The notes beneath the pieces are model-generated. The model was not told the origin of the DNA and did no database searches. It was given only the letters and a program-made list of their open reading frames with translations. 64,000 nucleotides of DNA from Panorpa germanica. Lineage: Eukaryota > Arthropoda > Insecta > Mecoptera > Panorpidae. How positions within the stretch are numbered: position 1 is the first letter of the stretch; each line of letters starts with the position of its first letter. The stretch is from assembly GCA_963678705.1 (NCBI GenBank), contig OY783206.1:21525807-21589806 (forward strand), given 5' to 3'. Positions 1 to 64,000 of this stretch are shown here, one piece after another. The position numbers and the translations under genes are program-made.

Positions 1-195
1 AATTGTCAATTCCTTTTTATCTAACTTTATAATAACTTAACAATATGTAACATCTGTCAACTCAAAGTATCAACTATATTGGCCGTTATTCCTCACAACG
101 TCATCTATGTAGTGCATGAGTATATGGTCACTGTTTTACCGACAGACGAGCTTTGTACCAACTTAAATAGAAATATAATTTCTTTACATATATTA
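1..195 (+). repeat. Dispersed repeat R3, copy 1
   Basis: AT-rich segment containing TATCAACTATATTGGCC, CATCTAT, CATGAGTATA and GGTCACTGTTTTACGGACAGAC-like blocks in the same order as copies near 24135 and 25690. No coding potential or termini seen. It may extend beyond the left edge of the window. Confidence 0.55.
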
Positions 196-379
196 AATTA
201 ATAGAAAAATATGTCACTGTCTTCAAATTTCATTTTTGAGTTCGTATATTTCTTTTCAAGTACGACCCAGGACGATATGCTTTGTAGGATTGTAAATAAC
301 GTGATAGATTAACGCCTGTCAAAATATGAACACGCTGCTTCAACTTTTGCGACATGAACTAAGTAACAGTTCGAGTGAC

Positions 380-640
380 GTTCCTCAAGTTCATTTTTTC
401 GCAACAGTACCTCTATACTCTCCAGATTTGAATCCAATAAATTTCTCTATATGATCTATTCTAAAGGCTAAGGTATAAACAACAAATATATTAAAAGGTT
501 ACACATTCAAGACACGTTAATTGCAACGATTGTAATGTGACCACGTTCGTGCGGTGTGCTATCAGTAGTCTTGATGACGTCATTCGCTCCGGAGGTAGCC
601 ATATCGAACAGTGACATGTTTATTGAATAAATTACTGCAT
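380..640 (+). pseudogene. Tc1/mariner-type transposase relic, C-terminal part
   Basis: The + strand reads VPLYSPDLNPINFS near 410-450, matching the Y-S-P-D-L-N-P-I-E block of the Tc1/IS630/mariner superfamily that carries the last acidic region of the DDE/D site (the expected Glu/Asp after NPI is N here). In another frame DDVIRSGGSHIEQ follows near 575-615, like the C-terminus of these proteins. Stops and frameshifts separate the blocks, so the gene is dead. The cut-and-paste transposase role is known for the family only. Confidence 0.6.
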
Positions 641-683
641 TTTTAATTGGTGACAGATTTGGTAAAGACTCAATATGTTAAAT

Positions 684-1318
684 AGGCTTGTGTCCTATGT
701 CTTAATTTCTATAAAAGTGTACTATATATTGATAAAGTGGGTTACTAGAACCTCAAATGTTCAATTATTTTTTAATAACTCCTTATATGTTAAGAGATAT
801 TAACAATTAAAAAAGTCATTTTGTCTCTTTAATTATTAAAGGGATTCAACGTTGTACACATTTCAAGTGCATGTGACATCACAATCCTTGTGTAAGGTTA
901 CCAACCTTACAGATCATAAATCACTGCTATATATATATTATATATCAACATATCAAATATTATTTACAGCTATTTCAAGGAACAATCAAATTTCAATATT
1001 ATGTCTGCCGTAACAGGGTTAAATAAAATAAAAACTTAGTATTCTTTAACTTGACCTGATTATTTGACTACCAACAGCTACAGAACATTACCACAGCACT
1101 GACCTACTCAACAAATAACTGACGTTAACATGCATTTCACGTCATACAAATATGGCCCACCATTTCTAGCGCTAAAACTACAATTCAAATTTTTAATTGC
1201 TATATCTCCGTCAATATTTAGATATTTAATAAAATAGACACGCCAATACTCATTTATTTACATCAATTTCAATCAACAATTGAAAAATCGACCACTAAAA
1301 AATGAGGATGTAAACCCA
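684..1318 (+). mobile_element. R1 MITE, copy 1 (~635 bp)
   Basis: One of at least eight copies or fragments in this window. Near-complete copies begin with the inverted terminal block TGGGCTTGTGTCCTATG and end with GAGGACACAAGCCCA, so a TIR of about 15 bp is visible. The shared interior contains CTTTAATTATTAAAG, GTAAGGTTACCAACCTTAC and CCATTTCTAGCGC. No transposase is encoded, so it would be non-autonomous. No convincing target-site duplication was found, and the superfamily is unknown. Confidence 0.75.
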
Positions 1319-2000
1319 TTGAACATTTTGAACAAATAACGTAGTCCTAGTATAATTGAAATACCTTATAACATTTCTGTATCCATACGAGACCAAACAT
1401 CTGTCTTAAAAACTACTAAATTAGCTTTCAGAAGTGCTACAAACACCGCCTTTGAGTCTCACCTGAAAGGTGTTCAAAAACACATCTTAAATTAAAAAAC
1501 GACATAACTACTATATAAATTACTAAACTTATAAGTCCTTTTTACATTAAACAATTTCATATAATTTATAAAAGTATATACGCCTTTTTAAAAATAAAAA
1601 CATTACCTATAATACTATTTATAAGTTATGCCCTTTTATATATATTCTGACCAATTATCTATGGTTTGAATTGGACCTCACACTTTGAAAAGGTGATGAG
1701 AGAAAGAGAACGAAATAGTTGTACGCTTCTAACTAATATACCTTTGAAGGGTTTGTTCATTTGCAGTATTTTTACGTAATTTTGAATCAGATATATTCGA
1801 AAATGTCAAAAAGTTAAAGAAACCAAAATCGAAGATAATAACGCCGCGAAAATGTTAAGAAAACATAAACCTACAATAAAGTTATTTAGTAAGACATTTT
1901 AGAAATCTGCTATTCTAGTATTAATTAAGTAAAGATTGGTTTGGAGTACTCCACCTCCCCGATTAAGAATTCAACGTTCATGTATACATATACAGATAAA
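1319..2000. other. AT-rich unassigned spacer
   Basis: No gene, RNA or terminal repeats recognised; only AT-rich low-complexity DNA between repeat copies. Confidence 0.6.
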
Positions 2001-2290
2001 TAAATATCCTTGGCTAATTTATATTTTAGAAGCTAATTACTTTAAAAGTGCTTAGAATTATAAAAATTTACTATTATAAGAGAAATAGCAATTTTTGGAT
2101 TAGAAGGTTCTCTACTGTGAATTTAGATAATTCCTGTTAGAAAATGATCTTGCAATGCAAGTTTAACAAATGCTAGCTTACCACAATCTAATTCTAAGGG
2201 TTATTTCTACTTTTAATATAGAAATTTTCTTGTAGTACAAGAATTAGCTGGATTTAATTATATTTCTTTAATTCTGTAAAGTCGTCAAAA
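2001..2290 (+). repeat. R2-containing dispersed repeat, uninterrupted copy
   Basis: Matches 16500-16612 joined to 17235-17400, including CTTGGCTAATTTATATTTTA and AGAAGGTTCTCTACT. The second half carries the R2 unit (TAGCTTACCACAA, TAGAAATT.TCTTG). It shows what the site looked like before R1 inserted in the 16.5-kb copy. Confidence 0.65.
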
Positions 2291-2334
2291 CTTTTATGTG
2301 AATTACTAAAATAAAAGTCTTTGATTTCAGAGCA

Positions 2335-2952
2335 AACTTGTGTCCTATGTCTTAATTTCTATAAAAGTGTACTATATATTGATAAAGTGGGTTACTAGAA
2401 CCTCAAATGTTCAATTATTTTTTAATAACTCCTTATATGTTACGAGATATTAACAATTAAAAAAGTCATTTTGTCTCTTTAATTATTAAAGGGACGTTGT
2501 ACACATTCCAAATGCATGTGACATCACAATCCTTGTGTAAGGTTAGCAACCTTACAGCTCATAAATCTCTGCTATATGTATTTATACATCAAAATATCAA
2601 ATATTATTTACAGCTATTTCAAGGAACAATAAAATGTCTGCCTTAGCAGGTTTAAATAAAATAAAAACTTATTATTCTTGAGTTGACTTGATTATTTAAC
2701 TACCAACAGCTACAAAACATTACCACAGCACTGACCTACTCAACAAATAACTGACGTTAAAATGCATATTACGTCATACAAATATGGCCGACCATTTCTA
2801 GCGCTAAAACTACAATTCAAATTTTTAATTGCTATATCTCCGTCAATATTTAGATATTTAATAAAATAGAAACGCCAATACACATTTATTAACATCAATT
2901 TCAATCAACAATTGAAAAACCGACCACTAAAAAATGAGGACACAAGCCCATT
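2335..2952 (+). mobile_element. R1 MITE, copy 2 (~618 bp)
   Basis: Same orientation and order of blocks as the copy at 684 with a handful of substitutions and short deletions. The right terminus GACACAAGCCCA is intact; the left reads ACTTGTGTCCTATG. Confidence 0.75.
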
Positions 2953-5200
2953 CCTAAGAAAATTAGAGATATTGTCTTACATGTATACATAGCAATTTAC
3001 AATTAAAAACTATCTCTCGTTGCTTCCCTCTTCTCTTTCTCCTTACTTCCTTTCCTCTTTCCTTGTAATATTTCCTCCAGGCCTACTCGACTTATCACTT
3101 AATGTACTCTAAATGTTACCTTACATTAAAGTTTATAAATAGTAAACTACAAATTGTCTACAAAACTATTATTTTTAATAATAACGTTTTCCGGATAATG
3201 CCCTGCGCATATTATATTAATATTCTCAACACGATGGCAATCCTGAGCTCTTCACTAGTATCAAACGTAACACTAATTCATATATACCTATTACAACAAC
3301 ATATCTAATTTGTTTATTTAACATCTTACCCATCCGGTAGATACAACGGTGTACGGGAGAAAGGATACGAGAGGAGGATAGAGAGAGTGAGGAGAGAAGG
3401 ATGGGTATATATTAAGTCCAATTCACACAAAATACTATTTACTTGACTATTTTTAAGTGTAAATTAAAATTTTTACTCCGCTGCGTTTCAATTAAAATAA
3501 ATATATGTTTACTTTGGTGTTTACACAATTTGGATTTGAATGAAGAGGGTGAGAGGGAAAGAGGGGAGATAATAGAGAAAGGTAGGGGTGAATATCAGTA
3601 AAATACCTGATGTATTTGTTTAACGGATGTCAGTGGCTTTCAAACCGTGTGAATAGAAAAGATATTTGGGTACATCAAGTAGAGGAAGAATATTTGAGTC
3701 CAATTCCGATTCTACTCCTATTAAATTAAATACAAAGGAATTTTAAGGACTGTGAAATAGAAAAAGGTAAAATGTATACACATATAAAGAAATGATTCAA
3801 ATAATTTAAATGAATCCCAATTTGTGTTCTATTATAATTTAATGCCAGTATAAATTTGTTATAGATAACTTTGGAAACCCCCCGTCAAAGGGTGCCACGT
3901 AAAATTGCCCAGTTTTCTTATAGAATAATGCCCGTATCGTGTGGCCGATGCTGGTACTAAGTGCGCCCAATGTCATGTGTCCAACGTTCACGTTGGAAGA
4001 AGTTCGGGCTGTTGTCAGTCTTTTGACCAGCGTCAAAAGCGATTCCACACATTTGATTCACATGTCATGCAGTGCTGCACAAATCGTCCAACAAAGGAAG
4101 GTTTTATACGTGAAAGTTTCTTTATTTACTTGAAAGTTTTTGTTAAACAGTGTCAGTGTCAATAATATCAACAAATTAATAAAATAAATAAATCATTCGG
4201 ATCAAACATTCGTTCCACCGTGTAGTCGGAAACTTGCCATGTCAATCTTCCAATATTTGACTCACGCGTTGGGTGCAAGCATTTGAATCAAACGTTCACC
4301 GCAGAGTCTGGGGCCTGCTTAACACGCTTTAATTTGGGTTGTGAACAATATCTTAAATTCTAGAAATGTATATTACATATACTGATGAAGTTAACTATCA
4401 GGATCCCAAATGTGATTTGTTTTAAATAGTCGCAATATTATTGAAGATATAAACAATTAAAATAGTTATTTAAAGAACCAGGATAATTAATTCGACAAAA
4501 CTTTAAAAACTAATGTCATATCCGTCTTTACACTCTACACCTTAGTTCATTACTACTTTATTTAAATATTTTAGTCAGGCAGAAATTTTGCTTCAATTAA
4601 ATTAGTTCAATGATAAATTTCCACCTATAGTAATTTCGAATGTAAATTTCTCGCATTATTAAAACATACACTTGACAGTGTGACATAAACAAATGCGTCC
4701 ACATTTTGGTAATCCCTGACCATTTAATTCCGGCAACCATTTTGTTATTTTAATACATACGTCCCTTTACTAGAAAATACTGGTCTCTATTTTATAGTTA
4801 TCATGGAGAAAGAGAGATACAAAGGGAGTGACAATGACATTAATACCCCTATGTTTTTTATTCTTCTATGTGTTAGTGAATTGATATAAAAGTCACCCCT
4901 CTTTAAATTTCACCACCGCACTTAAAGGAAATTAAGTAAATTTCCATAATTGTAACATTAACCCGTGTTCCGAGACTGTGAACTATCTATGAGCTAAATA
5001 TGTTGACTAATTATCATTTTTAGTAGCTTTTTGTACCGTTGTAAGACGACGTGTTTGTGATGTGAATCAAAATACATAAGGAACACGTTAAATACAAAAT
5101 ATGGATCATAGGTAAAATGTGTAACGTAATAAAATACTTGAATTGGCCTGAGAGAAGTTAGATCACGTGAAACTTGCATTACAAGATAATTTCTATAAAA
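2953..5200. other. Unassigned spacer with purine- and pyrimidine-rich patches
   Basis: Contains pyrimidine-rich (3010-3075) and purine-rich (3340-3410, 3540-3590) stretches. Two open frames near 3840-4165 overlap on opposite strands without recognisable domains and are not called as genes. Confidence 0.55.
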
Positions 5201-5205
5201 AAAGT

Positions 5206-5280
5206 AGAAAATGAACCTTGTAATTACCTTGTGACAAGCTAGCAAGTGTGAACAATACACTCAATCAAGGTCAATTTTCT
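5206..5280 (-). repeat. R2 unit
   Basis: GAAAATGAACCTTGTAATTA followed by CAAGCTAGCAAGTGTGAA: one unit of the R2 repeat, which recurs with variations at 2150, 5815, 9175, 10370, 15000, 17290, 19030, 38836 and 55540. Confidence 0.6.
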
Positions 5281-5309
5281 ATTGGCGTTGAATACCTTAC
5301 ATTAATGTA

Positions 5310-5574
5310 TTAGGCCGTCCCCACTGGGTCGACTGATTGCAAACCTTAGCTCCGAATCTGCCTGAACCGAATGAGAATTCAACTGTGTTGTTGATATGCT
5401 GTGATATCATGGTGCACAAATACTATTCGAAAGTATTTAAATACATACATACATACAAATATACAAATCCGATACAATAAAATCCTCTGTTATGCTATTG
5501 TTAAAAAATGTATAGAGTCACGAAACACGGCTCGACTAGTTTGCAATCAGTCGACTCGCGCGCGGAGTGCCTTA
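5310..5574. mobile_element. R10 MITE, short copy (~265 bp)
   Basis: Inverted ends TTAGGCCGTCC...GGTCGACTGATTGCAAAC and GTTTGCAATCAGTCGAC...GTGCCTTAA. A longer copy with better-matched ends lies at 44132-44520. The TTA at the ends fits PIF/Harbinger-type elements, but where duplication ends and element begins is unclear. The open frame at 5401-5637 is not a gene. Confidence 0.65.
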
Positions 5575-5810
5575 ATTTACCTCTATATTTACTCTATTAT
5601 ATTTAACCTAAAAATGCTGCTATTTTGTGATTTCTAGATTTTGGTAAATCAAAAAAGGAAGTTTTATGATTCTATTAATCCCAGATAGGTATAAATTATC
5701 CCTTAGCCTTTCAATAGTTCTTAAACGACAAAAGCATAATAGGTAGAAAATACAACGTATTTTAACACTTTATTTAGGTTGTAGTATGCTAGCCAAGTAA
5801 GGATCTTGCA

Positions 5811-5882
5811 CTGTAAAACAATTTTTAATTGGGAAGTTAACCTTGGAACTAGCTTGTGGCAAGCTCTTCTACTTTAAAATCG
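5811..5882 (-). repeat. R2 unit
   Basis: GATCTTGCACTGTAAAACAA followed by AACCTTGGAACTAGCTTGTG and GGCAAGCTCT, matching the R2 unit. Confidence 0.5.
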
Positions 5883-5959
5883 TAAATGCAGTAATTAATT
5901 ATGTTAATACATATGTAAAGTGGCGTTTTTAATTTGCATCAGACGTCATAGAAGAAATG

Positions 5960-6072
5960 TGTAATCAAAATTGACGACACAGTTGAGCGAGAGCATTGAA
6001 GCTTGACTTTGACTACTGTGTCCTCGGGTACGATCCCCGGGCCAGAGTTGTATTTTGGTAAAGGAGTGTGGT
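5960..6072 (+). repeat. tRNA-derived SINE fragment
   Basis: Contains CTGTGTCCTCGGGTACGATC followed by CCCGGGCC. A box-B-like GGTACGATCC lies at 6027-6036 in the same setting as the clearer SINE copies near 17710 and 22050. The region upstream may be a decayed tRNA head. No tail or duplication seen. Confidence 0.5.
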
Positions 6073-6565
6073 AAAATCAGATTTAATTATTTTTGTGTAA
6101 CCATAGTAATGAATATTGCAAAAAAATGATCACAAAAGGAAAGATTCGAAAAGAAAAATAGAAAAAAAGTAAAGTGGGAAAAAGGAAGAAAGGTACAGCT
6201 TTAGAAGAGATTGATGGAATGGGGAACAAGAACGGTGGATGAAGAGGTGATTGGAGAAGTACCGATGGAAGAATTTGAAATGGAATGATGCAAGAAGCTG
6301 ATATATGGAAAAAAGAATTATTATATATTGTATTGTGTAAAAAAATGTATATAAAAATGAAATATTGATTTAAAGTGCTAATAACTACCAATAGTTGATG
6401 CACTCAAAAATAAATATTAAAAAAAAAGTAATCAAAACCACTTGAAAACTTGATGGGATACACAACTTAGTTGTTAGTAGTAAATGATGTATCACATACA
6501 CACTCGTATGCGTCTCTGTTGTGTAAAAGAGATGGCATATTTGCGCACGTGACGTAGTAAGTTTC
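6073..6565. other. Unassigned purine-rich stretch
   Basis: A/G-rich on the + strand (6120-6300), which leaves a long open frame of low-complexity Phe/Pro/Ile residues on the minus strand. That composition explains the frame; no domain is seen. Confidence 0.5.
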
Positions 6566-6700
6566 TACAACGTTGAATCCCTTTAATAATTAAAGAGACA
6601 AAACGATTTTTTTAATTGTTAATATCTCCTACAGTATAAGGAGTTATTAAGTTAGGTTATGGTAGCCAACTTTATCAATATGTAGCACAGTTTTATATAA
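6566..6700 (-). mobile_element. R1 MITE fragment
   Basis: CAACGTTGAATCCCTTTAAT through AACTTTATCAATATGTAGCA corresponds to the end region of R1 in reverse orientation; the rest is missing. Confidence 0.6.
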
Positions 6701-7314
6701 CTTTTCTTAAAGAAAGTGATACGTTCCTCACTGTCATTTATATTTCTCACACAAAATAGAAAAATAGCGGAAACAAAACCCGATGGGAACTTGGGAGATA
6801 TCTTAAATGTACATACCGCACAAAACGTGTTCGATTCGTTAATACCATTTAACACATTTCCAATAATCTACGAGTAGCGTAATATTTTCCCGTCAAGCGA
6901 AGTTCGACGGTCGACGCTCGCTTGATCGAATCCACGACTGCTGCTGATCACTTAAGAATATTTGTACATGAATTAACATTTGATTTAATTAAGGGCAATT
7001 AGCAAGTCTCATTTGACGTCAATTATTGTCAGTAATTAAGCTTACAACATAACAAATAGCTTCGATTAAGTTAACAAATATTTTTGATATTATGTTATGC
7101 TTATTTTACTTTCTTATAAGTTTGTTCATTTACTTTTATCATTAAATTGAACTTATTTGGTAAATTTATTAATGTTTAATACTTTGTAACAATATTTATT
7201 CGTAAATAAATCAACATTTAATAAATTAATAACTATTTGTTTGTATTCTATTAGAAAATGTAAATAACGGGCGTATCAGTAAGATATGACTATTTCAAAT
7301 TTGCAATCATTTTG
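6701..7314. other. AT-rich unassigned spacer
   Basis: No repeat family of this window and no coding signal recognised. Confidence 0.5.
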
Positions 7315-7322
7315 TGTGAGTA

Positions 7323-7723
7323 CAGGGGCGGCCTCTGCCATTGCGAGGCCCCGGGGCAGTAGATCTTTACGAGGCCCCGGAGCGGCAGGTCTTTACGAGG
7401 CACTTGTTCATTGTATAATTAATGTAAATTGTAAGTAAGTATTTTTGATGATAATTGACGAGAAATAAAATTTTATATTGGAAGTTTTATAAAAGGTAAC
7501 AAGCACAAAGACGACAAATATTAATGATGATAAACTAGGGTACATGAATGCCTTAAAAGAAGACGCAGTGATTCTAGTGGGATTTCTAAAGAGCGAGGCA
7601 TGAGATTCAAATACATATATAGTAATTAATTTTTCTATTTGGGTTGTTGCGTGAGGTTGCGAGGCCCCTACAAGAGCTAGGCACAGGCGGTTGCCCTGCT
7701 TGCCACCCTCTGGGCCGCCTCTG
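7323..7723. mobile_element. hAT-type MITE, family hAT-1 (401 bp)
   Basis: Begins CAGGGGCGGCC and ends GGGCCGCCTCTG, flanked by TGTGAGTA (7315-7322) and TGTGAGTG (7724-7731), an 8-bp target-site duplication with one mismatch. CAG...CTG ends and 8-bp duplications are diagnostic of hAT elements. The interior repeats GCGAGGCCCC and has no transposase, so it depended on a transposase in trans. Other copies: 38035-38433 (reverse) and 53850-54392. Confidence 0.85.
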
Positions 7724-7731
7724 TGTGAGTG

Positions 7732-7989
7732 TTCCTTTGAGGGTTCATTTTTTATATAGAACCAAAGGTATGTAAGAAACAAATTTTAAATTTTTTGAAA
7801 AGATAGAAGAAATTAGAAAACTTGGACATATTTTACTATATAGCGTGACTTCTAAAACCAACTGAACGTAAACGCCAATACGATCTTAACTGTAAACTTG
7901 TTTTCTGAGGAATTTTACTTTTGTAACTTACATCCCTTTGCATCTAGACGCCTCATATGTAGTTTAGAGGCATGACAAATTTATTATGC
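7732..7989. other. Unassigned spacer
   Basis: AT-rich, nothing recognised. Confidence 0.5.
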
Positions 7990-9110
7990 AATGCTACGAG
8001 GGTAGTTTGATAATTCAGGGACTATTTTCTCGACGAAAAGCGTTTTATTTATCAACATAATCTCCTTTAAGGAGGTACAGGATGTACCGTCAATGCAAAA
8101 AGTGTATCTCTCGGTAATACGAAATGCAAAATACGAAGTACATGAGGGACGAGCAAATATTGGGACTGTACCTTTGAAAATGAATTTTTCAATTCTCTAT
8201 TAAACTGCGTTTTGCTTGTTAAAATGATTTCTTTATGCATATAATAGTTTAATAAATGAAAAAATACCTATAATTTATATCAAATTTATATTAATTCAAT
8301 TTAAATTCAAATTAAATATTTTGAAAAAGGAATAATAAATTTGGCAACGCTGTAAATGTACGTGTGTTGACGCATGCGTGATTTGGTTCTTTAACCAATA
8401 AATTGTTATATTTTATATTTATTCCGATTTTGAATTTCCCGCTCAAATTGGCATTTGCAACGTTGCCAGCTTATAACCTACATTTACTGTTTCTTACTGG
8501 TTTTATTTAAATATTTTCGTAAATAGATATCCTTTTGATAATTTTCTTTTTGCAATAGTTACAGAAAAGATTCTTTTATATACACCTAGTTTTTGAAAGG
8601 CGTGTCACCATTTTTTAATAGTTAAAAGTTATTTTATGTGGTGAAATTGAACTTAAAATTATGATTTGTATGGTAAATGACTATTTTTAATCATGTATAA
8701 AAAGAAAACTATGAACCCTTGGTCTCTAAAACTTTGAGACAGCATGTATTTTAACTTTGTATTGACCCTCCAAATTTCACAACGTTTTCATCATTTACGT
8801 TAACGTCCTGTACCACCTTAAGCTCGATATATTTAGTGCAGCGTTTTACTAATGTTTTTATTCCTTCCAAATAATAGGTTTTCTCAAGTCACTTAAAATA
8901 GGCGTTTGTTTCAATGCCCAACTATTTCTTCCGGTTTGGAAACAGGACATAGTTGCAGGGAGCTAAATCTGGAGAACATACTGGATGGAGTAACAGTACG
9001 TACGCCAATTTTTTGCATTTTTGCTACAGTGACTACTCACTCAATTGCAATCGCGCGAATAGCTGCTTTCAATGGCTGGTCCAATGATTAAATGATGCAG
9101 CTTGCTCAAA
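7990..9110 (-). pseudogene. mariner-type transposase relic
   Basis: The minus strand at about 8990-8930 reads HPVCSPDLAPCNYVLFPN, the S-P-D-L-A-P-x-D-Y-x-L-F block typical of mariner transposases; the usual catalytic Asp is Asn here. A nearby frame gives GIKTLVKRCTKYIEL at about 8865-8820, like the mariner C-terminus (G-I-x-x-L-x-x-R-W-x-K-C-I). CTACGAGGGTAGTTTGATAA at 7992-8012 resembles a mariner terminal repeat. Frameshifts, stops and the R11 insertion at 8343 show it is inactive. Extent is approximate. Confidence 0.6.
8343..8467. mobile_element. R11 short MITE, copy 1 (125 bp)
   Basis: Bounded by inverted GGCAACGCTG and CAACGTTGCC; a second copy with the same ends lies at 30847-30947. 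Interior AT-rich and non-coding. No certain target-site duplication. Confidence 0.55.
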
Positions 9111-9169
9111 ATTGCACAGTAGTCTATTAATAGATGGCAGTTGACGAATCACTGAATTATAAGTTACGT

Positions 9170-9310
9170 TTGTTACTAGTTTGCCACAAGCTAATTCAAA
9201 GGTTAATTTTCTGCTTCTCATATAGAAATTATCTTGCAATCCAAATTTAACACATGTTAGCGTTCTACAAGCTAATTAAAGTGTTACATTACGTAACATT
9301 AGTTTGGAAC
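9170..9310 (+). repeat. R2 repeat, two adjacent units
   Basis: TAGTTTGCCACAAGCTAATT, then TATAGAAATTATCTTGCAAT and GTTCTACAAGCTAATTAAAG: two head-to-tail R2 units. Confidence 0.6.
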
Positions 9311-9734
9311 ATGTTAGCAACAACAACAATCAAGTAAATTATTTCATATCATTAGTTTTATCAACAATCAAATAAAAATGATATAAATGTATTAACAAAA
9401 ATAACATTATTAGTAAAATGCGATTGGAAAATAAGTAATTCGATGTACTAAGACCCTGCCAGCGCCAGGTATCGCGTAATGGCGTTCACCACATCACGGC
9501 TGGATAATTCATATACTCAATACAATGTATTTGTTACTTGGTTATACAAAATGGCGTCGTTTAAAAATATGTATTGTGTAATAGAGATATAAAATATAAA
9601 GTAATGATAATATTCTAATAAATGTAATGTCCCCATTCATTAGAAACGTAATGTTTTGTTATCAGGTAATGGGTAATGAAATGGGAACTAAATACACAAA
9701 CAAACCTGCACAATAGATAACGATATATACACGG

Positions 9735-9735
<1 letters not shown>
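9311..9735. other. AT-rich unassigned spacer
   Basis: Nothing recognised. Confidence 0.5.

Positions 9736-9736
<1 letters not shown>

Positions 9737-9804
<68 letters not shown>
9737..9804. repeat. (TA)n microsatellite, ~68 bp
   Basis: Uninterrupted alternating TA for about 34 units. Prone to length change and cruciform formation. Confidence 0.95.
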
Positions 9805-9809
<5 letters not shown>

Positions 9810-10098
9810 TATCCATTATACATCCATTTTTAACTATCCGGGAAATACATTTCTATATATAAGAGTCGTTTTACCTCAAATTTGGTCTAGCTCTGTAAGT
9901 AAAGACCTCTAAATTACAATAACTACTTCTCTCTTTTGATCAGTGACCTCTCTGAAAACTAACGTACTTAGTTTCTTCACGGCACTAACAAATTATAAAC
10001 AACCACGCTTAGAGTGTATAAGCAAGCTAATGGTCTATTTATAAATATGAAATGTAATTATTAGTATTAAATTCAACTAATACATATTTTGAAACAAT

Positions 10099-10282
10099 CA
10101 GTCCCGGATTTGAGGGAGGGCAAGCGGGGCCTCCACAAGAGAGGGACTCCCACAATAGAAATTGAAGCCCTAAATTTTCGAAAGACTTGACGGAAAAAAA
10201 TTGTTCCTTTTATTCGGAAAATAATTAGAGGCCTCCGTTCATTCATTGCCCCAAGGTCACCACATCTCCAAATTCGGCTCTG
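10099..10282. mobile_element. hAT-type MITE, family hAT-2 (184 bp)
   Basis: Ends CAGTCCCGGATTTGAGG and CCAAATTCGGCTCTG, flanked by a perfect 8-bp duplication GAAACAAT (10091-10098 and 10283-10290). Non-coding. The same family is inserted, in the opposite orientation, into a hAT-1 element at 53909. Confidence 0.88.
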
Positions 10283-10364
10283 GAAACAATAATAATACCT
10301 AATATCCATTGAAATAGAAAATCAACGTAATTATTTCATCAAGAACTTTATCTAAGATAGGGCT

Positions 10365-10474
10365 ATTACAGATAGAAAATGAACCTTGAAATTAGCTTGC
10401 GGCAGTGTAGCAAGCGTGAATCTTGCACGGTACGACAATTTCTATATGTAACGTAGAAAATAAATCTTGTAATT
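10365..10474 (-). repeat. R2 repeat
   Basis: TAGAAAATGAACCTTGAAAT, AGCTTGCGGCAGTGTAGCAA and GACAATTTCTATATG; the unit is interrupted at 10475 by a LINE tail and resumes after 10765. Confidence 0.65.
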
Positions 10475-10752
10475 TGTGGTGAAAAAGGAACTTTAGATCA
10501 TATTATATTTGAATGCATAAATTATAGTTTAGAAAAATCAAAATTGAATAGTGATATATTAGATATGATTAAAATTTTTCCTGTTAATACTAAATTTTTG
10601 TTAAGAGATTAAAAATTAATTAGTGAATTATTGAAATATTTAGAAATTTGTAAAATTGAATTATAAATTATAAAAGATGTATAAAAAATGTTTGATGGTG
10701 GCTATGACGAAAGAAAGTCAAGGCAAATAATTAAATAAATATAAAAAAAAAA
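10475..10752 (+). mobile_element. 5'-truncated non-LTR retrotransposon (LINE) insertion
   Basis: Opens with a frame reading CGEKGTLDHIIFEC, the Cys/His knuckle found at the C-terminus of many arthropod non-LTR reverse transcriptases, and ends in an A-rich tail. AAATCTTGTAATT before and AAATCTTATAATT after form a ~13-bp target-site duplication with one mismatch inside an R2 unit. Only the extreme 3' end was inserted, as is usual for target-primed reverse transcription. A second, older copy lies at 18683. Confidence 0.72.
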
Positions 10753-10889
10753 AAATCTTATAATTAGCTTACGGCAAGTGTTGCAGTGTCAAGCTATGCA
10801 TTGTAAGACAGTTTTCTAGTTGGGCTAGTGCAATTTTATACTTTACTTCACTTTTTGAACGACAAAGAGTGTCAGTTGTAAATATACAC

Positions 10890-11750
10890 CCCAGTAAACA
10901 TTTTGGAGTAAATTCTACTTAATTTCTATTACATATCATGAGTTTTTTGTCTGTAACGTGTTCGTTTTCTATTCAGTAGTTCATAGGAAAGACCTTTTTA
11001 TGAGCTACAGACATCGCAACGACGGTTCACTGCTGAATTAAAAGCGACTCTGGTTTATGATTTATGACCGGAGTTATAAACTTGACACTAGCAGGGATGG
11101 CAGGGGTATAAAACTTAATAGAATTCTACTTTTTAGAGTCTGCAAAATATAAATATTTAAATGAAGAAATAAATAGATGTAATCTTTAGTACGGATCGTA
11201 ATTTTTTTAATGAATATTATTCATCTTCAACAATACTCGTTATATTAGTTTTTTACATTGTTTTGGTGATTCAAAAATCCACGATCGGCAGGTCTGCGTT
11301 AGGTTTAAAACCTCTGTCTTAGCATCGCTGCTTAGAGTATTCGTTTAAACACATTATATTCGGAGATTGAGGGAGACAGCGTGTGCCTATTACCATTAAA
11401 GAAATATTTGTTGAAAAAGGATAGCATATACTTTAAACATACTGTACTGAACAAAATACTATACAAGTATACAAGTGTATCGGTGAAAAATATATTTTAC
11501 TTGTCTAACCGCATCTCGTTTCTCTCTCACTTTGGAATGAAAATGAACTAAAAAAAAATATATCCAAGTGTGAAAGAAACAACTGCTACTTAATGAATGA
11601 TGTTGGAAAAAGAAAGAATATTATTATGAAAAAATCTAACAACTAACACAAAATCTGTGACAGGTAGAGAACTTGTAAAGCGTTAGAATTGAATTGTACG
11701 AGTGACTCGAACGTCACTAAATAGGGCACTTCACCAAATTGTTTACTGGG
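10890..11750. mobile_element. R9 TIR element, long copy (861 bp)
   Basis: Inverted ends CCCAGTAAACATTTTGGAGT and CCAAATTGTTTACTGGG, flanked by AC on both sides. A 254-bp relative with the same ends lies at 57540-57793. No transposase frame is present; the extra length may be a nested insertion or an internal deletion in the short copy. Confidence 0.65.
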
Positions 11751-11752
11751 AC

Positions 11753-12805
11753 CGCACTTTAAATATATGAATGAAGACTATGTCATGGCAATAGCCTTTA
11801 CTTAGTGATTTATAGATGATCCTTAGTCTATTTCAGTGTGAGAGCAGCCTAACATTACTCCAATCAACATACAAAGCCTAAATTTTGACCTTTAATGGTT
11901 ACTACATGTCCTCGCATGGAATAAATGACAATGCTAATGATATAATTACTAAAAATCTGTCGCTCCAACAAAAGGTAATATCAGTCGACCATAATGGTGG
12001 ACTGTATGCCAACGATTAGTGGCGGGGCTGGGGGAGGGGGAGGGGTAGGGCAGTGTGTGTATTAACATATGACGTATGAGTATATTATATATGTAGAGGT
12101 GTTCATTAAAATCTAGTTAAGATCATAGTGACAGATTACAGAGTGGAAATATCAACAAAACCTCATGGATATGCTGTAGTAGTAATTAATTGATTTTTAT
12201 CTGATGACCCAGCTCTGTTAAATGCACGAGATAGTCATGGAGTAGCTGAACTATCTAATGGACATGTATATTTATAAACTAGACAATCTCGTTTTGACTT
12301 CAAGTAGTTCACGTATTCAAATTGTACCTTGTATAGTGTTGTTAATATAATAAATTACCATGGTTTTGAAATTAATTTTTCGTTATTTCTTTAGTTGTTA
12401 TTAACAACAAATTTTTATATCTAAATGTTTGATTTTTTATAACTATAATACTACAACTAAGTATAGATATACTTATCTAGTGGCTTACATTTCAATAATT
12501 CTACATGATTAGGTTACTGGGTCCGAGGGTTTAGTCCCGCGTATCTTCACACATCATTACTGTCAATTTGCGTCACGGCGATGTTTGGATTTTGTATATA
12601 TAAATGGAACTCTAATTTAGGAGAGAGAACCGTGAAGATACAATATTGGTCAATGGCATCTACGCACCGCATTTCAGCGGCTTGGTGTTGCATTGAATAG
12701 GTTCTGCGCTATTTTTTGCCAGCGGTTTTTACAAAAGACATGACTTTTTCACAGCACACAATTTTTAAATATTTATTTTAGACTAATTATATACAAAATT
12801 AATAA
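11753..12805. other. Unassigned spacer with a G-rich tract
   Basis: No gene or repeat family recognised apart from the G-rich run listed separately. Confidence 0.5.
12023..12050 (+). other. G-quadruplex-capable G-rich tract
   Basis: Five runs of three to five G separated by one or two bases (GGGGCTGGGGGA, then AGGGGTAGGG) satisfy the canonical G3+N1-7 quadruplex pattern in an otherwise AT-rich setting. Formation in vivo is unknown. Confidence 0.6.
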
Positions 12806-12809
12806 TAGG

Positions 12810-13318
12810 CTTGTGTACTCATTTTTTTAGCAATCGATTTTTCAATTGTTGATTGAAATTGATGGATACTGGCGATTTTATTTTATTAAATATCTAAATG
12901 TTGATGGAGATATAGTAATTAAAAATTTGAATTATAGTTTTAGCGCTACAGATGTCGGCCATATTTATGACGTAATATGTCTGTACTATTAAGGGTAGGT
13001 CAGTTATTTTTCTAAAGAGTTAAATAAGAGTTCTGTGTTGGAAATGCTATCTCTTTTACGCTCTGTTGTATAAAAGAGATAGCAACTTAGTGGAAGTGAT
13101 ATCACATGCCTTGGAATATTCTATAACGTTAAATCCCCTTAATAATTAAAGGGACAAAATGACTTTTTTGTTTGTTGATATTTCCTAACATATAAGGAGG
13201 TATTAAAAATATTTGGACATTTGAGGTCCTATAGAAGTTACTACAGTAACCAACTTTATTAATATTTAGTACAGTTTTATAGAAATTAAGACATAGGACA
13301 TTTTTGTTCGACTGATTT
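12810..13318 (-). mobile_element. R1 MITE, degraded copy
   Basis: Reverse orientation. Ends GGCTTGTGTACTCATTTTT and AAGACATAGGACA. The centre is replaced by a hairpin sequence (GCTATCTCTTTTACGC and its inverse AAAAGAGATAGC near 13046-13086); a similar motif occurs by the R1 fragment at 6505-6545. Confidence 0.65.
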
Positions 13319-14270
13319 ACGACCGGCACTGTATTATATAAACAACGCAGAGCAACAAAAGTAGATGCGAAAATGGGGCAGGTGAAACAATGAGAAGTAC
13401 AAGAGAATTTGAGAGAGAGAAGCCGAATAATAAGATTCAGAATAGGGAATGAATGAAAATGCGAAATGAGAGAACACATTTTAGTATAAATTTTTCACCG
13501 CGTACAATATCTTTATATGCTTCATTTTAACTAATGGTACGTCATATGGATATTCATATCCATAACAATATATTATACTCTCTATGATATGTCGCCATTT
13601 TGCAAACGATTTCCTCTTCCTCTGTCTCATAACAATATTTGTTTAATGTTTTTCATATACAACAATCATTTCTCCTGACAATACCGCAATTAATTTATCA
13701 AAATAAATATTTAAAATTACAATTAGAATTTACATTAAGCTGGATAATTATGTAAGTATGGATATTTGTTATGAAATTATAGCTGTAGTAATGAGTTTAT
13801 AATGTATGGACTCGACTGGCCGCCCACGCGTTACATACCCCCCTCCCCCTTCTTACAGGTCATGACGAGGGGAAATGGGGATCACTACTGAAGGAAGAGA
13901 AGGGATATTTATTTTACTAGATTACGAATATTGACAGCACCGTTGCAATGTATCTAAATACGTTAAACATACGAGATATTCTTTAATATGAAAATGTATC
14001 TAGCATCCTACATATGTATCTGAAACGGTTTTTTCATGAACACCTGTTAACTTTTTCTTTTAAAAGAGCGATTTTTTTTGTGGTTGCACCTAGTCGGAAA
14101 TAGCCTATATTTCAAGCAAATCTCGTCCTGGCGAATAGTGGTTGTCGATATAGACCCAGATTTTTCTCAAAAACTCCTTGTTTTAGCGATGTTTTGCTTT
14201 TTGGGTCTCTAGCTAAAATATGATTGTAATTTCATTATATTTGTAGCTGTCTTGTTGCAGCGAGTGGGTG
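13319..14270. other. Unassigned spacer
   Basis: No coding signal. Contains an A/G-rich patch at 13370-13470 that opens a low-complexity frame on the minus strand, rejected as a gene. Confidence 0.5.
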
Positions 14271-14274
14271 GGGG

Positions 14275-14950
14275 GGGGGGGCTGTAAGGTTTCAACTTTT
14301 TTTTAAATTTATTTATATTAATGTACAACATATTAAGTTTATCGTGTGAAAATTTGAAGTCGATTGGAGTAAAACTATCGGAGATATAGAGTTTTAAGTC
14401 TAGAAACTTTTAAACGCGATTTTATCAGATTTAGCTTTTAGTCGGTGTCCTCTCTAGCTCAAAATCTACTACACCGATCCTTTTGAAATTTTGCTCACTC
14501 TGTTTTTACATAAATGCCAAGGTAACGCTGTCTTTTTTTTTCTTTAATTTTAACGTATTTTAAAATGACAAAGTTTCTGATTTTTTCATGAAAAATCAGT
14601 ATTTTGAATTCTAAGTGCTGTAAAAAATTGAAAAATCAATAAGAAAAAAAAAACTCGACAGGCTTACCTGCAGAAACTTATCAAGTAATGAAATCATTTT
14701 GGTTTTCTGATTTCAAATAATCCAGTGATGAGTTATGAGTGACACCGCATTAAAGCATTTTTTGTGAAGTCTGCGGAGATTCGCTGTCAATGCCTTATTT
14801 ATGATTTCATTTCTTAATTTTCTTTCTTTTATTTAAAATTTCACAAACTATTCTTTAAATGTTATTTTATCGTGTAGTAATTATAGAAACAATTATATAA
14901 TAACTGTGTTGTCAAAAAACATTTTCGAAAATTTGTTTTTTTTTATTGCT
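14275..14950 (-). mobile_element. RA element, copy 1 (~675 bp)
   Basis: Near-complete reverse complement of 51532-52202. It starts in a G run followed by TGTAAGGTTTCAAC. Non-coding, with many homopolymer runs. The terminal blocks GGGGGTCAGGT and ACCTTACCCCC of the other copy suggest a TIR of about 11 bp. Confidence 0.65.
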
Positions 14951-14994
14951 AAATATTTAAACCAAAATTTCTCTTGGTAAAACTTTTCTGTTCT

Positions 14995-15112
14995 GCACAG
15001 GATAATAAGAAGGTTCATTCCCTACTTTTCATATAGAAATTGTCTTGTAGTGCAAGGTTAACACTTCCTGGCTTACCATAAGCTAATTCTAAGGTTAATT
15101 TTCTACCTGAAT
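14995..15112 (+). repeat. R2 repeat, about two units
   Basis: TATAGAAATTGTCTTGTAGT and GCTTACCATAAGCTAATTCT. Confidence 0.6.
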
Positions 15113-15298
15113 AGCCTCGAAACCTACAGAAACGCGGGGTTCGCATGTGCTACTTCTGTTATATGGCTAATCCGGAAGTAGAACCGTGTTATCAAAAGTT
15201 TTGGAGAGGTCCTTATAGAGATATGCAAAGTTTGGTAACATCGGTATCTAAACGAATATAATGTTGCCTTGTGCGCATGCTAAGATTACCAGCACTGG

Positions 15299-15912
15299 AA
15301 TGGGCTTTGTCCTCATTTTTTAGTGGTCGATTTTCAATTCTTGATTGAAATTGATGTTAATAAATATGTGTATTGGCAAGTCTATTTTATTAAATATCTA
15401 AATATTGACGGATATATAGCAATTAAAAGTTTAAATAGTAGTTTTAGCGCTAAAAATGGTCGGCCATATTTGTATGACGTGAAATGCATTTTAACGTCAG
15501 TTAGTTGTTGAGTAGCTCAGTGTTGTGGTAATGTTCTGTAGTTGTTGGTAGTCAAATAATCAAGTCAAATCAAAGAATAATAAGTTTTTATTTTATTTAA
15601 CCCTGTTACGGCAGACATAATATTGAAATTTTATTGTTCCTTGAAATGATCTTGATAGAAATGATTGTTCCATTATGATCTGTAAGGTTGGTAACCTTAC
15701 ACAACGATTGTGATGTCACATGCATTTGGAATGCTGTACAACGTTGAATCCCTATAATAATTAAAGAGACAAAATGACTTTTTTAATTGTTAATATCTCT
15801 TAACATATAAGGAGATATTAAAAAATAATTGAACATTTGAGGTTCTAGTAACCCACTTTGTCAATATATAGTACACTTTTATAGAAATTAAGACATAGGA
15901 CACAAGCCCATT
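15299..15912 (-). mobile_element. R1 MITE, near-complete copy (~614 bp)
   Basis: Ends AATGGGCTTTGTCCTCATT and GACATAGGACACAAGCCCA are well preserved. The open frame at 15323-15511 recurs in other R1 copies only because the DNA is conserved; it has no domain. Confidence 0.75.
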
Positions 15913-16499
15913 GGCACCGTACTATATAATGTTGATTACTATATAAAGAAAACCAAAAAATAATTAGTGAAGGAAACTGGAAAGAAAATAGAAGATTGAG
16001 GAAGCAACATACAAAAAAGGAGAGAAAGATACTAGGATGATCGCGAGGTTCAGTCTGCGGAATGAGGAATACAATACATTGAGGTACCAACAATTAGAAG
16101 AGACAAATGATACACAACATCAAGTATACAGCATCTATGGTATTCCATTCCTTTGCACCGCCATTGGATTATCTGCATCGTGTCAAAAACCCCACACGCC
16201 GATAGAATCTTCAAATACCGTTGATTAAGTACACTAACCTTTCCAAGTAAACTTCGACATTTTTTATATTTCTTAGAGGTTCAACTATACCACCCCTCAC
16301 ACTCTCACCTCCCTTCCTTCATACTCTAAAGATCGTTTAAATTTAAAAATAATTAATTTTTTATTTTATTTTAATTATTTTTATTTTCAATTTAATAATA
16401 TGGATGGCGATAAGATTGATAAATTGCTAAAATTAATACTCCGGTTCAATCGTCGTTAATGTCCCCAATTTAATAATTATATATTATGTATATAGATAA
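15913..16499. other. Unassigned spacer
   Basis: Nothing recognised. Short frames overlapping on both strands at 15845-16228 have no domains. Confidence 0.45.
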
Positions 16500-16612
16500 T
16501 ATATGTATATGTATACATATATAAATGAATAAGTATGCTTGGCTAATTTATATTTTAGATGATAATTACTTTAAGAGTGCTTTGAATTATGAGAATTTAC
16601 TATTTTAAGAGA
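16500..16612 (+). repeat. R2-containing repeat, left part (split by R1)
   Basis: Matches 2001-2100, up to TTAAGAGAAAT, where the R1 copy begins; the match continues after 17234. Confidence 0.65.
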
Positions 16613-17234
16613 AATGGGCTTTAGTCCTCATCTTTTAGTGGTCGATTTTTCAATGTTTGATTGAAATTGATGTTAATAAATGTGTATTGGCGTGTCTATT
16701 TTATTAAATATCTAAATGTTGACGGAGATATATCAATTAAAAATTTGAATTGTTGTTTTAGCACTAGAAATGGTCGGCCATATTTGTGAAATGAATTTTA
16801 ACGTCAATTATTTGTTGAGTAGGTCAGTGCTGTGGTAATGTTTTGTAGCTGTTGGTAGTCGAAATAATCAAGTCAAGTCAAAGAATAATAAGTTTTTATT
16901 TTATTTAACCCTGTTACGGCAGACATAATATTGGAATTTGATTGTTCCTTGAAATAGCTGTAAATAATATTTGATATTTTGATATATAAATACATATAGC
17001 AGAGATTTATGAGCTATAAGGTTGGCAGCGGTTGTGATGTCACATGCATTTGGAATGTGTACATCGTTGAATACCTTTAATAATTAAAGATACAAAATGA
17101 CTTTTTTAATTGTTAATATCTCTTAACATATAAGGAATTATTAAAAAATAATTGAACATTTGAGGTTCTAATTACCAACTTTATTAATATATAGTACACT
17201 TTTATAGAAATTAAGACATAGGACACAAACCCAT
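16613..17234 (-). mobile_element. R1 MITE inserted into an R2-containing repeat (~622 bp)
   Basis: Bounded by ATGGGCTTTAGTCCTCAT and GACATAGGACACAAACCCA. The empty-site copy near 2090-2100 reads AGAGAAATAGCAATTTTT, whereas here AGAGAA(AT) precedes and (AT)TGCAATTTTT follows. This shows true insertion with at most a 2-3 bp duplication. Confidence 0.78.
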
Positions 17235-17400
17235 TGCAATTTTTGAACTAGAAGGTTCTCTACTAAGAAATTAGATAGATGCAAATTACCACAAACTAGT
17301 TCTAAGGTTAATTTCTACTTTTAATATAGAAATTGTCTTGCAGTACAAGGGTTACTACAACATAATTTCAAGGTTCATGTTTTATTTGGGATGTACATTT
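17235..17400 (+). repeat. R2-containing repeat, right part
   Basis: AGAAGGTTCTCTACTAAGAA, then TATAGAAATTGTCTTGCAGT; continues the copy interrupted by R1. Confidence 0.6.
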
Positions 17401-17697
17401 TGCTTTTCAAAATTTTACTATCTCTTAAGTTTAGGCTATAACTGGATAAGCTGGATATAATTTTATTTCTATAACTTTGTAGAAGTCGTCAAATCTTTTA
17501 ACTTTCTTGGATGTTCGAGGAGCTAATCGATTCTTCGATGACCAGATCAGCATTCAGCGTATTACTCGAACATTCGTCTAAATTTTCGACACATTCGTTA
17601 ATATAAAATAAAAGGTAGGTTATTATAATAACTTTATTTAACTAAATTTAAAATAAGACGAGGGTCATGGCTTTCATTTAGGATGAGACTAGGTTCA

Positions 17698-17919
17698 TGC
17701 TGTGTCTTCGGGTTCGATCCCCGGACCAGATATATATTTTCTGGGTTTGGTTATTATGAACTTATATTGATTATGGTCATACATAATCGTACATTTATTA
17801 GGCAGTGGTGTAGCCCACATATATGAGGCCACGACACCATAAATACTGCCAACATTGAAGGAGGTCGTCGGTGATAGGACTCAGCATCGGAAATAGGCCG
17901 ACGTTAAATAAAAAAAAAA
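17698..17919 (+). mobile_element. tRNA-derived SINE with target-site duplication (222 bp)
   Basis: Flanked by a perfect 13-bp duplication GAGACTAGGTTCA (17685-17697 and 17920-17932). The 5' part holds a pol III box B, GGTTCGATCC, at 17711-17720 within GGGTTCGATCCCCGG; box A is missing, so the copy is 5'-truncated. The 3' part ends GAAATAGGCCGACGTTAAAT plus an A tail, which looks borrowed from a LINE 3' end, allowing use of that LINE's machinery (inference). Confidence 0.8.
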
Positions 17920-17999
17920 GAGACTAGGTTCACTGACTGTTTTTAGGACGAAAAGAGGGGCAAAGCTCCAGTTTAGGATTAGGATAGGTCTAAAATTTA

Positions 18000-18130
18000 G
18001 ACTCAGGTACAAAAATTGTTAATTACGGGTAATAAACGTTCTGATACGTTCACACTGAGCATTGTAGGTTATATTTTAATGTCATAGTCGTCAACGCATG
18101 TGTGTACGGTATGTCGAACATGACCGAAGC
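18000..18130 (+). repeat. Dispersed repeat R8, copy 1
   Basis: Contains TAATAAACGTTCTGATACG and CACACTGAGCATTGTAGG. Copies at 41290-41390 (reverse) and 56796-56935. Unusually well conserved between copies. Non-coding. Confidence 0.65.
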
Positions 18131-18680
18131 AAAAATTCGGACATGGAGAAGATCATTTGTACCCTTTCTACTGAAATGACGAGTTCCATATTTAGAAAAT
18201 GAATAAATAACGACTCAATGGAGTTATTATATTCACAACAAGGGTGCCTTAATTCATTTAAGGCTCTACCTCCGTCATAACTTCTTCAACAGAAGCTTGA
18301 CATCCAATCCTCTAATAACCAACACTTAAACATATTATATTTAAATAATGGTGAAAGGTTTAAACATTTCTAATATTTTAATTATTGTTAGCTATCCCCT
18401 CTCTCAATGAACCTAACCCCTCTCCTCTCTAGACCCCGTAAAACAATGCGGTAATAGCGCTGACGATTTAAGATTGTCATTTACATAGCCTGTAATTAAC
18501 CAAGATATATTTTAGCAATTAAAATAGATATATACGAGTGTTTAGAAGTATACAGAGGCGAATTAGGTCAACAGGGCGTTTGAAATAGGGTTTATATGTA
18601 CATTGGAAAATTCTGTTTCAATTTTTGAAAATTATTATTAAAACGGACGATAGATATGAATGAGGTAGCCCTAGAATATT
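18131..18680. other. Unassigned spacer
   Basis: Nothing recognised. Confidence 0.45.
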
Positions 18681-18682
18681 GG

Positions 18683-18880
18683 ATCATTTTTATTTGAATG
18701 CATAAATTACAGTTTAGAAGGATTTAATCTTAAAAAAATGTTATTAAAAACTCCCCAGAGTAAATACTACATTTTTGTTAAGTGATTTTAAATTATTAAG
18801 TAAATTATTTAAATTTTTAGAAAAAATTGACATAGATTTATAAATTTCCTTTGTCTTATATTTATAAAATATTTTACGTA
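18683..18880 (+). mobile_element. LINE 3'-end fragment, older copy
   Basis: GGATCATTTTTATTTGAATG and TTTTTGTTAAGTGATTTTAA match the LINE tail at 10475, but the Cys/His knuckle frame is broken. Confidence 0.5.
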
Positions 18881-19014
18881 ATCTAAAATTTAGTAATCTA
18901 AAAGGATTCCATTTTATATCTATTCTAAAAGCCTATGATCCTAAAAAATGACTTCATAATATTTTATAATCACGGACACCTTAAAAAGGTGTTCTTAAGA
19001 AATTTTGAAAGTAT

Positions 19015-19170
19015 CTCAGCTAAAAAATTGTATTGCAATGCAACACTTGGTAGTTTGACATAGGCTAATTCCAAAGTTAATTTTTTACTTTTCATATAGA
19101 AATTGATTAACAGTGCTTAGTACACTGCCACAAGCTAATCAAAAGGTTTATTTTCTACCTGGGATATGTT
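19015..19170 (+). repeat. R2 repeat, two units
   Basis: TATTGCAATGCAACACTTGG, CATATAGAAATTGATTAACA and GCCACAAGCTAATCAAAAGG. Confidence 0.6.
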
Positions 19171-19965
19171 AATGCACAAAAGTGTTTAAGAAAGCCAATA
19201 AAATAAGTCCCAATAAGTGTTGTTAAGTAACTTTGGTTACACTAAGTAAACCTTAAATAAACGTAACTATGTTAGGCGGTTATTTATAAAATAGTAATCA
19301 TAATATAGAAAATATTAATCTAAATTTTACTGTAGCAACAAGCTTGAGCCAAACTTTGAAAACGAGTCTAACAAATTTACAAACAAATACGTTTGGAAAA
19401 TAAACTATAACGGTTAGAAAATTATTATTGTTTATGTGTTTTAATATATATTATTCTAGCAATAACCTTGCGCTTAGCTTACAAAACGAGCTTTGCATAA
19501 GCTAAACTAAAGCTTTTTACAAGTTTCAAAATATTTACTTCAAGACAATTTTCTATATAGGTATGATAATCAAAATCTAAGCAAAAAAAAATATATTGTC
19601 GCCTAATTTTACTCCTAAATTTAGAAATCAGATGAGAAAAGATAACATTAGGTGTTGATTCTGTTGATACGATTTTTTACCACTAAAATATGAATGATTT
19701 GAGTGCATAGTGGAGATTACAGTGGTCAAAAATCAGGAGTCATTTTGTGTTAATTCTGGCTTGCATTGTTTTAACGAGGATACCAATATTGATAAGGGAA
19801 TAGTATGGCAGTAGATCGTGTAATTTTATAATTTGTTTTACCTGAAGATTACTTCGCATGAGGGGTCGAAATTTGCTAGTATCTTTTTATAATAAAGTTA
19901 AATTTTCTATGATAAAAGGGTTGTTTTATTGAGCATATACCTATTAATTGGATGCTGATTTTAAA

Positions 19966-19970
<5 letters not shown>
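19171..19970. other. AT-rich spacer upstream of the homeobox gene
   Basis: No repeat family recognised. It lies 0.7-1.5 kb upstream of the start codon and could hold enhancer sequence, but no site can be argued by eye. Confidence 0.4.

Positions 19971-20041
<71 letters not shown>
19971..20041. repeat. (AT)n microsatellite, ~70 bp
   Basis: Uninterrupted alternating AT about 430 bp upstream of the inferred transcription start of the homeobox gene. Confidence 0.95.
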
Positions 20042-20045
<4 letters not shown>

Positions 20046-20414
20046 AGTTACACAACTTTTGAAGTACAAAAGAAAAAAACCCCAAGTAATTCTCTAATAA
20101 AGAAAATATATTGTCACATAATTCAAAAATGATTCTTGTATTGGAATAATTATATTTTTTTTATGAGTTTTTTATAGCCCATCAACAGTTAATTTATCCA
20201 TCATTACAGACATAAGCCCCGCCCCTTGTAACCGAAGCCGCACCCCAACAATATCACTGGTAACGATATATCAACCCCAATTGGATAAAACACCATTTCA
20301 AATTCAGTAGAATTTACAGAAAATCAACATATCTCTTTGAACGGAACATGCCGCTTTGATGTGATTGGACAGGGCGTGTTTCCACCTCTTGAAAGGCGCG
20401 GCTACAATCCCAAA

Positions 20415-20424
20415 TCTCGCGAGA
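20415..20424. promoter_or_regulatory. TCTCGCGAGA palindrome in the homeobox gene promoter
   Basis: A perfect 10-bp palindrome, TCTCGCGAGA, lies about 245 bp upstream of the start codon in a locally GC-richer patch that interrupts AT-rich surroundings. In vertebrates this motif is a known core-promoter element bound by BANP. Whether it acts the same way in this species is inference. A TATA-like ATTTAAAA lies 20 bp downstream (20443-20450), which would place transcription start near 20475; this is a guess. Confidence 0.4.
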
Positions 20425-20560
20425 ATGATTTAAGATACTGACATTTAAAAGAGAACTAGCAAGCATAGAGCATCGAAGTCCCGGAATCTCGAAAAAATAG
20501 TTGAAAAGTGTTTAAAAAAGTGTAAAAAATCACGAGTGTATTTTAAATAAAAAAAGTGCA

Positions 20561-20578
20561 ATGAAACAAGTGATTTAA
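20561..20578 (+). promoter_or_regulatory. Upstream ORF 1 in the 5' leader
   Basis: ATG AAA CAA GTG ATT TAA, a five-codon frame about 80 nt before the main start of the homeobox gene. If the leader begins near 20475 it would be translated first by scanning ribosomes and could reduce or condition translation of the main frame. Confidence 0.4.
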
Positions 20579-20595
20579 CTTTGGAAAACTGTGAA

Positions 20596-20604
20596 ATGAC
20601 CTAA
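20596..20604 (+). promoter_or_regulatory. Upstream ORF 2 in the 5' leader (two codons)
   Basis: ATG ACC TAA, with A at -3, ends 56 nt before the main ATG. Minimal uORFs of this kind allow reinitiation in known cases. The effect here is inference. Confidence 0.4.
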
Positions 20605-20660
20605 AGTGTGTGAAAGTGTTGATCTTAGTTTTAAAAGTGTTTTGTAAAACAGTTTTTAAA

Positions 20661-21591
20661 ATGCTTTCCCCGGCCTCTCCGCCACATCCAAGTCCGCCTC
20701 TGAGTCCTACAGTGTCTGAAATATCCGTAGGGGCCCCAACACCTCCGCCGCAAAGCCCAAACTCGATAAGTTCGCCGCAAAACCGATCCGACGCTGACAG
20801 CTCAAATTTCTACACGCAAAACATCTCAGAGTGCGACAACACCACTGAAATCAGTGAGTACGAATCAATGGGCCATCGAAATGACGACATGGAGCATCGC
20901 CAGGAAGGCGATGACTACTTCCGGCCGTTGAAGAAGCTGAAAATGATGCATCTGAACAAACAGGAAGTCAGAGAAAGTAGAATAGTAAGCCCAGAAAGAA
21001 ATAAAACAAAGACTTTAGAAGCGGGCGTTAAATCTTTCTCTATAGTTGATATTTTAGGACATAAAAAGGATAGCAATCCAGGTCCTGCAAGGATTGTGCG
21101 TCCTTGGGACCTGAACGCGCATGGAAATTCAATGGAACACAATCTCGAACGGTTGCACCACCATCTAAAGACTCAAATTTCAGAACATATGAAACTAAAA
21201 CAATACGAACTCTCTTTAAAAACAAACAGTTTTGTGCAGAATCCGTTCGAGCATCGGATTCATCTGACACCGTTCGAAATCCAACAGCAGCTTCATCTCC
21301 AGGAGCATCTGAAGGTCCAGCAACAATACCAACTCCTAAGACATCATCATCAGAACAATTTAAGTAATTTTAATAATGAAAATCAAAAAGATTTGTTTAA
21401 TAATAGTGAATCCGGAAGTGATAGATCGAGTTCCGTAGCATCCGATTGCTGTAGTCCAGATATTGGTGGAAATACAACGACGGTAGCGACGCCAAGCGGA
21501 TCTAGAGGAAATCAAAAAGGAACACCTTTGGATGCGTTGTTCCAAATGACTAGCAAAACGTTTGAGGAAACTGCCGCGGAAAATGCACAAG
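20661..21591 (+). CDS. Ladybird/Lbx-like homeodomain protein, coding exon 1 (partial gene)
   Basis: Encodes the N-terminal 310 residues of a probable NK-class homeodomain transcription factor that would act in the nucleus. Seen in the sequence: a Pro/Ser-rich start, an acidic and Asn-rich stretch, an eh1/TN-type repressor motif SFSIVDIL at residues 125-132 (known to recruit Groucho in NK-type proteins), RIVRPWD shortly after it, a Gln/His-rich coiled stretch at about 205-232, and a TPLDALFQMTSKTFEE block at 288-303. The last block resembles the region just upstream of the homeodomain in Lbx/Ladybird proteins (A-L-x-x-x-x-SKTF). The ATG at 20661 has A at -3; the in-frame extension upstream to 20610 begins with GTG and is not a credible eukaryotic start. 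The exon ends CAAG|GTAGGA, phase 1. The homeobox should lie on a later exon, not recognised here. Other NK/Tlx-type eh1 proteins are possible; ladybird is inferred from two short motifs. Confidence 0.72.
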
Positions 21592-21822
21592 GTAGGATTC
21601 TTTGGAAACTTATTGTCTTTACTTTCTTAGGCTAAATGGGGTAAAACATATATTTTGTTGCTTCCAATTAAGTTCACAATGAGATTTTTATATTCAGATT
21701 CTTCTTCGTCTTTTTTTTCAATTATTGTATTGGAGTAACATCCCAAAAACATTATCCGATAATGTCATATCCGGAAACTTAAGTTGCAGACTCAAAGAAT
21801 CAAAAACTAAATATAATTGCAG

Positions 21823-22001
21823 CAGGGGCGTAGCTACCGCCGTATCTGCCGTATCAATTATATGGGGCCCCCGGACCACGGGGGCCCCCAAAGTGTTTAA
21901 AGAAGGTTTTTTTTCTTTTGTGAAAAATCTTTACCCCCCTATATAAGGGCCTCCAAGCAAATTTTTTATACGGGGCCCTGACAAGACACGCTTCGCCACT
22001 G
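21823..22001. mobile_element. hAT-type MITE, family hAT-3 (179 bp)
   Basis: Ends CAGGGGCGTAGC and GCTTCGCCACTG with a perfect 8-bp duplication AATTGCAG (21815-21822 and 22002-22009). Interior holds an inverted GGGGCCCCCGG/GGGGGCCCC palindrome. Inserted 230 bp into the presumed first intron of the homeobox gene. Confidence 0.9.
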
Positions 22002-22009
22002 AATTGCAG

Positions 22010-22130
22010 CTATATCTTGCTAGTGGTTAACTGCAGATAGCTGTGTCTTCGGGTTCGACTCCCGGACAAGCACTATATTTTATGGGTTTGGTTGTTATCC
22101 ATTCATCGACCTACCCTATGATGCTATTCA
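22010..22130 (+). repeat. tRNA-derived SINE, 5' part with both promoter boxes
   Basis: TTGCTAGTGGTTAACTG looks like a tRNA box A and GGTTCGACTC at 22052-22061 is box B, 30 bp apart as in a tRNA. Followed by TATGGGTTTGGTTGTTATC as in the SINE at 17698, then it diverges. Starts immediately next to the hAT-3 duplication. Confidence 0.65.
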
Positions 22131-23600
22131 TGTCACTGTCAAATACGTATTTGTACAATATAATATCTTGCTAAATATGCGCAGCCGTCTAAGAAAAAAA
22201 CAATCTGATCAACAAGATATACAGTACACTAAACGTTCTTACTAGAATACCCAAATATTTTTTCGGATATTTATACAGTTTGTAAAGGTTCCAAATGTAT
22301 GTAAACATATAAAGAAACATGATTTAAACGTTTGCCTTTTATCTGGAGTGATTTATCTTTGGTAGCTTTTTTAAAACTATATTAATGTTCGATTATCCGG
22401 CAAGACCGTGGTCCGAAACGTGCCGAATTAACTAACGCTTACTGTTTTTAGATAGATTGTCTTTCTCAAAGAATATAATGAGACAACACCATTGTCAAAA
22501 CGTTGAACAAACAAAGACAACGCTTATAATTTTGTTAACTTCCTAGTTTTTTCTATTTACACACTTTTTACATAGTTAAAACAAACTTTTAAAATATGTA
22601 AAGCATATAACAAATTGTAAAGGTCTATAGTAGATAATTCTGAAGTATGAACTTTTAGAATAGCATACAACAAAAATAAAATGCTAAACAAAACGTATCA
22701 TCTTATTTAAAACGTGAATTTTACTAAATGTCTTTTGTAGATTTAACAATATTTAAATACTCAAAAAATACATCTGTTTATTTCATGTCAAAAATACATA
22801 ATAATAAAAATGCAAACTTGAAAATAAAATTTGACATACAAGAAATTGAATTCACCGCAAGATAAATTTCAAAAAGATAATTTCATATATTTAAGAAAAC
22901 AGTTCAATAGAAATGTCATTCGCTTTGCCAAAAACGAGGAGGATGGACCTTTTTTAATAGACTCTAATTCTTTATGTATACATATGTTTTTGTAAAAAGC
23001 AAACAGATATTACAAAAATATATGTTTGGGATAGAATTAAATCAGTAATGGTCAAGAAAAGGTCTTTAATCTAAAAATATTACTATAATTTGCTAACAGA
23101 TAAGTCGGACGAGTATGGAAACATGACTAATATGTCTTATCCTAGGGATACAAATTGACTCTAAGCATAATTAAGTTGCAAATGTAGGCGTGTGATTTTA
23201 TTGAACAAAATAATTGAAAAATATAACTTAGAATAATTAAAAATATAAACTAAAAGTGACTTCTGTAAAAACTGAAATTTCTTTCAAGCCCATCTATTAT
23301 ATTATATATATATTATATTATATATTGTACCCAAACAACTGAAGGAATGGGTTAAATACGCTTGCATTAAATACATGATAAAGATAAAAGATTTACTTAT
23401 AGTAAAATGACGTCACACAGCGTTTTAGCCTTAGAACATATATATGTGAAGAAAGAATGCTGGACCTGAAAGTGTGTCCAAAATGTGTGCGAATTATTAA
23501 TTTAATGTGTGTGTTGTTAGACTTTACATTCTTTCAATATTAAATCACGTAATTACATCTCATTGCTAACCTAAACTTAAAATTATTCTAACATTTTTAA
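22131..23600. other. AT-rich unassigned intronic DNA
   Basis: No coding signal or repeat family recognised over ~1.5 kb; one of the longer non-repeat stretches. Confidence 0.45.
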
Positions 23601-23639
23601 TAATTCCAACCGCAAGGTTTGAATTTTATACTCTTGTTC

Positions 23640-24093
23640 CTATATTTTCTTGCTCCTTACTCTTTATTGTTTCTCTTCCTTTACTATTTCTTCTTGACTC
23701 TCTTCCTTTACTATTTTATTATTGTCTCTATCTCCGTCATCCACCTCTTGTCCTTATCTCCTTTCCGCAAATCCTTTATTTTTCTGAACTGAAGTTTAAC
23801 TGTTTCCTCGCTACTTCTCTCTTTCTCCTGCTTCCCTTCACTGCCTCTTTTAGTACTTCCTCTCTTTGTGTTCCTAATGCAACCCAGATACGAGATTATT
23901 TATTGTCCTGGTTTTCTTTCCTTGTTTCTATTTCCGCCATCCACCTCTTTCCTTCACTACCTCCCCTTAATAGCTGCCCAATATTCATCTTGCTCACTAC
24001 TTTTTCCTTACAATCAAACTTAATGTGCTCCAGTGTTTCGTCCTCCGTTCCGCACACTCTACACATTATATTGCACATATGATAAATATGCAC
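23640..24093 (-). mobile_element. LINE C-terminus and 3' region
   Basis: A minus-strand frame from 24093 to 23896 reads CRVCGTEDETLEHIKFDC (C-x2-C-x8-H-x4-C), the Cys/His knuckle at the end of non-LTR reverse transcriptases of the Jockey/R1/I type, followed by a hydrophilic tail and stop. The pyrimidine-rich + strand below it would be the 3' untranslated part. No reverse-transcriptase domain is present upstream, so the insertion is 5'-truncated. Confidence 0.65.
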
Positions 24094-24134
24094 ATATGAA
24101 TAAATATAAATAAACTATATATAAATATAACTAA

Positions 24135-24290
24135 AAACGTGAGTTCTGTTCACTTCAAATATCAACTGTGTTGGCCGCTATCCCTACAGTGACATCTATA
24201 GCGTTCATGAGTATAAGGTTTCATTGAACGGTCACTGTCACTTTGTACCACCTACAGAAATATAATTTCGTTACATATTTAATATTTATT
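24135..24290 (+). repeat. Dispersed repeat R3, copy 2
   Basis: TATCAACTGTGTTGGCCGCT, GTGACATCTATAGCGTTCAT and GAACGGTCACTGT, in the order seen at 1-195. Confidence 0.55.
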
Positions 24291-24682
24291 ATATCTCAAT
24301 AGACTATTAATATCTATTATATCTAGACAGCTGTCACTTTCGACGCATGCGCATAGAGAACAAATAGGAACATACACCTTTCTCTCTCGCACACATTTTG
24401 GACAAACTTTTAACCTATAAGAAACATAGGCTATTCGCACTCTATATATATATGCTCTAAGGTTTTAGCCGAAAAGATAAAACAGGAAAAGTTGAAAGTG
24501 TGTTTAACTGAGGACAGTTTACTTCTGACCATATGTAAAAGGCCTATATTTTCTAAATTAGGCTTCTTATGTCCACTTATGTGTCATATAAATATTTAGC
24601 AAGATTCAACTTGCACGGTAGTGACACACCCGTACACACTAGCTATTACTTCATTTAATGAAGTCCTGTTCAGTGTGCTGAA

Positions 24683-24775
24683 GGTAGTCCTGTCTTCCAT
24701 TAGTGTATTTGGATGGTTCACAAATCGGTCTTTGTATTTCACCGTTCGAGTTTTAATTTGTTATCTCACATAGCA
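24683..24775 (-). mobile_element. Jockey-like LINE fragment
   Basis: Nearly identical to 41430-41520, including GGTAGTCCTGTCTTCCATTA and CACCGTTCGAGTTTTAATTT, which there is the C-terminal coding end of a Jockey-type reverse transcriptase. Confidence 0.65.
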
Positions 24776-25689
24776 AAATATTCCAGTTCTTATTTTGACC
24801 CCTACATCAAAATCCTTGTATATCAATGCTTTAATCACCGAAACTGTTCATTATTAAGGAGTTATACAATCTATAAAAGTATTTACAGAAGCTCTTTTTT
24901 GAAGTTGACGGCTTCAATGTAAATTTAGTTTGACTTCGTAATAATAAGACATTTTTAGAATATATATTTCTATTGGCTAATTATGTTTATGATTATATAT
25001 ATTTAGAAATATGAATTACTTTTTAAAAAGATGATGGTTTGGTAATTTAACATTTGCAAATATAAAAGGCGGTACTTATAATACAATACTTATACAAAGA
25101 GAGTCAAAACTTAACGTTAAGTGCAGGGTGTTCCAAATAAGGTGATCCTACTTGCAGTTAAGATATCTTTTTAATTAAAAAACTTAATTCATTTCTTTTC
25201 TGTGGCTTATTAACTCAATTCATAGAATTATTATTTAAATGGTTTTGGGGGTTTTTACTATTTCTCCAATTCTTCTCAAAATGACCTTATTATTTTCCTT
25301 TAAACTTTTTTTTTTAATTAGCGATGCAATATTTTTTGTAAACATCCAAAAGGTGACAAGAGATATAGCTCTTTTAAGTTTGAATTTCTGTTTTACCGCT
25401 TATGTTTAATCATATTTATGACGTCATAAAATTACTAATGAAGTCTGAAGATTAGTAAGTAATCGATTTTATTTATCCTTGTTTATCACTATGTTGTAGA
25501 AATCTGTGATACTACCATTGTCACTAATTTTATTATAATGTTTTATTAGGAATTGTATATTTTAATTAAACTCATGTGTTGCTTCTGAAATTTGAAGATT
25601 TTTCTATTAATTTACATACATACATATTTTAATAATTACATTGTTTAACTTAAATCATACCTGAAATTTGAAGAAACGACATTTAAAGT
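24776..25689. other. Unassigned intronic DNA
   Basis: AT-rich. Nothing recognised. Confidence 0.45.
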
Positions 25690-25905
25690 TTATTTACTAT
25701 AAATTGTCAATTCCTTCTAATATAATTTTATTATAACCTCACAATTAATGCACTTAAGTAACTGACTAAAAACATAGATTCAGCCCACTCCAGATATTAA
25801 CGGTGTTGGTCTACAGTGGCATCTATTGTATTTATGAGTATATGTTTTCACTGAACGGTCACTGTTTTACGGACAGACTAACTAAAGAAATATAATTTCT
25901 CTTCA
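25690..25905 (+). repeat. Dispersed repeat R3, copy 3
   Basis: AAATTGTCAATTCCTTCTAA at its left also matches the first bases of the window, so R3 may begin here. Shares GAACGGTCACTGTTTTACGG. Confidence 0.55.
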
Positions 25906-25909
25906 TACT

Positions 25910-27488
25910 CACCATTCGCGTTTTAAATTTGTACGCCTCTTATAGCCACTTCTGCCTGTCGCACACTGCTAGCGTATTTAAGCGACAGCGAATTCGGACG
26001 TTAATCGGCGACTTGGTTCAGCGGCTAGAACTCTTATAGCAACCTGACTCCTGTGTTCTTTGCATGTGTTGTGTCATAATACATACGCCAAGTTAAACTT
26101 GTGTACTGTAGGGTGTGTATTGGAGTTGTTTTGCATAACATAGTTTATCGTGAGAGCAAACCTTTACTTTAATTTTTATCGATACACCACTGTTCCTTTC
26201 AGTGTATTTGTTTCGTCTTTTCCATGTATTCGTATGGTTAAAATTCGCTGATATACGCTTCTAGTGTGAGAACTACGTAACGCCCCTATTCGGATAGCTG
26301 TGTTGCTTACATTTACAGGGTTCGGATAGGTAAAGCGTAGTAGCGCGTATGTGTCCGGTCAAAATTCGCTTAAATACGTTTGCAGTGTGAGACAGGCCTC
26401 AAGCATGAGTCACTGTAGCACTCTCGTAAAATGAACTATATTATATTATGTTCAATTTGAATTCCGACACGGTCAATCATTTTCTTTATAAACACGCAAA
26501 ATATTCTCGCGCTTTTAATTAGAAAATATACCAAATTGTTTTCCTATTAAAAAAAAAGATTGATGAAGCCACAGCGCTAAATATAATTCTCTCCACTTCA
26601 TAATTCGAACTTTGATTGCATTTAACTCGACCTCTAAACGGTCAATCTATCTCAAACTTTCAGGATATTAAGATAATGATATCCTTTATAATTCCACAAC
26701 AATTAAACATATATTTTATAGCACTACAACTCCATTAGATGTGTTTACTTCAGTTAGTAACCTTGGCAGAGAATTTCCACACATTATCTCTCGATTTATT
26801 CCCCGGTTAAACTTCAGTTAACCAAGTTGACGATTACCAATTGCTGTGTAGTTACCCGGATTGCCGCAGGGTGGCAGCAACTAGTGACTAGTGACTGACT
26901 AGTTTTTATAATGATTACCGCCATGTACGCAGATTACACCGACTTTATTTAATAACCATTAAGTAATTAAGCATAGTATGTGACAAATAGGGTATTATTA
27001 TAGTAATAAAGTATATAATAAACTACTTTGCAAGTAACTTTTCTAACCACGAAGATCCGGTATCGCTAACCATCTTATGGCAGGACTCTTGTCCCGTTTG
27101 TTTGCACCCGATGTTGCGTAACTTCGCAGTAATTCGACCAGTGGATTTGTAGATCTATTACGATCTGGGGTCACGTGGCGCATGCCGTTTATATGTACTA
27201 TCATATGTATACACACAGCGCTAAGGAACTCGATCTTCAGTATCTTAAATTCTGTAAAACTTTACCATGCATTGATGAAAGTTAAAGGGATAAATACTAC
27301 GTCATTTTTAAAAATTAATTATGTCACGATTTGTATACATAGTCGGAGTATGAATTTGTTGTTAAATAGCTACTAAGCATGCATTTTGGGAAGCAATTTC
27401 TTTGTTTTATTATGAAAAAATTACCTAAAGACTAAAAAGATACTATAGTGTGTTAAAGCTACCACAAGGTTTTTAATTGCCATTCATA
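25910..27488. other. Unassigned, locally less AT-rich intronic DNA
   Basis: CpG-containing stretch (25970-26380) with repeated CGCTTAAATACG/CGCTGATATACGCTT-like phrases. No coding signal. A possible regulatory or old-repeat region; undecided. Confidence 0.4.
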
Positions 27489-27496
27489 GATATAAC

Positions 27497-27967
27497 CAGA
27501 GATGTGCATTTTTCAAATACATATACTGAAAATGTAAATACAAAATAGTAAATACTTATTTTCTATTTTGTATTTAAATACCTACTTTTCGTTTACCTAA
27601 TTTGTTTATCATATTTTGAGAAATACATAAAAAAAATATGTTTAAAATACAACACCTGTTTGCCAAGTTCTGCCCTAGTAGAACGTCTCTTTTCGTTTCG
27701 ACGAAAAATGAAAGATAAATTATTTGAGCAAATAGTGGTTAAAAATCCATGACATAAATGACATATATATTTTATGTATTTTCTTATAATTATTAAAAAA
27801 ATAACATTTATATTAGTAACATAAAGTGTATTCTATTTTCTCAAAAGTATTTTTAAAAATACGTATTTTGTATTTAAATGCTAACATGAAATTTATTTTT
27901 TATTTTGTATTTAAAATAGGAAAATAACGAGGTATTTGCTTCTGAAAAGCATTTATGCACATCTCTG
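27497..27967. mobile_element. hAT-type MITE, family hAT-4 (471 bp)
   Basis: Ends CAGAGATGTGCATTTTTC and TTATGCACATCTCTG with a perfect 8-bp duplication GATATAAC (27489-27496 and 27968-27975). Interior is extremely AT-rich with repeated TTTTGTATTTAAA. Confidence 0.9.
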
Positions 27968-27975
27968 GATATAAC

Positions 27976-28366
27976 CGCACAGGACGACTATTTCTTATCT
28001 AAGTTAATTTTCACTTTTAGCATTGCTACTTATTTTAACAGATTGTAACGTGGCATATAGCGAAGGAAGATAATCGAGAGATAGTTATTAATTGTAAATT
28101 GTTATTTATACATAAAGAAATGAATAGAATTAGATGTTTAACATTTCTTAACTAAGAAAATGAAGAGAGAAATAAATGTAAACAGATTGTAAAGATCAAA
28201 CTAGAAATTAAACTTAAATTTTCGGGGTTATGGCCGCTTCTATTAGGAAAATACAAACTTTACACACATTTTTTTGTGTATGTAATATTTTTTTTAAGTT
28301 TATATACTAAATAATCTTTTAATAAAAGGCTTTATTTTATTGATGATGCTCACATCTCGAAACTTT
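27976..28366. other. Unassigned spacer
   Basis: Nothing recognised. Confidence 0.45.
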
Positions 28367-28665
28367 GTGGTTAGAAACAGTTTTTTTTGCAATATCTCCT
28401 TACCAGTGAGTCCTATGATAAAAACAGTTATTATCAATCTGATACTGGACTCAATTTTCTACAATTTGTGTATACAACATTTCTGTGTATGTCTGATAGA
28501 TATTGAGCTGCACCGCTGTAAAGTTGAGCACTTCACTAACATTCAACAACGTTTACACTTTCGCACATATCTCTTAAACCCATTATATACATTATTATGT
28601 AACTTATCATACATCATTTTAAAGGATTTTTAACGTTCTACAACTTTTATTTTACCAATTTTTTT
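28367..28665 (+). repeat. Dispersed repeat R4, copy 1 (~300 bp)
   Basis: Shares TTGCAATATCTCCTTACCAG, TTCTACAATTTGTGTATACA, GATATTGAGCTGCACCGCTG and TTTTAAAGGATTTTTAACG with copies at 33600 (reverse), 37480 and 45912. A frame encoding CLIDIELHRCKVEH is open in three copies, but the flanking frame is not, so coding is doubtful. Confidence 0.65.
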
Positions 28666-29187
28666 TAAAAAACTAGCTTTTCTCTCATTTTGCCGCGTTT
28701 ATTCACAATTAAATAAGTTGACGGACAATAAATTAATCTTTACTAAAAATAGACTTATACAATTTTAAAAACACACGTCGCTTTGCGACGGAGTGCAGCA
28801 TCTCCCGTATTTTGTTACAAATAATTACAGACACCTTTTTTAGTTTTTTTATTTTATTTTAATGGAGAGAACGTAATTCATTTCGATATGGTTTGTAATT
28901 TGAAACAAAACCGCCGATTGAATTCTAAATCAGTAGCTTGAGCACGTAACAATATTCAACGAATCATTTCAATAAAGTATCATTGATGGATGCTGGAGTG
29001 ATCTGCGTTTAAGGAGACACGGGACTACACTACGACTATAAGATAGCCGAAGCGTCAATATCATAGCGAGGTTCAATATATACAAAGTAATAAAATAAAA
29101 ACACCTTTGATAAATTATGAGTTTTTTAAAACAATATTATAAGATATCTAGATATAAAAATAAAACCAAACAGAGCATTAGAACAAT
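28666..29187. other. Unassigned spacer
   Basis: Nothing recognised. Confidence 0.4.
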
Positions 29188-29375
29188 GGACTTGTGTATA
29201 TTGATAAAGTGGGTTACTAGACCCTCAAATGTTCAGTTACTTTTTAATATATATGTTAATAGATATTATCAATTAAAAAAGTCATTTTGTCTCTTTAATT
29301 ATTAAAGGGATTCAACGTTGTACACATTCCAAATGCATTTGACATCACAAACTGCTATATGTATTTATGTATCAA
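29188..29375 (+). mobile_element. R1 MITE fragment
   Basis: ACTTGTGTATATTGATAAAG to CCAAATGCATTTGACATCAC: the first ~190 bp of R1 with a short internal deletion. Confidence 0.65.
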
Positions 29376-30459
29376 ATCGATGTGGTTGCTGCGATCACAA
29401 AATTGTTTCTTCCGTTGCTTTCCCAATATTGTGCTGAAGCAGCCATCGTTCGATAGTTCTCGAGTTTCTTCGGATGCTCGCTGAAGGTAATAGGAAAGTT
29501 TTGCAAGAAACCTTTACTCTAAACTGGCCTGTGTTCGGATCGACCATGGTGTCTAGACTAGATGGAGTCTACAATTGCGTTAGTTAACAAATTCCCGAAT
29601 TCCATTCTTCCATTCTTTCAAATACTTAATCGACATAATGAAATACTTATTTCGCTTATAGCGCTTATTTCGTAGCAACATCAAAGCGCTGTTGTCACAT
29701 CACTACTATTGTTCGATTAATCTCTCGAGCTAATTGAAAAATTCACATTTTAAATAATAATATGTCGATAACAACGTAATAATTTTCACTTATTTTCAAC
29801 ATACAAATTTTCATTAAATTCCGGTATTACGTTTGGAATTTAAACAAAAAAAATTGTCCGTGCTAAAATGGTAAAATTTTGATTTCGTACTTTATAAAAA
29901 CGGCGTGGTCAATTTTTAAAAAATCAGGCTCATATTATTTGTATTTAGTCAAAGAATGATTAAGCAAAGTTTTATTAAAATCCTGCAGTAAATGCATCCA
30001 CAAGACAACAATCTTTAGAGCGTAGCGGTCTTAATTTTGATTTAACCGATCCGGTAACAAGATCAAGCTGGGTATCTTACTCGTCAGTCAGTTAGATCAG
30101 TCAGAGCAATGCAATATCCGCTGTACAAAATTATGCTCACCACAAAATGTGATTAAGGAATATAAAAATAAAAATTGATGCAATTTTATACTTAATTTAA
30201 TATTGAAAAATGTATAACGACTAAGTTATAAAAAGAGAATTAGATGAGAGAAGTCAAAACTGTGTGAATTTTGTTATAAATCATTTTTTACACAATACTG
30301 AATCGCTTTTTTGAAGTTTTTAAGAATCTGTCAAACAGGAGTATGTTTGTTTATAATTTGAAATTGTTAGATTGATTAGTAAAGTTTCTTTATTATAATG
30401 TATCGCCGGAATAGTCATAGAAGACAGCCTCGCGGATCGTTTGAATTTAAGATTTATTT
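29376..30459. other. Unassigned spacer
   Basis: No repeat or coding signal recognised. The patch at 29380-29580 is less AT-rich, but minus-strand translation gives no recognisable domain. Confidence 0.4.
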
Positions 30460-30605
30460 TTGTGTATAACTTTCTTATTGTAAAAGTTACAACAAAAAGT
30501 TGTTAACAAAAGTTGTAGATAATATTATTATCTACAAGAAACCTCTTCACAAAATTTTTGTGGCGGTTATAGTTTTCAAACTACATCTTATGTTTCATAT
30601 ATTTA
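30460..30605 (+). repeat. Dispersed repeat R5, copy 1
   Basis: AAAAAGTTGTTAACAAAAGT, TGTAGATAATATTATTATCT and AAATTTTTGTGGCGGTTATA match 52310-52440. Confidence 0.6.
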
Positions 30606-30846
30606 AGCAAGTGCTAAGAAATCTAATATATCGAGATAATTAATAACAAAGTTAGCAATCTTCAGGCTCACCTCCCATTTGAAGAGTGTAAAATTTCCTG
30701 TCCGCTCAACTATTTTCTATTATTCACAAAAAATCTCTCGATAGAATTTGAACAAAATTTAGGAGAGTAAAGAAAAAGGTTTTTTTAAACGAATTCGATA
30801 TATAGTAATTTAAAAAAACGTTTGCTGTCATGGTTAATGGTGATCT

Positions 30847-30947
30847 GGCAACGCTGCGCGCAAAATTATCTCTAGTAGTGTAGAATAAAGAACGGATATA
30901 TTAAATTTTTGATGTAATTAACATTGCATGCTCTTTGCAACGTTGGC
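30847..30947. mobile_element. R11 short MITE, copy 2 (101 bp)
   Basis: Same GGCAACGCTG and CAACGTTGGC ends as at 8343-8467. Confidence 0.55.
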
Positions 30948-30950
30948 AGT

Positions 30951-31645
30951 CACCGTAATCGAAAATATTTTATGGTTTGATAGAATATCCATGTTTTGCC
31001 TTTGGCGGGTTGTTACTCATACACTATTAACAAACTACAAGTGGGTAATAACTTGTGGGACACCTTGCAACTATTTTTAATATTTTTTGTCTATTTTAAT
31101 GGTAACCATAGTGTTAAATACTACATAGTTGTTTTTTTCTTGTTGAATCTTTTTAATTTTTTTTTTGTTATATTTTTTTGTGTTTGTCCAGACTTGCGTA
31201 GTGTATACCGCTAAACAACGCCGCTGCAGAGCAGTGTTGTTCTAAACTCCGTCGGCAATGTTAAATTAAAGACTAAATATTATAATTCATAATTTTTTTG
31301 TAAATTTAACAAAAAAAAAAACTAAAAATATTACTATATTAAAATAATCACAAAAATTTATGATTATAACAAAAAAATGTTTAATAAATTTGAAATATTT
31401 GTGTTTTTAGGTGAATTCAAAGGTCACTGACTGCTAAAAAGGCTTCAAATTTATTACTTTACTTTAATTACTATTAAAAGATGCAATATATATAGCAATA
31501 TCCACTTAATGCGATTACTTCCGCTATATAGTAGTTACAATACTTTGTAGAATAAATTCGCTTAGTAATTTCAAACTAAACCAAACTCTAAATTCTAAAA
31601 TACGTCCATTATTCTAAATCTATGTTTAAACAACATCTAATACTG
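30951..31645. other. AT-rich unassigned spacer
   Basis: Poly-T and poly-A rich. The frame at 30996-31214 is a low-complexity Phe/Leu stretch, not a gene. Confidence 0.45.
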
Positions 31646-31649
31646 TTTA

Positions 31650-32480
31650 CTTTATTCTAAGTTTATATTCTAAATTAAATAAAACGCAAAATTTGATTAA
31701 GAAGAAGCTGAAGTTTCATTCCCAATCACTATTTTAATTTAATTTTGTATTTTATATTTAATTTAAATTGTTTAGCATATGGTAATACGCGTAGTCATTC
31801 ACAGTACCACTTTTAAATTAATTTATTTTTTAAGTTTTTTTAGCTTTTTTAGAACCTTACAAGGTCCAATGTTTTAAATTAAAAATATTAAATTAAGAAA
31901 AACTATATTAAATTATAACCTCCAAAATGTGACAATCTGTTAAAATACAGTAAGATTTATTTTTAAAAGAAGTTCAATATCAATTTATCAAAAATATAGA
32001 AGAGAATACAATTTCTATTACTAATTGTTATTAAAAATAGCAATTTTAATTATTTTACATACAATTTTGTCGAACTGTCAAAATTTATATTACTAACGAT
32101 GCATACGCACCAATTAAATTAACTAAACTTAAATTAAAACACAAATTTTATAAGGAATGCTTAAACGAGAACCTGAAATCTAAGTAGATTAAAATATTAA
32201 ATAAAAACAGTAAATTAAATATCAAAACAGTGAGTGGGAATAAGGCTTAAAAAAACGTTATTCTATAAACAAAAACCATTAATTTGAGGATTAAAATTGC
32301 GTTCAAATTAATAATTTTCAAACTTCATTTTCTTGAATACGTAACAGAGAATCATAGTAGTTTTAATTCTATCAATTCAAAGTGCAACATATTTTTTTTG
32401 CTATTCTAAATTTATAATTCTAAGTTTTTATTCTAAATTAAATAAAATAGAAAACTAAATTGAAGAAGTAAGAAGCTAAG
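31650..32480. mobile_element. R7 MITE copy flanked by ~65-bp direct repeats
   Basis: Core R7 spans about 31712-32240, with ends CATTCCCAATCACTATTTTA and CAGTGAGTGGGAATAAGG. ATTCTAAATTAAATAAAA and GAAGCTAAG-like phrases occur on both sides (31655-31710 and 32400-32475), much longer than a normal target-site duplication. They may belong to an older repeat into which R7 inserted. Other R7 copies: 46644 and 55798. Confidence 0.6.
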
Positions 32481-33595
32481 TCTACTAAAAATATAGTTGT
32501 TATAAGATATGTTAATGCTTTAACACTTTTGGACATTGTGCTGTATGCATCCATCTGTTTTGAGAAGTGATATTTGTTGTTTAATAGCTTAATATTTTAT
32601 AGCTTTATAAATCTCTAGCTAGGGTCAACCTACCGCAGTTCTCACTGCTCCGTTGTAAGCCCAGTTGGGCCACCATTTATCTGAAATACTTTAAGGCCAT
32701 TATTTATTGATAAATAGTTAATTTATAAATGCTACCAGTTAGTAATCACTCTCTAGCTGCTAGAACTCACACGGTTTTTGATATTCTTAAATAACACTAA
32801 AATCACTCTTTTAGGAGTTACTAATTTAGTGTGAATTTGAGAGAATAAAGAAAAAAATTTATAAATAAAAAATAAAAGAAAAAAAAATGTTAAATATGAC
32901 AGGTATACAATAAAAACTAATGATCAAAAGATTCCAGCGATGCCGATGGACCAGGCCATGGATTAGCCACTGGCCGACCAGTCTAATGATACCACATGGT
33001 AATTGGCTATTATAGATAATTGGTGAATTGAAAGAATGACGGTGAAACTATTTTATAAGTAATTCATCGAAATTTTATATGAAATAAAAGTAACGTATTT
33101 CTCGTTTCTGTTTAGATAGACTTTTAGTATATATTTAGAGCTTGCCAAATGTATTTTTTAACTTTAAATATATTAATAAATACTAAAGATATAGAGTTCT
33201 AATCAGCGGGATTCATAGAGATCAAAATTATTTGAAACATCATTGAAAAAACATAATCTTAAGTGATTTTAAAAGTAAATATTTTAGCAATATTTGTGGA
33301 AATTTTCACCAATTTTAATACAGTCTCAAAATCGAAATTATTTTGTACACTAACCCGATTTTGTTTTCGTGTACCATTTAAAATAAATATTGTTTACATA
33401 TTTAATTAACAGAACAGAATATGAGAGAACGTTTTCTTTCTAAAGGATATCCAAGAACTGAAAATTCAAAATTTTCATAAATACCGTTTTGTAAACCGTT
33501 TTCGATCTCTACAACCGTTTCCTAACGTGTCATTCTAAGTATGTTTATGTTCCATAATCAAAAATTGAGAGACCTAGCGGCAAAGTATAAGTGCT
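32481..33595. other. Unassigned spacer
   Basis: Nothing recognised beyond a short CCCAGTTGGGCC palindrome at 32660-32671. Confidence 0.4.
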
Positions 33596-33599
33596 CTAC

Positions 33600-33752
33600 T
33601 TGACAGCAGTGTAGCTCAATATCTATCAGACATACAAAAAAATGTTGTATACACAAATTGTAGAAAATTGAGTTCTCTATCAGATTGATAATAACTACTT
33701 TTATCGCAGGCCTCACTGGTGAGGAGATATTGCAAGGAAACCGTTGTTGTCC
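33600..33752 (-). repeat. Dispersed repeat R4, reverse copy
   Basis: TCAATATCTATCAGACATAC, TGTATACACAAATTGTAGAA and GTGAGGAGATATTGCAAGG. Confidence 0.65.
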
Positions 33753-36105
33753 CTATTTGGTAAACAAAATATTAGAAATCACTAGATATAAATTCGCCAT
33801 AAAAGTATATTTATCAGTTTTTTCGTTAATTTGTCCCTTTAAGTGATTTATAAACACATTTCTGGAACGTATTGCATTAAGATGCTGTAAAAAACACCTC
33901 CTTTGTTCAGATAACGTAGACAATGAGTTCAAATCTGCGATTAAAACTGAATATGGAATATCGAAACGGGGTAGCTCATTTGAAAAACTACCATGTAGTA
34001 AATGGGAGGTCTGGTTCGTTCCCAGTTCTGAGAGGATATTTTATTTGACATAAGCATCAGCGGAATATGCGAATCACGTAATTTAGTGATACATTAGATT
34101 GAGCCTAAACTAAAATTGGTTTTAGGCTGCATTTAACAACAATTGAATACAGGCAACAGGAAAATCAAAAGGTGTTGAAAAAACACTCTAAAAACAATAA
34201 AAATGAGCTCTAAATAAATGTCCGTTAAATTAAAAAAATATATCAATTAATAATAATATAAAATATTATGACAAATATTTCATAAAGAATATCTTCAATA
34301 CCAAAATAATATTTTTCCACCTGTGAGTTATTATACATGGATGTATACATGTATACATATACAGTCTCACTAATACACTTAAAGAAATTCTTCATACCAT
34401 CGAGAAAGGTGGGAGAGGATAGAGTTATTATACTCTGCCGGTGCTTTTGATGTTCGTCCAATTACAAAATACCGACACCTTAGGCTAGCGGTACTCTTTG
34501 AACACTTAGAATGTACTAAATCAAATACAATATAAAATATAAAACAATACATTCTAAACAATATGTGTGAAAATATACACTTATAATATACCAAATATAT
34601 ATTTATATACATAAGTATTACTAGTAAATTGATTTTAAATTGTCACATTCTAAACAATAAAGCGTATATTTTTTAATATTTTATACATATTATATATGCT
34701 AAAATATCATTACAGATTTGTATTATATTATGTTATAGTTTATATAAAAAAATTATTGATATTTATTTTGAAATAATTATTTTATATATAATATAAAGTC
34801 ACATTCTAAGTGAATTCTAAACTATTTTAAAAAAGACGTGGTTTCTTCATTTTGATGAGTTTAAATGCGTTTCTCATTTAGAACCGGTAAAAATTATGTG
34901 CTAATTGTGTTAATTGTAGTTGTATTTAACTTAAAAAACGTAGCACGATTACTTGGTAGTTCTCACAGCACTTACAAAGTCTTTGGAGGCGTAAAAACCA
35001 TATAGATCACTTGCTAAAGTAGTCGGGCGAACCGAGAAATTGACTTATCCAATATTGTGTCAAGCATCTAAATAACAACGACAGTAGGTTCTTCTTAATT
35101 AAAGAAATACAGCTTCGGTATGTTTTTATTTTTCCACACTTTTTTATTTAGAATAAAAACTTAGAATAAACTTTAAAATCTAGACGAGGATATTTCTTAA
35201 ATATCAGAATATTAAACGAAACTCTTTTCAAAAAGAATGAAAATACATTCACGAACATCTTCACATTATACCACTTCATGTTTCTAGCTGCATTTATAAT
35301 CAAACTGTACTAACAATCAATAGGTGGCAGCAGTAGTTAATTGTATAGATTCTTCTACTTGCTACAGCGCCATTATTAAAATATGAAATAATTGCTTACA
35401 AAATTATGAATTTTGAATAACAAATATAATGTTGAATTTAGAATTGATGTTGTATGTTCCAAACACGTAACTACAATGATACACAGTTTAGAAATAGAAT
35501 AGTTTTGAGTAAAAAAATAGACTGTAAAGTACCTGAAAGTATAGTTTAATACTTAAAATAAGTTGTGCCGTATAAATCTACGATACAATGAAAAAGTTAT
35601 CTCACTAATTTTTTTATATTGTATCTAAGAGCAAATAAGACAGAATTCACCATCGTTGAATTAAAAATAATACAGGAAAATAAATAATACAGACAAAATA
35701 ATTCAAAAAAGCCAAAAAAAAAGGCAATATTTGTTAGAAAATCAATAATAGAGGAACCCAAACAAATTATTCAATTAAGGGGCGGGGAGGAGGGTTTTCC
35801 TCACAGATACCCCTTATTGTTATAAAATTATGACAAGTACTACTTATTAAATTTATTTAAAGTTGTCAAAAAACAGCAACAGAATTTAGCACCGCCGGCC
35901 TGTGCATCTGAAAACAAAATTTTAACATGTTAATTTGACATTTAAAAAAATAGATAAAAGTTTATGATTTGTTAGAATTGACCCATCATACCACCCAGAA
36001 AGCCAGCTATATTGATGCCAAATATATTTTTATACTATATTATTTTCTAGAATTTAAAAAAATCAATTTTTTTTTTTTGATATTTCGAAAGTATAGTCTT
36101 TAAGA
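33753..36105. other. Long AT-rich stretch without recognised features
   Basis: About 2.3 kb. Inspection on both strands gave no domain, terminal repeat or family member. A minus-strand frame pair near 34243-34612 overlaps in two frames and looks like chance. Confidence 0.45.
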
Positions 36106-36109
36106 ATAT

Positions 36110-36715
36110 ACTGTTAAATTTTTGTAAGGATATTTCCATATAGCAATATCCATACTTAAAACTTTAATCTCGTTTATCTTAAAACTACCATTTTCGGCAT
36201 GATGATAAATAAAAAAACTATTTAACCGAATTGTCTGAAATTTTAATATGTTATTCACACTATCAAAAGCAATCGTTAGAACTAGAATCATTTTTTTATT
36301 TATCAATAATTTCGTATTTTTTTCATCAAATAACTGGTAAAAAACCGGCTAAAAACTGGTGGTTTTTAAAAACTTCAATTTCAAAAGCGTACGATTTTTT
36401 CAATTTTAAATTTATTTCTTATTCTCTAGTTCCGACCATAATTATACTCATACCTATTAATAAATTTCTTAGTTTTTATTTTTTAGATAAATAAGAGAGC
36501 CAAAATCAGCAACATCGACCAGGTCCATTTTTTTGACAGGGTCTACTTCAGCGCCATTTTTTAAATAATTAACATTTTGTTTTAACTTTACAATAAATTT
36601 TTTTTGTATATAGAAGGAGTGTAATAATAATCCTAAAAAGTTAAAATATCGTTTTTCATTATTTTTATTATAAAAAACAATCCTCAACATACCTTAAATT
36701 TTCGAGCTCTAAACT
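36110..36715 (+). repeat. Dispersed repeat R6, copy 1 (~600 bp)
   Basis: AATATCCATACTTAAAAC, TTTTAATATGTTATTCACA, CAATAATTTCGTATTTTTTT and AAAGTTAAAATATCGTTTTT recur in order at 48785-49345. No intact termini or ORF; direct repeat 12.7 kb apart. Confidence 0.65.
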
Positions 36716-37479
36716 ATATGTCCATTATTATTCCAGAACAATAAGAGTAATTTGTCAAGCCTATAATTAATATATTACTTCACCCCTCCCTCCCACCACA
36801 CTCCCCTCTACTAATAAATTATATTTACCTACAAGGTTAGTATATAAACAATAATGGATATACTCGTACATTTTAACGAAAAAACAAAAGTTAGATATAT
36901 TTTCTTTAATAGGTTGAAAGGGTGTTAGGCGTGGGGTTCAAGAGATGGGAGAGGGGGTATAAGAGTGGGAATGGGTAGTAATTAATCACAATTAATTTTT
37001 CCAAAGTATAAATCAATCTATTTGTTCTATTATACATATATTTTCTCCCTTATAATAACTACCCTTGGAAAATTAATATTGAATGTAGTTTTTCTTTTCA
37101 GAATGTTTTCAATTTATCAATTATCATTGAAAATACAATAACAGGAGTAACAAGCCGTTTCCATTAAATTATTCATACCACCCTTCCACTACCTATACCA
37201 CCACTACCACCCCGATTAAGAAGGCACGGACACAATAACGGAAAACATGTGAACTTCGAGTTTTTTTTTTGTTAACATTTTTCTATGATGAATATTACAA
37301 TCAGAATTATTTTTGTATGTTTTTTAAATATCTACATAAATAAGAAGTGGTACTTAGTGGAACCATGTTCTTGCGTCGTTTGTGACGCAGTTTATTTAAG
37401 TACTGTTTGCGTGTATTACTCTAGACTTTATTGGAAGAGTTGGTAAATATAATTTGCCGAATAGCTTGAAAAAATAACA
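36716..37479. other. Unassigned spacer
   Basis: C-rich and G-rich patches (36780-36810, 36920-36960, 37185-37215). Nothing recognised. Confidence 0.4.
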
Positions 37480-37775
37480 GATTTCTTGCAATATTTTCTT
37501 ACCAGTGCGTCCTACGTTAAAAACAGGTATTATCAATCTGATAGAGAATTCAATTTTCTACAATTTGTGTATACAACATTTTTTTGTATGTCTGATAGAT
37601 ATTGAGCTGCACCGCTGTAAAGTAGAGCACTTCACTAACATTCAACAGCGAAAGCATGAGCTTACAATTTTGCTCATATCTCCTAAACCCATTACAGTAT
37701 CTAAACTTGTCATACCTCATTTTAAAGGATTTTTAACGTTCTACAACTTTTATTTAAACATTTTTTTGATAAAAT
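37480..37775 (+). repeat. Dispersed repeat R4, copy 3
   Basis: TTGCAATATTTTCTTACCAG to TTTTAACGTTCTACAACTTT, nearly co-linear with 28367-28665. Confidence 0.65.
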
Positions 37776-38034
37776 AAATAGTTTGCATACAAATCAGAGT
37801 TAGAAACATGGTTAAATTTAAATTTATATATATTTCTTATTAATTGATTAATTTGTAAGCTGAAACCATCTTTGTTACTCTACATTTACTACAAAATATT
37901 AAGGACATCACTGTTTATTCACAGTCAAATTTATCATTAATCTGCGAAGTTGATTGCTAATGAATAATATGAATGAATAATATGTAAAAGAGAAAATAGT
38001 GTTACAATCTGTAGATGCCTGCTGTATAACAATG

Positions 38035-38433
38035 CAGAGGCAGCCTTAGGGGGTGGCAAACGGAGTAACTTTCCAGAGCCTCGCACCCTCGCGCAACAAC
38101 CCAAGTAGAAAAAGTCATTACAAATTATGTATTTGAATTTCGCTCCTCGCTCATTAGATATTCCACTAGAATCACTGCGTATATCTTTTAAGGCATTCAT
38201 GTACCTTAGTTTATCATCATTCATATTTGTCGTCTTTGTGCTTGTTAATTTTTATAAAGCGTCCAATATATAATTTTAAAACTGTGCATCGTCCGTACAT
38301 CTTTCTCGTCAAACATCATCAAAAATACTTACTTTTAATTTACATCAATTATACAAAGAACAAGAGCCTTGCAAAGATCTGCCGCCCCGGGGCCTCGCAA
38401 ATATCTGTCGCCCGGGGCCTAATGCCGTCATTG
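38035..38433 (-). mobile_element. hAT-1 MITE, reverse copy (~399 bp)
   Basis: Begins CAGAGGCAGCCTTAGGGGG and ends GGGGCCTAATGCCGTCATTG. The interior matches 7323-7723 reversed, including GCATTCATGTACC and GTCGTCTTTGTGCTTGTTAA. The flanking 8-mers do not match each other, so the duplication has decayed or one end is altered. Confidence 0.75.
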
Positions 38434-39312
38434 TCCTTTAAACCTTGTCCTCAGTCTATTACATCTAGTTTGCCATTGTATACATTTCTTATATTTGTTG
38501 ATAAATAATATTTTACCAATATTATATACGGCTTATGATTTGTAATTAATAAACCTTAATTATTCCTGACAATGCTTTATGCCTATAAGGTCCGTGCCAC
38601 CTTAACTTAACTTCTAGCTTGACATTTTAGTTTATTAATTATTTATTTGGATCAATATATAATATTTGTTTGATACCCTGTAACAGACAGCTTGGGACAC
38701 AAAAGAAAGCGTATGCCCATTATTCAAAAACAGACATATAGGTAAACAAATAATAACACATACAAACAGTGACTAAGTAGCCGAGATATTATAACAATAC
38801 ATACATTGATTTTGTTCGTAAACTTATGTGGCTTGTGGAATCATTGCTAGCTTACCACAAGCTAAATCGAAGCTCTATTTCTTACATTATTGATAATCAA
38901 ACCAACATATTTTTTTACTTATCTCAACGTAATTTTGAAACAATTTTTATTGTTATGTTAAAATTTACACATTCAATTTAAAATTGTTTTCAATTTGATC
39001 CTTTTAAAATACCAACCGGCGCGGTGTCTGTTAAAGGAGCTCTTAACGTCTTAACACGATAAAAAAAGGGTTTCCAGTTGTTTTTTTTATCGTCATTTCG
39101 ATATCATTTGTCATAAAACTTTTTCAAAATATTTGGATAATATTATTGTAAGTTTATTTTAATGTTCTTTAAATATTTAGAAACAAAAAAAGAAAACATG
39201 ATTTTAATGACATTCCTACGCACTTACTTAATTCTGAAGAAAGATGGTTTTAAGTAATAAGGAGTCACCCTTCGAAATCTTGTTAAAAACACTGATCTCT
39301 ATTATAAGAAGG
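38434..39312. other. Unassigned spacer with one R2-like trace
   Basis: CATTGCTAGCTTACCACAAG at 38843-38862 is an R2 trace; otherwise nothing recognised. Confidence 0.4.
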
Positions 39313-39952
39313 AATGGGCTTGTGTCCTCATTTTTTAGTGGTCGATATTTCAATTGTTGATTGAAATTGATGTTAATAAATGTGTATTGGCGTGTCTATT
39401 TTATTAAATATCTAAATATTGACGGAGATATAGCAATTTTAAGTTTGAACTGTAGTTTTAGCGCTAGAAATGTTCGGCCATATTTCTATGACGTGAAATG
39501 CATTTTAACGTCAGTTATTTGTTGGGTAGGTCAGTGCTGTGGTAATGTTTTGTAGCTGTTGGTAGTCGAAATAATCAAGTCAAATCAAAGAATAATAAGT
39601 TTTAATTTTACTTAACCCTGCTAAGGAAGACATAATATTGAAATTTGATTGTTCCTTGAAATAGCTGTAAACAATATTTGATAATTTGATATATAAATAC
39701 ATATAGCAGAGATTTATGACCTGTAAGGTTGGTAACCTTACACAAGGATTGTGATGTCACATGCACTTGAAATGTGTACAACGTTGAACCCCTTAAATAA
39801 TTAAAGAGACACAATGACTTTTCTAATTGTCAATACCTCCTAACATATAAGGAGTTATTCAAAAATAATTGCACTTTTGAGGTTCTAGTAACCCACTTTA
39901 TCAATATATAGTACACTTTTGTAGAAATTAATACATAGGACACAAGCCCATT
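39313..39952 (-). mobile_element. R1 MITE, best-preserved copy (~640 bp)
   Basis: Starts AATGGGCTTGTGTCCTCAT and ends ATAGGACACAAGCCCATT, giving the clearest terminal inverted repeat of the family (AATGGGCTTGTGTCCT at each end). The flanks (AAGAAGG and GTTGCCC) show no duplication longer than one or two bases. Confidence 0.8.
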
Positions 39953-40338
39953 GTTGCCCTTATTACGTTTCAAATAATACGTAAAATCTATTTGTATAAA
40001 CTAATATGTAATATTTTCGTCGGTACGTGAGGAATATCGAAAACGATCAAAAGTTTCAATATATTTTATAAATAAACGAATACCGCTTACTCAAATTTTC
40101 TTTACAGGACAATATTTGCCGTATTCCCAATGAATGATTCTAAGTTTTTCAAAACAATCGTAAGAAAATTACCATTGTTATATCACAAAACATACGTTTC
40201 CGTTCCAACATAGGTCGGTGTCGGTGTGCGGTGTAAAATTGCAAAAAGTGTAAATTTTAGCAATTTAATGTAAAATTTAGAGTATTGAAACTTTTTCTAC
40301 GTATAAACGACATTAATTACGTTCTTAAATATGTTTTA

Positions 40339-40373
40339 GGGAAGGGGAAGGGGGAGAGTGAGAGGGGGAGAGG
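40339..40373 (+). other. G-rich purine tract
   Basis: GGGAAGGGGAAGGGGGAG followed by more G runs; quadruplex- or triplex-capable. Confidence 0.5.
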
Positions 40374-40531
40374 GCTATGTAAATTATAATACGAATATTT
40401 CATTACTGCAATTTCAACAGCATTATTTGTAATATAATAATTGAATGTTTTGTTTATATGATTACTATATAGTAAGTTTATTTGAATGCCAGTCATTGAA
40501 TAAATTTATTTCATCTCCTGGAACCAAACAA

Positions 40532-40728
40532 GGGGCCCTATTCCTGAGTCTTGCGAACGAAACATTTAACGAATCACTTTTAAGAAAAGAATAAAGAATA
40601 TAATATTAGAAAAATCAATGAATAGTACAGAAATACTCTTTTAAAAGTAATTAGTAAAACGTGTCACATCATATAAATCAGATCTCTTCGATCTCGACCA
40701 TAACTCGCAAGACTCAGGAATAGGCCCC
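40532..40728. mobile_element. TIR MITE (~197 bp) with 24-bp inverted ends
   Basis: GGGGCCCTATTCCTGAGTC (then TTGCGA) on the left and its inverse, ending GACTCAGGAATAGGCCCC, on the right. AGG on each side may be a 3-bp duplication, which would suit PIF/Harbinger-like elements, but overlaps the terminal G run. Interior AT-rich and non-coding. Single copy in this window. Confidence 0.75.
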
Positions 40729-41289
40729 AGGACTTAAGCATAGCTAAGTGTTAGAGTTTACGGCCTAACTACCTCGGTCACCCAGTGCATTACATTATGT
40801 AATAATTGTTAATATTTCAATTCAATTCATTGGAGTATTGTTTTAATTTAGCGCGTACACAGATACCCCTGCGCCTCCGCCCCACTGTATTTATTATCCC
40901 CCAACCTTTAACTGTTATTCTATAATAACGCACATTTAGAAAGATCGTTCTGAACCTGTTACAATTTCTGAACAGAGTTGTTTCTTCAATTACTGTAAAA
41001 GCCTGACAATTGGTAATAAATTATATTGGATGAAAATTAAAAATTCATGTCAATATTTGGATGCTGTTTTCACTATACTACGACTATATGCTTATACCAT
41101 TTATTTTAAATGAATAACTCAAACATTCTACCAAATTTCGGCATTTGCAGTAATGCATATACTGTAAATGCTAAGCTATAGGTTCACCTTATGTTTTAAC
41201 TTGAAAACATTGACTGACTCCTTGGTGGGTTTCTAAGTAACTCCATAAAAATAGTGCTGGAAATACGAGATTTTTAATTTCCTTCGAGA

Positions 41290-41392
41290 AAATATCCGTT
41301 GACGACTGTGACAATAAAACATAACCTACAATGCTCAGTGTGAACGTATCAGAACGTTTATTACCAGTAATTTACAATTTTTGTCAGATATT
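41290..41392 (-). repeat. Dispersed repeat R8, reverse copy
   Basis: CCTACAATGCTCAGTGTGAA and CGTATCAGAACGTTTATTAC. Confidence 0.65.
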
Positions 41393-41414
41393 TTTGTTAT
41401 AGTAAACAAGTAAC

Positions 41415-42265
41415 TTCTTTTATTTGAAGGTAGTCCTGTCTTCCATTAGTGTATTTGGATGGTTCACAACTCGGTCTTTGTATTTCACCGTTCGAGTTTT
41501 AATTTCTTGTCTCACTGTAGGTATGGCAACATCGTGGTGCAGTCTTTCGTTTGTAACACACCACGGTGCATCTACAATCATGCGTAATGTCTTAGATTGG
41601 AATCTTTGTAAGATCTCAATGTTTGAGTTAGCTGTCCGTATTGGTTTAATTTTGTTTTCTATCTATAATTGGGAATTCTTGTTCATTAGCCAGTATACTT
41701 TACGCAGTTTTAGTTCTAAGTTCATTACGTTTCTTAAATATATGTTCTAATCTATAGTGCCTGGCCTGAGCATAAATTCACAATGTCTGTTTTCTTAGTT
41801 GTTGTCTTGTGTGTTTGTGTAGGAAAACGTGGTTAAAGAACCATATTTCGCTGTGGTGATGTGTTGTGTAGCATGCGCCTAGAGAATTATGTCTTTCGGT
41901 AGGTTGTACTTTATTTAGAATGGCAGGCTATCGTATGTGTATTGTCCAAAATGTTGTATTAGTGTTTCCCCAGATTAATGTCGGTCGTATGTTAATGTTG
42001 GTTTGATAATTGTATTATATATTACTTTTTTGTTGTGTGTATTCAGCTAACTTTCTGTAGAAGTTCGTATAGTGCTCCAATAGCTTGATTAGCTTTAACG
42101 ATTATGTTTGCTATATGTGGGAAGTACGTAATCTTGGTAACTGTATTGGATCATTTAATAATATTGTCATCAATTTTTATCTTGGCATTTTGAGGATTTC
42201 GCTGGTGTGTAAAGAATATAGCAGCCGTTTTGTTGTGTTTATTTTTAGTCTCCATCTGATGTAAT
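41415..42265 (-). pseudogene. Jockey-like LINE reverse transcriptase, C-terminal remnant
   Basis: Minus-strand frames read KNKHNKTAAIFFTHQR near 42230-42185, HIANIIVKANQAIGALYELL near 42110-42050, then after breaks FQSKTLRMIVDAPWCVTNER near 41605-41545 and KYKDRVVNHPNTLMEDRTT near 41490-41430. These match the thumb and C-terminal tail of Jockey-clade reverse transcriptases in order. Several stops and an internal GQYTYDSLPF block (a second C-terminus type) suggest a chimera of two elements. No endonuclease or catalytic YADD is present. Confidence 0.7.
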
Positions 42266-42769
42266 AGTCTTTCAATTTTTTTTTTAATATATTTCTTTAA
42301 TTACTCATTATAAAACGTACAAAAACCAATTCATAAACAAACAATTCATTAATTTAAAATAATTCATAATTTAAAAATAATAACCTTAATAATTCTTTAA
42401 TCAGAAATGACGTCACATAACATTAACTGAAACGCTGTTAGGCTTTGTATTTTAGGAGGTGTTGCCCGTGCCCTCAAATAAACAACATATTTTTTTGGTA
42501 GAGTTAACTCAGCGAGATCTCGTGACAGTCTGAGTTGTGCGTAATGTCTCTGATTTATTGGTTTGGGAGCAGAATCTACTTCTTTTGACTCTTTTTTTCA
42601 GTTTTATGACAAATAAAAATAAACTTTTTGTTTATCAATTCGTCAAGTCAAGTCTTTCAATAATCTCAATACGTTGTTGTCTGTTTTGGGAATATAATTG
42701 ATAAACAAATTGATTAGCTATATTAAGAGCTGAGAATTAATAAATTATTTTCAAGTTTTTTTAGAGTTC

Positions 42770-43216
42770 AAAGTATTTTATTGATAAATGAATTTTTAGT
42801 ACAATTTGTTATACATTTCTTATGTCTAATTTAAATAAACCTAGCTGGAGCTATCATTATTTTGTTTTGAAAGTGTCTATTTGTAAGTGGAGTCGGATGA
42901 GGAGTAATATTGATTGGTTTGTGCAAAAAAGGGGAAAAGCACTTCTTTTAAATGGTCTTAAAACTAATATATACAACTTATAGGTAACTTAAAATTACTT
43001 ATCTAATACAATGTAGTTTGGCATTGGGTATTTACCATACCACATTATGTCTGGTGTGAATTTGTCTAAAGTATTAATGTTATTATTTTTATGGTTAATA
43101 ATTTTACTATAGAAATTTTTTGTAAGTCTAATTACAAAATCTTTTATAGTTTCTATATTAGTTTCTTTGTGTAAAGATGTGTTCGTTGGATATTTAAAAT
43201 TTAAATTATTTTTCAA
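42770..43216 (-). pseudogene. Jockey-like LINE C-terminus and 3' region, element A
   Basis: The frame 43216-42995 ends DIMWYGKYPMPNYIVLDK before the stop and contains LHKETNIETIKDFVIRL. Its layout (short helix, N-T-L, then P-rich basic tail) is that of Jockey-clade C-termini; about 220 bp of presumed 3' untranslated DNA follow. Confidence 0.6.
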
Positions 43217-43640
43217 TTCAAAGATATTTTATTTGTCAAATGGTATTACTTAATATTAATTACATTGTATCTTAATCTAACATAAGGTGTCTAGCCTAAG
43301 CCTTAATCCGTATTGTCTTATATTATATAGGAGTGTCTTATTATTATAATGTCTTGTGTGTTGTGTAGGGAAACATGTTTAAAAAACCCTACTTCGCTAT
43401 GGTGGGTATTTTACATATGGAGAAGCATGTTCTGCAGCATGCTCCTAGAGTATTGAGTCCTTCGGTAGTCTGTATTTGATCTTGAACGGTAGGCTGTCGT
43501 GTGTGTATTGTCCAAGATGCTGTATTAGTGGGTTATCGTGATTTTTTAAGGTGTTGTAAAATTTTTCTGTTTGCGGCTTTATGGTTGCAATATTTTCTCG
43601 CAAAACTTTTACATTTTCCTTATTTCTGTTGTACAACACT
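43217..43640 (-). pseudogene. Jockey-like LINE C-terminus and 3' region, element B
   Basis: Frame 43639-43445 reads FYNTLKNHDNPLIQHLGQYT and ends YRLPKDSIL. This is the H-x-N-P-L-(I/V) ... R-L-P-K-D tail of Jockey-like reverse transcriptases. The nearby 41760-41960 segment carries the same DNA (ATGTGTATTGTCCAA), so two copies of this tail lie 1.5 kb apart. Confidence 0.62.
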
Positions 43641-44131
43641 AGTGGGTGTTAAATGAAACAACCAGCACAGCGCAGCGCGTTGGTGTAGTTCCTCGTTTCT
43701 GATTTTGACGCATGCGCGTTTGTAGTTACATGTATACAGTCGCCGCTGTCTTTCGTGTCAAGTCTAAAGTTGGATTGACAGCCGATTAACCAAGGCAAAT
43801 GAATGAACCATGCTTGCACGATATTAAACCCTCGCTAAACCCCTGTACTGACATGAACATCGCGCCGTTACAAGGCGTAGGCATTTGATACCCTAGCTGT
43901 AAAGGATTAAAAAGTACGCGAACAAAATGTTTCTTTTCTTAATATGCATTTAAATAGAATAAATGAAAGTAATATTTATATTTTTGTGAAAAAATTATGT
44001 AATAATATTTTTTTGGATGTAAAACTAATTGCTATTAACTTTAAAGTGTTTTTACCCATTTTTATAGGTTTCTTACATCCCAAAGTAGGTTTTGTTTCTT
44101 ACGAAGACTTATAAATTCGCTCCAAAGCTTC
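43641..44131. other. Unassigned, less AT-rich spacer
   Basis: CpG-containing (GCGCAGCGCG at 43670-43680). Nothing recognised. Confidence 0.4.
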
Positions 44132-44520
44132 TTATGCCGTCCGCACACGGGTCGACTGATTGCAAACTCGAATCTTTCAACCAAAACGAAAAACGAGTCA
44201 TGTCGAGCCGTGTTTCGTGACTCTATAGAATTTTTACCAATAGCATAATAGGGAATTTGTTTTGTGAGGTATTTGTATGTATGAATGTATGTATTTAAAT
44301 ACTTTTGAAAAGTATTTGTGCACATATCTGCTCATGATGTCATCATCAAAAGCATGCAACGTAATTGCTCTGCGACCTAGAAACAGTCGCTCAAAACCAA
44401 ATTCCAATTCAGTTTTTTTTCATTCGAGCTTGTGCGTTCTCTCACTAACAACACAGTTGAATTCTCATTCGGTTCGGGGCTCGCGTTTGCAATTAGTCGA
44501 CCCATGTGCGGACAGCCTAA
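44132..44520. mobile_element. R10 MITE, long copy (389 bp)
   Basis: Ends TTATGCCGTCCGCAC...GGGTCGACTGATTGCAAAC and GTTTGCAATTAGTCGACCC...GTGCGGACAGCCTAA, an imperfect TIR of nearly 40 bp. Shares GAGCCGTGTTTCGTGACTC with the short copy at 5310, in reverse. Frames at 44062-44561 are chance. Confidence 0.75.
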
Positions 44521-45143
44521 TTGTCACCAAATTAAATTCACAGTCAACTACTGCAGAATAATATAAACTTGAGATGCGTTTCACACCTCGTCAAGAGTTG
44601 AACTAAATTATTAGTGACCAACATGTTTGCAGTTTTATTCTAAATTTACAAACATGTTCGCCGAGCCCTTTACATTCGTATTATATCTTGAACTACTGGT
44701 TTTATGTATTGCGACACCTCCACCATTTAAATAGCGTTACTTCCAAGTACTCTCTTAAAACCAAGCGTACTTTTCAACGCTTACTTTTGTTCAAACAACA
44801 AAAGCAATAAAAATAAATTTAAAAAAATCGTCAAAGCAAGAAAACAATAAAAATTGATGGCTCAAACAAAAGGGCTTGCTTTATGAGTGGTGTGGAGGAG
44901 GGGGGAACAGAGAGGGAGAGGTAATGAACACCGGTTTTATTTTTGTACAAAACCATACTCTTACTTTACCTATGGTTTATTAGATGCGCAAAGAGCATGG
45001 CGTACGGCGTTCGGCGTTCGTACAGTAGCTGATACTGCAAGTAATAAACTACTGAAAATTTACAAATAAACTTATGCTTTTTATATCTATTAATGTTGTT
45101 ATCGAAAGCGAAAGTGTATTTGCTAAAAAACACAGTTCTTAGG
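44521..45143. other. Unassigned spacer
   Basis: Nothing recognised. Confidence 0.4.
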
Positions 45144-45660
45144 CAGTGGCGGCGGCTGACTACGAGAACTGGTAGTGCACTTTACTGGCTTATAGAGAAT
45201 TCTGACTTAAAGTTGCAATAAAACGACATTTCCTTATTAATAATTTTTTTTATATATATTAAATTAATCCGACGACTTTTATCCGACTATTCCTCGGTGA
45301 AATGGTCAATGGTCATGTCAGTTATTTCAGCAAGCTCTGGTAACCTTTATCTCGTGCGACGCACGATCAACGCCCGATTCTTCATATAGCTTCCACGGAG
45401 TATCTTCTGTCTCACGCGTTAGGCGATATAGTAGGTATATTAAACGCTGTGGAGGGTGGAGAATAATATTGCAGGCGAAAATAAGTTTTAATTAATTTGA
45501 CATCGAGATTAAGTTGAATACTTGCAACTTCCTAAGTATAAATAGTCAGTATGAAAATTCGGGGAATTTATGATATTTTGTGATTCTTTTTTCTTTTTCA
45601 AGTTATAAATATTTGGTAGTGCAGCGCACGAGTGCACTTAATAGTATACTAGAAGAATTA
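45144..45660. mobile_element. Possible DNA-transposon remnant with CAGTGGCGG end
   Basis: Starts CAGTGGCGGCGGCTGACTAC and GGTAGTGCACTTTA, closely similar to CAGAGGCGGCTGCGCTGGCT and GCTAGTGCATTTA at 49787. GGTAGTGCAGCGCACGAGTG near 45614 is a second, inverted-looking block. No transposase frame. Confidence 0.45.
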
Positions 45661-45911
45661 GTTCCTGCCAATTTCAAGATAATTGGCTTGTGATTTTCAT
45701 GATTATCAATATTTCTTGGTTTAACCGTCAAAATGTCTTTAAAAAATGTTAAAATATTTATCTAGTGATCTAGACTAGATATAAAATTCATAATAGAAAT
45801 TAAGTGACTTATTTTGCAACTTTTCTCTGACGTCATGCGTCATGAACTGAACTAGTATGATATTCATTGCTAGGATATGATAGCTGGTTTACATCTTAAA
45901 AAATTGGAATC

Positions 45912-46085
45912 TTTTGCAATATCTTCTTACCAGTGCGTCCTACGTTAAAAATAGTTATTACCAATCTGATAGACGACTCAATTTCCTACAATTTGTGTGA
46001 TAAAACATTTCTTTGTATGTCTGATAGATATTGAGCTGCAACGCTGTAAAGTAAAGCACTTCACTGAATTCAAATCAGCTTCGAC
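45912..46085 (+). repeat. Dispersed repeat R4, truncated copy
   Basis: TTTGCAATATCTTCTTACCA through TAAAGCACTTCACTGAATTC. Confidence 0.6.
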
Positions 46086-46640
46086 AATAGAACGTACTCT
46101 GCTCCAGTCTATACTAAATTTAGCATACATTAAGTTTACCTCATCGTATTTTACCTTCTTCAATTTACAAATTTTCAATTTAATTTGAAAACTGTGTTAA
46201 AACACACGAAATATAGCTAAAAACTTTTTTATTTTGCTTCATGTCACGGTTGGTATAAAAGAAGGTAGCATTTTAAGTATAAACAACAAAGTAAATATAT
46301 ATTATTTTTCTAAACGGCTGTAAAATCGGTAATATAATGTTTATTATTATCGCTAGAGCCTCTACAGTCTATTGTCTCCACAACTTAGTCTATCAACGTC
46401 CACGGCTGCACGGTACGGCTGCAGGCGCGCATAATAGTTGCCCAATCGATGACGTCATCTACACACCGCGCTGATAATGTTAATTACTTTGTATTTCTTG
46501 TGTAAAACTGTGACTTTTTTTCTAAATAGATAATTATATACATTAACATTATTATATTAGTCTATTGTAGTTGGAGCAAAAAAACGATTGTGTGTTGACG
46601 ATTTAAATGTAACAGACGTACCCAGCGTAAAGTATCATTC
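46086..46640. other. Unassigned spacer
   Basis: Nothing recognised. Confidence 0.4.
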
Positions 46641-46643
46641 ACA

Positions 46644-47113
46644 CTTACTGTTTTAATTTTGTTTTTAATTTTGTATTTAATTTAAATTGTATAGCATATG
46701 TATATATGCGTAATCATTTCCTGTACCAATTTTAATTTACGTTTTCTTTGTTTTTTAAAACCTTAAACCTTCGCCTAAAAAATACTGTATTATAACCTCC
46801 AAAATGTGAAAATCTGTCAAAATGCAGTAGGATTTATTTTAAAAAAAAGTGTAATGTCAGTTTGTCAAAAATAAAGAAGGAAAAACCATTTCAGCAAACA
46901 GCATTCAAACAGCATTTCAAACAGCATTTTAATTATTCCATATTCAATTTTGTCCAACTGTCGAACTGTCAAAATTTATATTACCAAAGATGTATGCGCA
47001 TCAACTTAATTAACTAAACTGAAATTAGAACACGAATGCTTACTGAAATCTAGATTAAAATATTAAATAAAAACGTAAATTAAATATCAAAACTGTGAGT
47101 GGGAATTCAGTCG
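46644..47113 (+). mobile_element. R7 MITE, copy 2 (~470 bp)
   Basis: CACTTACTGTTTTAATTTTG at the left and AACTGTGAGTGGGAATT at the right, with interior TATAACCTCCAAAATGTGA and ACTGTCAAAATTTATATTA as in the other R7 copies. Confidence 0.68.
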
Positions 47114-48784
47114 CTATGTATGGAATGTTATTCTATGCAAAATATTTATGATTTCATACTATGCGTAACATACTATTCGCGTTATACAGGGGTCTACTGT
47201 AATATGTATCTTTTAAGCGAGAAAGGACTATAATTGTTAGTGGTCTGTATGTTTTAGCCTAACAAATATGCTATTGTGAGCAACCCTTGCAATACAGGTC
47301 GGTCTCAGTTGTTGTTACAGTAGACTCGTAGGTGTCATTGTATGTTTCATTTAATAAAGTCAATGCGTTTGATGCAAATTTACCGTTAAAGGAGTAAGAT
47401 TTTATTTTGCTCTAACTTTTATATAAAAAAGAAGAAGAGATGCCTGTCCAACGAGAAATTAATCACGGGCGAAGCCGGATACTTTCCTCTAACGTCAAGA
47501 TTATAAATTACATAATTTTATGATCATAATATATTATACGTTTAATTAATTTACTACTAAACATATTAACAAAAAACCATCACAATATAAAGACAGCGGC
47601 AATGTAATAAATTTACTAATACATGTATATAAACTCCAGTCAACTGTTCTATACATATAATTAATTCACCTTTTGTTCATTCACAGTGACAATTTGACAT
47701 TGTTAATATATTTTATCCCCTCCTAAACAAAAAAAAACTGTACCCTTAGTAAAATACCCCCACCACGAAACACTAAACAAAAAACCATATACGGTTATCT
47801 ATTTTGTTCTACTACCCCCACCCCACTCTGGTTTTTGTCCTTGTTCATTGTGTAATCTCTATCCCCACCACTGTTAACATTTTGACCATGTGATCTGAAA
47901 ATGGGCGGGACTTTTGTATTTTGTAGGTTTAGGTTGTATGTATACATATATATGTGTTGTGATAGCAGGGACCTCTCTAAAGAGAAAATCATTTTCCAGT
48001 GAACGATTTCATAGGGAAAATAACCCAAAATTAATGGGACGGAAAATGTCACTATAAAGGAATGGGGAAACTGGAGAAAATAGGAAAACGAAAAGTTGTA
48101 TGGGACTTAATAACTTGTGTGAAATACGTTTATTTTAGAAGTGAAAATAATAGGGAATAATAACTGTAACAAATTTTCTTTCTTTTTATAAAACCGCTTT
48201 TAATTTATAAAGAATCAGTTTTTTGTAAAAATGTTATTATTTATAAATTTTGCGTAATTTAATCAGCTTTCATTTACCATCAAAATATTTGAAATATGTT
48301 TAAAGTGTTACTTAGATATCGCATTTATAAGATCGTGGTGGCCGCCATATTTGATCGTTCATAAGAAACGGAAAGGGGGGCGGGGGGTAGAGTTTAATTG
48401 GCTCCACACCTGAAGATTATCCACTCATTAAACTCTTTCATTGTACCAAATTCACATTTTTATCAGAAAGTGAGGTATGAACCTGCACTGTCTCTCTACT
48501 GATTAGCATTATCCTATACTTTACGCGCTATATCTCAGAAAGGGTTAATCTAACGAAAAAATGTATAAAAACAAATTTGTAGAGAATTTAATGCTCTACA
48601 ACTCTTCTTATAACTTTGAATGTCATTTACAGCATAGGAAAGAAGATATCTAGAAAAAACTGATTTCTGTAATATTTAACTTTTGAAAATCTAAACACAA
48701 AGATTTCATATCTAACTTATAAAATATAAAACAAAGATTTATACAAGTTTTAGTCTTAAATGATTAGCTTATACAATTCACAGT
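47114..48784. other. Unassigned spacer
   Basis: About 1.7 kb. GGGGGGCGGGGGG at 48376-48388 is quadruplex-capable; otherwise nothing recognised. Confidence 0.4.
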
Positions 48785-49345
48785 TATTTCCCTTTGATTT
48801 AAATATCATATATGGTGTAACAATATCCATACTTAAAACCTTAATCTTATTTATCTCAATACTACTTTTTTCGGCATGAGGTGGTAAAAAAAAAACTCGT
48901 CTGAAGTTTTAATATGTTATTCACAACATCAATAGCTATCGTTAGAACAATAATCATTTTTTTATTTCAATAATTTCGTATTTTTTTCATTAAATAACTG
49001 GTAAAACAAAACCCGGTTTTTAGAATTTCAATTTCAAAAGCGCGCCATTTTGTCAATTTTCAATTTTCTTTCTCGACCATAACTGTATTCATATAATTAA
49101 CAATTTTCTTAGATTTTATTTTTTAGATAAATAGAAGAGCCAAAATCGGCAACATCGTCCAGATCCAATTTTTGACAGGGCCATTTTTATAATAATTAAC
49201 AATTTTTTTAAATTTCAAAAAATACTTTTGTATAAAATACTGTAGTATAAGTGTAAAAAGTTAAAATATCGTTTTTCATTATTTTTATTATAAAAAAACA
49301 ATCCTGAAAATACCTTAAATTTTTGATCTCTAGACCATAGGACCC
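48785..49345 (+). repeat. Dispersed repeat R6, copy 2
   Basis: Co-linear with 36110-36715; several internal deletions of 10-40 bp. Confidence 0.65.
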
Positions 49346-49786
49346 TTAAGCCAACAAAAGGTCTTCTATTCGAATTACTGAAACTAAAGCAAAAATCGGG
49401 TCAAAACTCTCAAACGTTTCTTTAAAAATCTCCCCCTATCTAACCCCGATTAAAATACGTTTTTCTGCTGTTAACAAATTACGGGTGACAGTATTGACAG
49501 GCACCCTTATTTCAAGTAATGTGTGAGAGCGAGAGAGAGGGAAGTAGTTACTGATTCCACAAGAAATGTGAAATAAAAAGTAGTATGGGTTTGTTCCTCT
49601 AGAATCTGTGGAAAGTCGTTTATCCATTTTCCAGTAAACTGGTTCTGGTTTCAATTTGCGAGACGGTTTTTCCAGCTACTCGCCCATTAACTTTGGATTG
49701 TCATTTTGAAAATAAACAGCTTTCAACAATGTTGTGTAATAAACTTAACAAAAGAGAAGATGATTGGTACAACCACCTCTCCCAAC

Positions 49787-50010
49787 CAGAGGCGGCTGCG
49801 CTGGCTACGGGAATTGCTAGTGCATTTATTTATACTATTTTTTAATATTTTAGGTAGTAAATTTATGAAACAAAAATGTTTCAATCGTTCGGCGGTGCTT
49901 GAAAATGGTTTACGGCTTTGAATGTGATGACGAACAAAAGGGTCGAATACCTACTCAGTCTCCAGTGTAATCGTTTTTTCTAGTTGTGTTTAGTAAATAA
50001 TTAAAAATAT
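49787..50010 (+). mobile_element. Left end of a transposon related to the 62-kb element
   Basis: Begins AGAGGCGGCTGCGCTGGCTA; the following TATGAAACAAAAATGTT, GAACAAAAGGGTCGA and CAGTCTCCAGT blocks recur in order at 62112-62220, directly upstream of the transposase-like ORF. The match ends after GTAAATAATTAAAAAT, so the coding part is missing here. Confidence 0.6.
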
Positions 50011-50738
50011 TTTTTTTTTTATTAATATTTCACGGGCTTCTTAGGACCACGGTCCTTATTAAAAATAATTGATAATGGTGTTTAAATGGACCAATGAATT
50101 TGTTTATCCTTGCTGAACAATAGACCCTTGACGTTTGTTTTCTAAATATATTTTTTTCGTTCGAAATATGAAAGCTTTCGACGTATTAAGTTGCATGCCG
50201 CATTAGTGTGGACGTGTTGTTCAACTTCTTACAACAAATGTTGGCTGTTGCATGTTTAAGCCGCACGTATGTGTACGACGCTTTACTGTCCTACGAAGCA
50301 TGATTTCACAAAATCAAAATTACATTTAAGGTTAAAACCTTAAATTAAAACTAAAAAAAGGGTGAGTGGAAATGGGACATTATGTAAAGAACTTAAAAAT
50401 TAGCCTTGCCATTAAATGTGTATTTTTATAAGTTATAGATCAAATTAAAGGTAATTTTTATCTCTAGACGATGGGATTACGTAAAAGTACCCGCAAATAG
50501 GGGTTGCCAACTGTTAAAGATACGTAAGAGCGAGAGAGATATAGTGCACACATCGTTCATCAGACAAGGACGCAGTATGCTAGTTGTCCCTAATTTAAAA
50601 CTATTACGACCGCAAGACGTTGCGAACCTAAACTTTTTAAGTTCTTTACATATCTCTCTTGGAAATGCATTTTATTTTATGTTAATAAACAATTAAATTG
50701 TACATTGATAGGCTTGACTTAAGTAATATATGTAACAG
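50011..50738. other. Unassigned spacer
   Basis: Nothing recognised. Confidence 0.4.
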
Positions 50739-50744
50739 TTTCTA

Positions 50745-51011
50745 CCATAGAGATATAAGAAAAGAGTGCGCGAAGGATACGACCGCGTGTAAGAGAAAGC
50801 GATAAAAGCAAAGAGAGAGATAGCCTGCCGAGTTTCCTATTTGTCTCTTTCTACCCGAACCGCTACTGCTGGCTTGGTTGATTAGCGGTGAGGTAGAGGG
50901 TAAGCAAGCAAGCAGACGTTCAAACAGTGCTCTGCTAGAAAAAGCTATCTCTCTCTTTGCCCTTATCGCAGTATTCAGCCTCTTGCGCACTCTATTCTTA
51001 AACCTCTATGG
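50745..51011. mobile_element. Foldback MITE with ~70-bp imperfect inverted repeats (267 bp)
   Basis: CCATAGAGATATAAGAAAAG with AGTGCGCGAAG and CAAAGAGAGAGATAGC on the left are mirrored by GCTATCTCTCTCTTTG, CTTGCGCACTCTATTCTTAA and CTCTATGG on the right. TTTCTA flanks both sides as a possible 6-bp duplication. Opposing frames at 50742-51081 arise from the palindromic structure. Confidence 0.75.
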
Positions 51012-51012
51012 T

Positions 51013-51530
51013 TTCTACTCTCTTAAGACAGATGTGCCTTCAGTGTGCGACCACCCTCATATTTCTAATAATAAACAATAAATATATTAAGCATTTTATT
51101 AGTTATTCTACTGTAACACAGATGGTATTATATTTATTGTTTAAAAAGGCGCCACCACATTTAAATCTTAAACTAATAAAAATGTCAGATTTGTATTTAT
51201 TACTTCCAGCCCCTAAAAATAACCAAACATTAACCCCCAATGGGAAAATAAACTAACCTCAAGGGGTAGTCACAGAACAGAAATTTATATATGTTTTTAG
51301 GGGTTGATAGATTAGGTATTGAGGAACTGGCTTAGGGGCTGCCAAGCCGGCTGATAGTTTTATTGAATGAAAACTTAAAAAATATAAGAATTAAAAAACT
51401 ATAAAATATAAAATGTTTTCTTTAAATATTTTGAAAGGTCCTTTATAAATAAAAGATCTACTTTTTAATTTGCTCTTATTAGATTATAGAAAATTAGAAT
51501 TATATATAGGTTTAGATGATTCAATTAAAG
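51013..51530. other. Unassigned spacer
   Basis: Nothing recognised. Confidence 0.4.
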
Positions 51531-51531
51531 T

Positions 51532-52202
51532 GGGGGTCAGGTCAAATGGATACAAAAAAGCATATTTTCGATAATGTTCTTTTATGACACAGTTAATAAA
51601 TAATTATTTCTATAATTACTATATGATAAAATAACATTTAAAGAATACTTTGTGAAATTTTCATAAATAGAAATCAAGAAATGAGGCATTGACAACGAAT
51701 CTCCGCAGACGCCACAAAAAAAATTCTCATTGCGGTGTCCCTCATAACTCATCACTGGATTATTGCAAATTAAAAACCCAAAATGATTTCATTAGTTGAT
51801 AAGCTTCTGCAGGTAACCCTGTTGAGTTTTTTTCTTATTGATTTTTCAATTTTTTACAGCAGTCTTAGAATTCAAAATACCGATTTTTCATGAAAATAAT
51901 CAGAAACTTTGTTGTTTTAAAGTAAGAAAGAAAGAGTATGAAAAATTTTAAAAGGATCGATGCAGTAGATTTTGTGATAGAGAGGACACCGACTCTGAAA
52001 AGCAATGTGTGAGAAAAACGCGTTTAAAGAATTTAAAAAAAGACGAACTGAAGAAAGAAGAAAGAAGAAGCGGTCTGGCTTGGTACAGGTGAAGATTTAA
52101 AACTCTATATCTCCGACAGTTTTACTTGAATCGACTTCTAATTTTCACACAATAAACTTAAAACGTTGTACATTAATATAAATAAATTGACACCTTACCC
52201 CC
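51532..52202 (+). mobile_element. RA element, copy 2 (671 bp)
   Basis: GGGGGTCAGGT at the left and ACCTTACCCCC at the right form short inverted ends. The whole interval is the reverse complement of 14275-14950. A third, cut copy at 57824 was the target of the copia insertion. Confidence 0.7.
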
Positions 52203-52309
52203 TCCTTAATATCGGACTCGAATTGCTATTATTTTTCAGCAAATATGTATTTGAATTATAATAAACATACAATAAAATCCGATAGTACTTTTTCGATATA
52301 TTTTTGCTT

Positions 52310-52445
52310 ATAACTTTTTTGTTATAAAAGTTACATGAAAAAGTTGTTGACAAAAGATGTAGATAATATTACTATCTACAAAAAAGCATTTTACGAAATT
52401 TTTGTGGGAGTTGTAGTTTGTAAGATAAATAAAGAAAACTTATGA
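52310..52445 (+). repeat. Dispersed repeat R5, copy 2
   Basis: AAAAAGTTGTTGACAAAAGA and ATAATATTACTATCTACAAA match 30460-30605. Confidence 0.6.
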
Positions 52446-53849
52446 TAAACAATGAAAATTTGCCATAATGCTTACTTCGACGTTAAGTTTCTCTAACATT
52501 AAATATTATATCTTAAAATTAATTCTGACACCTACAACAAATATCTCACTACCGAGTTTTCAACACTTTCCTATGTCCCCTAATTCCTGTTATACAATCC
52601 CTGGAATTTAAACATCATTCTCCATCCGGGTTCGTTTATTTCCATTTATTAATTTCTCCAGTGCTTTTGAAACTCTCAAATTTCTCTATAGCTCTGATGA
52701 AAGACATTGTTCGCTAGTTTCAAATCCATTGGGGTTTTATTCTAGTCTGGTTTATTAGATGTTAATAGACTTAGGTTAGAATAGTGTCAGTACGCTTACG
52801 CTGTGTTTGAAGACAGTGATGACATCTATAATCACTTCCACTCATTAGAAATTAGATGTTATTCTTGTACTAGCATCTTGGAAATTATTATACATACATA
52901 AATATTGAAAATGTTTGAATTCTTGAAAAGTTCTTTATTTTGGGTCTAGTCTAGTCTGGAATCGTTTTGTTTTATAGTTATAATAATTACAGCTAGTACC
53001 AGGTACTTTATATTTTTAGCCATTATACACTATTTTCAATTGATGTACCATGAAGAACTATTACGCCCTAATTAGTTATCTTAAAGTCGTAAAATATAAA
53101 TAAAACAAGACACAAAATGTTTAAAAAATATATCTTAAGTATTCTAAATATGACAAAAACCATATCCTTTTGTTTTGACAAGAACATGTGCTCTTGTAAA
53201 GGACACTTGTCATTTCTAAATAAAGTCCTTAACGCCAGGTCCTATTTCTACCAGCCGCTGAAAGATAAATGTATCTACTTAAGGACATAAGATCCTTTTG
53301 TTTGTTTACTTTAAATTTTCAATGAAATTTAGAGCATGAATGGTTTTTTTCTTGTAATATGAGACAGCTACAATATTTTGACATTTCAATTTTTTGTTTG
53401 TTTAAATTATTAAAAGTGATAAATACTTATTCTGTCCCAAAATAGTTGTCATATTTGTATAAAGCAACATAATTTAAATATGATGTTAATATAAGTGTCC
53501 TTAATTTAGTTACAAGAATGCAATTGTTTTGATGAGTGCGCATATTAAACAAGGCATCAGTCGTACAAAGTATCGTTTTAACGTGAACCTCGAGAACGCT
53601 TCTACAAATTTCTAAAAAAAAAAAACTGATATATTGTAAGAGAAATAAACTAAGAAAGTTTCGACTGCATTTTAGATTGCGGAAGATGTAAACGCTAAAG
53701 TTGATGATTTTGTTAAAATAGCATACGCGTTGTACTGGACAGCGTTACTCTATTTCTCAGCAATGTGATTGTATTTATTCTGTGTAGTGTGTATGTATAT
53801 AAAAGCTTATAAGAATTAAGTACAGTCTTTAAAAAAAATGACATACACT
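52446..53849. other. Unassigned spacer
   Basis: About 1.4 kb of AT-rich DNA; nothing recognised. Confidence 0.4.
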
Positions 53850-54392
53850 CAGTGCCGGCCTTAGCTATTGCGAACTCCTGTGTGGATGATCTTTGCGAGG
53901 CCCCTTGTCAGAGACGGATTTTGAGGTGTGGAGGCACTTAATTATTTTCGGAATAAAAAATACAATTTTTTTTCGTCAAGTCTTTCAAAAATGTATTGCT
54001 TTTATTTCTATTATGGAGGCCCTCTCTTATGGAGGCTCAGGGCTGTAACTCCGCTTGACCTTCCTCAAATTCGGGACTGTCCTCTCAAATCCGGGCTTGC
54101 CCCTTGTTCTTTGTGTAATTTATGTAAATTGAAAGAGTTTTAGTGACGATTGACGAGTTTTAAAATTTTTTATTGGAAATATTATAAAAATTAACAAGCA
54201 CAAAGACGACAAATATTAATGTTGATAAAATAAGGCACATGAATGCCTTAAAAGATATACGCAGTGATTCTAGTGAGATTTCTAAAGAGCGAGGCGCGAT
54301 ATTCAAATACATAAATAGTAACGAGTTTTTTTACTTGGGCTGTTCCGCAAGAGTGCGGGGCCTCGGGCGGGTGCCCTGCTTGCCTAACCCCC
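53850..54392 (+). mobile_element. hAT-1 MITE interrupted by a hAT-2 MITE
   Basis: Left end CAGTGCCGGCCTTAGC. After the nested element (53909-54099) the match to 7323-7723 resumes with TTGTGTAATTTATGTAAATT and continues to GGGTGCCCTGCTTGCC. The right terminus is lost in this copy. Frames at 53928-54143 and 54239-54427 fall in MITE DNA and are not genes. Confidence 0.78.
53909..54099 (-). mobile_element. hAT-2 MITE nested in hAT-1 (191 bp)
   Basis: Starts CAGAGACGGATTTTGAGG and ends CTCAAATCCGGGCTTG, flanked by a perfect 8-bp duplication CCCCTTGT (53901-53908 and 54100-54107). The right end carries a short tandem repeat of the terminal CTCAAATTCGGGACTG motif. The host hAT-1 must be older than this insertion. 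Confidence 0.85.
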
Positions 54393-55539
54393 TAATAGAA
54401 TTTAACATATATTTAATGTCTATGTAGTGAAATTCGCCACCCGCGATAAACGACGCTGACGCTAATTTCACAGCAGCATTTATTTCTACAACTCTTCTAT
54501 ACTTTTGTGTAGTAATATTTAAACGTCAAATAAAAAAAAAATGAACACTTTTTATAACACCTACTGGATACAGATATTAACGTAACCCCACCCCCACTCC
54601 ATCACCCTCCTACTAACCGCGACATTGTCCACAATATATTTAATTAAAACGAGTAAATTTTTTGGCATTATTAAAAAGAAGTTTTTAAGTCGTTGATTGA
54701 CTTACATACCATTTAGTGAAAATATTTAAGTCATTTAAATTAAAAATTACGTTGTTTAATAATCGTAAAATTAATAAATTGTTGACAGCAGAATAGCGTA
54801 CCACTGGTGTAGCCATCCTTATGCAAACTAATATATTTTTAATATCGTATATAAGATATTTATTAATTTATCTTCCTACAATACACCACTGTCTGTTAAA
54901 ATTAGATCTCACTTCAAAATGTTAAAAATGTTGTTTTTATTTATTTGATTGTTGACAAACTTACGTTCTGTTAATAGTACAATTAAGAACGACTTAATAT
55001 AGATGACGGAGAGGGGTTAGAGAGGGGCGGGGGTATGCCCTTGTGCGTACAACATATTACAAACATACAAAATGCATAAAAGATTGTTTTAGAACATACA
55101 AAAATATGTTTTTATTGAAAAAGTTAATATTAGATCACAAATAGAATAAAAAGACTTGTTGAAAAAAATATCTATGTTTAAAAATACATATGATGATAGC
55201 TTAAAGATAGAAAGTTCGAATTTTAGTAACATGTCGTTCTTAAGGTCATTGTCGTTCTATAATCCTTACCGGTTAAATGTTATTAATTATTTTATAGTTA
55301 TAAAGGATACTATTACCTAATTATTCTGAAAATTTGAAATTGATTGACCGTTTCGGGTTCTTGAAAAATTAAAACAAAATTCGAAGAGATATTTTCTAAA
55401 ACATATAGCTGTTTGACAATGTCGTTATTTAAGTAAAACAACGTAAAGTTAAACACTTTCTTATTAAATAAACGTGTTGGCACTTTCAACAGATTCAGAA
55501 GTTTACTTACCTACTATTTACTTAGCGCCAGGTAGAAAA
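54393..55539. other. Unassigned spacer
   Basis: Nothing recognised. Confidence 0.4.
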
Positions 55540-55665
55540 GAAACCTTGAAATTAGCTTATAGCAAGTACGCAAGTATGAACCTTGCATTGCTATAATGAA
55601 AAATAAGAAATGAACCCTAAAATTAGTTTGGAGCAATCTGGCAAGCATGAACCAATTTACTATCT
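55540..55665 (-). repeat. R2 repeat, two units
   Basis: AACCTTGAAATTAGCTTATA and TGAACCCTAAAATTAGTTTG, each followed by GCAAG...ATGAACC. Confidence 0.6.
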
Positions 55666-55797
55666 GGGTAGGTTACTTAACTGTTAGTTCGTCCACTCTG
55701 ACTACGCAGACAATTCTTAACAATATGATTGTGCACAAGAACATCTTTAAACATAAAAAGGATGGTTTAATCTTCAATGTTTACCCTTATATACTCA

Positions 55798-56312
55798 TAC
55801 TGTAGGTATTATTCTCACTCACTGTGTTAATTTTGTATTTAATTTAAATTGTATAACATTTGGAGGTATGCGTAATCATTCCCTGTTAACCATTTTTAAC
55901 TTAGAATTTAATTTAAGGTTTCCTTTTGTTTTAGAACCTTACAAGGTCCAATATTTCTAAATTAAAAAGAAGTATATCATATTATAACCTCCAAAATGTG
56001 ACAGTCTGTCAAAATGCAGCAGGATGTATTTTTAAAAGATGTTCAAGATCAGTTTGACAAAAATAAAGAAGTAAAAACAATTTCTATTACTAATTGTTAT
56101 TAAAACATCAATTTTAATTATTTCACATTTAATTTTGTCCAATTGCCGAACTGTCAAAATGTATATTATTAACGACGCATGCGCATATACTAAATTAACT
56201 AAACTCAAATTAAAACACGAATGAGGAATGTCTGAAAACGTGAAATCAAGATTAAAATATTAAATAAAAACATAAATTAAATATTATAACAGTGAGTGAG
56301 AATGAGGCTTTA
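55798..56312 (+). mobile_element. R7 MITE, best copy (~515 bp)
   Basis: ATTCTCACTCACTGTGTTAA at the left and ACAGTGAGTGAGAATGAGG at the right define the TIR (ATTCTCACTCACTGT). Interior includes ACCTTACAAGGTCCAAT and ACGACGCATGCGCAT. Non-coding. Confidence 0.75.
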
Positions 56313-56795
56313 ATTAAAAAACCATTTTTACGTATATGTGACGTAGTTTGCGTCTCGAAGATTTAAAGACTTTTAAAGATTTTCTTAGAAGATTTAAAAT
56401 TCTCCAATGTATCCACTACAAGAAAAACAGCAACTTTTTTAAATTGTCAGAGTAGTAATCCCTTAAACAAGCTTCGGACAATTACAAGGTGTCTATCAAT
56501 AAATATCCTACAAGTAAATCAATCTGGATATTAACCGTTGTCCTTTTCATCCCTTGTAACACATTTGGGGTTGGTAAATAGTACAAATAGCACCGATTTG
56601 TCAGCTTAGTCGGTGGTGTAAGGATTTATATATAAATCAGGGGTTGTATTTTGTTGTAGGGGTGAGCTAGAGATTGATTTCATTTAAGCCAGCCACATGA
56701 ACAGGGTTGCATCAGTAAGGGCCCGGAAAAATAACACAACTTAAATAAGAGTGAGGTTATTACATTTACTTATTTACTATAACATAAATCCTTGA
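56313..56795. other. Unassigned spacer
   Basis: Nothing recognised. Confidence 0.4.
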
Positions 56796-56935
56796 CAAAA
56801 ATTGTTAATTACGTGTAATAAACGTTCTGATACGTTCACACTGAGCATTGTAGGTTATGTTTTAATGTCATAGTCGTCAACGCATGTGTGTACGGTACCC
56901 GAACACACCCGAAGCAAATATTCGGGCACGTCTAA
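56796..56935 (+). repeat. Dispersed repeat R8, copy 3
   Basis: About 100 bp (TTGTTAATTACGTGTAATAA onward) nearly identical to 18005-18110. Confidence 0.65.
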
Positions 56936-57535
56936 ACAAAGCACTAAATTAGCAAGTCATTTTTGCATAAGTAAGACTTTTCCTTTAATCTTCTCCTTAC
57001 TTTTAAATGCGGTCCTGCCTATCAGCTACCCCTAACACCTAATATAGGGGTAAGTTAAACAGAACGCACGGGGGGTGACAGTAAATCGTAGTTAGTAGCG
57101 ACAATGATTGTTTTTTCTGAAAGGTTTAACAGGGAAAAATCTATTTTCTAGATTTATTTGAATTGGATTCACATTAAATGGGAAAATAGGTGGAAAACTC
57201 TGTTAATTAATCGTTATTTATTTGAACGGTGGAAAAGGAAAACACTAAACGTTTATTGTAGAAAATTTAAATTAATGTCGAACGATTTTAGTGAGGTTTT
57301 TAGGTCATTTATTTACTTCGGAGAACTACTCGTACTTTTTTTTTCTTTTTTATTTAATTTATTTAATTCCCAAGGTGAATTCTACCACTGACGACCTTCT
57401 ACTGTGTTGCATTATTCGCCTTATATTTGTGGGCTATACTGCTGGTTGATTAGTTTATTATCATAGATGCACATAATAAATTTAATTTGTAAAAACCAAA
57501 CCTAGAAAATATAATTGTTTTATTTAACTTGTTCA
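56936..57535. other. Unassigned spacer
   Basis: Nothing recognised. Confidence 0.4.
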
Positions 57536-57539
57536 TTAT

Positions 57540-57793
57540 CCCAGTAAACATTTTGGAGTCACTTTGACATCATATTGAAGATGCGTCATGATTTTTTTGT
57601 CATTAAAGAGTTCATTTATAGTTCAGTTTCTCACATTTTTTCATATAAAATGTCTACTTTATCGGCTACAAATGACGAAATTACTCCACCTGTCGGAATA
57701 CAAATGAAAATAAAGTTGATGCGAACTATAATTGAAGAGAAATAGTGATAGAAACGTCACTAAATAGGGCACTTCACCAAATTGTTTACTGGG
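57540..57793. mobile_element. R9 TIR element, short copy (254 bp)
   Basis: CCCAGTAAACATTTTGGAGT and CCAAATTGTTTACTGGG with AT on both sides. The right 60 bp are almost identical to the 861-bp copy at 10890. Confidence 0.72.
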
Positions 57794-57823
57794 ATGTTTC
57801 ATTGTTTTCTGCTTAAGGGAGGG

Positions 57824-57891
57824 TTAAGTTTAAATCGATACTAAGAAAGCATAATTCCGATAATGTTTTTTGATGACACAGTTAATATAAA
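57824..57891 (+). mobile_element. RA element, left end cut by the copia insertion
   Basis: AAGCATAATTCCGATAATG and ATGACACAGTTAAT match the left end of 51532-52202. The match stops exactly where TGTTGG of the LTR begins. Confidence 0.65.
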
Positions 57892-58096
57892 TGTTGGAAT
57901 TACAATACATTCATTCTTAAATTAAATTACTGAAACTGGTTTTGTTTTTGTTTATATAAAACTATTATATTAAATTCAATTGTTTTATGTCTATAAGAAA
58001 TTTTTACTGATTTCTTTCTGTATAATTTCAGTCTGAGGACTTATTGATTAATAAAATATTTAATATATAACTGTGCATATAATATCTGCTTCAATA
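57892..58096 (+). mobile_element. copia-type 5' LTR (205 bp)
   Basis: Starts TGTTGGAATTACAATAC, like known copia LTRs, and ends directly before the primer-binding site. The end is TA instead of CA. TATATAAAA at 57953-57961 can serve as TATA box and AATAAA at 58050-58055 as polyadenylation signal. No 3' LTR partner was found in the window. Confidence 0.78.
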
Positions 58097-58110
58097 GGTT
58101 ATGGGCCCAG
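58097..58110 (+). other. copia primer-binding site (initiator tRNA anticodon arm)
   Basis: GGTTATGGGCCCAG is complementary to the anticodon arm of initiator tRNA-Met, not to its 3' end. Drosophila copia is known to use this half-tRNA priming mode. The site follows the LTR without a gap and precedes the gag start by 9 nt. Confidence 0.82.
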
Positions 58111-58119
58111 GCAATTAAT

Positions 58120-59799
58120 ATGACGACATCAGTGAGTGCTACAAGATTTGAGCTGTTGAGTAAGGACAATTATGAAGCCTGGAAAATTCGTGTTGAGGCG
58201 CTATTGATCAAAAATGATTTGTGGGAATATGTCAGTGGTGAAAAACCGATTCCTGTTGCTGCGGAAAATAATCAAGAAGAAAGAAATGGATGGATAAAAA
58301 TTGATCGTAAAGCTAAGTCAGAAGTAATATTAGCAATTAGTTCAACGGAATTGCAGCATGTCCGAGGTTGTAATACTTCTCATGAAGTTTGGCAAAAACT
58401 TGCCTCAGTTTATGCTTCCAAAGGACCTGCAAGAAAAGCTTTATTACTTAAGCAACTTATGCTTCACAAGATGTCTGAATGTGGTGATGTCAGGGATCAT
58501 GTAAACAAGTTTTCGGATATAGTTGATCGACTTGGAGCTATGGATATTGAAGTGAATAAAGATTTATTGTCTGTAATGTTATTATATAGTCTACCAGATA
58601 GCTATGAAGGCTTTAAATGTGCTATGGAATCACGTGATGAACTCTTGGAGGTTGAAGCTCTTAAGGTTAAGATACTTGAGAAGAGTGAAATTGGTTCAAA
58701 TTCAGTTGTTGAGTTAGCTGGAAATGTAAGGGCTGAAAATCAACCGAGTTACAAAAATATTTTTAAAGGATATTGTTTTAAATGTGGAAAACAAGGACAT
58801 AAGTCTGCTGAATGTCCAACTCAATTGAAACCAAATTTCAGAAGAAATAGACCAGATAGACAGAATAGATACACACAAGAAAACCAATGTTCTCAAGCGG
58901 ATGATGATACTTTTGCAGTATTTAATGTTGAATTTGCTGGTAGTGTTCCAAGTTGTCGACCTTGGATTCTTGATAGTGGCTGTACAACACATTTATGTGG
59001 TGATAAACAATTATTTAAGTCTTTAAATGAAGAAATTAGTGGGAAAATAAATTTGGCTAATCAAGCAAATAGTGAAATCAAAGGAAAAGGTACTGTTAAT
59101 TTGTCGATTAGTAATGGTAAACAGCTGAGGTCAGTAGATTTTTCAAACACATTATTTGTACCAGATTTAAGGTCAAATCTAGTATCAGTTGCTAAAATTA
59201 CTAATAAGGATCATGAAATTCTATTTAAAAAGGATTCAGCTGTAATTATGGATATGACTGGAAATGTTAAATTTGTTGCTGAAAGGCGTGGTGATCTCTA
59301 TTATTTACAAGAAGGTAATGAAGAAGCTTGTATTGGAGAAGATAAAGCTAATTCTGAGTTATTGATGTGGCATTGTCGTATGGGTCATTTAAATGCTAAG
59401 GATTTATTTCGGGTGATTAATCAGAATACTACAAGTAAAGTAACCTCTGAACAATTGAAATGTTTGTCAAGATGTGAAGTGTGTCTACGAGGCAAGATGA
59501 CAGGGTTACCGTTTTCAGGAAGTGAACGACAGAGTGAAGAACTTCTTGAAATAGTTCATACAGATATTGTTGGACCGTTTAGGACACAATCAGTGAATGG
59601 AGCAAAATATTTTATTACATTTATTGATGATTATTCTCGATGGTGTGAAGTATACTTTCTTAAACAGAAGAGTGGTGCACTAGAAGCTTTCAAAATGTAT
59701 CAAAATCAAGCTGAACGTATGACAGGGAAGAAGATTAAGTATCTTCAAAGTGATAATGGTAAAGAGTATTGTAATACTGAGATGGATTCACGTCGGTGA
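58120..59799 (+). CDS. copia gag-pol polyprotein, 3'-truncated (559 codons)
   Basis: Copia/Ty1-type retrotransposon polyprotein, needed for particle formation, cleavage and integration. In order: gag of the copia (UBN2-like) type at about 8-200; CCHC knuckle CFKCGKQGHKSAEC at 219-232; aspartic protease with D-S-G at 285-287; pre-integrase zinc region with H418, H423, C452, C455; integrase core with D482 (HTDIVGP) and D545 (QSDNGKEY). The frame breaks after EYCNTEMDS, before the expected catalytic Glu, so the rest of integrase, all of reverse transcriptase/RNase H and the 3' LTR are absent (family length about 1,400 residues). The remaining frame has no internal stop, so the truncation looks recent. 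The ATG follows the primer-binding site directly. Confidence 0.9.
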   Translation: MTTSVSATRFELLSKDNYEAWKIRVEALLIKNDLWEYVSGEKPIPVAAENNQEERNGWIKIDRKAKSEVILAISSTELQHVRGCNTSHEVWQKLASVYASKGPARKALLLKQLMLHKMSECGDVRDHVNKFSDIVDRLGAMDIEVNKDLLSVMLLYSLPDSYEGFKCAMESRDELLEVEALKVKILEKSEIGSNSVVELAGNVRAENQPSYKNIFKGYCFKCGKQGHKSAECPTQLKPNFRRNRPDRQNRYTQENQCSQADDDTFAVFNVEFAGSVPSCRPWILDSGCTTHLCGDKQLFKSLNEEISGKINLANQANSEIKGKGTVNLSISNGKQLRSVDFSNTLFVPDLRSNLVSVAKITNKDHEILFKKDSAVIMDMTGNVKFVAERRGDLYYLQEGNEEACIGEDKANSELLMWHCRMGHLNAKDLFRVINQNTTSKVTSEQLKCLSRCEVCLRGKMTGLPFSGSERQSEELLEIVHTDIVGPFRTQSVNGAKYFITFIDDYSRWCEVYFLKQKSGALEAFKMYQNQAERMTGKKIKYLQSDNGKEYCNTEMDSRR

Positions 59800-60062
59800 A
59801 GATAGCAGCGGATTCGATAGCAGTCGATTCGGACTAGTGTTGTAAATCAAAACTAATTCGGTGTTAAATCGAAATTCAAATTACATGGCTAATCGGAACA
59901 TTTAAGCAAATATTTAAGTAATAATAGACTGTAGAAGTATTAAGTAACCTAAATATTATTATATAATGAATAAATTAACCAATTAGTGTCTTATATTGCT
60001 GTTTTAATATAGGAAAATAAAATGCAAACGAACATCTAAATAATCATAACTTTTTGATATTA
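59800..60062. other. Junction zone between copia and the satellite array
   Basis: Starts at the abrupt end of copia homology. Contains short GCAGYCGATTCG-type repeats (59806-59835), a motif seen again as GGCAGTCGATTCAG near 60434. Non-coding. Confidence 0.45.
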
Positions 60063-60660
60063 TTTTTTTATAAATAGGTTAACTAATATGTCTCTTAGGT
60101 AATTACAAAATTTCAGCCGTCACAAATTCTTATTTTCTACAAAAAGTGCAATTTAGTGAAACTATATACAGCTCTGTTTCATATCTGTGCGGCAAGTCAT
60201 AAGAAGCTTAAAAATCTAAAAAAAATTATCATTTAATGAAATTATTTGTTTATAAATAGTTTAACTAATATGTCTCTTAGGTAGTTACAAAATTTCAGCC
60301 ATCACAAATTCTTATTTTCTTCAAAAAGTGCAATTTAGTGAAACTATATACAGCTCTGTTTCATATTTGTATTGGCAACTTATAAGATGTCAAATTCAAA
60401 GATAACCTAAAAATTCAGTACGTTTATAAAATCTGGCAGTCGATTCAGTGACAGCTCTGTTCCATATCTGTGCGGCAACATATAAGATATTTAAAAATCG
60501 TAAAAACCTCATTATGTAATAAAATTATTTTTCTATAAATAGCAATTGCAATTTATATAAAATTAAATTTGCAATAATATTGCAATTTAGTAAATTCCTA
60601 TACAATGACAGCTCGGTTTCATATTTGTATAGGCAACTTATAAGATGTAAAATTCAAAGA
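60063..60660. repeat. Tandem array of ~180-bp units, about three copies
   Basis: AACTAATATGTCTCTTAGGT, AAATTTCAGCC, AAAAAGTGCAATTTAGTGAA and CAGCTCTGTTTCATAT recur at 60078 and 60260, and the last motif again near 60450 and 60610. Each unit ends GGCAACTTATAAGATGT or a variant. The array runs directly into the truncated last exon of the SGNH gene and may be subterminal repeats of its transposon (inference). Confidence 0.75.
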
Positions 60661-60666
60661 TAACCC

Positions 60667-60853
60667 AAAAATAATTCCCGTATATCTAGGACATGAATAT
60701 AAGGATCTGAAATTATATTCTGGTTAAATAAATAAAAAGAAAATTTTGATGAAATTAGTAAAGTAACTTACGGCTTTTTGACAATGATAAAATTCTTTCG
60801 TTGTATTTGTCTAAGGTTTTTATTTTTTTAGGGTCATTTTCCCATATTGGCGG
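60667..60853. repeat. 187-bp inverted repeat, left arm
   Basis: Reverse complement of 63467-63653; no mismatch was found by reading both arms base by base. It covers part of exon 3, the intron and the first part of exon 4 of the SGNH gene. Confidence 0.85.
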
Positions 60854-61619
60854 AGTGGGCAAAGTTAACCATATAGCTCTAGATGAAGTTTCGCTTAGTA
60901 TCTTTGCAATACTTGAAATATTGTAAGTAAATGCTTGATAGTGTTTTTCCTGAAAGCAAATTTGGTCGTATTTTATATTGTTATACATATAGCTATATTT
61001 AAGGTTACTTAATATAATGTTTTATGCTTACTTTCATAATGTCATTTATTCCGATCATTATGATGGCATTTTGTGTCAGTAAGGGATTACCATCATGATA
61101 TCATCCATTAAATTCACTGATTTTCTACCACTTTTTGCGAATTCTACGTGGTTAAATTCTATTTCTTTTTTAAATAAAATCTTTTTGGCATATCTTACCA
61201 GAAAAGAGTCTCCATAAAGAGTCCATGTAGAATACTTGGAAATTTAAAATAAATGTTGTTACTTTACGGCATCCAATTACACACAATTACAATACATACA
61301 TTCCATTACTTAGAAGTTTTGTAGTTATACTTACGAGAACATTATTACTATTAAGAGCGTCAGACTTGCTTGTTGACAAGTTTGTTTGTTAAAAATATAT
61401 TTCATTAGGTATCTCAAATTTAAATAAAGTTTAACTTACTTGCAAATGGTAGTACAAATTTCGTCTTGAGTATTGTATATTTATGAAAAATTTTGTTGCA
61501 CAAATTTTACATTCAGCGTTCAACAATTTATTTTTGTTTAATTGTGTATGATCTTCCCCTTCCGGGTTATCATTAATTTTGAAAAACTTACTCAACCCAA
61601 CTGAAAAACGCACAGACAT
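60667..61619 (-). pseudogene. BED zinc finger - SGNH hydrolase gene, exons 1-3 and part of exon 4
   Basis: Exon 1, 61619-61440: ATG, then AECKICATKFF...YYHLQ, a BED-type C-x2-C...H finger, ending CAA|GTAAGT. Exon 2, 61234-61032: YGDSFLVRYAKKI (the G-D-S nucleophile block) and, after a one-base frameshift near 61085, IGINDIMK (the G-x-N-D block), ending AAA|GTAAGC. Exon 3, 60949-60772 after CTTTCAG: AIWLTLPTPPIW...KYNERI, like SGNH/GDSL block IV, ending |GTAAGT. Exon 4 from 60706: HPYIHVLDIREL, then broken after 60667 into the tandem array. Phases 0, 0 and 1 agree. SGNH enzymes are Ser esterases or lipases; the substrate is unknown. The frameshift plus lost C-terminus (block V His) suggest a non-functional copy. 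Confidence 0.7.
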
Positions 61620-61639
61620 GGTAATAATCAAAATATTTT

Positions 61640-62085
61640 AAAATAAGGTAAATGTTGTTATACTTTAAAGAATGAGTGAAAAATAGAAATTGATTAAAAA
61701 CATTAGGTATTGGTGCTGCAGTTTGTTAAACTTTTTTCTCTATTTGATGCTATCTCCGTCTACTCGATATTTTATAATGAGCTTATTTATTAAATATGGT
61801 CGTCCTTCTGGTATCTGGGGCAAGAGGTCTTTTGCGCTATTTAATTTAAGCATTCGTGTTACTTATTTTACTATAATGTATATAACTATCGAAATTGACC
61901 CTTGCAGTTTAATGATTGGTACAGATTGGTGTGACATTAACATGCGACATCCAACATTTATATATTTTCATTCATAAGTTGTCATTATTTAGACATGAGT
62001 GTACTAAATGTGTTGTACTTTTAACGTACGGACTAGCGACGATTAGCGACATTAACATGCGACACTAACAAAACTCTTACTTTTG
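61640..62085. other. Divergent spacer between SGNH gene and transposase leader
   Basis: Presumed two-way promoter region. GACATTAACATGCGACA appears at 61932 and again at 62049. An open frame at 61690-61977 starts at TTG and shows no domain. Confidence 0.4.
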
Positions 62086-62280
62086 CTATTTTTTAAAATT
62101 TCAAGTAGTATTTTTATGAAACAAAAATGTTCCAAAGATATGTTGGTAAATCAAATAAATTAGGGTTTTGAAGAATGTCTCGAACAAAAGGGTCGAGTAC
62201 CTACACAGTCTCCAGTATAATCTCATTGAGCGTTGACGTTCATTTTTAGTTGCGTTTGGTAAATAAATAAAAATAATGGA
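62086..62280 (+). mobile_element. Transposon leader shared with 49830-50010
   Basis: ATGAAACAAAAATGTTCC, CGAACAAAAGGGTCGAG and CACAGTCTCCAGTATAATC are found in the same order in the non-coding relative, linking the ORF downstream to a dispersed transposon family. Confidence 0.6.
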
Positions 62281-62282
62281 AA

Positions 62283-62506
62283 ATGGAAATTAATACGAAT
62301 ACAAATATTATTACATGTTCTTCACATTCTGAGAACCCTAATTTTAATGTGATTTCTACAGATAATATTTTATTAAAATCTCCAATCACGACAATAAATT
62401 CTCTTGAACCGTTTTTAGATAATGTTACCAACATAAATAAATCACTAGATCTGAAAAATGTAATTGATAATAACAACTTACTTGATAATTTATCACGTAA
62501 CAACTA
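62283..62506 (+). CDS. Small ORF upstream of the transposase-like gene
   Basis: 74 codons from ATG, Asn/Ile/Thr-rich, no domain recognised. It overlaps the following ORF's upstream extension in another frame. It could be the N-terminal exon of the transposase or chance; the stop lies just before the ATG at 62510. Confidence 0.3.
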
Positions 62507-62509
62507 ACA

Positions 62510-63486
62510 TGGATACCATACCTCCTTCCCAATTTGTTTTTTACATCTCCATTGAAATTTGGAACAAATTATATGTTTATAGGGAAACTATTCCTACTCT
62601 CAGATTATCTACTGGCTGGACCAGTATTTTTGCTCGTGAATTTTCAAAATTTAATAGCCGTTGTGTTCTTAAATTTACCTATGGGAAATTAAAATCTGGA
62701 AAACGAAAAATTAATTGTCATTTTTTTCATGGAAAAGCGGTATGCAAATTTCAATCATGTGCAGCATACTATTTTGATATTATTGACGAACCCTGTAATT
62801 ATTCAAACGTCGGTGTTCACGTAACACAAATCGGAACATTTTATCATCAAGTAAATGAATGTCAAAGGAGACAAATCCGTAATGAAGAACGCACTAGAAT
62901 TAAACAGCTATTAAAAATTGATAATCCAAAGATAGTGCATCTTAATGAAATATGCCAGACCCCAAAATCTTCATTGCTCTCTGGTAATTATACCAAAAAT
63001 CAGAACTTAGCGACCATTCGTAAAGTCGCAAGTGAACTGAAATCCGATATAGATTTAGATAAAGATGTCTTATTACATATTCACAAATATAGTAAATTAT
63101 CTGATTCTGTTTGGAATTCAGACGGAAATTGTAACGTCTTGCCGCAAGGTATTTATGTAGATACATTTGATAAATATTGTATACATTTTTGTTCAGAGCA
63201 GCAGGTTAAATTATTAGTTAATATGCGTGGGCCAGTTTCAGTACACGCAGACGCCACTGGTTCGTTAATAAATAAAACGAAGTTATTTGAAAAACAATTC
63301 TATTTATATTCTGTTGTAATGGATTACAATAAAAAAACACTTCCCATATTTCAATTTTTAACATGTAACCATACCCAATTTAATATTACCCATAGAATAA
63401 GTGAATTTATTCAATTTGTTAAACAAATTTACCCCAATCATCGGCCGCGTTTAATTCATAAGGTAACCGCCAATATGGGAAAATGA
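62510..63486 (+). pseudogene. Transposase-like protein, C-terminally truncated
   Basis: From ATG 62510 (a longer in-frame start exists at 62464). Seen: basic, Cys-containing N-terminal part with CHFFHGKAVCKFQSC (possible DNA-binding zinc site, about residues 66-81), then VSVHADATGSLINK near 243-256 followed by FYLYSVVMDYNKKTLPIFQF and LTCNHTQFNI. The D-A-T-G block followed by a hydrophobic strand resembles the first catalytic Asp region of MULE-like or other DDE transposases; the family could not be fixed. Homology ends at HKVT, where the reading frame crosses into the SGNH inverted-repeat arm and stops four codons later; the rest of the DDE core is missing. Confidence 0.6.
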
Positions 63487-63653
63487 CCCTAAAAAAATAA
63501 AAACCTTAGACAAATACAACGAAAGAATTTTATCATTGTCAAAAAGCCGTAAGTTACTTTACTAATTTCATCAAAATTTTCTTTTTATTTATTTAACCAG
63601 AATATAATTTCAGATCCTTATATTCATGTCCTAGATATACGGGAATTATTTTT
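63467..63653. repeat. 187-bp inverted repeat, right arm
   Basis: Mate of 60667-60853. Begins CCGCCAATATGGG, directly after the transposase codons, and ends in ATTATTTTT, beyond which the two arms diverge. Confidence 0.85.
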
Positions 63654-63693
63654 ACAAAATAATAAAGTGAATGGACACTTGTTTGAGCAGTAA
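63467..63693 (+). pseudogene. SGNH hydrolase gene, 3' portion (part of exon 3 plus full exon 4)
   Basis: Exon 3 remainder 63467-63548 ends SLSKS C|GTAAGT; exon 4, 63614-63693 after TTTCAG, reads HPYIHVLDIRELFLQNNKVN then GHLFEQ and stop. GHL near the end fits the block V His of SGNH hydrolases (usually D-x-x-H), which the left copy lacks. No upstream exons on this strand. Confidence 0.65.
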
Positions 63694-64000
63694 GAACATG
63701 AAGTTTATACTTAAATACATACTTATATAAATAAATAAATACACAGACTCATATATGATATACATTCCCTATTTACAGATTCTACAAGAAAAACAATAAA
63801 CCCGATCAATTACATTGGAATATAAATGGGATGCTTAAAGTACATAAAATAATTGCACAACATATTTAAACAATGTACTAAAATCAACCACCTACTATAC
63901 TAAGAATGAACTAGAATTAAATAAAATATAGCTGTTTAATTAGTAATCGAGCTGTCATGGTAATTAGTTTCAATAAATTATAATTTTTAAAGTAAATAAA
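63694..64000. other. Unassigned AT-rich end of window
   Basis: Nothing recognised. Confidence 0.4.

Follow-up and report, generated by a model that had tools for sequence, protein, structure and literature searches.

A pair of perfect inverted arms in Panorpa germanica, found near the right end of the analysed window (a stretch of 64,000 nucleotides in full), probably marks a damaged foldback-like DNA transposon that inserted into a copia retrotransposon, carries an SGNH-hydrolase gene and a probable transposase gene, and was rearranged by one inversion-duplication event. The locus has the appearance of debris left by a rearrangement and not of a functioning genetic switch.

The arms (left, 60667–60853, minus strand; right, 63467–63653, plus strand) are exact reverse complements, complementary at 187/187 nt (100%), as the preliminary description had claimed, and they are separated by a spacer of 2,613 nt. 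An inverted repeat of 20 bases or longer arose in just 4 of 200 first-order Markov sequences of matched length and composition, which places the 187-bp arms far beyond chance. The pair is one of 72 inverted pairs that one search setting found in the window; among the matches listed (25 of the 72), the remaining 24 are 84–98% matches. For the divergence of the arms, 0 differences in 187 positions give a 95% upper bound of ~1.6% (rule of three), and therefore either the event was recent or the arms have stayed alike. An Rfam scan returned 0 matches at the gathering score.

Both arms are made of SGNH gene pieces, from exon 3 across intron 3 into exon 4; the left one contains the final part of exon 3, then intron 3 and the first part of exon 4. 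Exons 1 (61440–61619), 2 (61032–61234), and 3 (60772–60949) lie on the minus strand, and the exon joins of the gene have GT/AG splice sites with agreeing codon phases. The layout described earlier, with 2.6 kb between the arms holding exons 1–3 on one strand and an open reading frame (ORF) on the other, is right. Two versions of exon 4 were identified. In the truncated one (60654–60706, minus strand), homology stops at 60667 and the reading ends in ...DIRELFLGYL and a stop codon within the left flank; the LFLGYL terminus proposed before was thus borne out. The complete one (63614–63693, plus strand), when joined to exon 3, reads HPYIHVLDIRELFLQNNKVNGHLFEQ and then a stop; this right-hand reading ends in DIRELFLQNNKVNGHLFEQ at 63693, past the right arm, with NKVNGHLFEQ as the closing residues. 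Only past the right arm is exon 4 completed, and only the left arm has exons 1–3 next to it. Together, they form one phase-matched 3′ end, which fits one original gene.

The reading frame of the SGNH gene is not intact. Exon 2 comprises 203 bases (2 mod 3), and its GDS and GIND motifs are in different frames, with the break located between ...NLMDDI and NPLLTQNAIIMIGIND; by inspection, there is no space for an intron between the two motifs. The preliminary description did not include this break. The GDS, SG, GIND, and GH blocks, which we take to be the Ser, Gly, Asn, and His blocks of SGNH hydrolases, are all present by inspection, GH requiring the right-hand exon 4. With X placed at the break, the joined protein matched Pfam Lipase_GDSL_2 at 33.0 bits (cut-off 32.9, E 1.1e-7). 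Searches for its relatives yielded 29 candidates, with 0 at E ≤ 0.01, and 11 pattern matches in viral contigs, with 0 confirmed, and solved structures gave no match at E ≤ 10. The "BED finger" assigned earlier to this gene was based on a CxxC...H pattern, seen by eye in exon 1, and did not find Pfam support: no domain scored above its cut-off, and exon 1 alone (E ≤ 1) or together with the start of exon 2 (E ≤ 10) returned only DUF7152, at 13.5 and 12.7 bits, respectively, far under the cut-off of 27.

The ORF on the plus strand extends from 62464 to 63466 and then into the right arm, encoding 340 aa from stop to stop (62464–63486). It crosses into the arm at 63467 and is closed by a stop codon that ends 20 bases further in. 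Its 340 codons exceed the chance expectation, the longest ORF in 500 Markov sequences having 164 aa. The earlier claim of an ORF on this strand stands, while the term "transposase-like", given by eye, has no Pfam support: no family was detected at E ≤ 1, nor at E ≤ 10 for the portion up to the arm, MULE or other transposase domains included. As the ORF may be truncated, with no Pfam family found at E ≤ 10, it was not labelled MULE/Mutator. Among possible relatives, 285 candidates in the protein collection included 0 at E ≤ 0.001, the viral contigs contained no pattern match, and 35 pattern matches in genome contigs included 0 that were confirmed. Matches to GrlR and its relative L0044 in the PDB (E 0.0068 and 0.006) were taken as chance, as was an NCBIfam GrlR match with an E of 0.00092 yet only 19.3 bits against a cut-off of 205. 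The single-sequence structure model was unusable, with a mean pLDDT of 31.4. By eye, the last ~80 residues resemble the RNase H-like core of a transposase, presumably its first half, and the ORF is a probable transposase gene. Because it has no Pfam match, no relatives, and no usable model, we can only infer that it formerly continued and has probably lost its 3′ part.

On the left, a copia-type LTR-retrotransposon gag-pol ORF (58048–59784, plus strand) stays open up to an abrupt break at ~59784, apparently caused by the insertion of the enclosing element. Its Pfam matches are Retrotran_gag_2 (4e-51), Pol_BBD, gag_pre-integrs, and rve, the last of which ends at residue 579 of 583, corresponding to base 59784. 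Judged from this break, the outer border of the left flank would be at 59785. The flank (59785–60672) contains internally repeated units, and its portion from 60017 to 60672 is made of diverged repeats with copies 82–94% alike. We distinguished three families: D1 (60017–60188 and 60199–60370, 87%), with units 182 bp apart; D2 (60168–60259 and 60451–60542, 82%); and D3 (60350–60414 and 60608–60672, 94%). These repeats escape TRF, which at its default score detected no array in 57000–64000. The left flank is probably the terminal repeat of a DNA transposon of the foldback-like kind.

At the opposite end, the stretch 63949–63999 (minus strand), inverted relative to the left flank, may be the start of a right-hand terminal repeat, the greater part of which would lie past the end of the window. 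When 63960–63999 was compared with the left repeats in a composition-weighted alignment, 2 of 764 control stretches scored at least as high, and none of 262 other queries did. With plain scoring, 90 of 390 controls reached the value observed for the right end of the window, and a third scoring gave 17, with 100 shuffles going up to 20. The window's final 50 bases, which stand out in one of these three scorings, are therefore suggestive of an inverted counterpart of the left repeats. If this likeness is right, the arms sit inside a foldback-like transposon that extends from near 59785 to beyond 64000. The window contains no second copy of the element, apart from a short relic at 49826–50009, which is 73% identical to spacer positions 62077–62275, located between the two divergent genes. 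A tblastn search revealed no coding relatives beside the relic.

The left breakpoint is marked by a 6-bp microhomology, AAAAAT (60667–60672), common to the repeat unit and the gene. When the junction was set beside another repeat unit and the right copy, the last left repeat unit was seen to be cut mid-unit by the left arm, after AAAAAT. Random pairs of points in this region share at least 6 bp with a probability of ~0.004. Past the right arm, exon 4 continues to its end, which argues that an inversion cut through one ancestral gene, with 187 bp duplicated at the ends of the inversion, and arms assembled from parts of exon 3, intron 3, and exon 4 are what an inversion with duplicated ends leaves. 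On the ancestral element there would have been a spliced SGNH-hydrolase gene and, divergent from it, the probable transposase gene; the element would have been inserted in the copia retrotransposon. Its probable order, based on exon order only, was left repeats, the rest of the ORF, the ORF, the divergent region, exons 1–3, the arm sequence, and the end of exon 4. A single later break-repair or replication event then probably inverted the stretch spanning the plus-strand ORF through SGNH exon 4, leaving 187 bp of the SGNH gene duplicated in inverted orientation at both ends of the inverted stretch, with the probable loss of the ORF's 3′ part and of some of a terminal repeat unit. We infer two likely mechanisms for such an event. 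It could have proceeded through microhomology-driven template switching, with backward copying across both genes followed by a return, or through staggered breaks that were filled in before rejoining. The microhomology leans toward template switching.

The preliminary description proposed that inversion of the enclosed segment would join exons 1–3 to the exon 4 ending in NKVNGHLFEQ and thereby swap a functional C-terminus. The geometry of this proposal is correct, in that one gene is divided by the arms and its two parts do come into line when the spacer is inverted. Repeated inversion of the 2.6-kb segment by recombination between the arms, with the SGNH protein alternating between two C-termini, would agree with the identity of the arms and with the arrival of exons 1–3 at a complete exon 4 in the flipped state, and excerpts of a study of a Drosophila subobscura breakpoint report natural spacer inversion between inverted repeats (PMC7584159). 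The functional swap, however, is not supported, owing to exon 2. Its frame break precedes the switch point and is kept whichever way the segment points, and therefore neither state encodes a full SGNH domain; the gene is broken in either orientation, barring a sequencing error at the break. An invertible locus should have inverted arms bounding its segment, which the exact 187-bp arms provide, and an intact product in at least one orientation, which the break precludes in both. On this ground, a functional switch was rejected. The present orientation, without the His-bearing end (the presumed catalytic histidine), would be an off state at best; the arms consist of gene fragments; only one orientation is in hand; and a Pfam search of eight proteins and ORFs of the window recognised no site-specific recombinase family, the sole recombinase match being the copia integrase core. 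A locus that alternates in this manner is very improbable. General recombination between the arms requires no dedicated recombinase, and occasional flipping by ordinary recombination is possible; the protein would stay unrestored. If it were a switch, the locus would be an unusual case of regulated inversion in an animal. Instead, the evidence points to an ordinary rearrangement in mobile DNA, and such arms should not be taken as regulatory.

The inverted arms around a possible transposase ORF could also suggest a 2,987-bp transposon with the arms as its terminal inverted repeats and the SGNH exons as captured cargo. This reading is hardly credible, as the arms are composed of an exon and a spliceable intron, the gene extends past the right arm, the left arm cuts a repeat unit, and a target-site duplication around the arms is absent at every length from 2 to 12. 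It was rejected on the lack of this duplication together with the exon and intron content. A head-to-head junction of two partial element copies, left by failed transposition with interrupted gap repair, predicts the same order of pieces as the inversion-duplication event, and such interrupted repair is one usual outcome for cut-and-paste elements. Identity over all 187 bp, however, would be expected of independent copies only if they were very young, and we consider such a junction quite unlikely. A chimeric join during assembly or amplification is somewhat easier to entertain, yet still unlikely. Amplification chimeras are frequently inverted and joined at microhomology, and the perfect identity of the arms agrees with such an origin. 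On the other hand, the flanks outside the arms differ between the two sides, the arms measure only 187 bp around a spacer of 2.6 kb, and two separate false junctions would have been necessary. The inversion-duplication event inside a foldback-like transposon remains our preferred explanation.

Rearrangements of this form have been described elsewhere. In Drosophila subobscura O7, according to excerpts of PMC7584159, an inverted segment is bounded on both sides by a short stretch, in inverted copies, that was present once in the inferred ancestral order, and one junction shows microhomology, as is the case here. The same excerpts set out both staggered-end and template-switching models and infer inversion of a spacer between inverted repeats. 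Unlike that chromosomal inversion, the segment described here is ~2.6 kb and resides inside a transposable element, and its ancestral order derives from exon order only. The internally repeated left flank, with D1 units 182 bp apart, resembles that of foldback-like transposons (Foldback, Galileo, Tetris, and Tm1), and the opposite end hints at an inverted counterpart. Excerpts of the respective reports describe Tetris as foldback-like with internal repeat units of ~220 bp (PMC4079207) and Tm1 as a foldback-like element with internal repeats (PMC3169594). In contrast to these elements, the one studied here carries an SGNH gene, its probable transposase is unclassified, and its right end and target-site duplication lie outside the window.

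SGNH genes have been tied to mobile DNA in CR1/L2/RTEX retrotransposons, in the bdelloid elements Vesta and Athena, and in Helitron-linked texim, as stated in excerpts of PMC5408684 and PMC4021074. All of these are SGNH/GDSL genes associated with mobile DNA, as here, whereas the present gene adjoins a probable DNA-transposon gene and repeated flanks. Among the papers listed on SGNH and DNA transposons, foldback/NOF/MULE/Rehavkus elements, OSK and transposable elements, Phantom, and inverted duplication, the titles and opening lines of the abstracts describe no SGNH gene in a foldback-like transposon, and the term "SGNH" is absent from the main text of the papers on MULEs and giant transposons PMC6446971, PMC13359780, and PMC6431247.

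The joined SGNH protein (61032–61234, 60772–60949, and 63614–63693) also matched Pfam OSK, the domain of insect Oskar (PF17182), at 31.0 bits, above the cut-off of 27. The match spans profile positions 18–161 of 202, and the OSK score is almost equal to that of GDSL_2 (33.0 bits). As controls, we used 10 bacterial SGNH proteins, consisting of two TesA relatives and eight plasmid-borne esterases. OSK was listed for 8 of the 10 at 12.1–23.6 bits, none of the 10 reaching the cut-off of 27, and their GDSL_2 scores were 71.8–101.4. By these profile scores, the joined protein is more OSK-like than the ten bacterial controls, which are all TesA-related by the way they were found; eukaryotic SGNH proteins (such as CR1 ORF1 and texim) stood outside this set and may behave alike. 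In contrast to the OSK domain of Oskar, the gene keeps the GDS serine motif, has no LOTUS-type Pfam match upstream in the exon 1 region, and is mobile-element-associated and broken.

Excerpts of PMC7250577 report no eukaryotic BLASTp match resembling OSK and argue for a bacterial source. A highly speculative alternative is that insect foldback-like transposons carry SGNH genes close to OSK, and that the OSK half of Oskar might be transposon cargo rather than a direct acquisition from a bacterium. With low probability, the OSK half would then have reached the insect genome, or moved beside a LOTUS gene, via a transposon, and the present locus would be a broken representative of such a mobile, OSK-like family. 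An OSK relative in an insect mobile element, if true, would bear on the origin of the OSK domain, and the cargo, an OSK-matching SGNH gene beside a probable transposase gene, is worth a second look.

Several other features were observed elsewhere in the window. A 346-aa ORF with an EH1-like motif (20595–21635, plus strand) resembles what we take to be the first exon of a ladybird-type homeobox gene; it has no Pfam match, and the motif WF[QKR]NRR is absent from the window. This ORF, together with the copia element and a base composition rich in AT, suggests an insect host. A dispersed repeat family occurs in both orientations at 681–1320, 2337–2970, 15366–15913, 16602–17246, and 39295–39953, its copies being 87–98% alike among the matches listed (inverted pairs). 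Long AT dinucleotide runs are present at 9738–9822 and 19970–20054, and a repeat of ~500 bp has three copies (31711–32241, 46630–47106, and 55827–56303) that are 70–90% alike in pieces.
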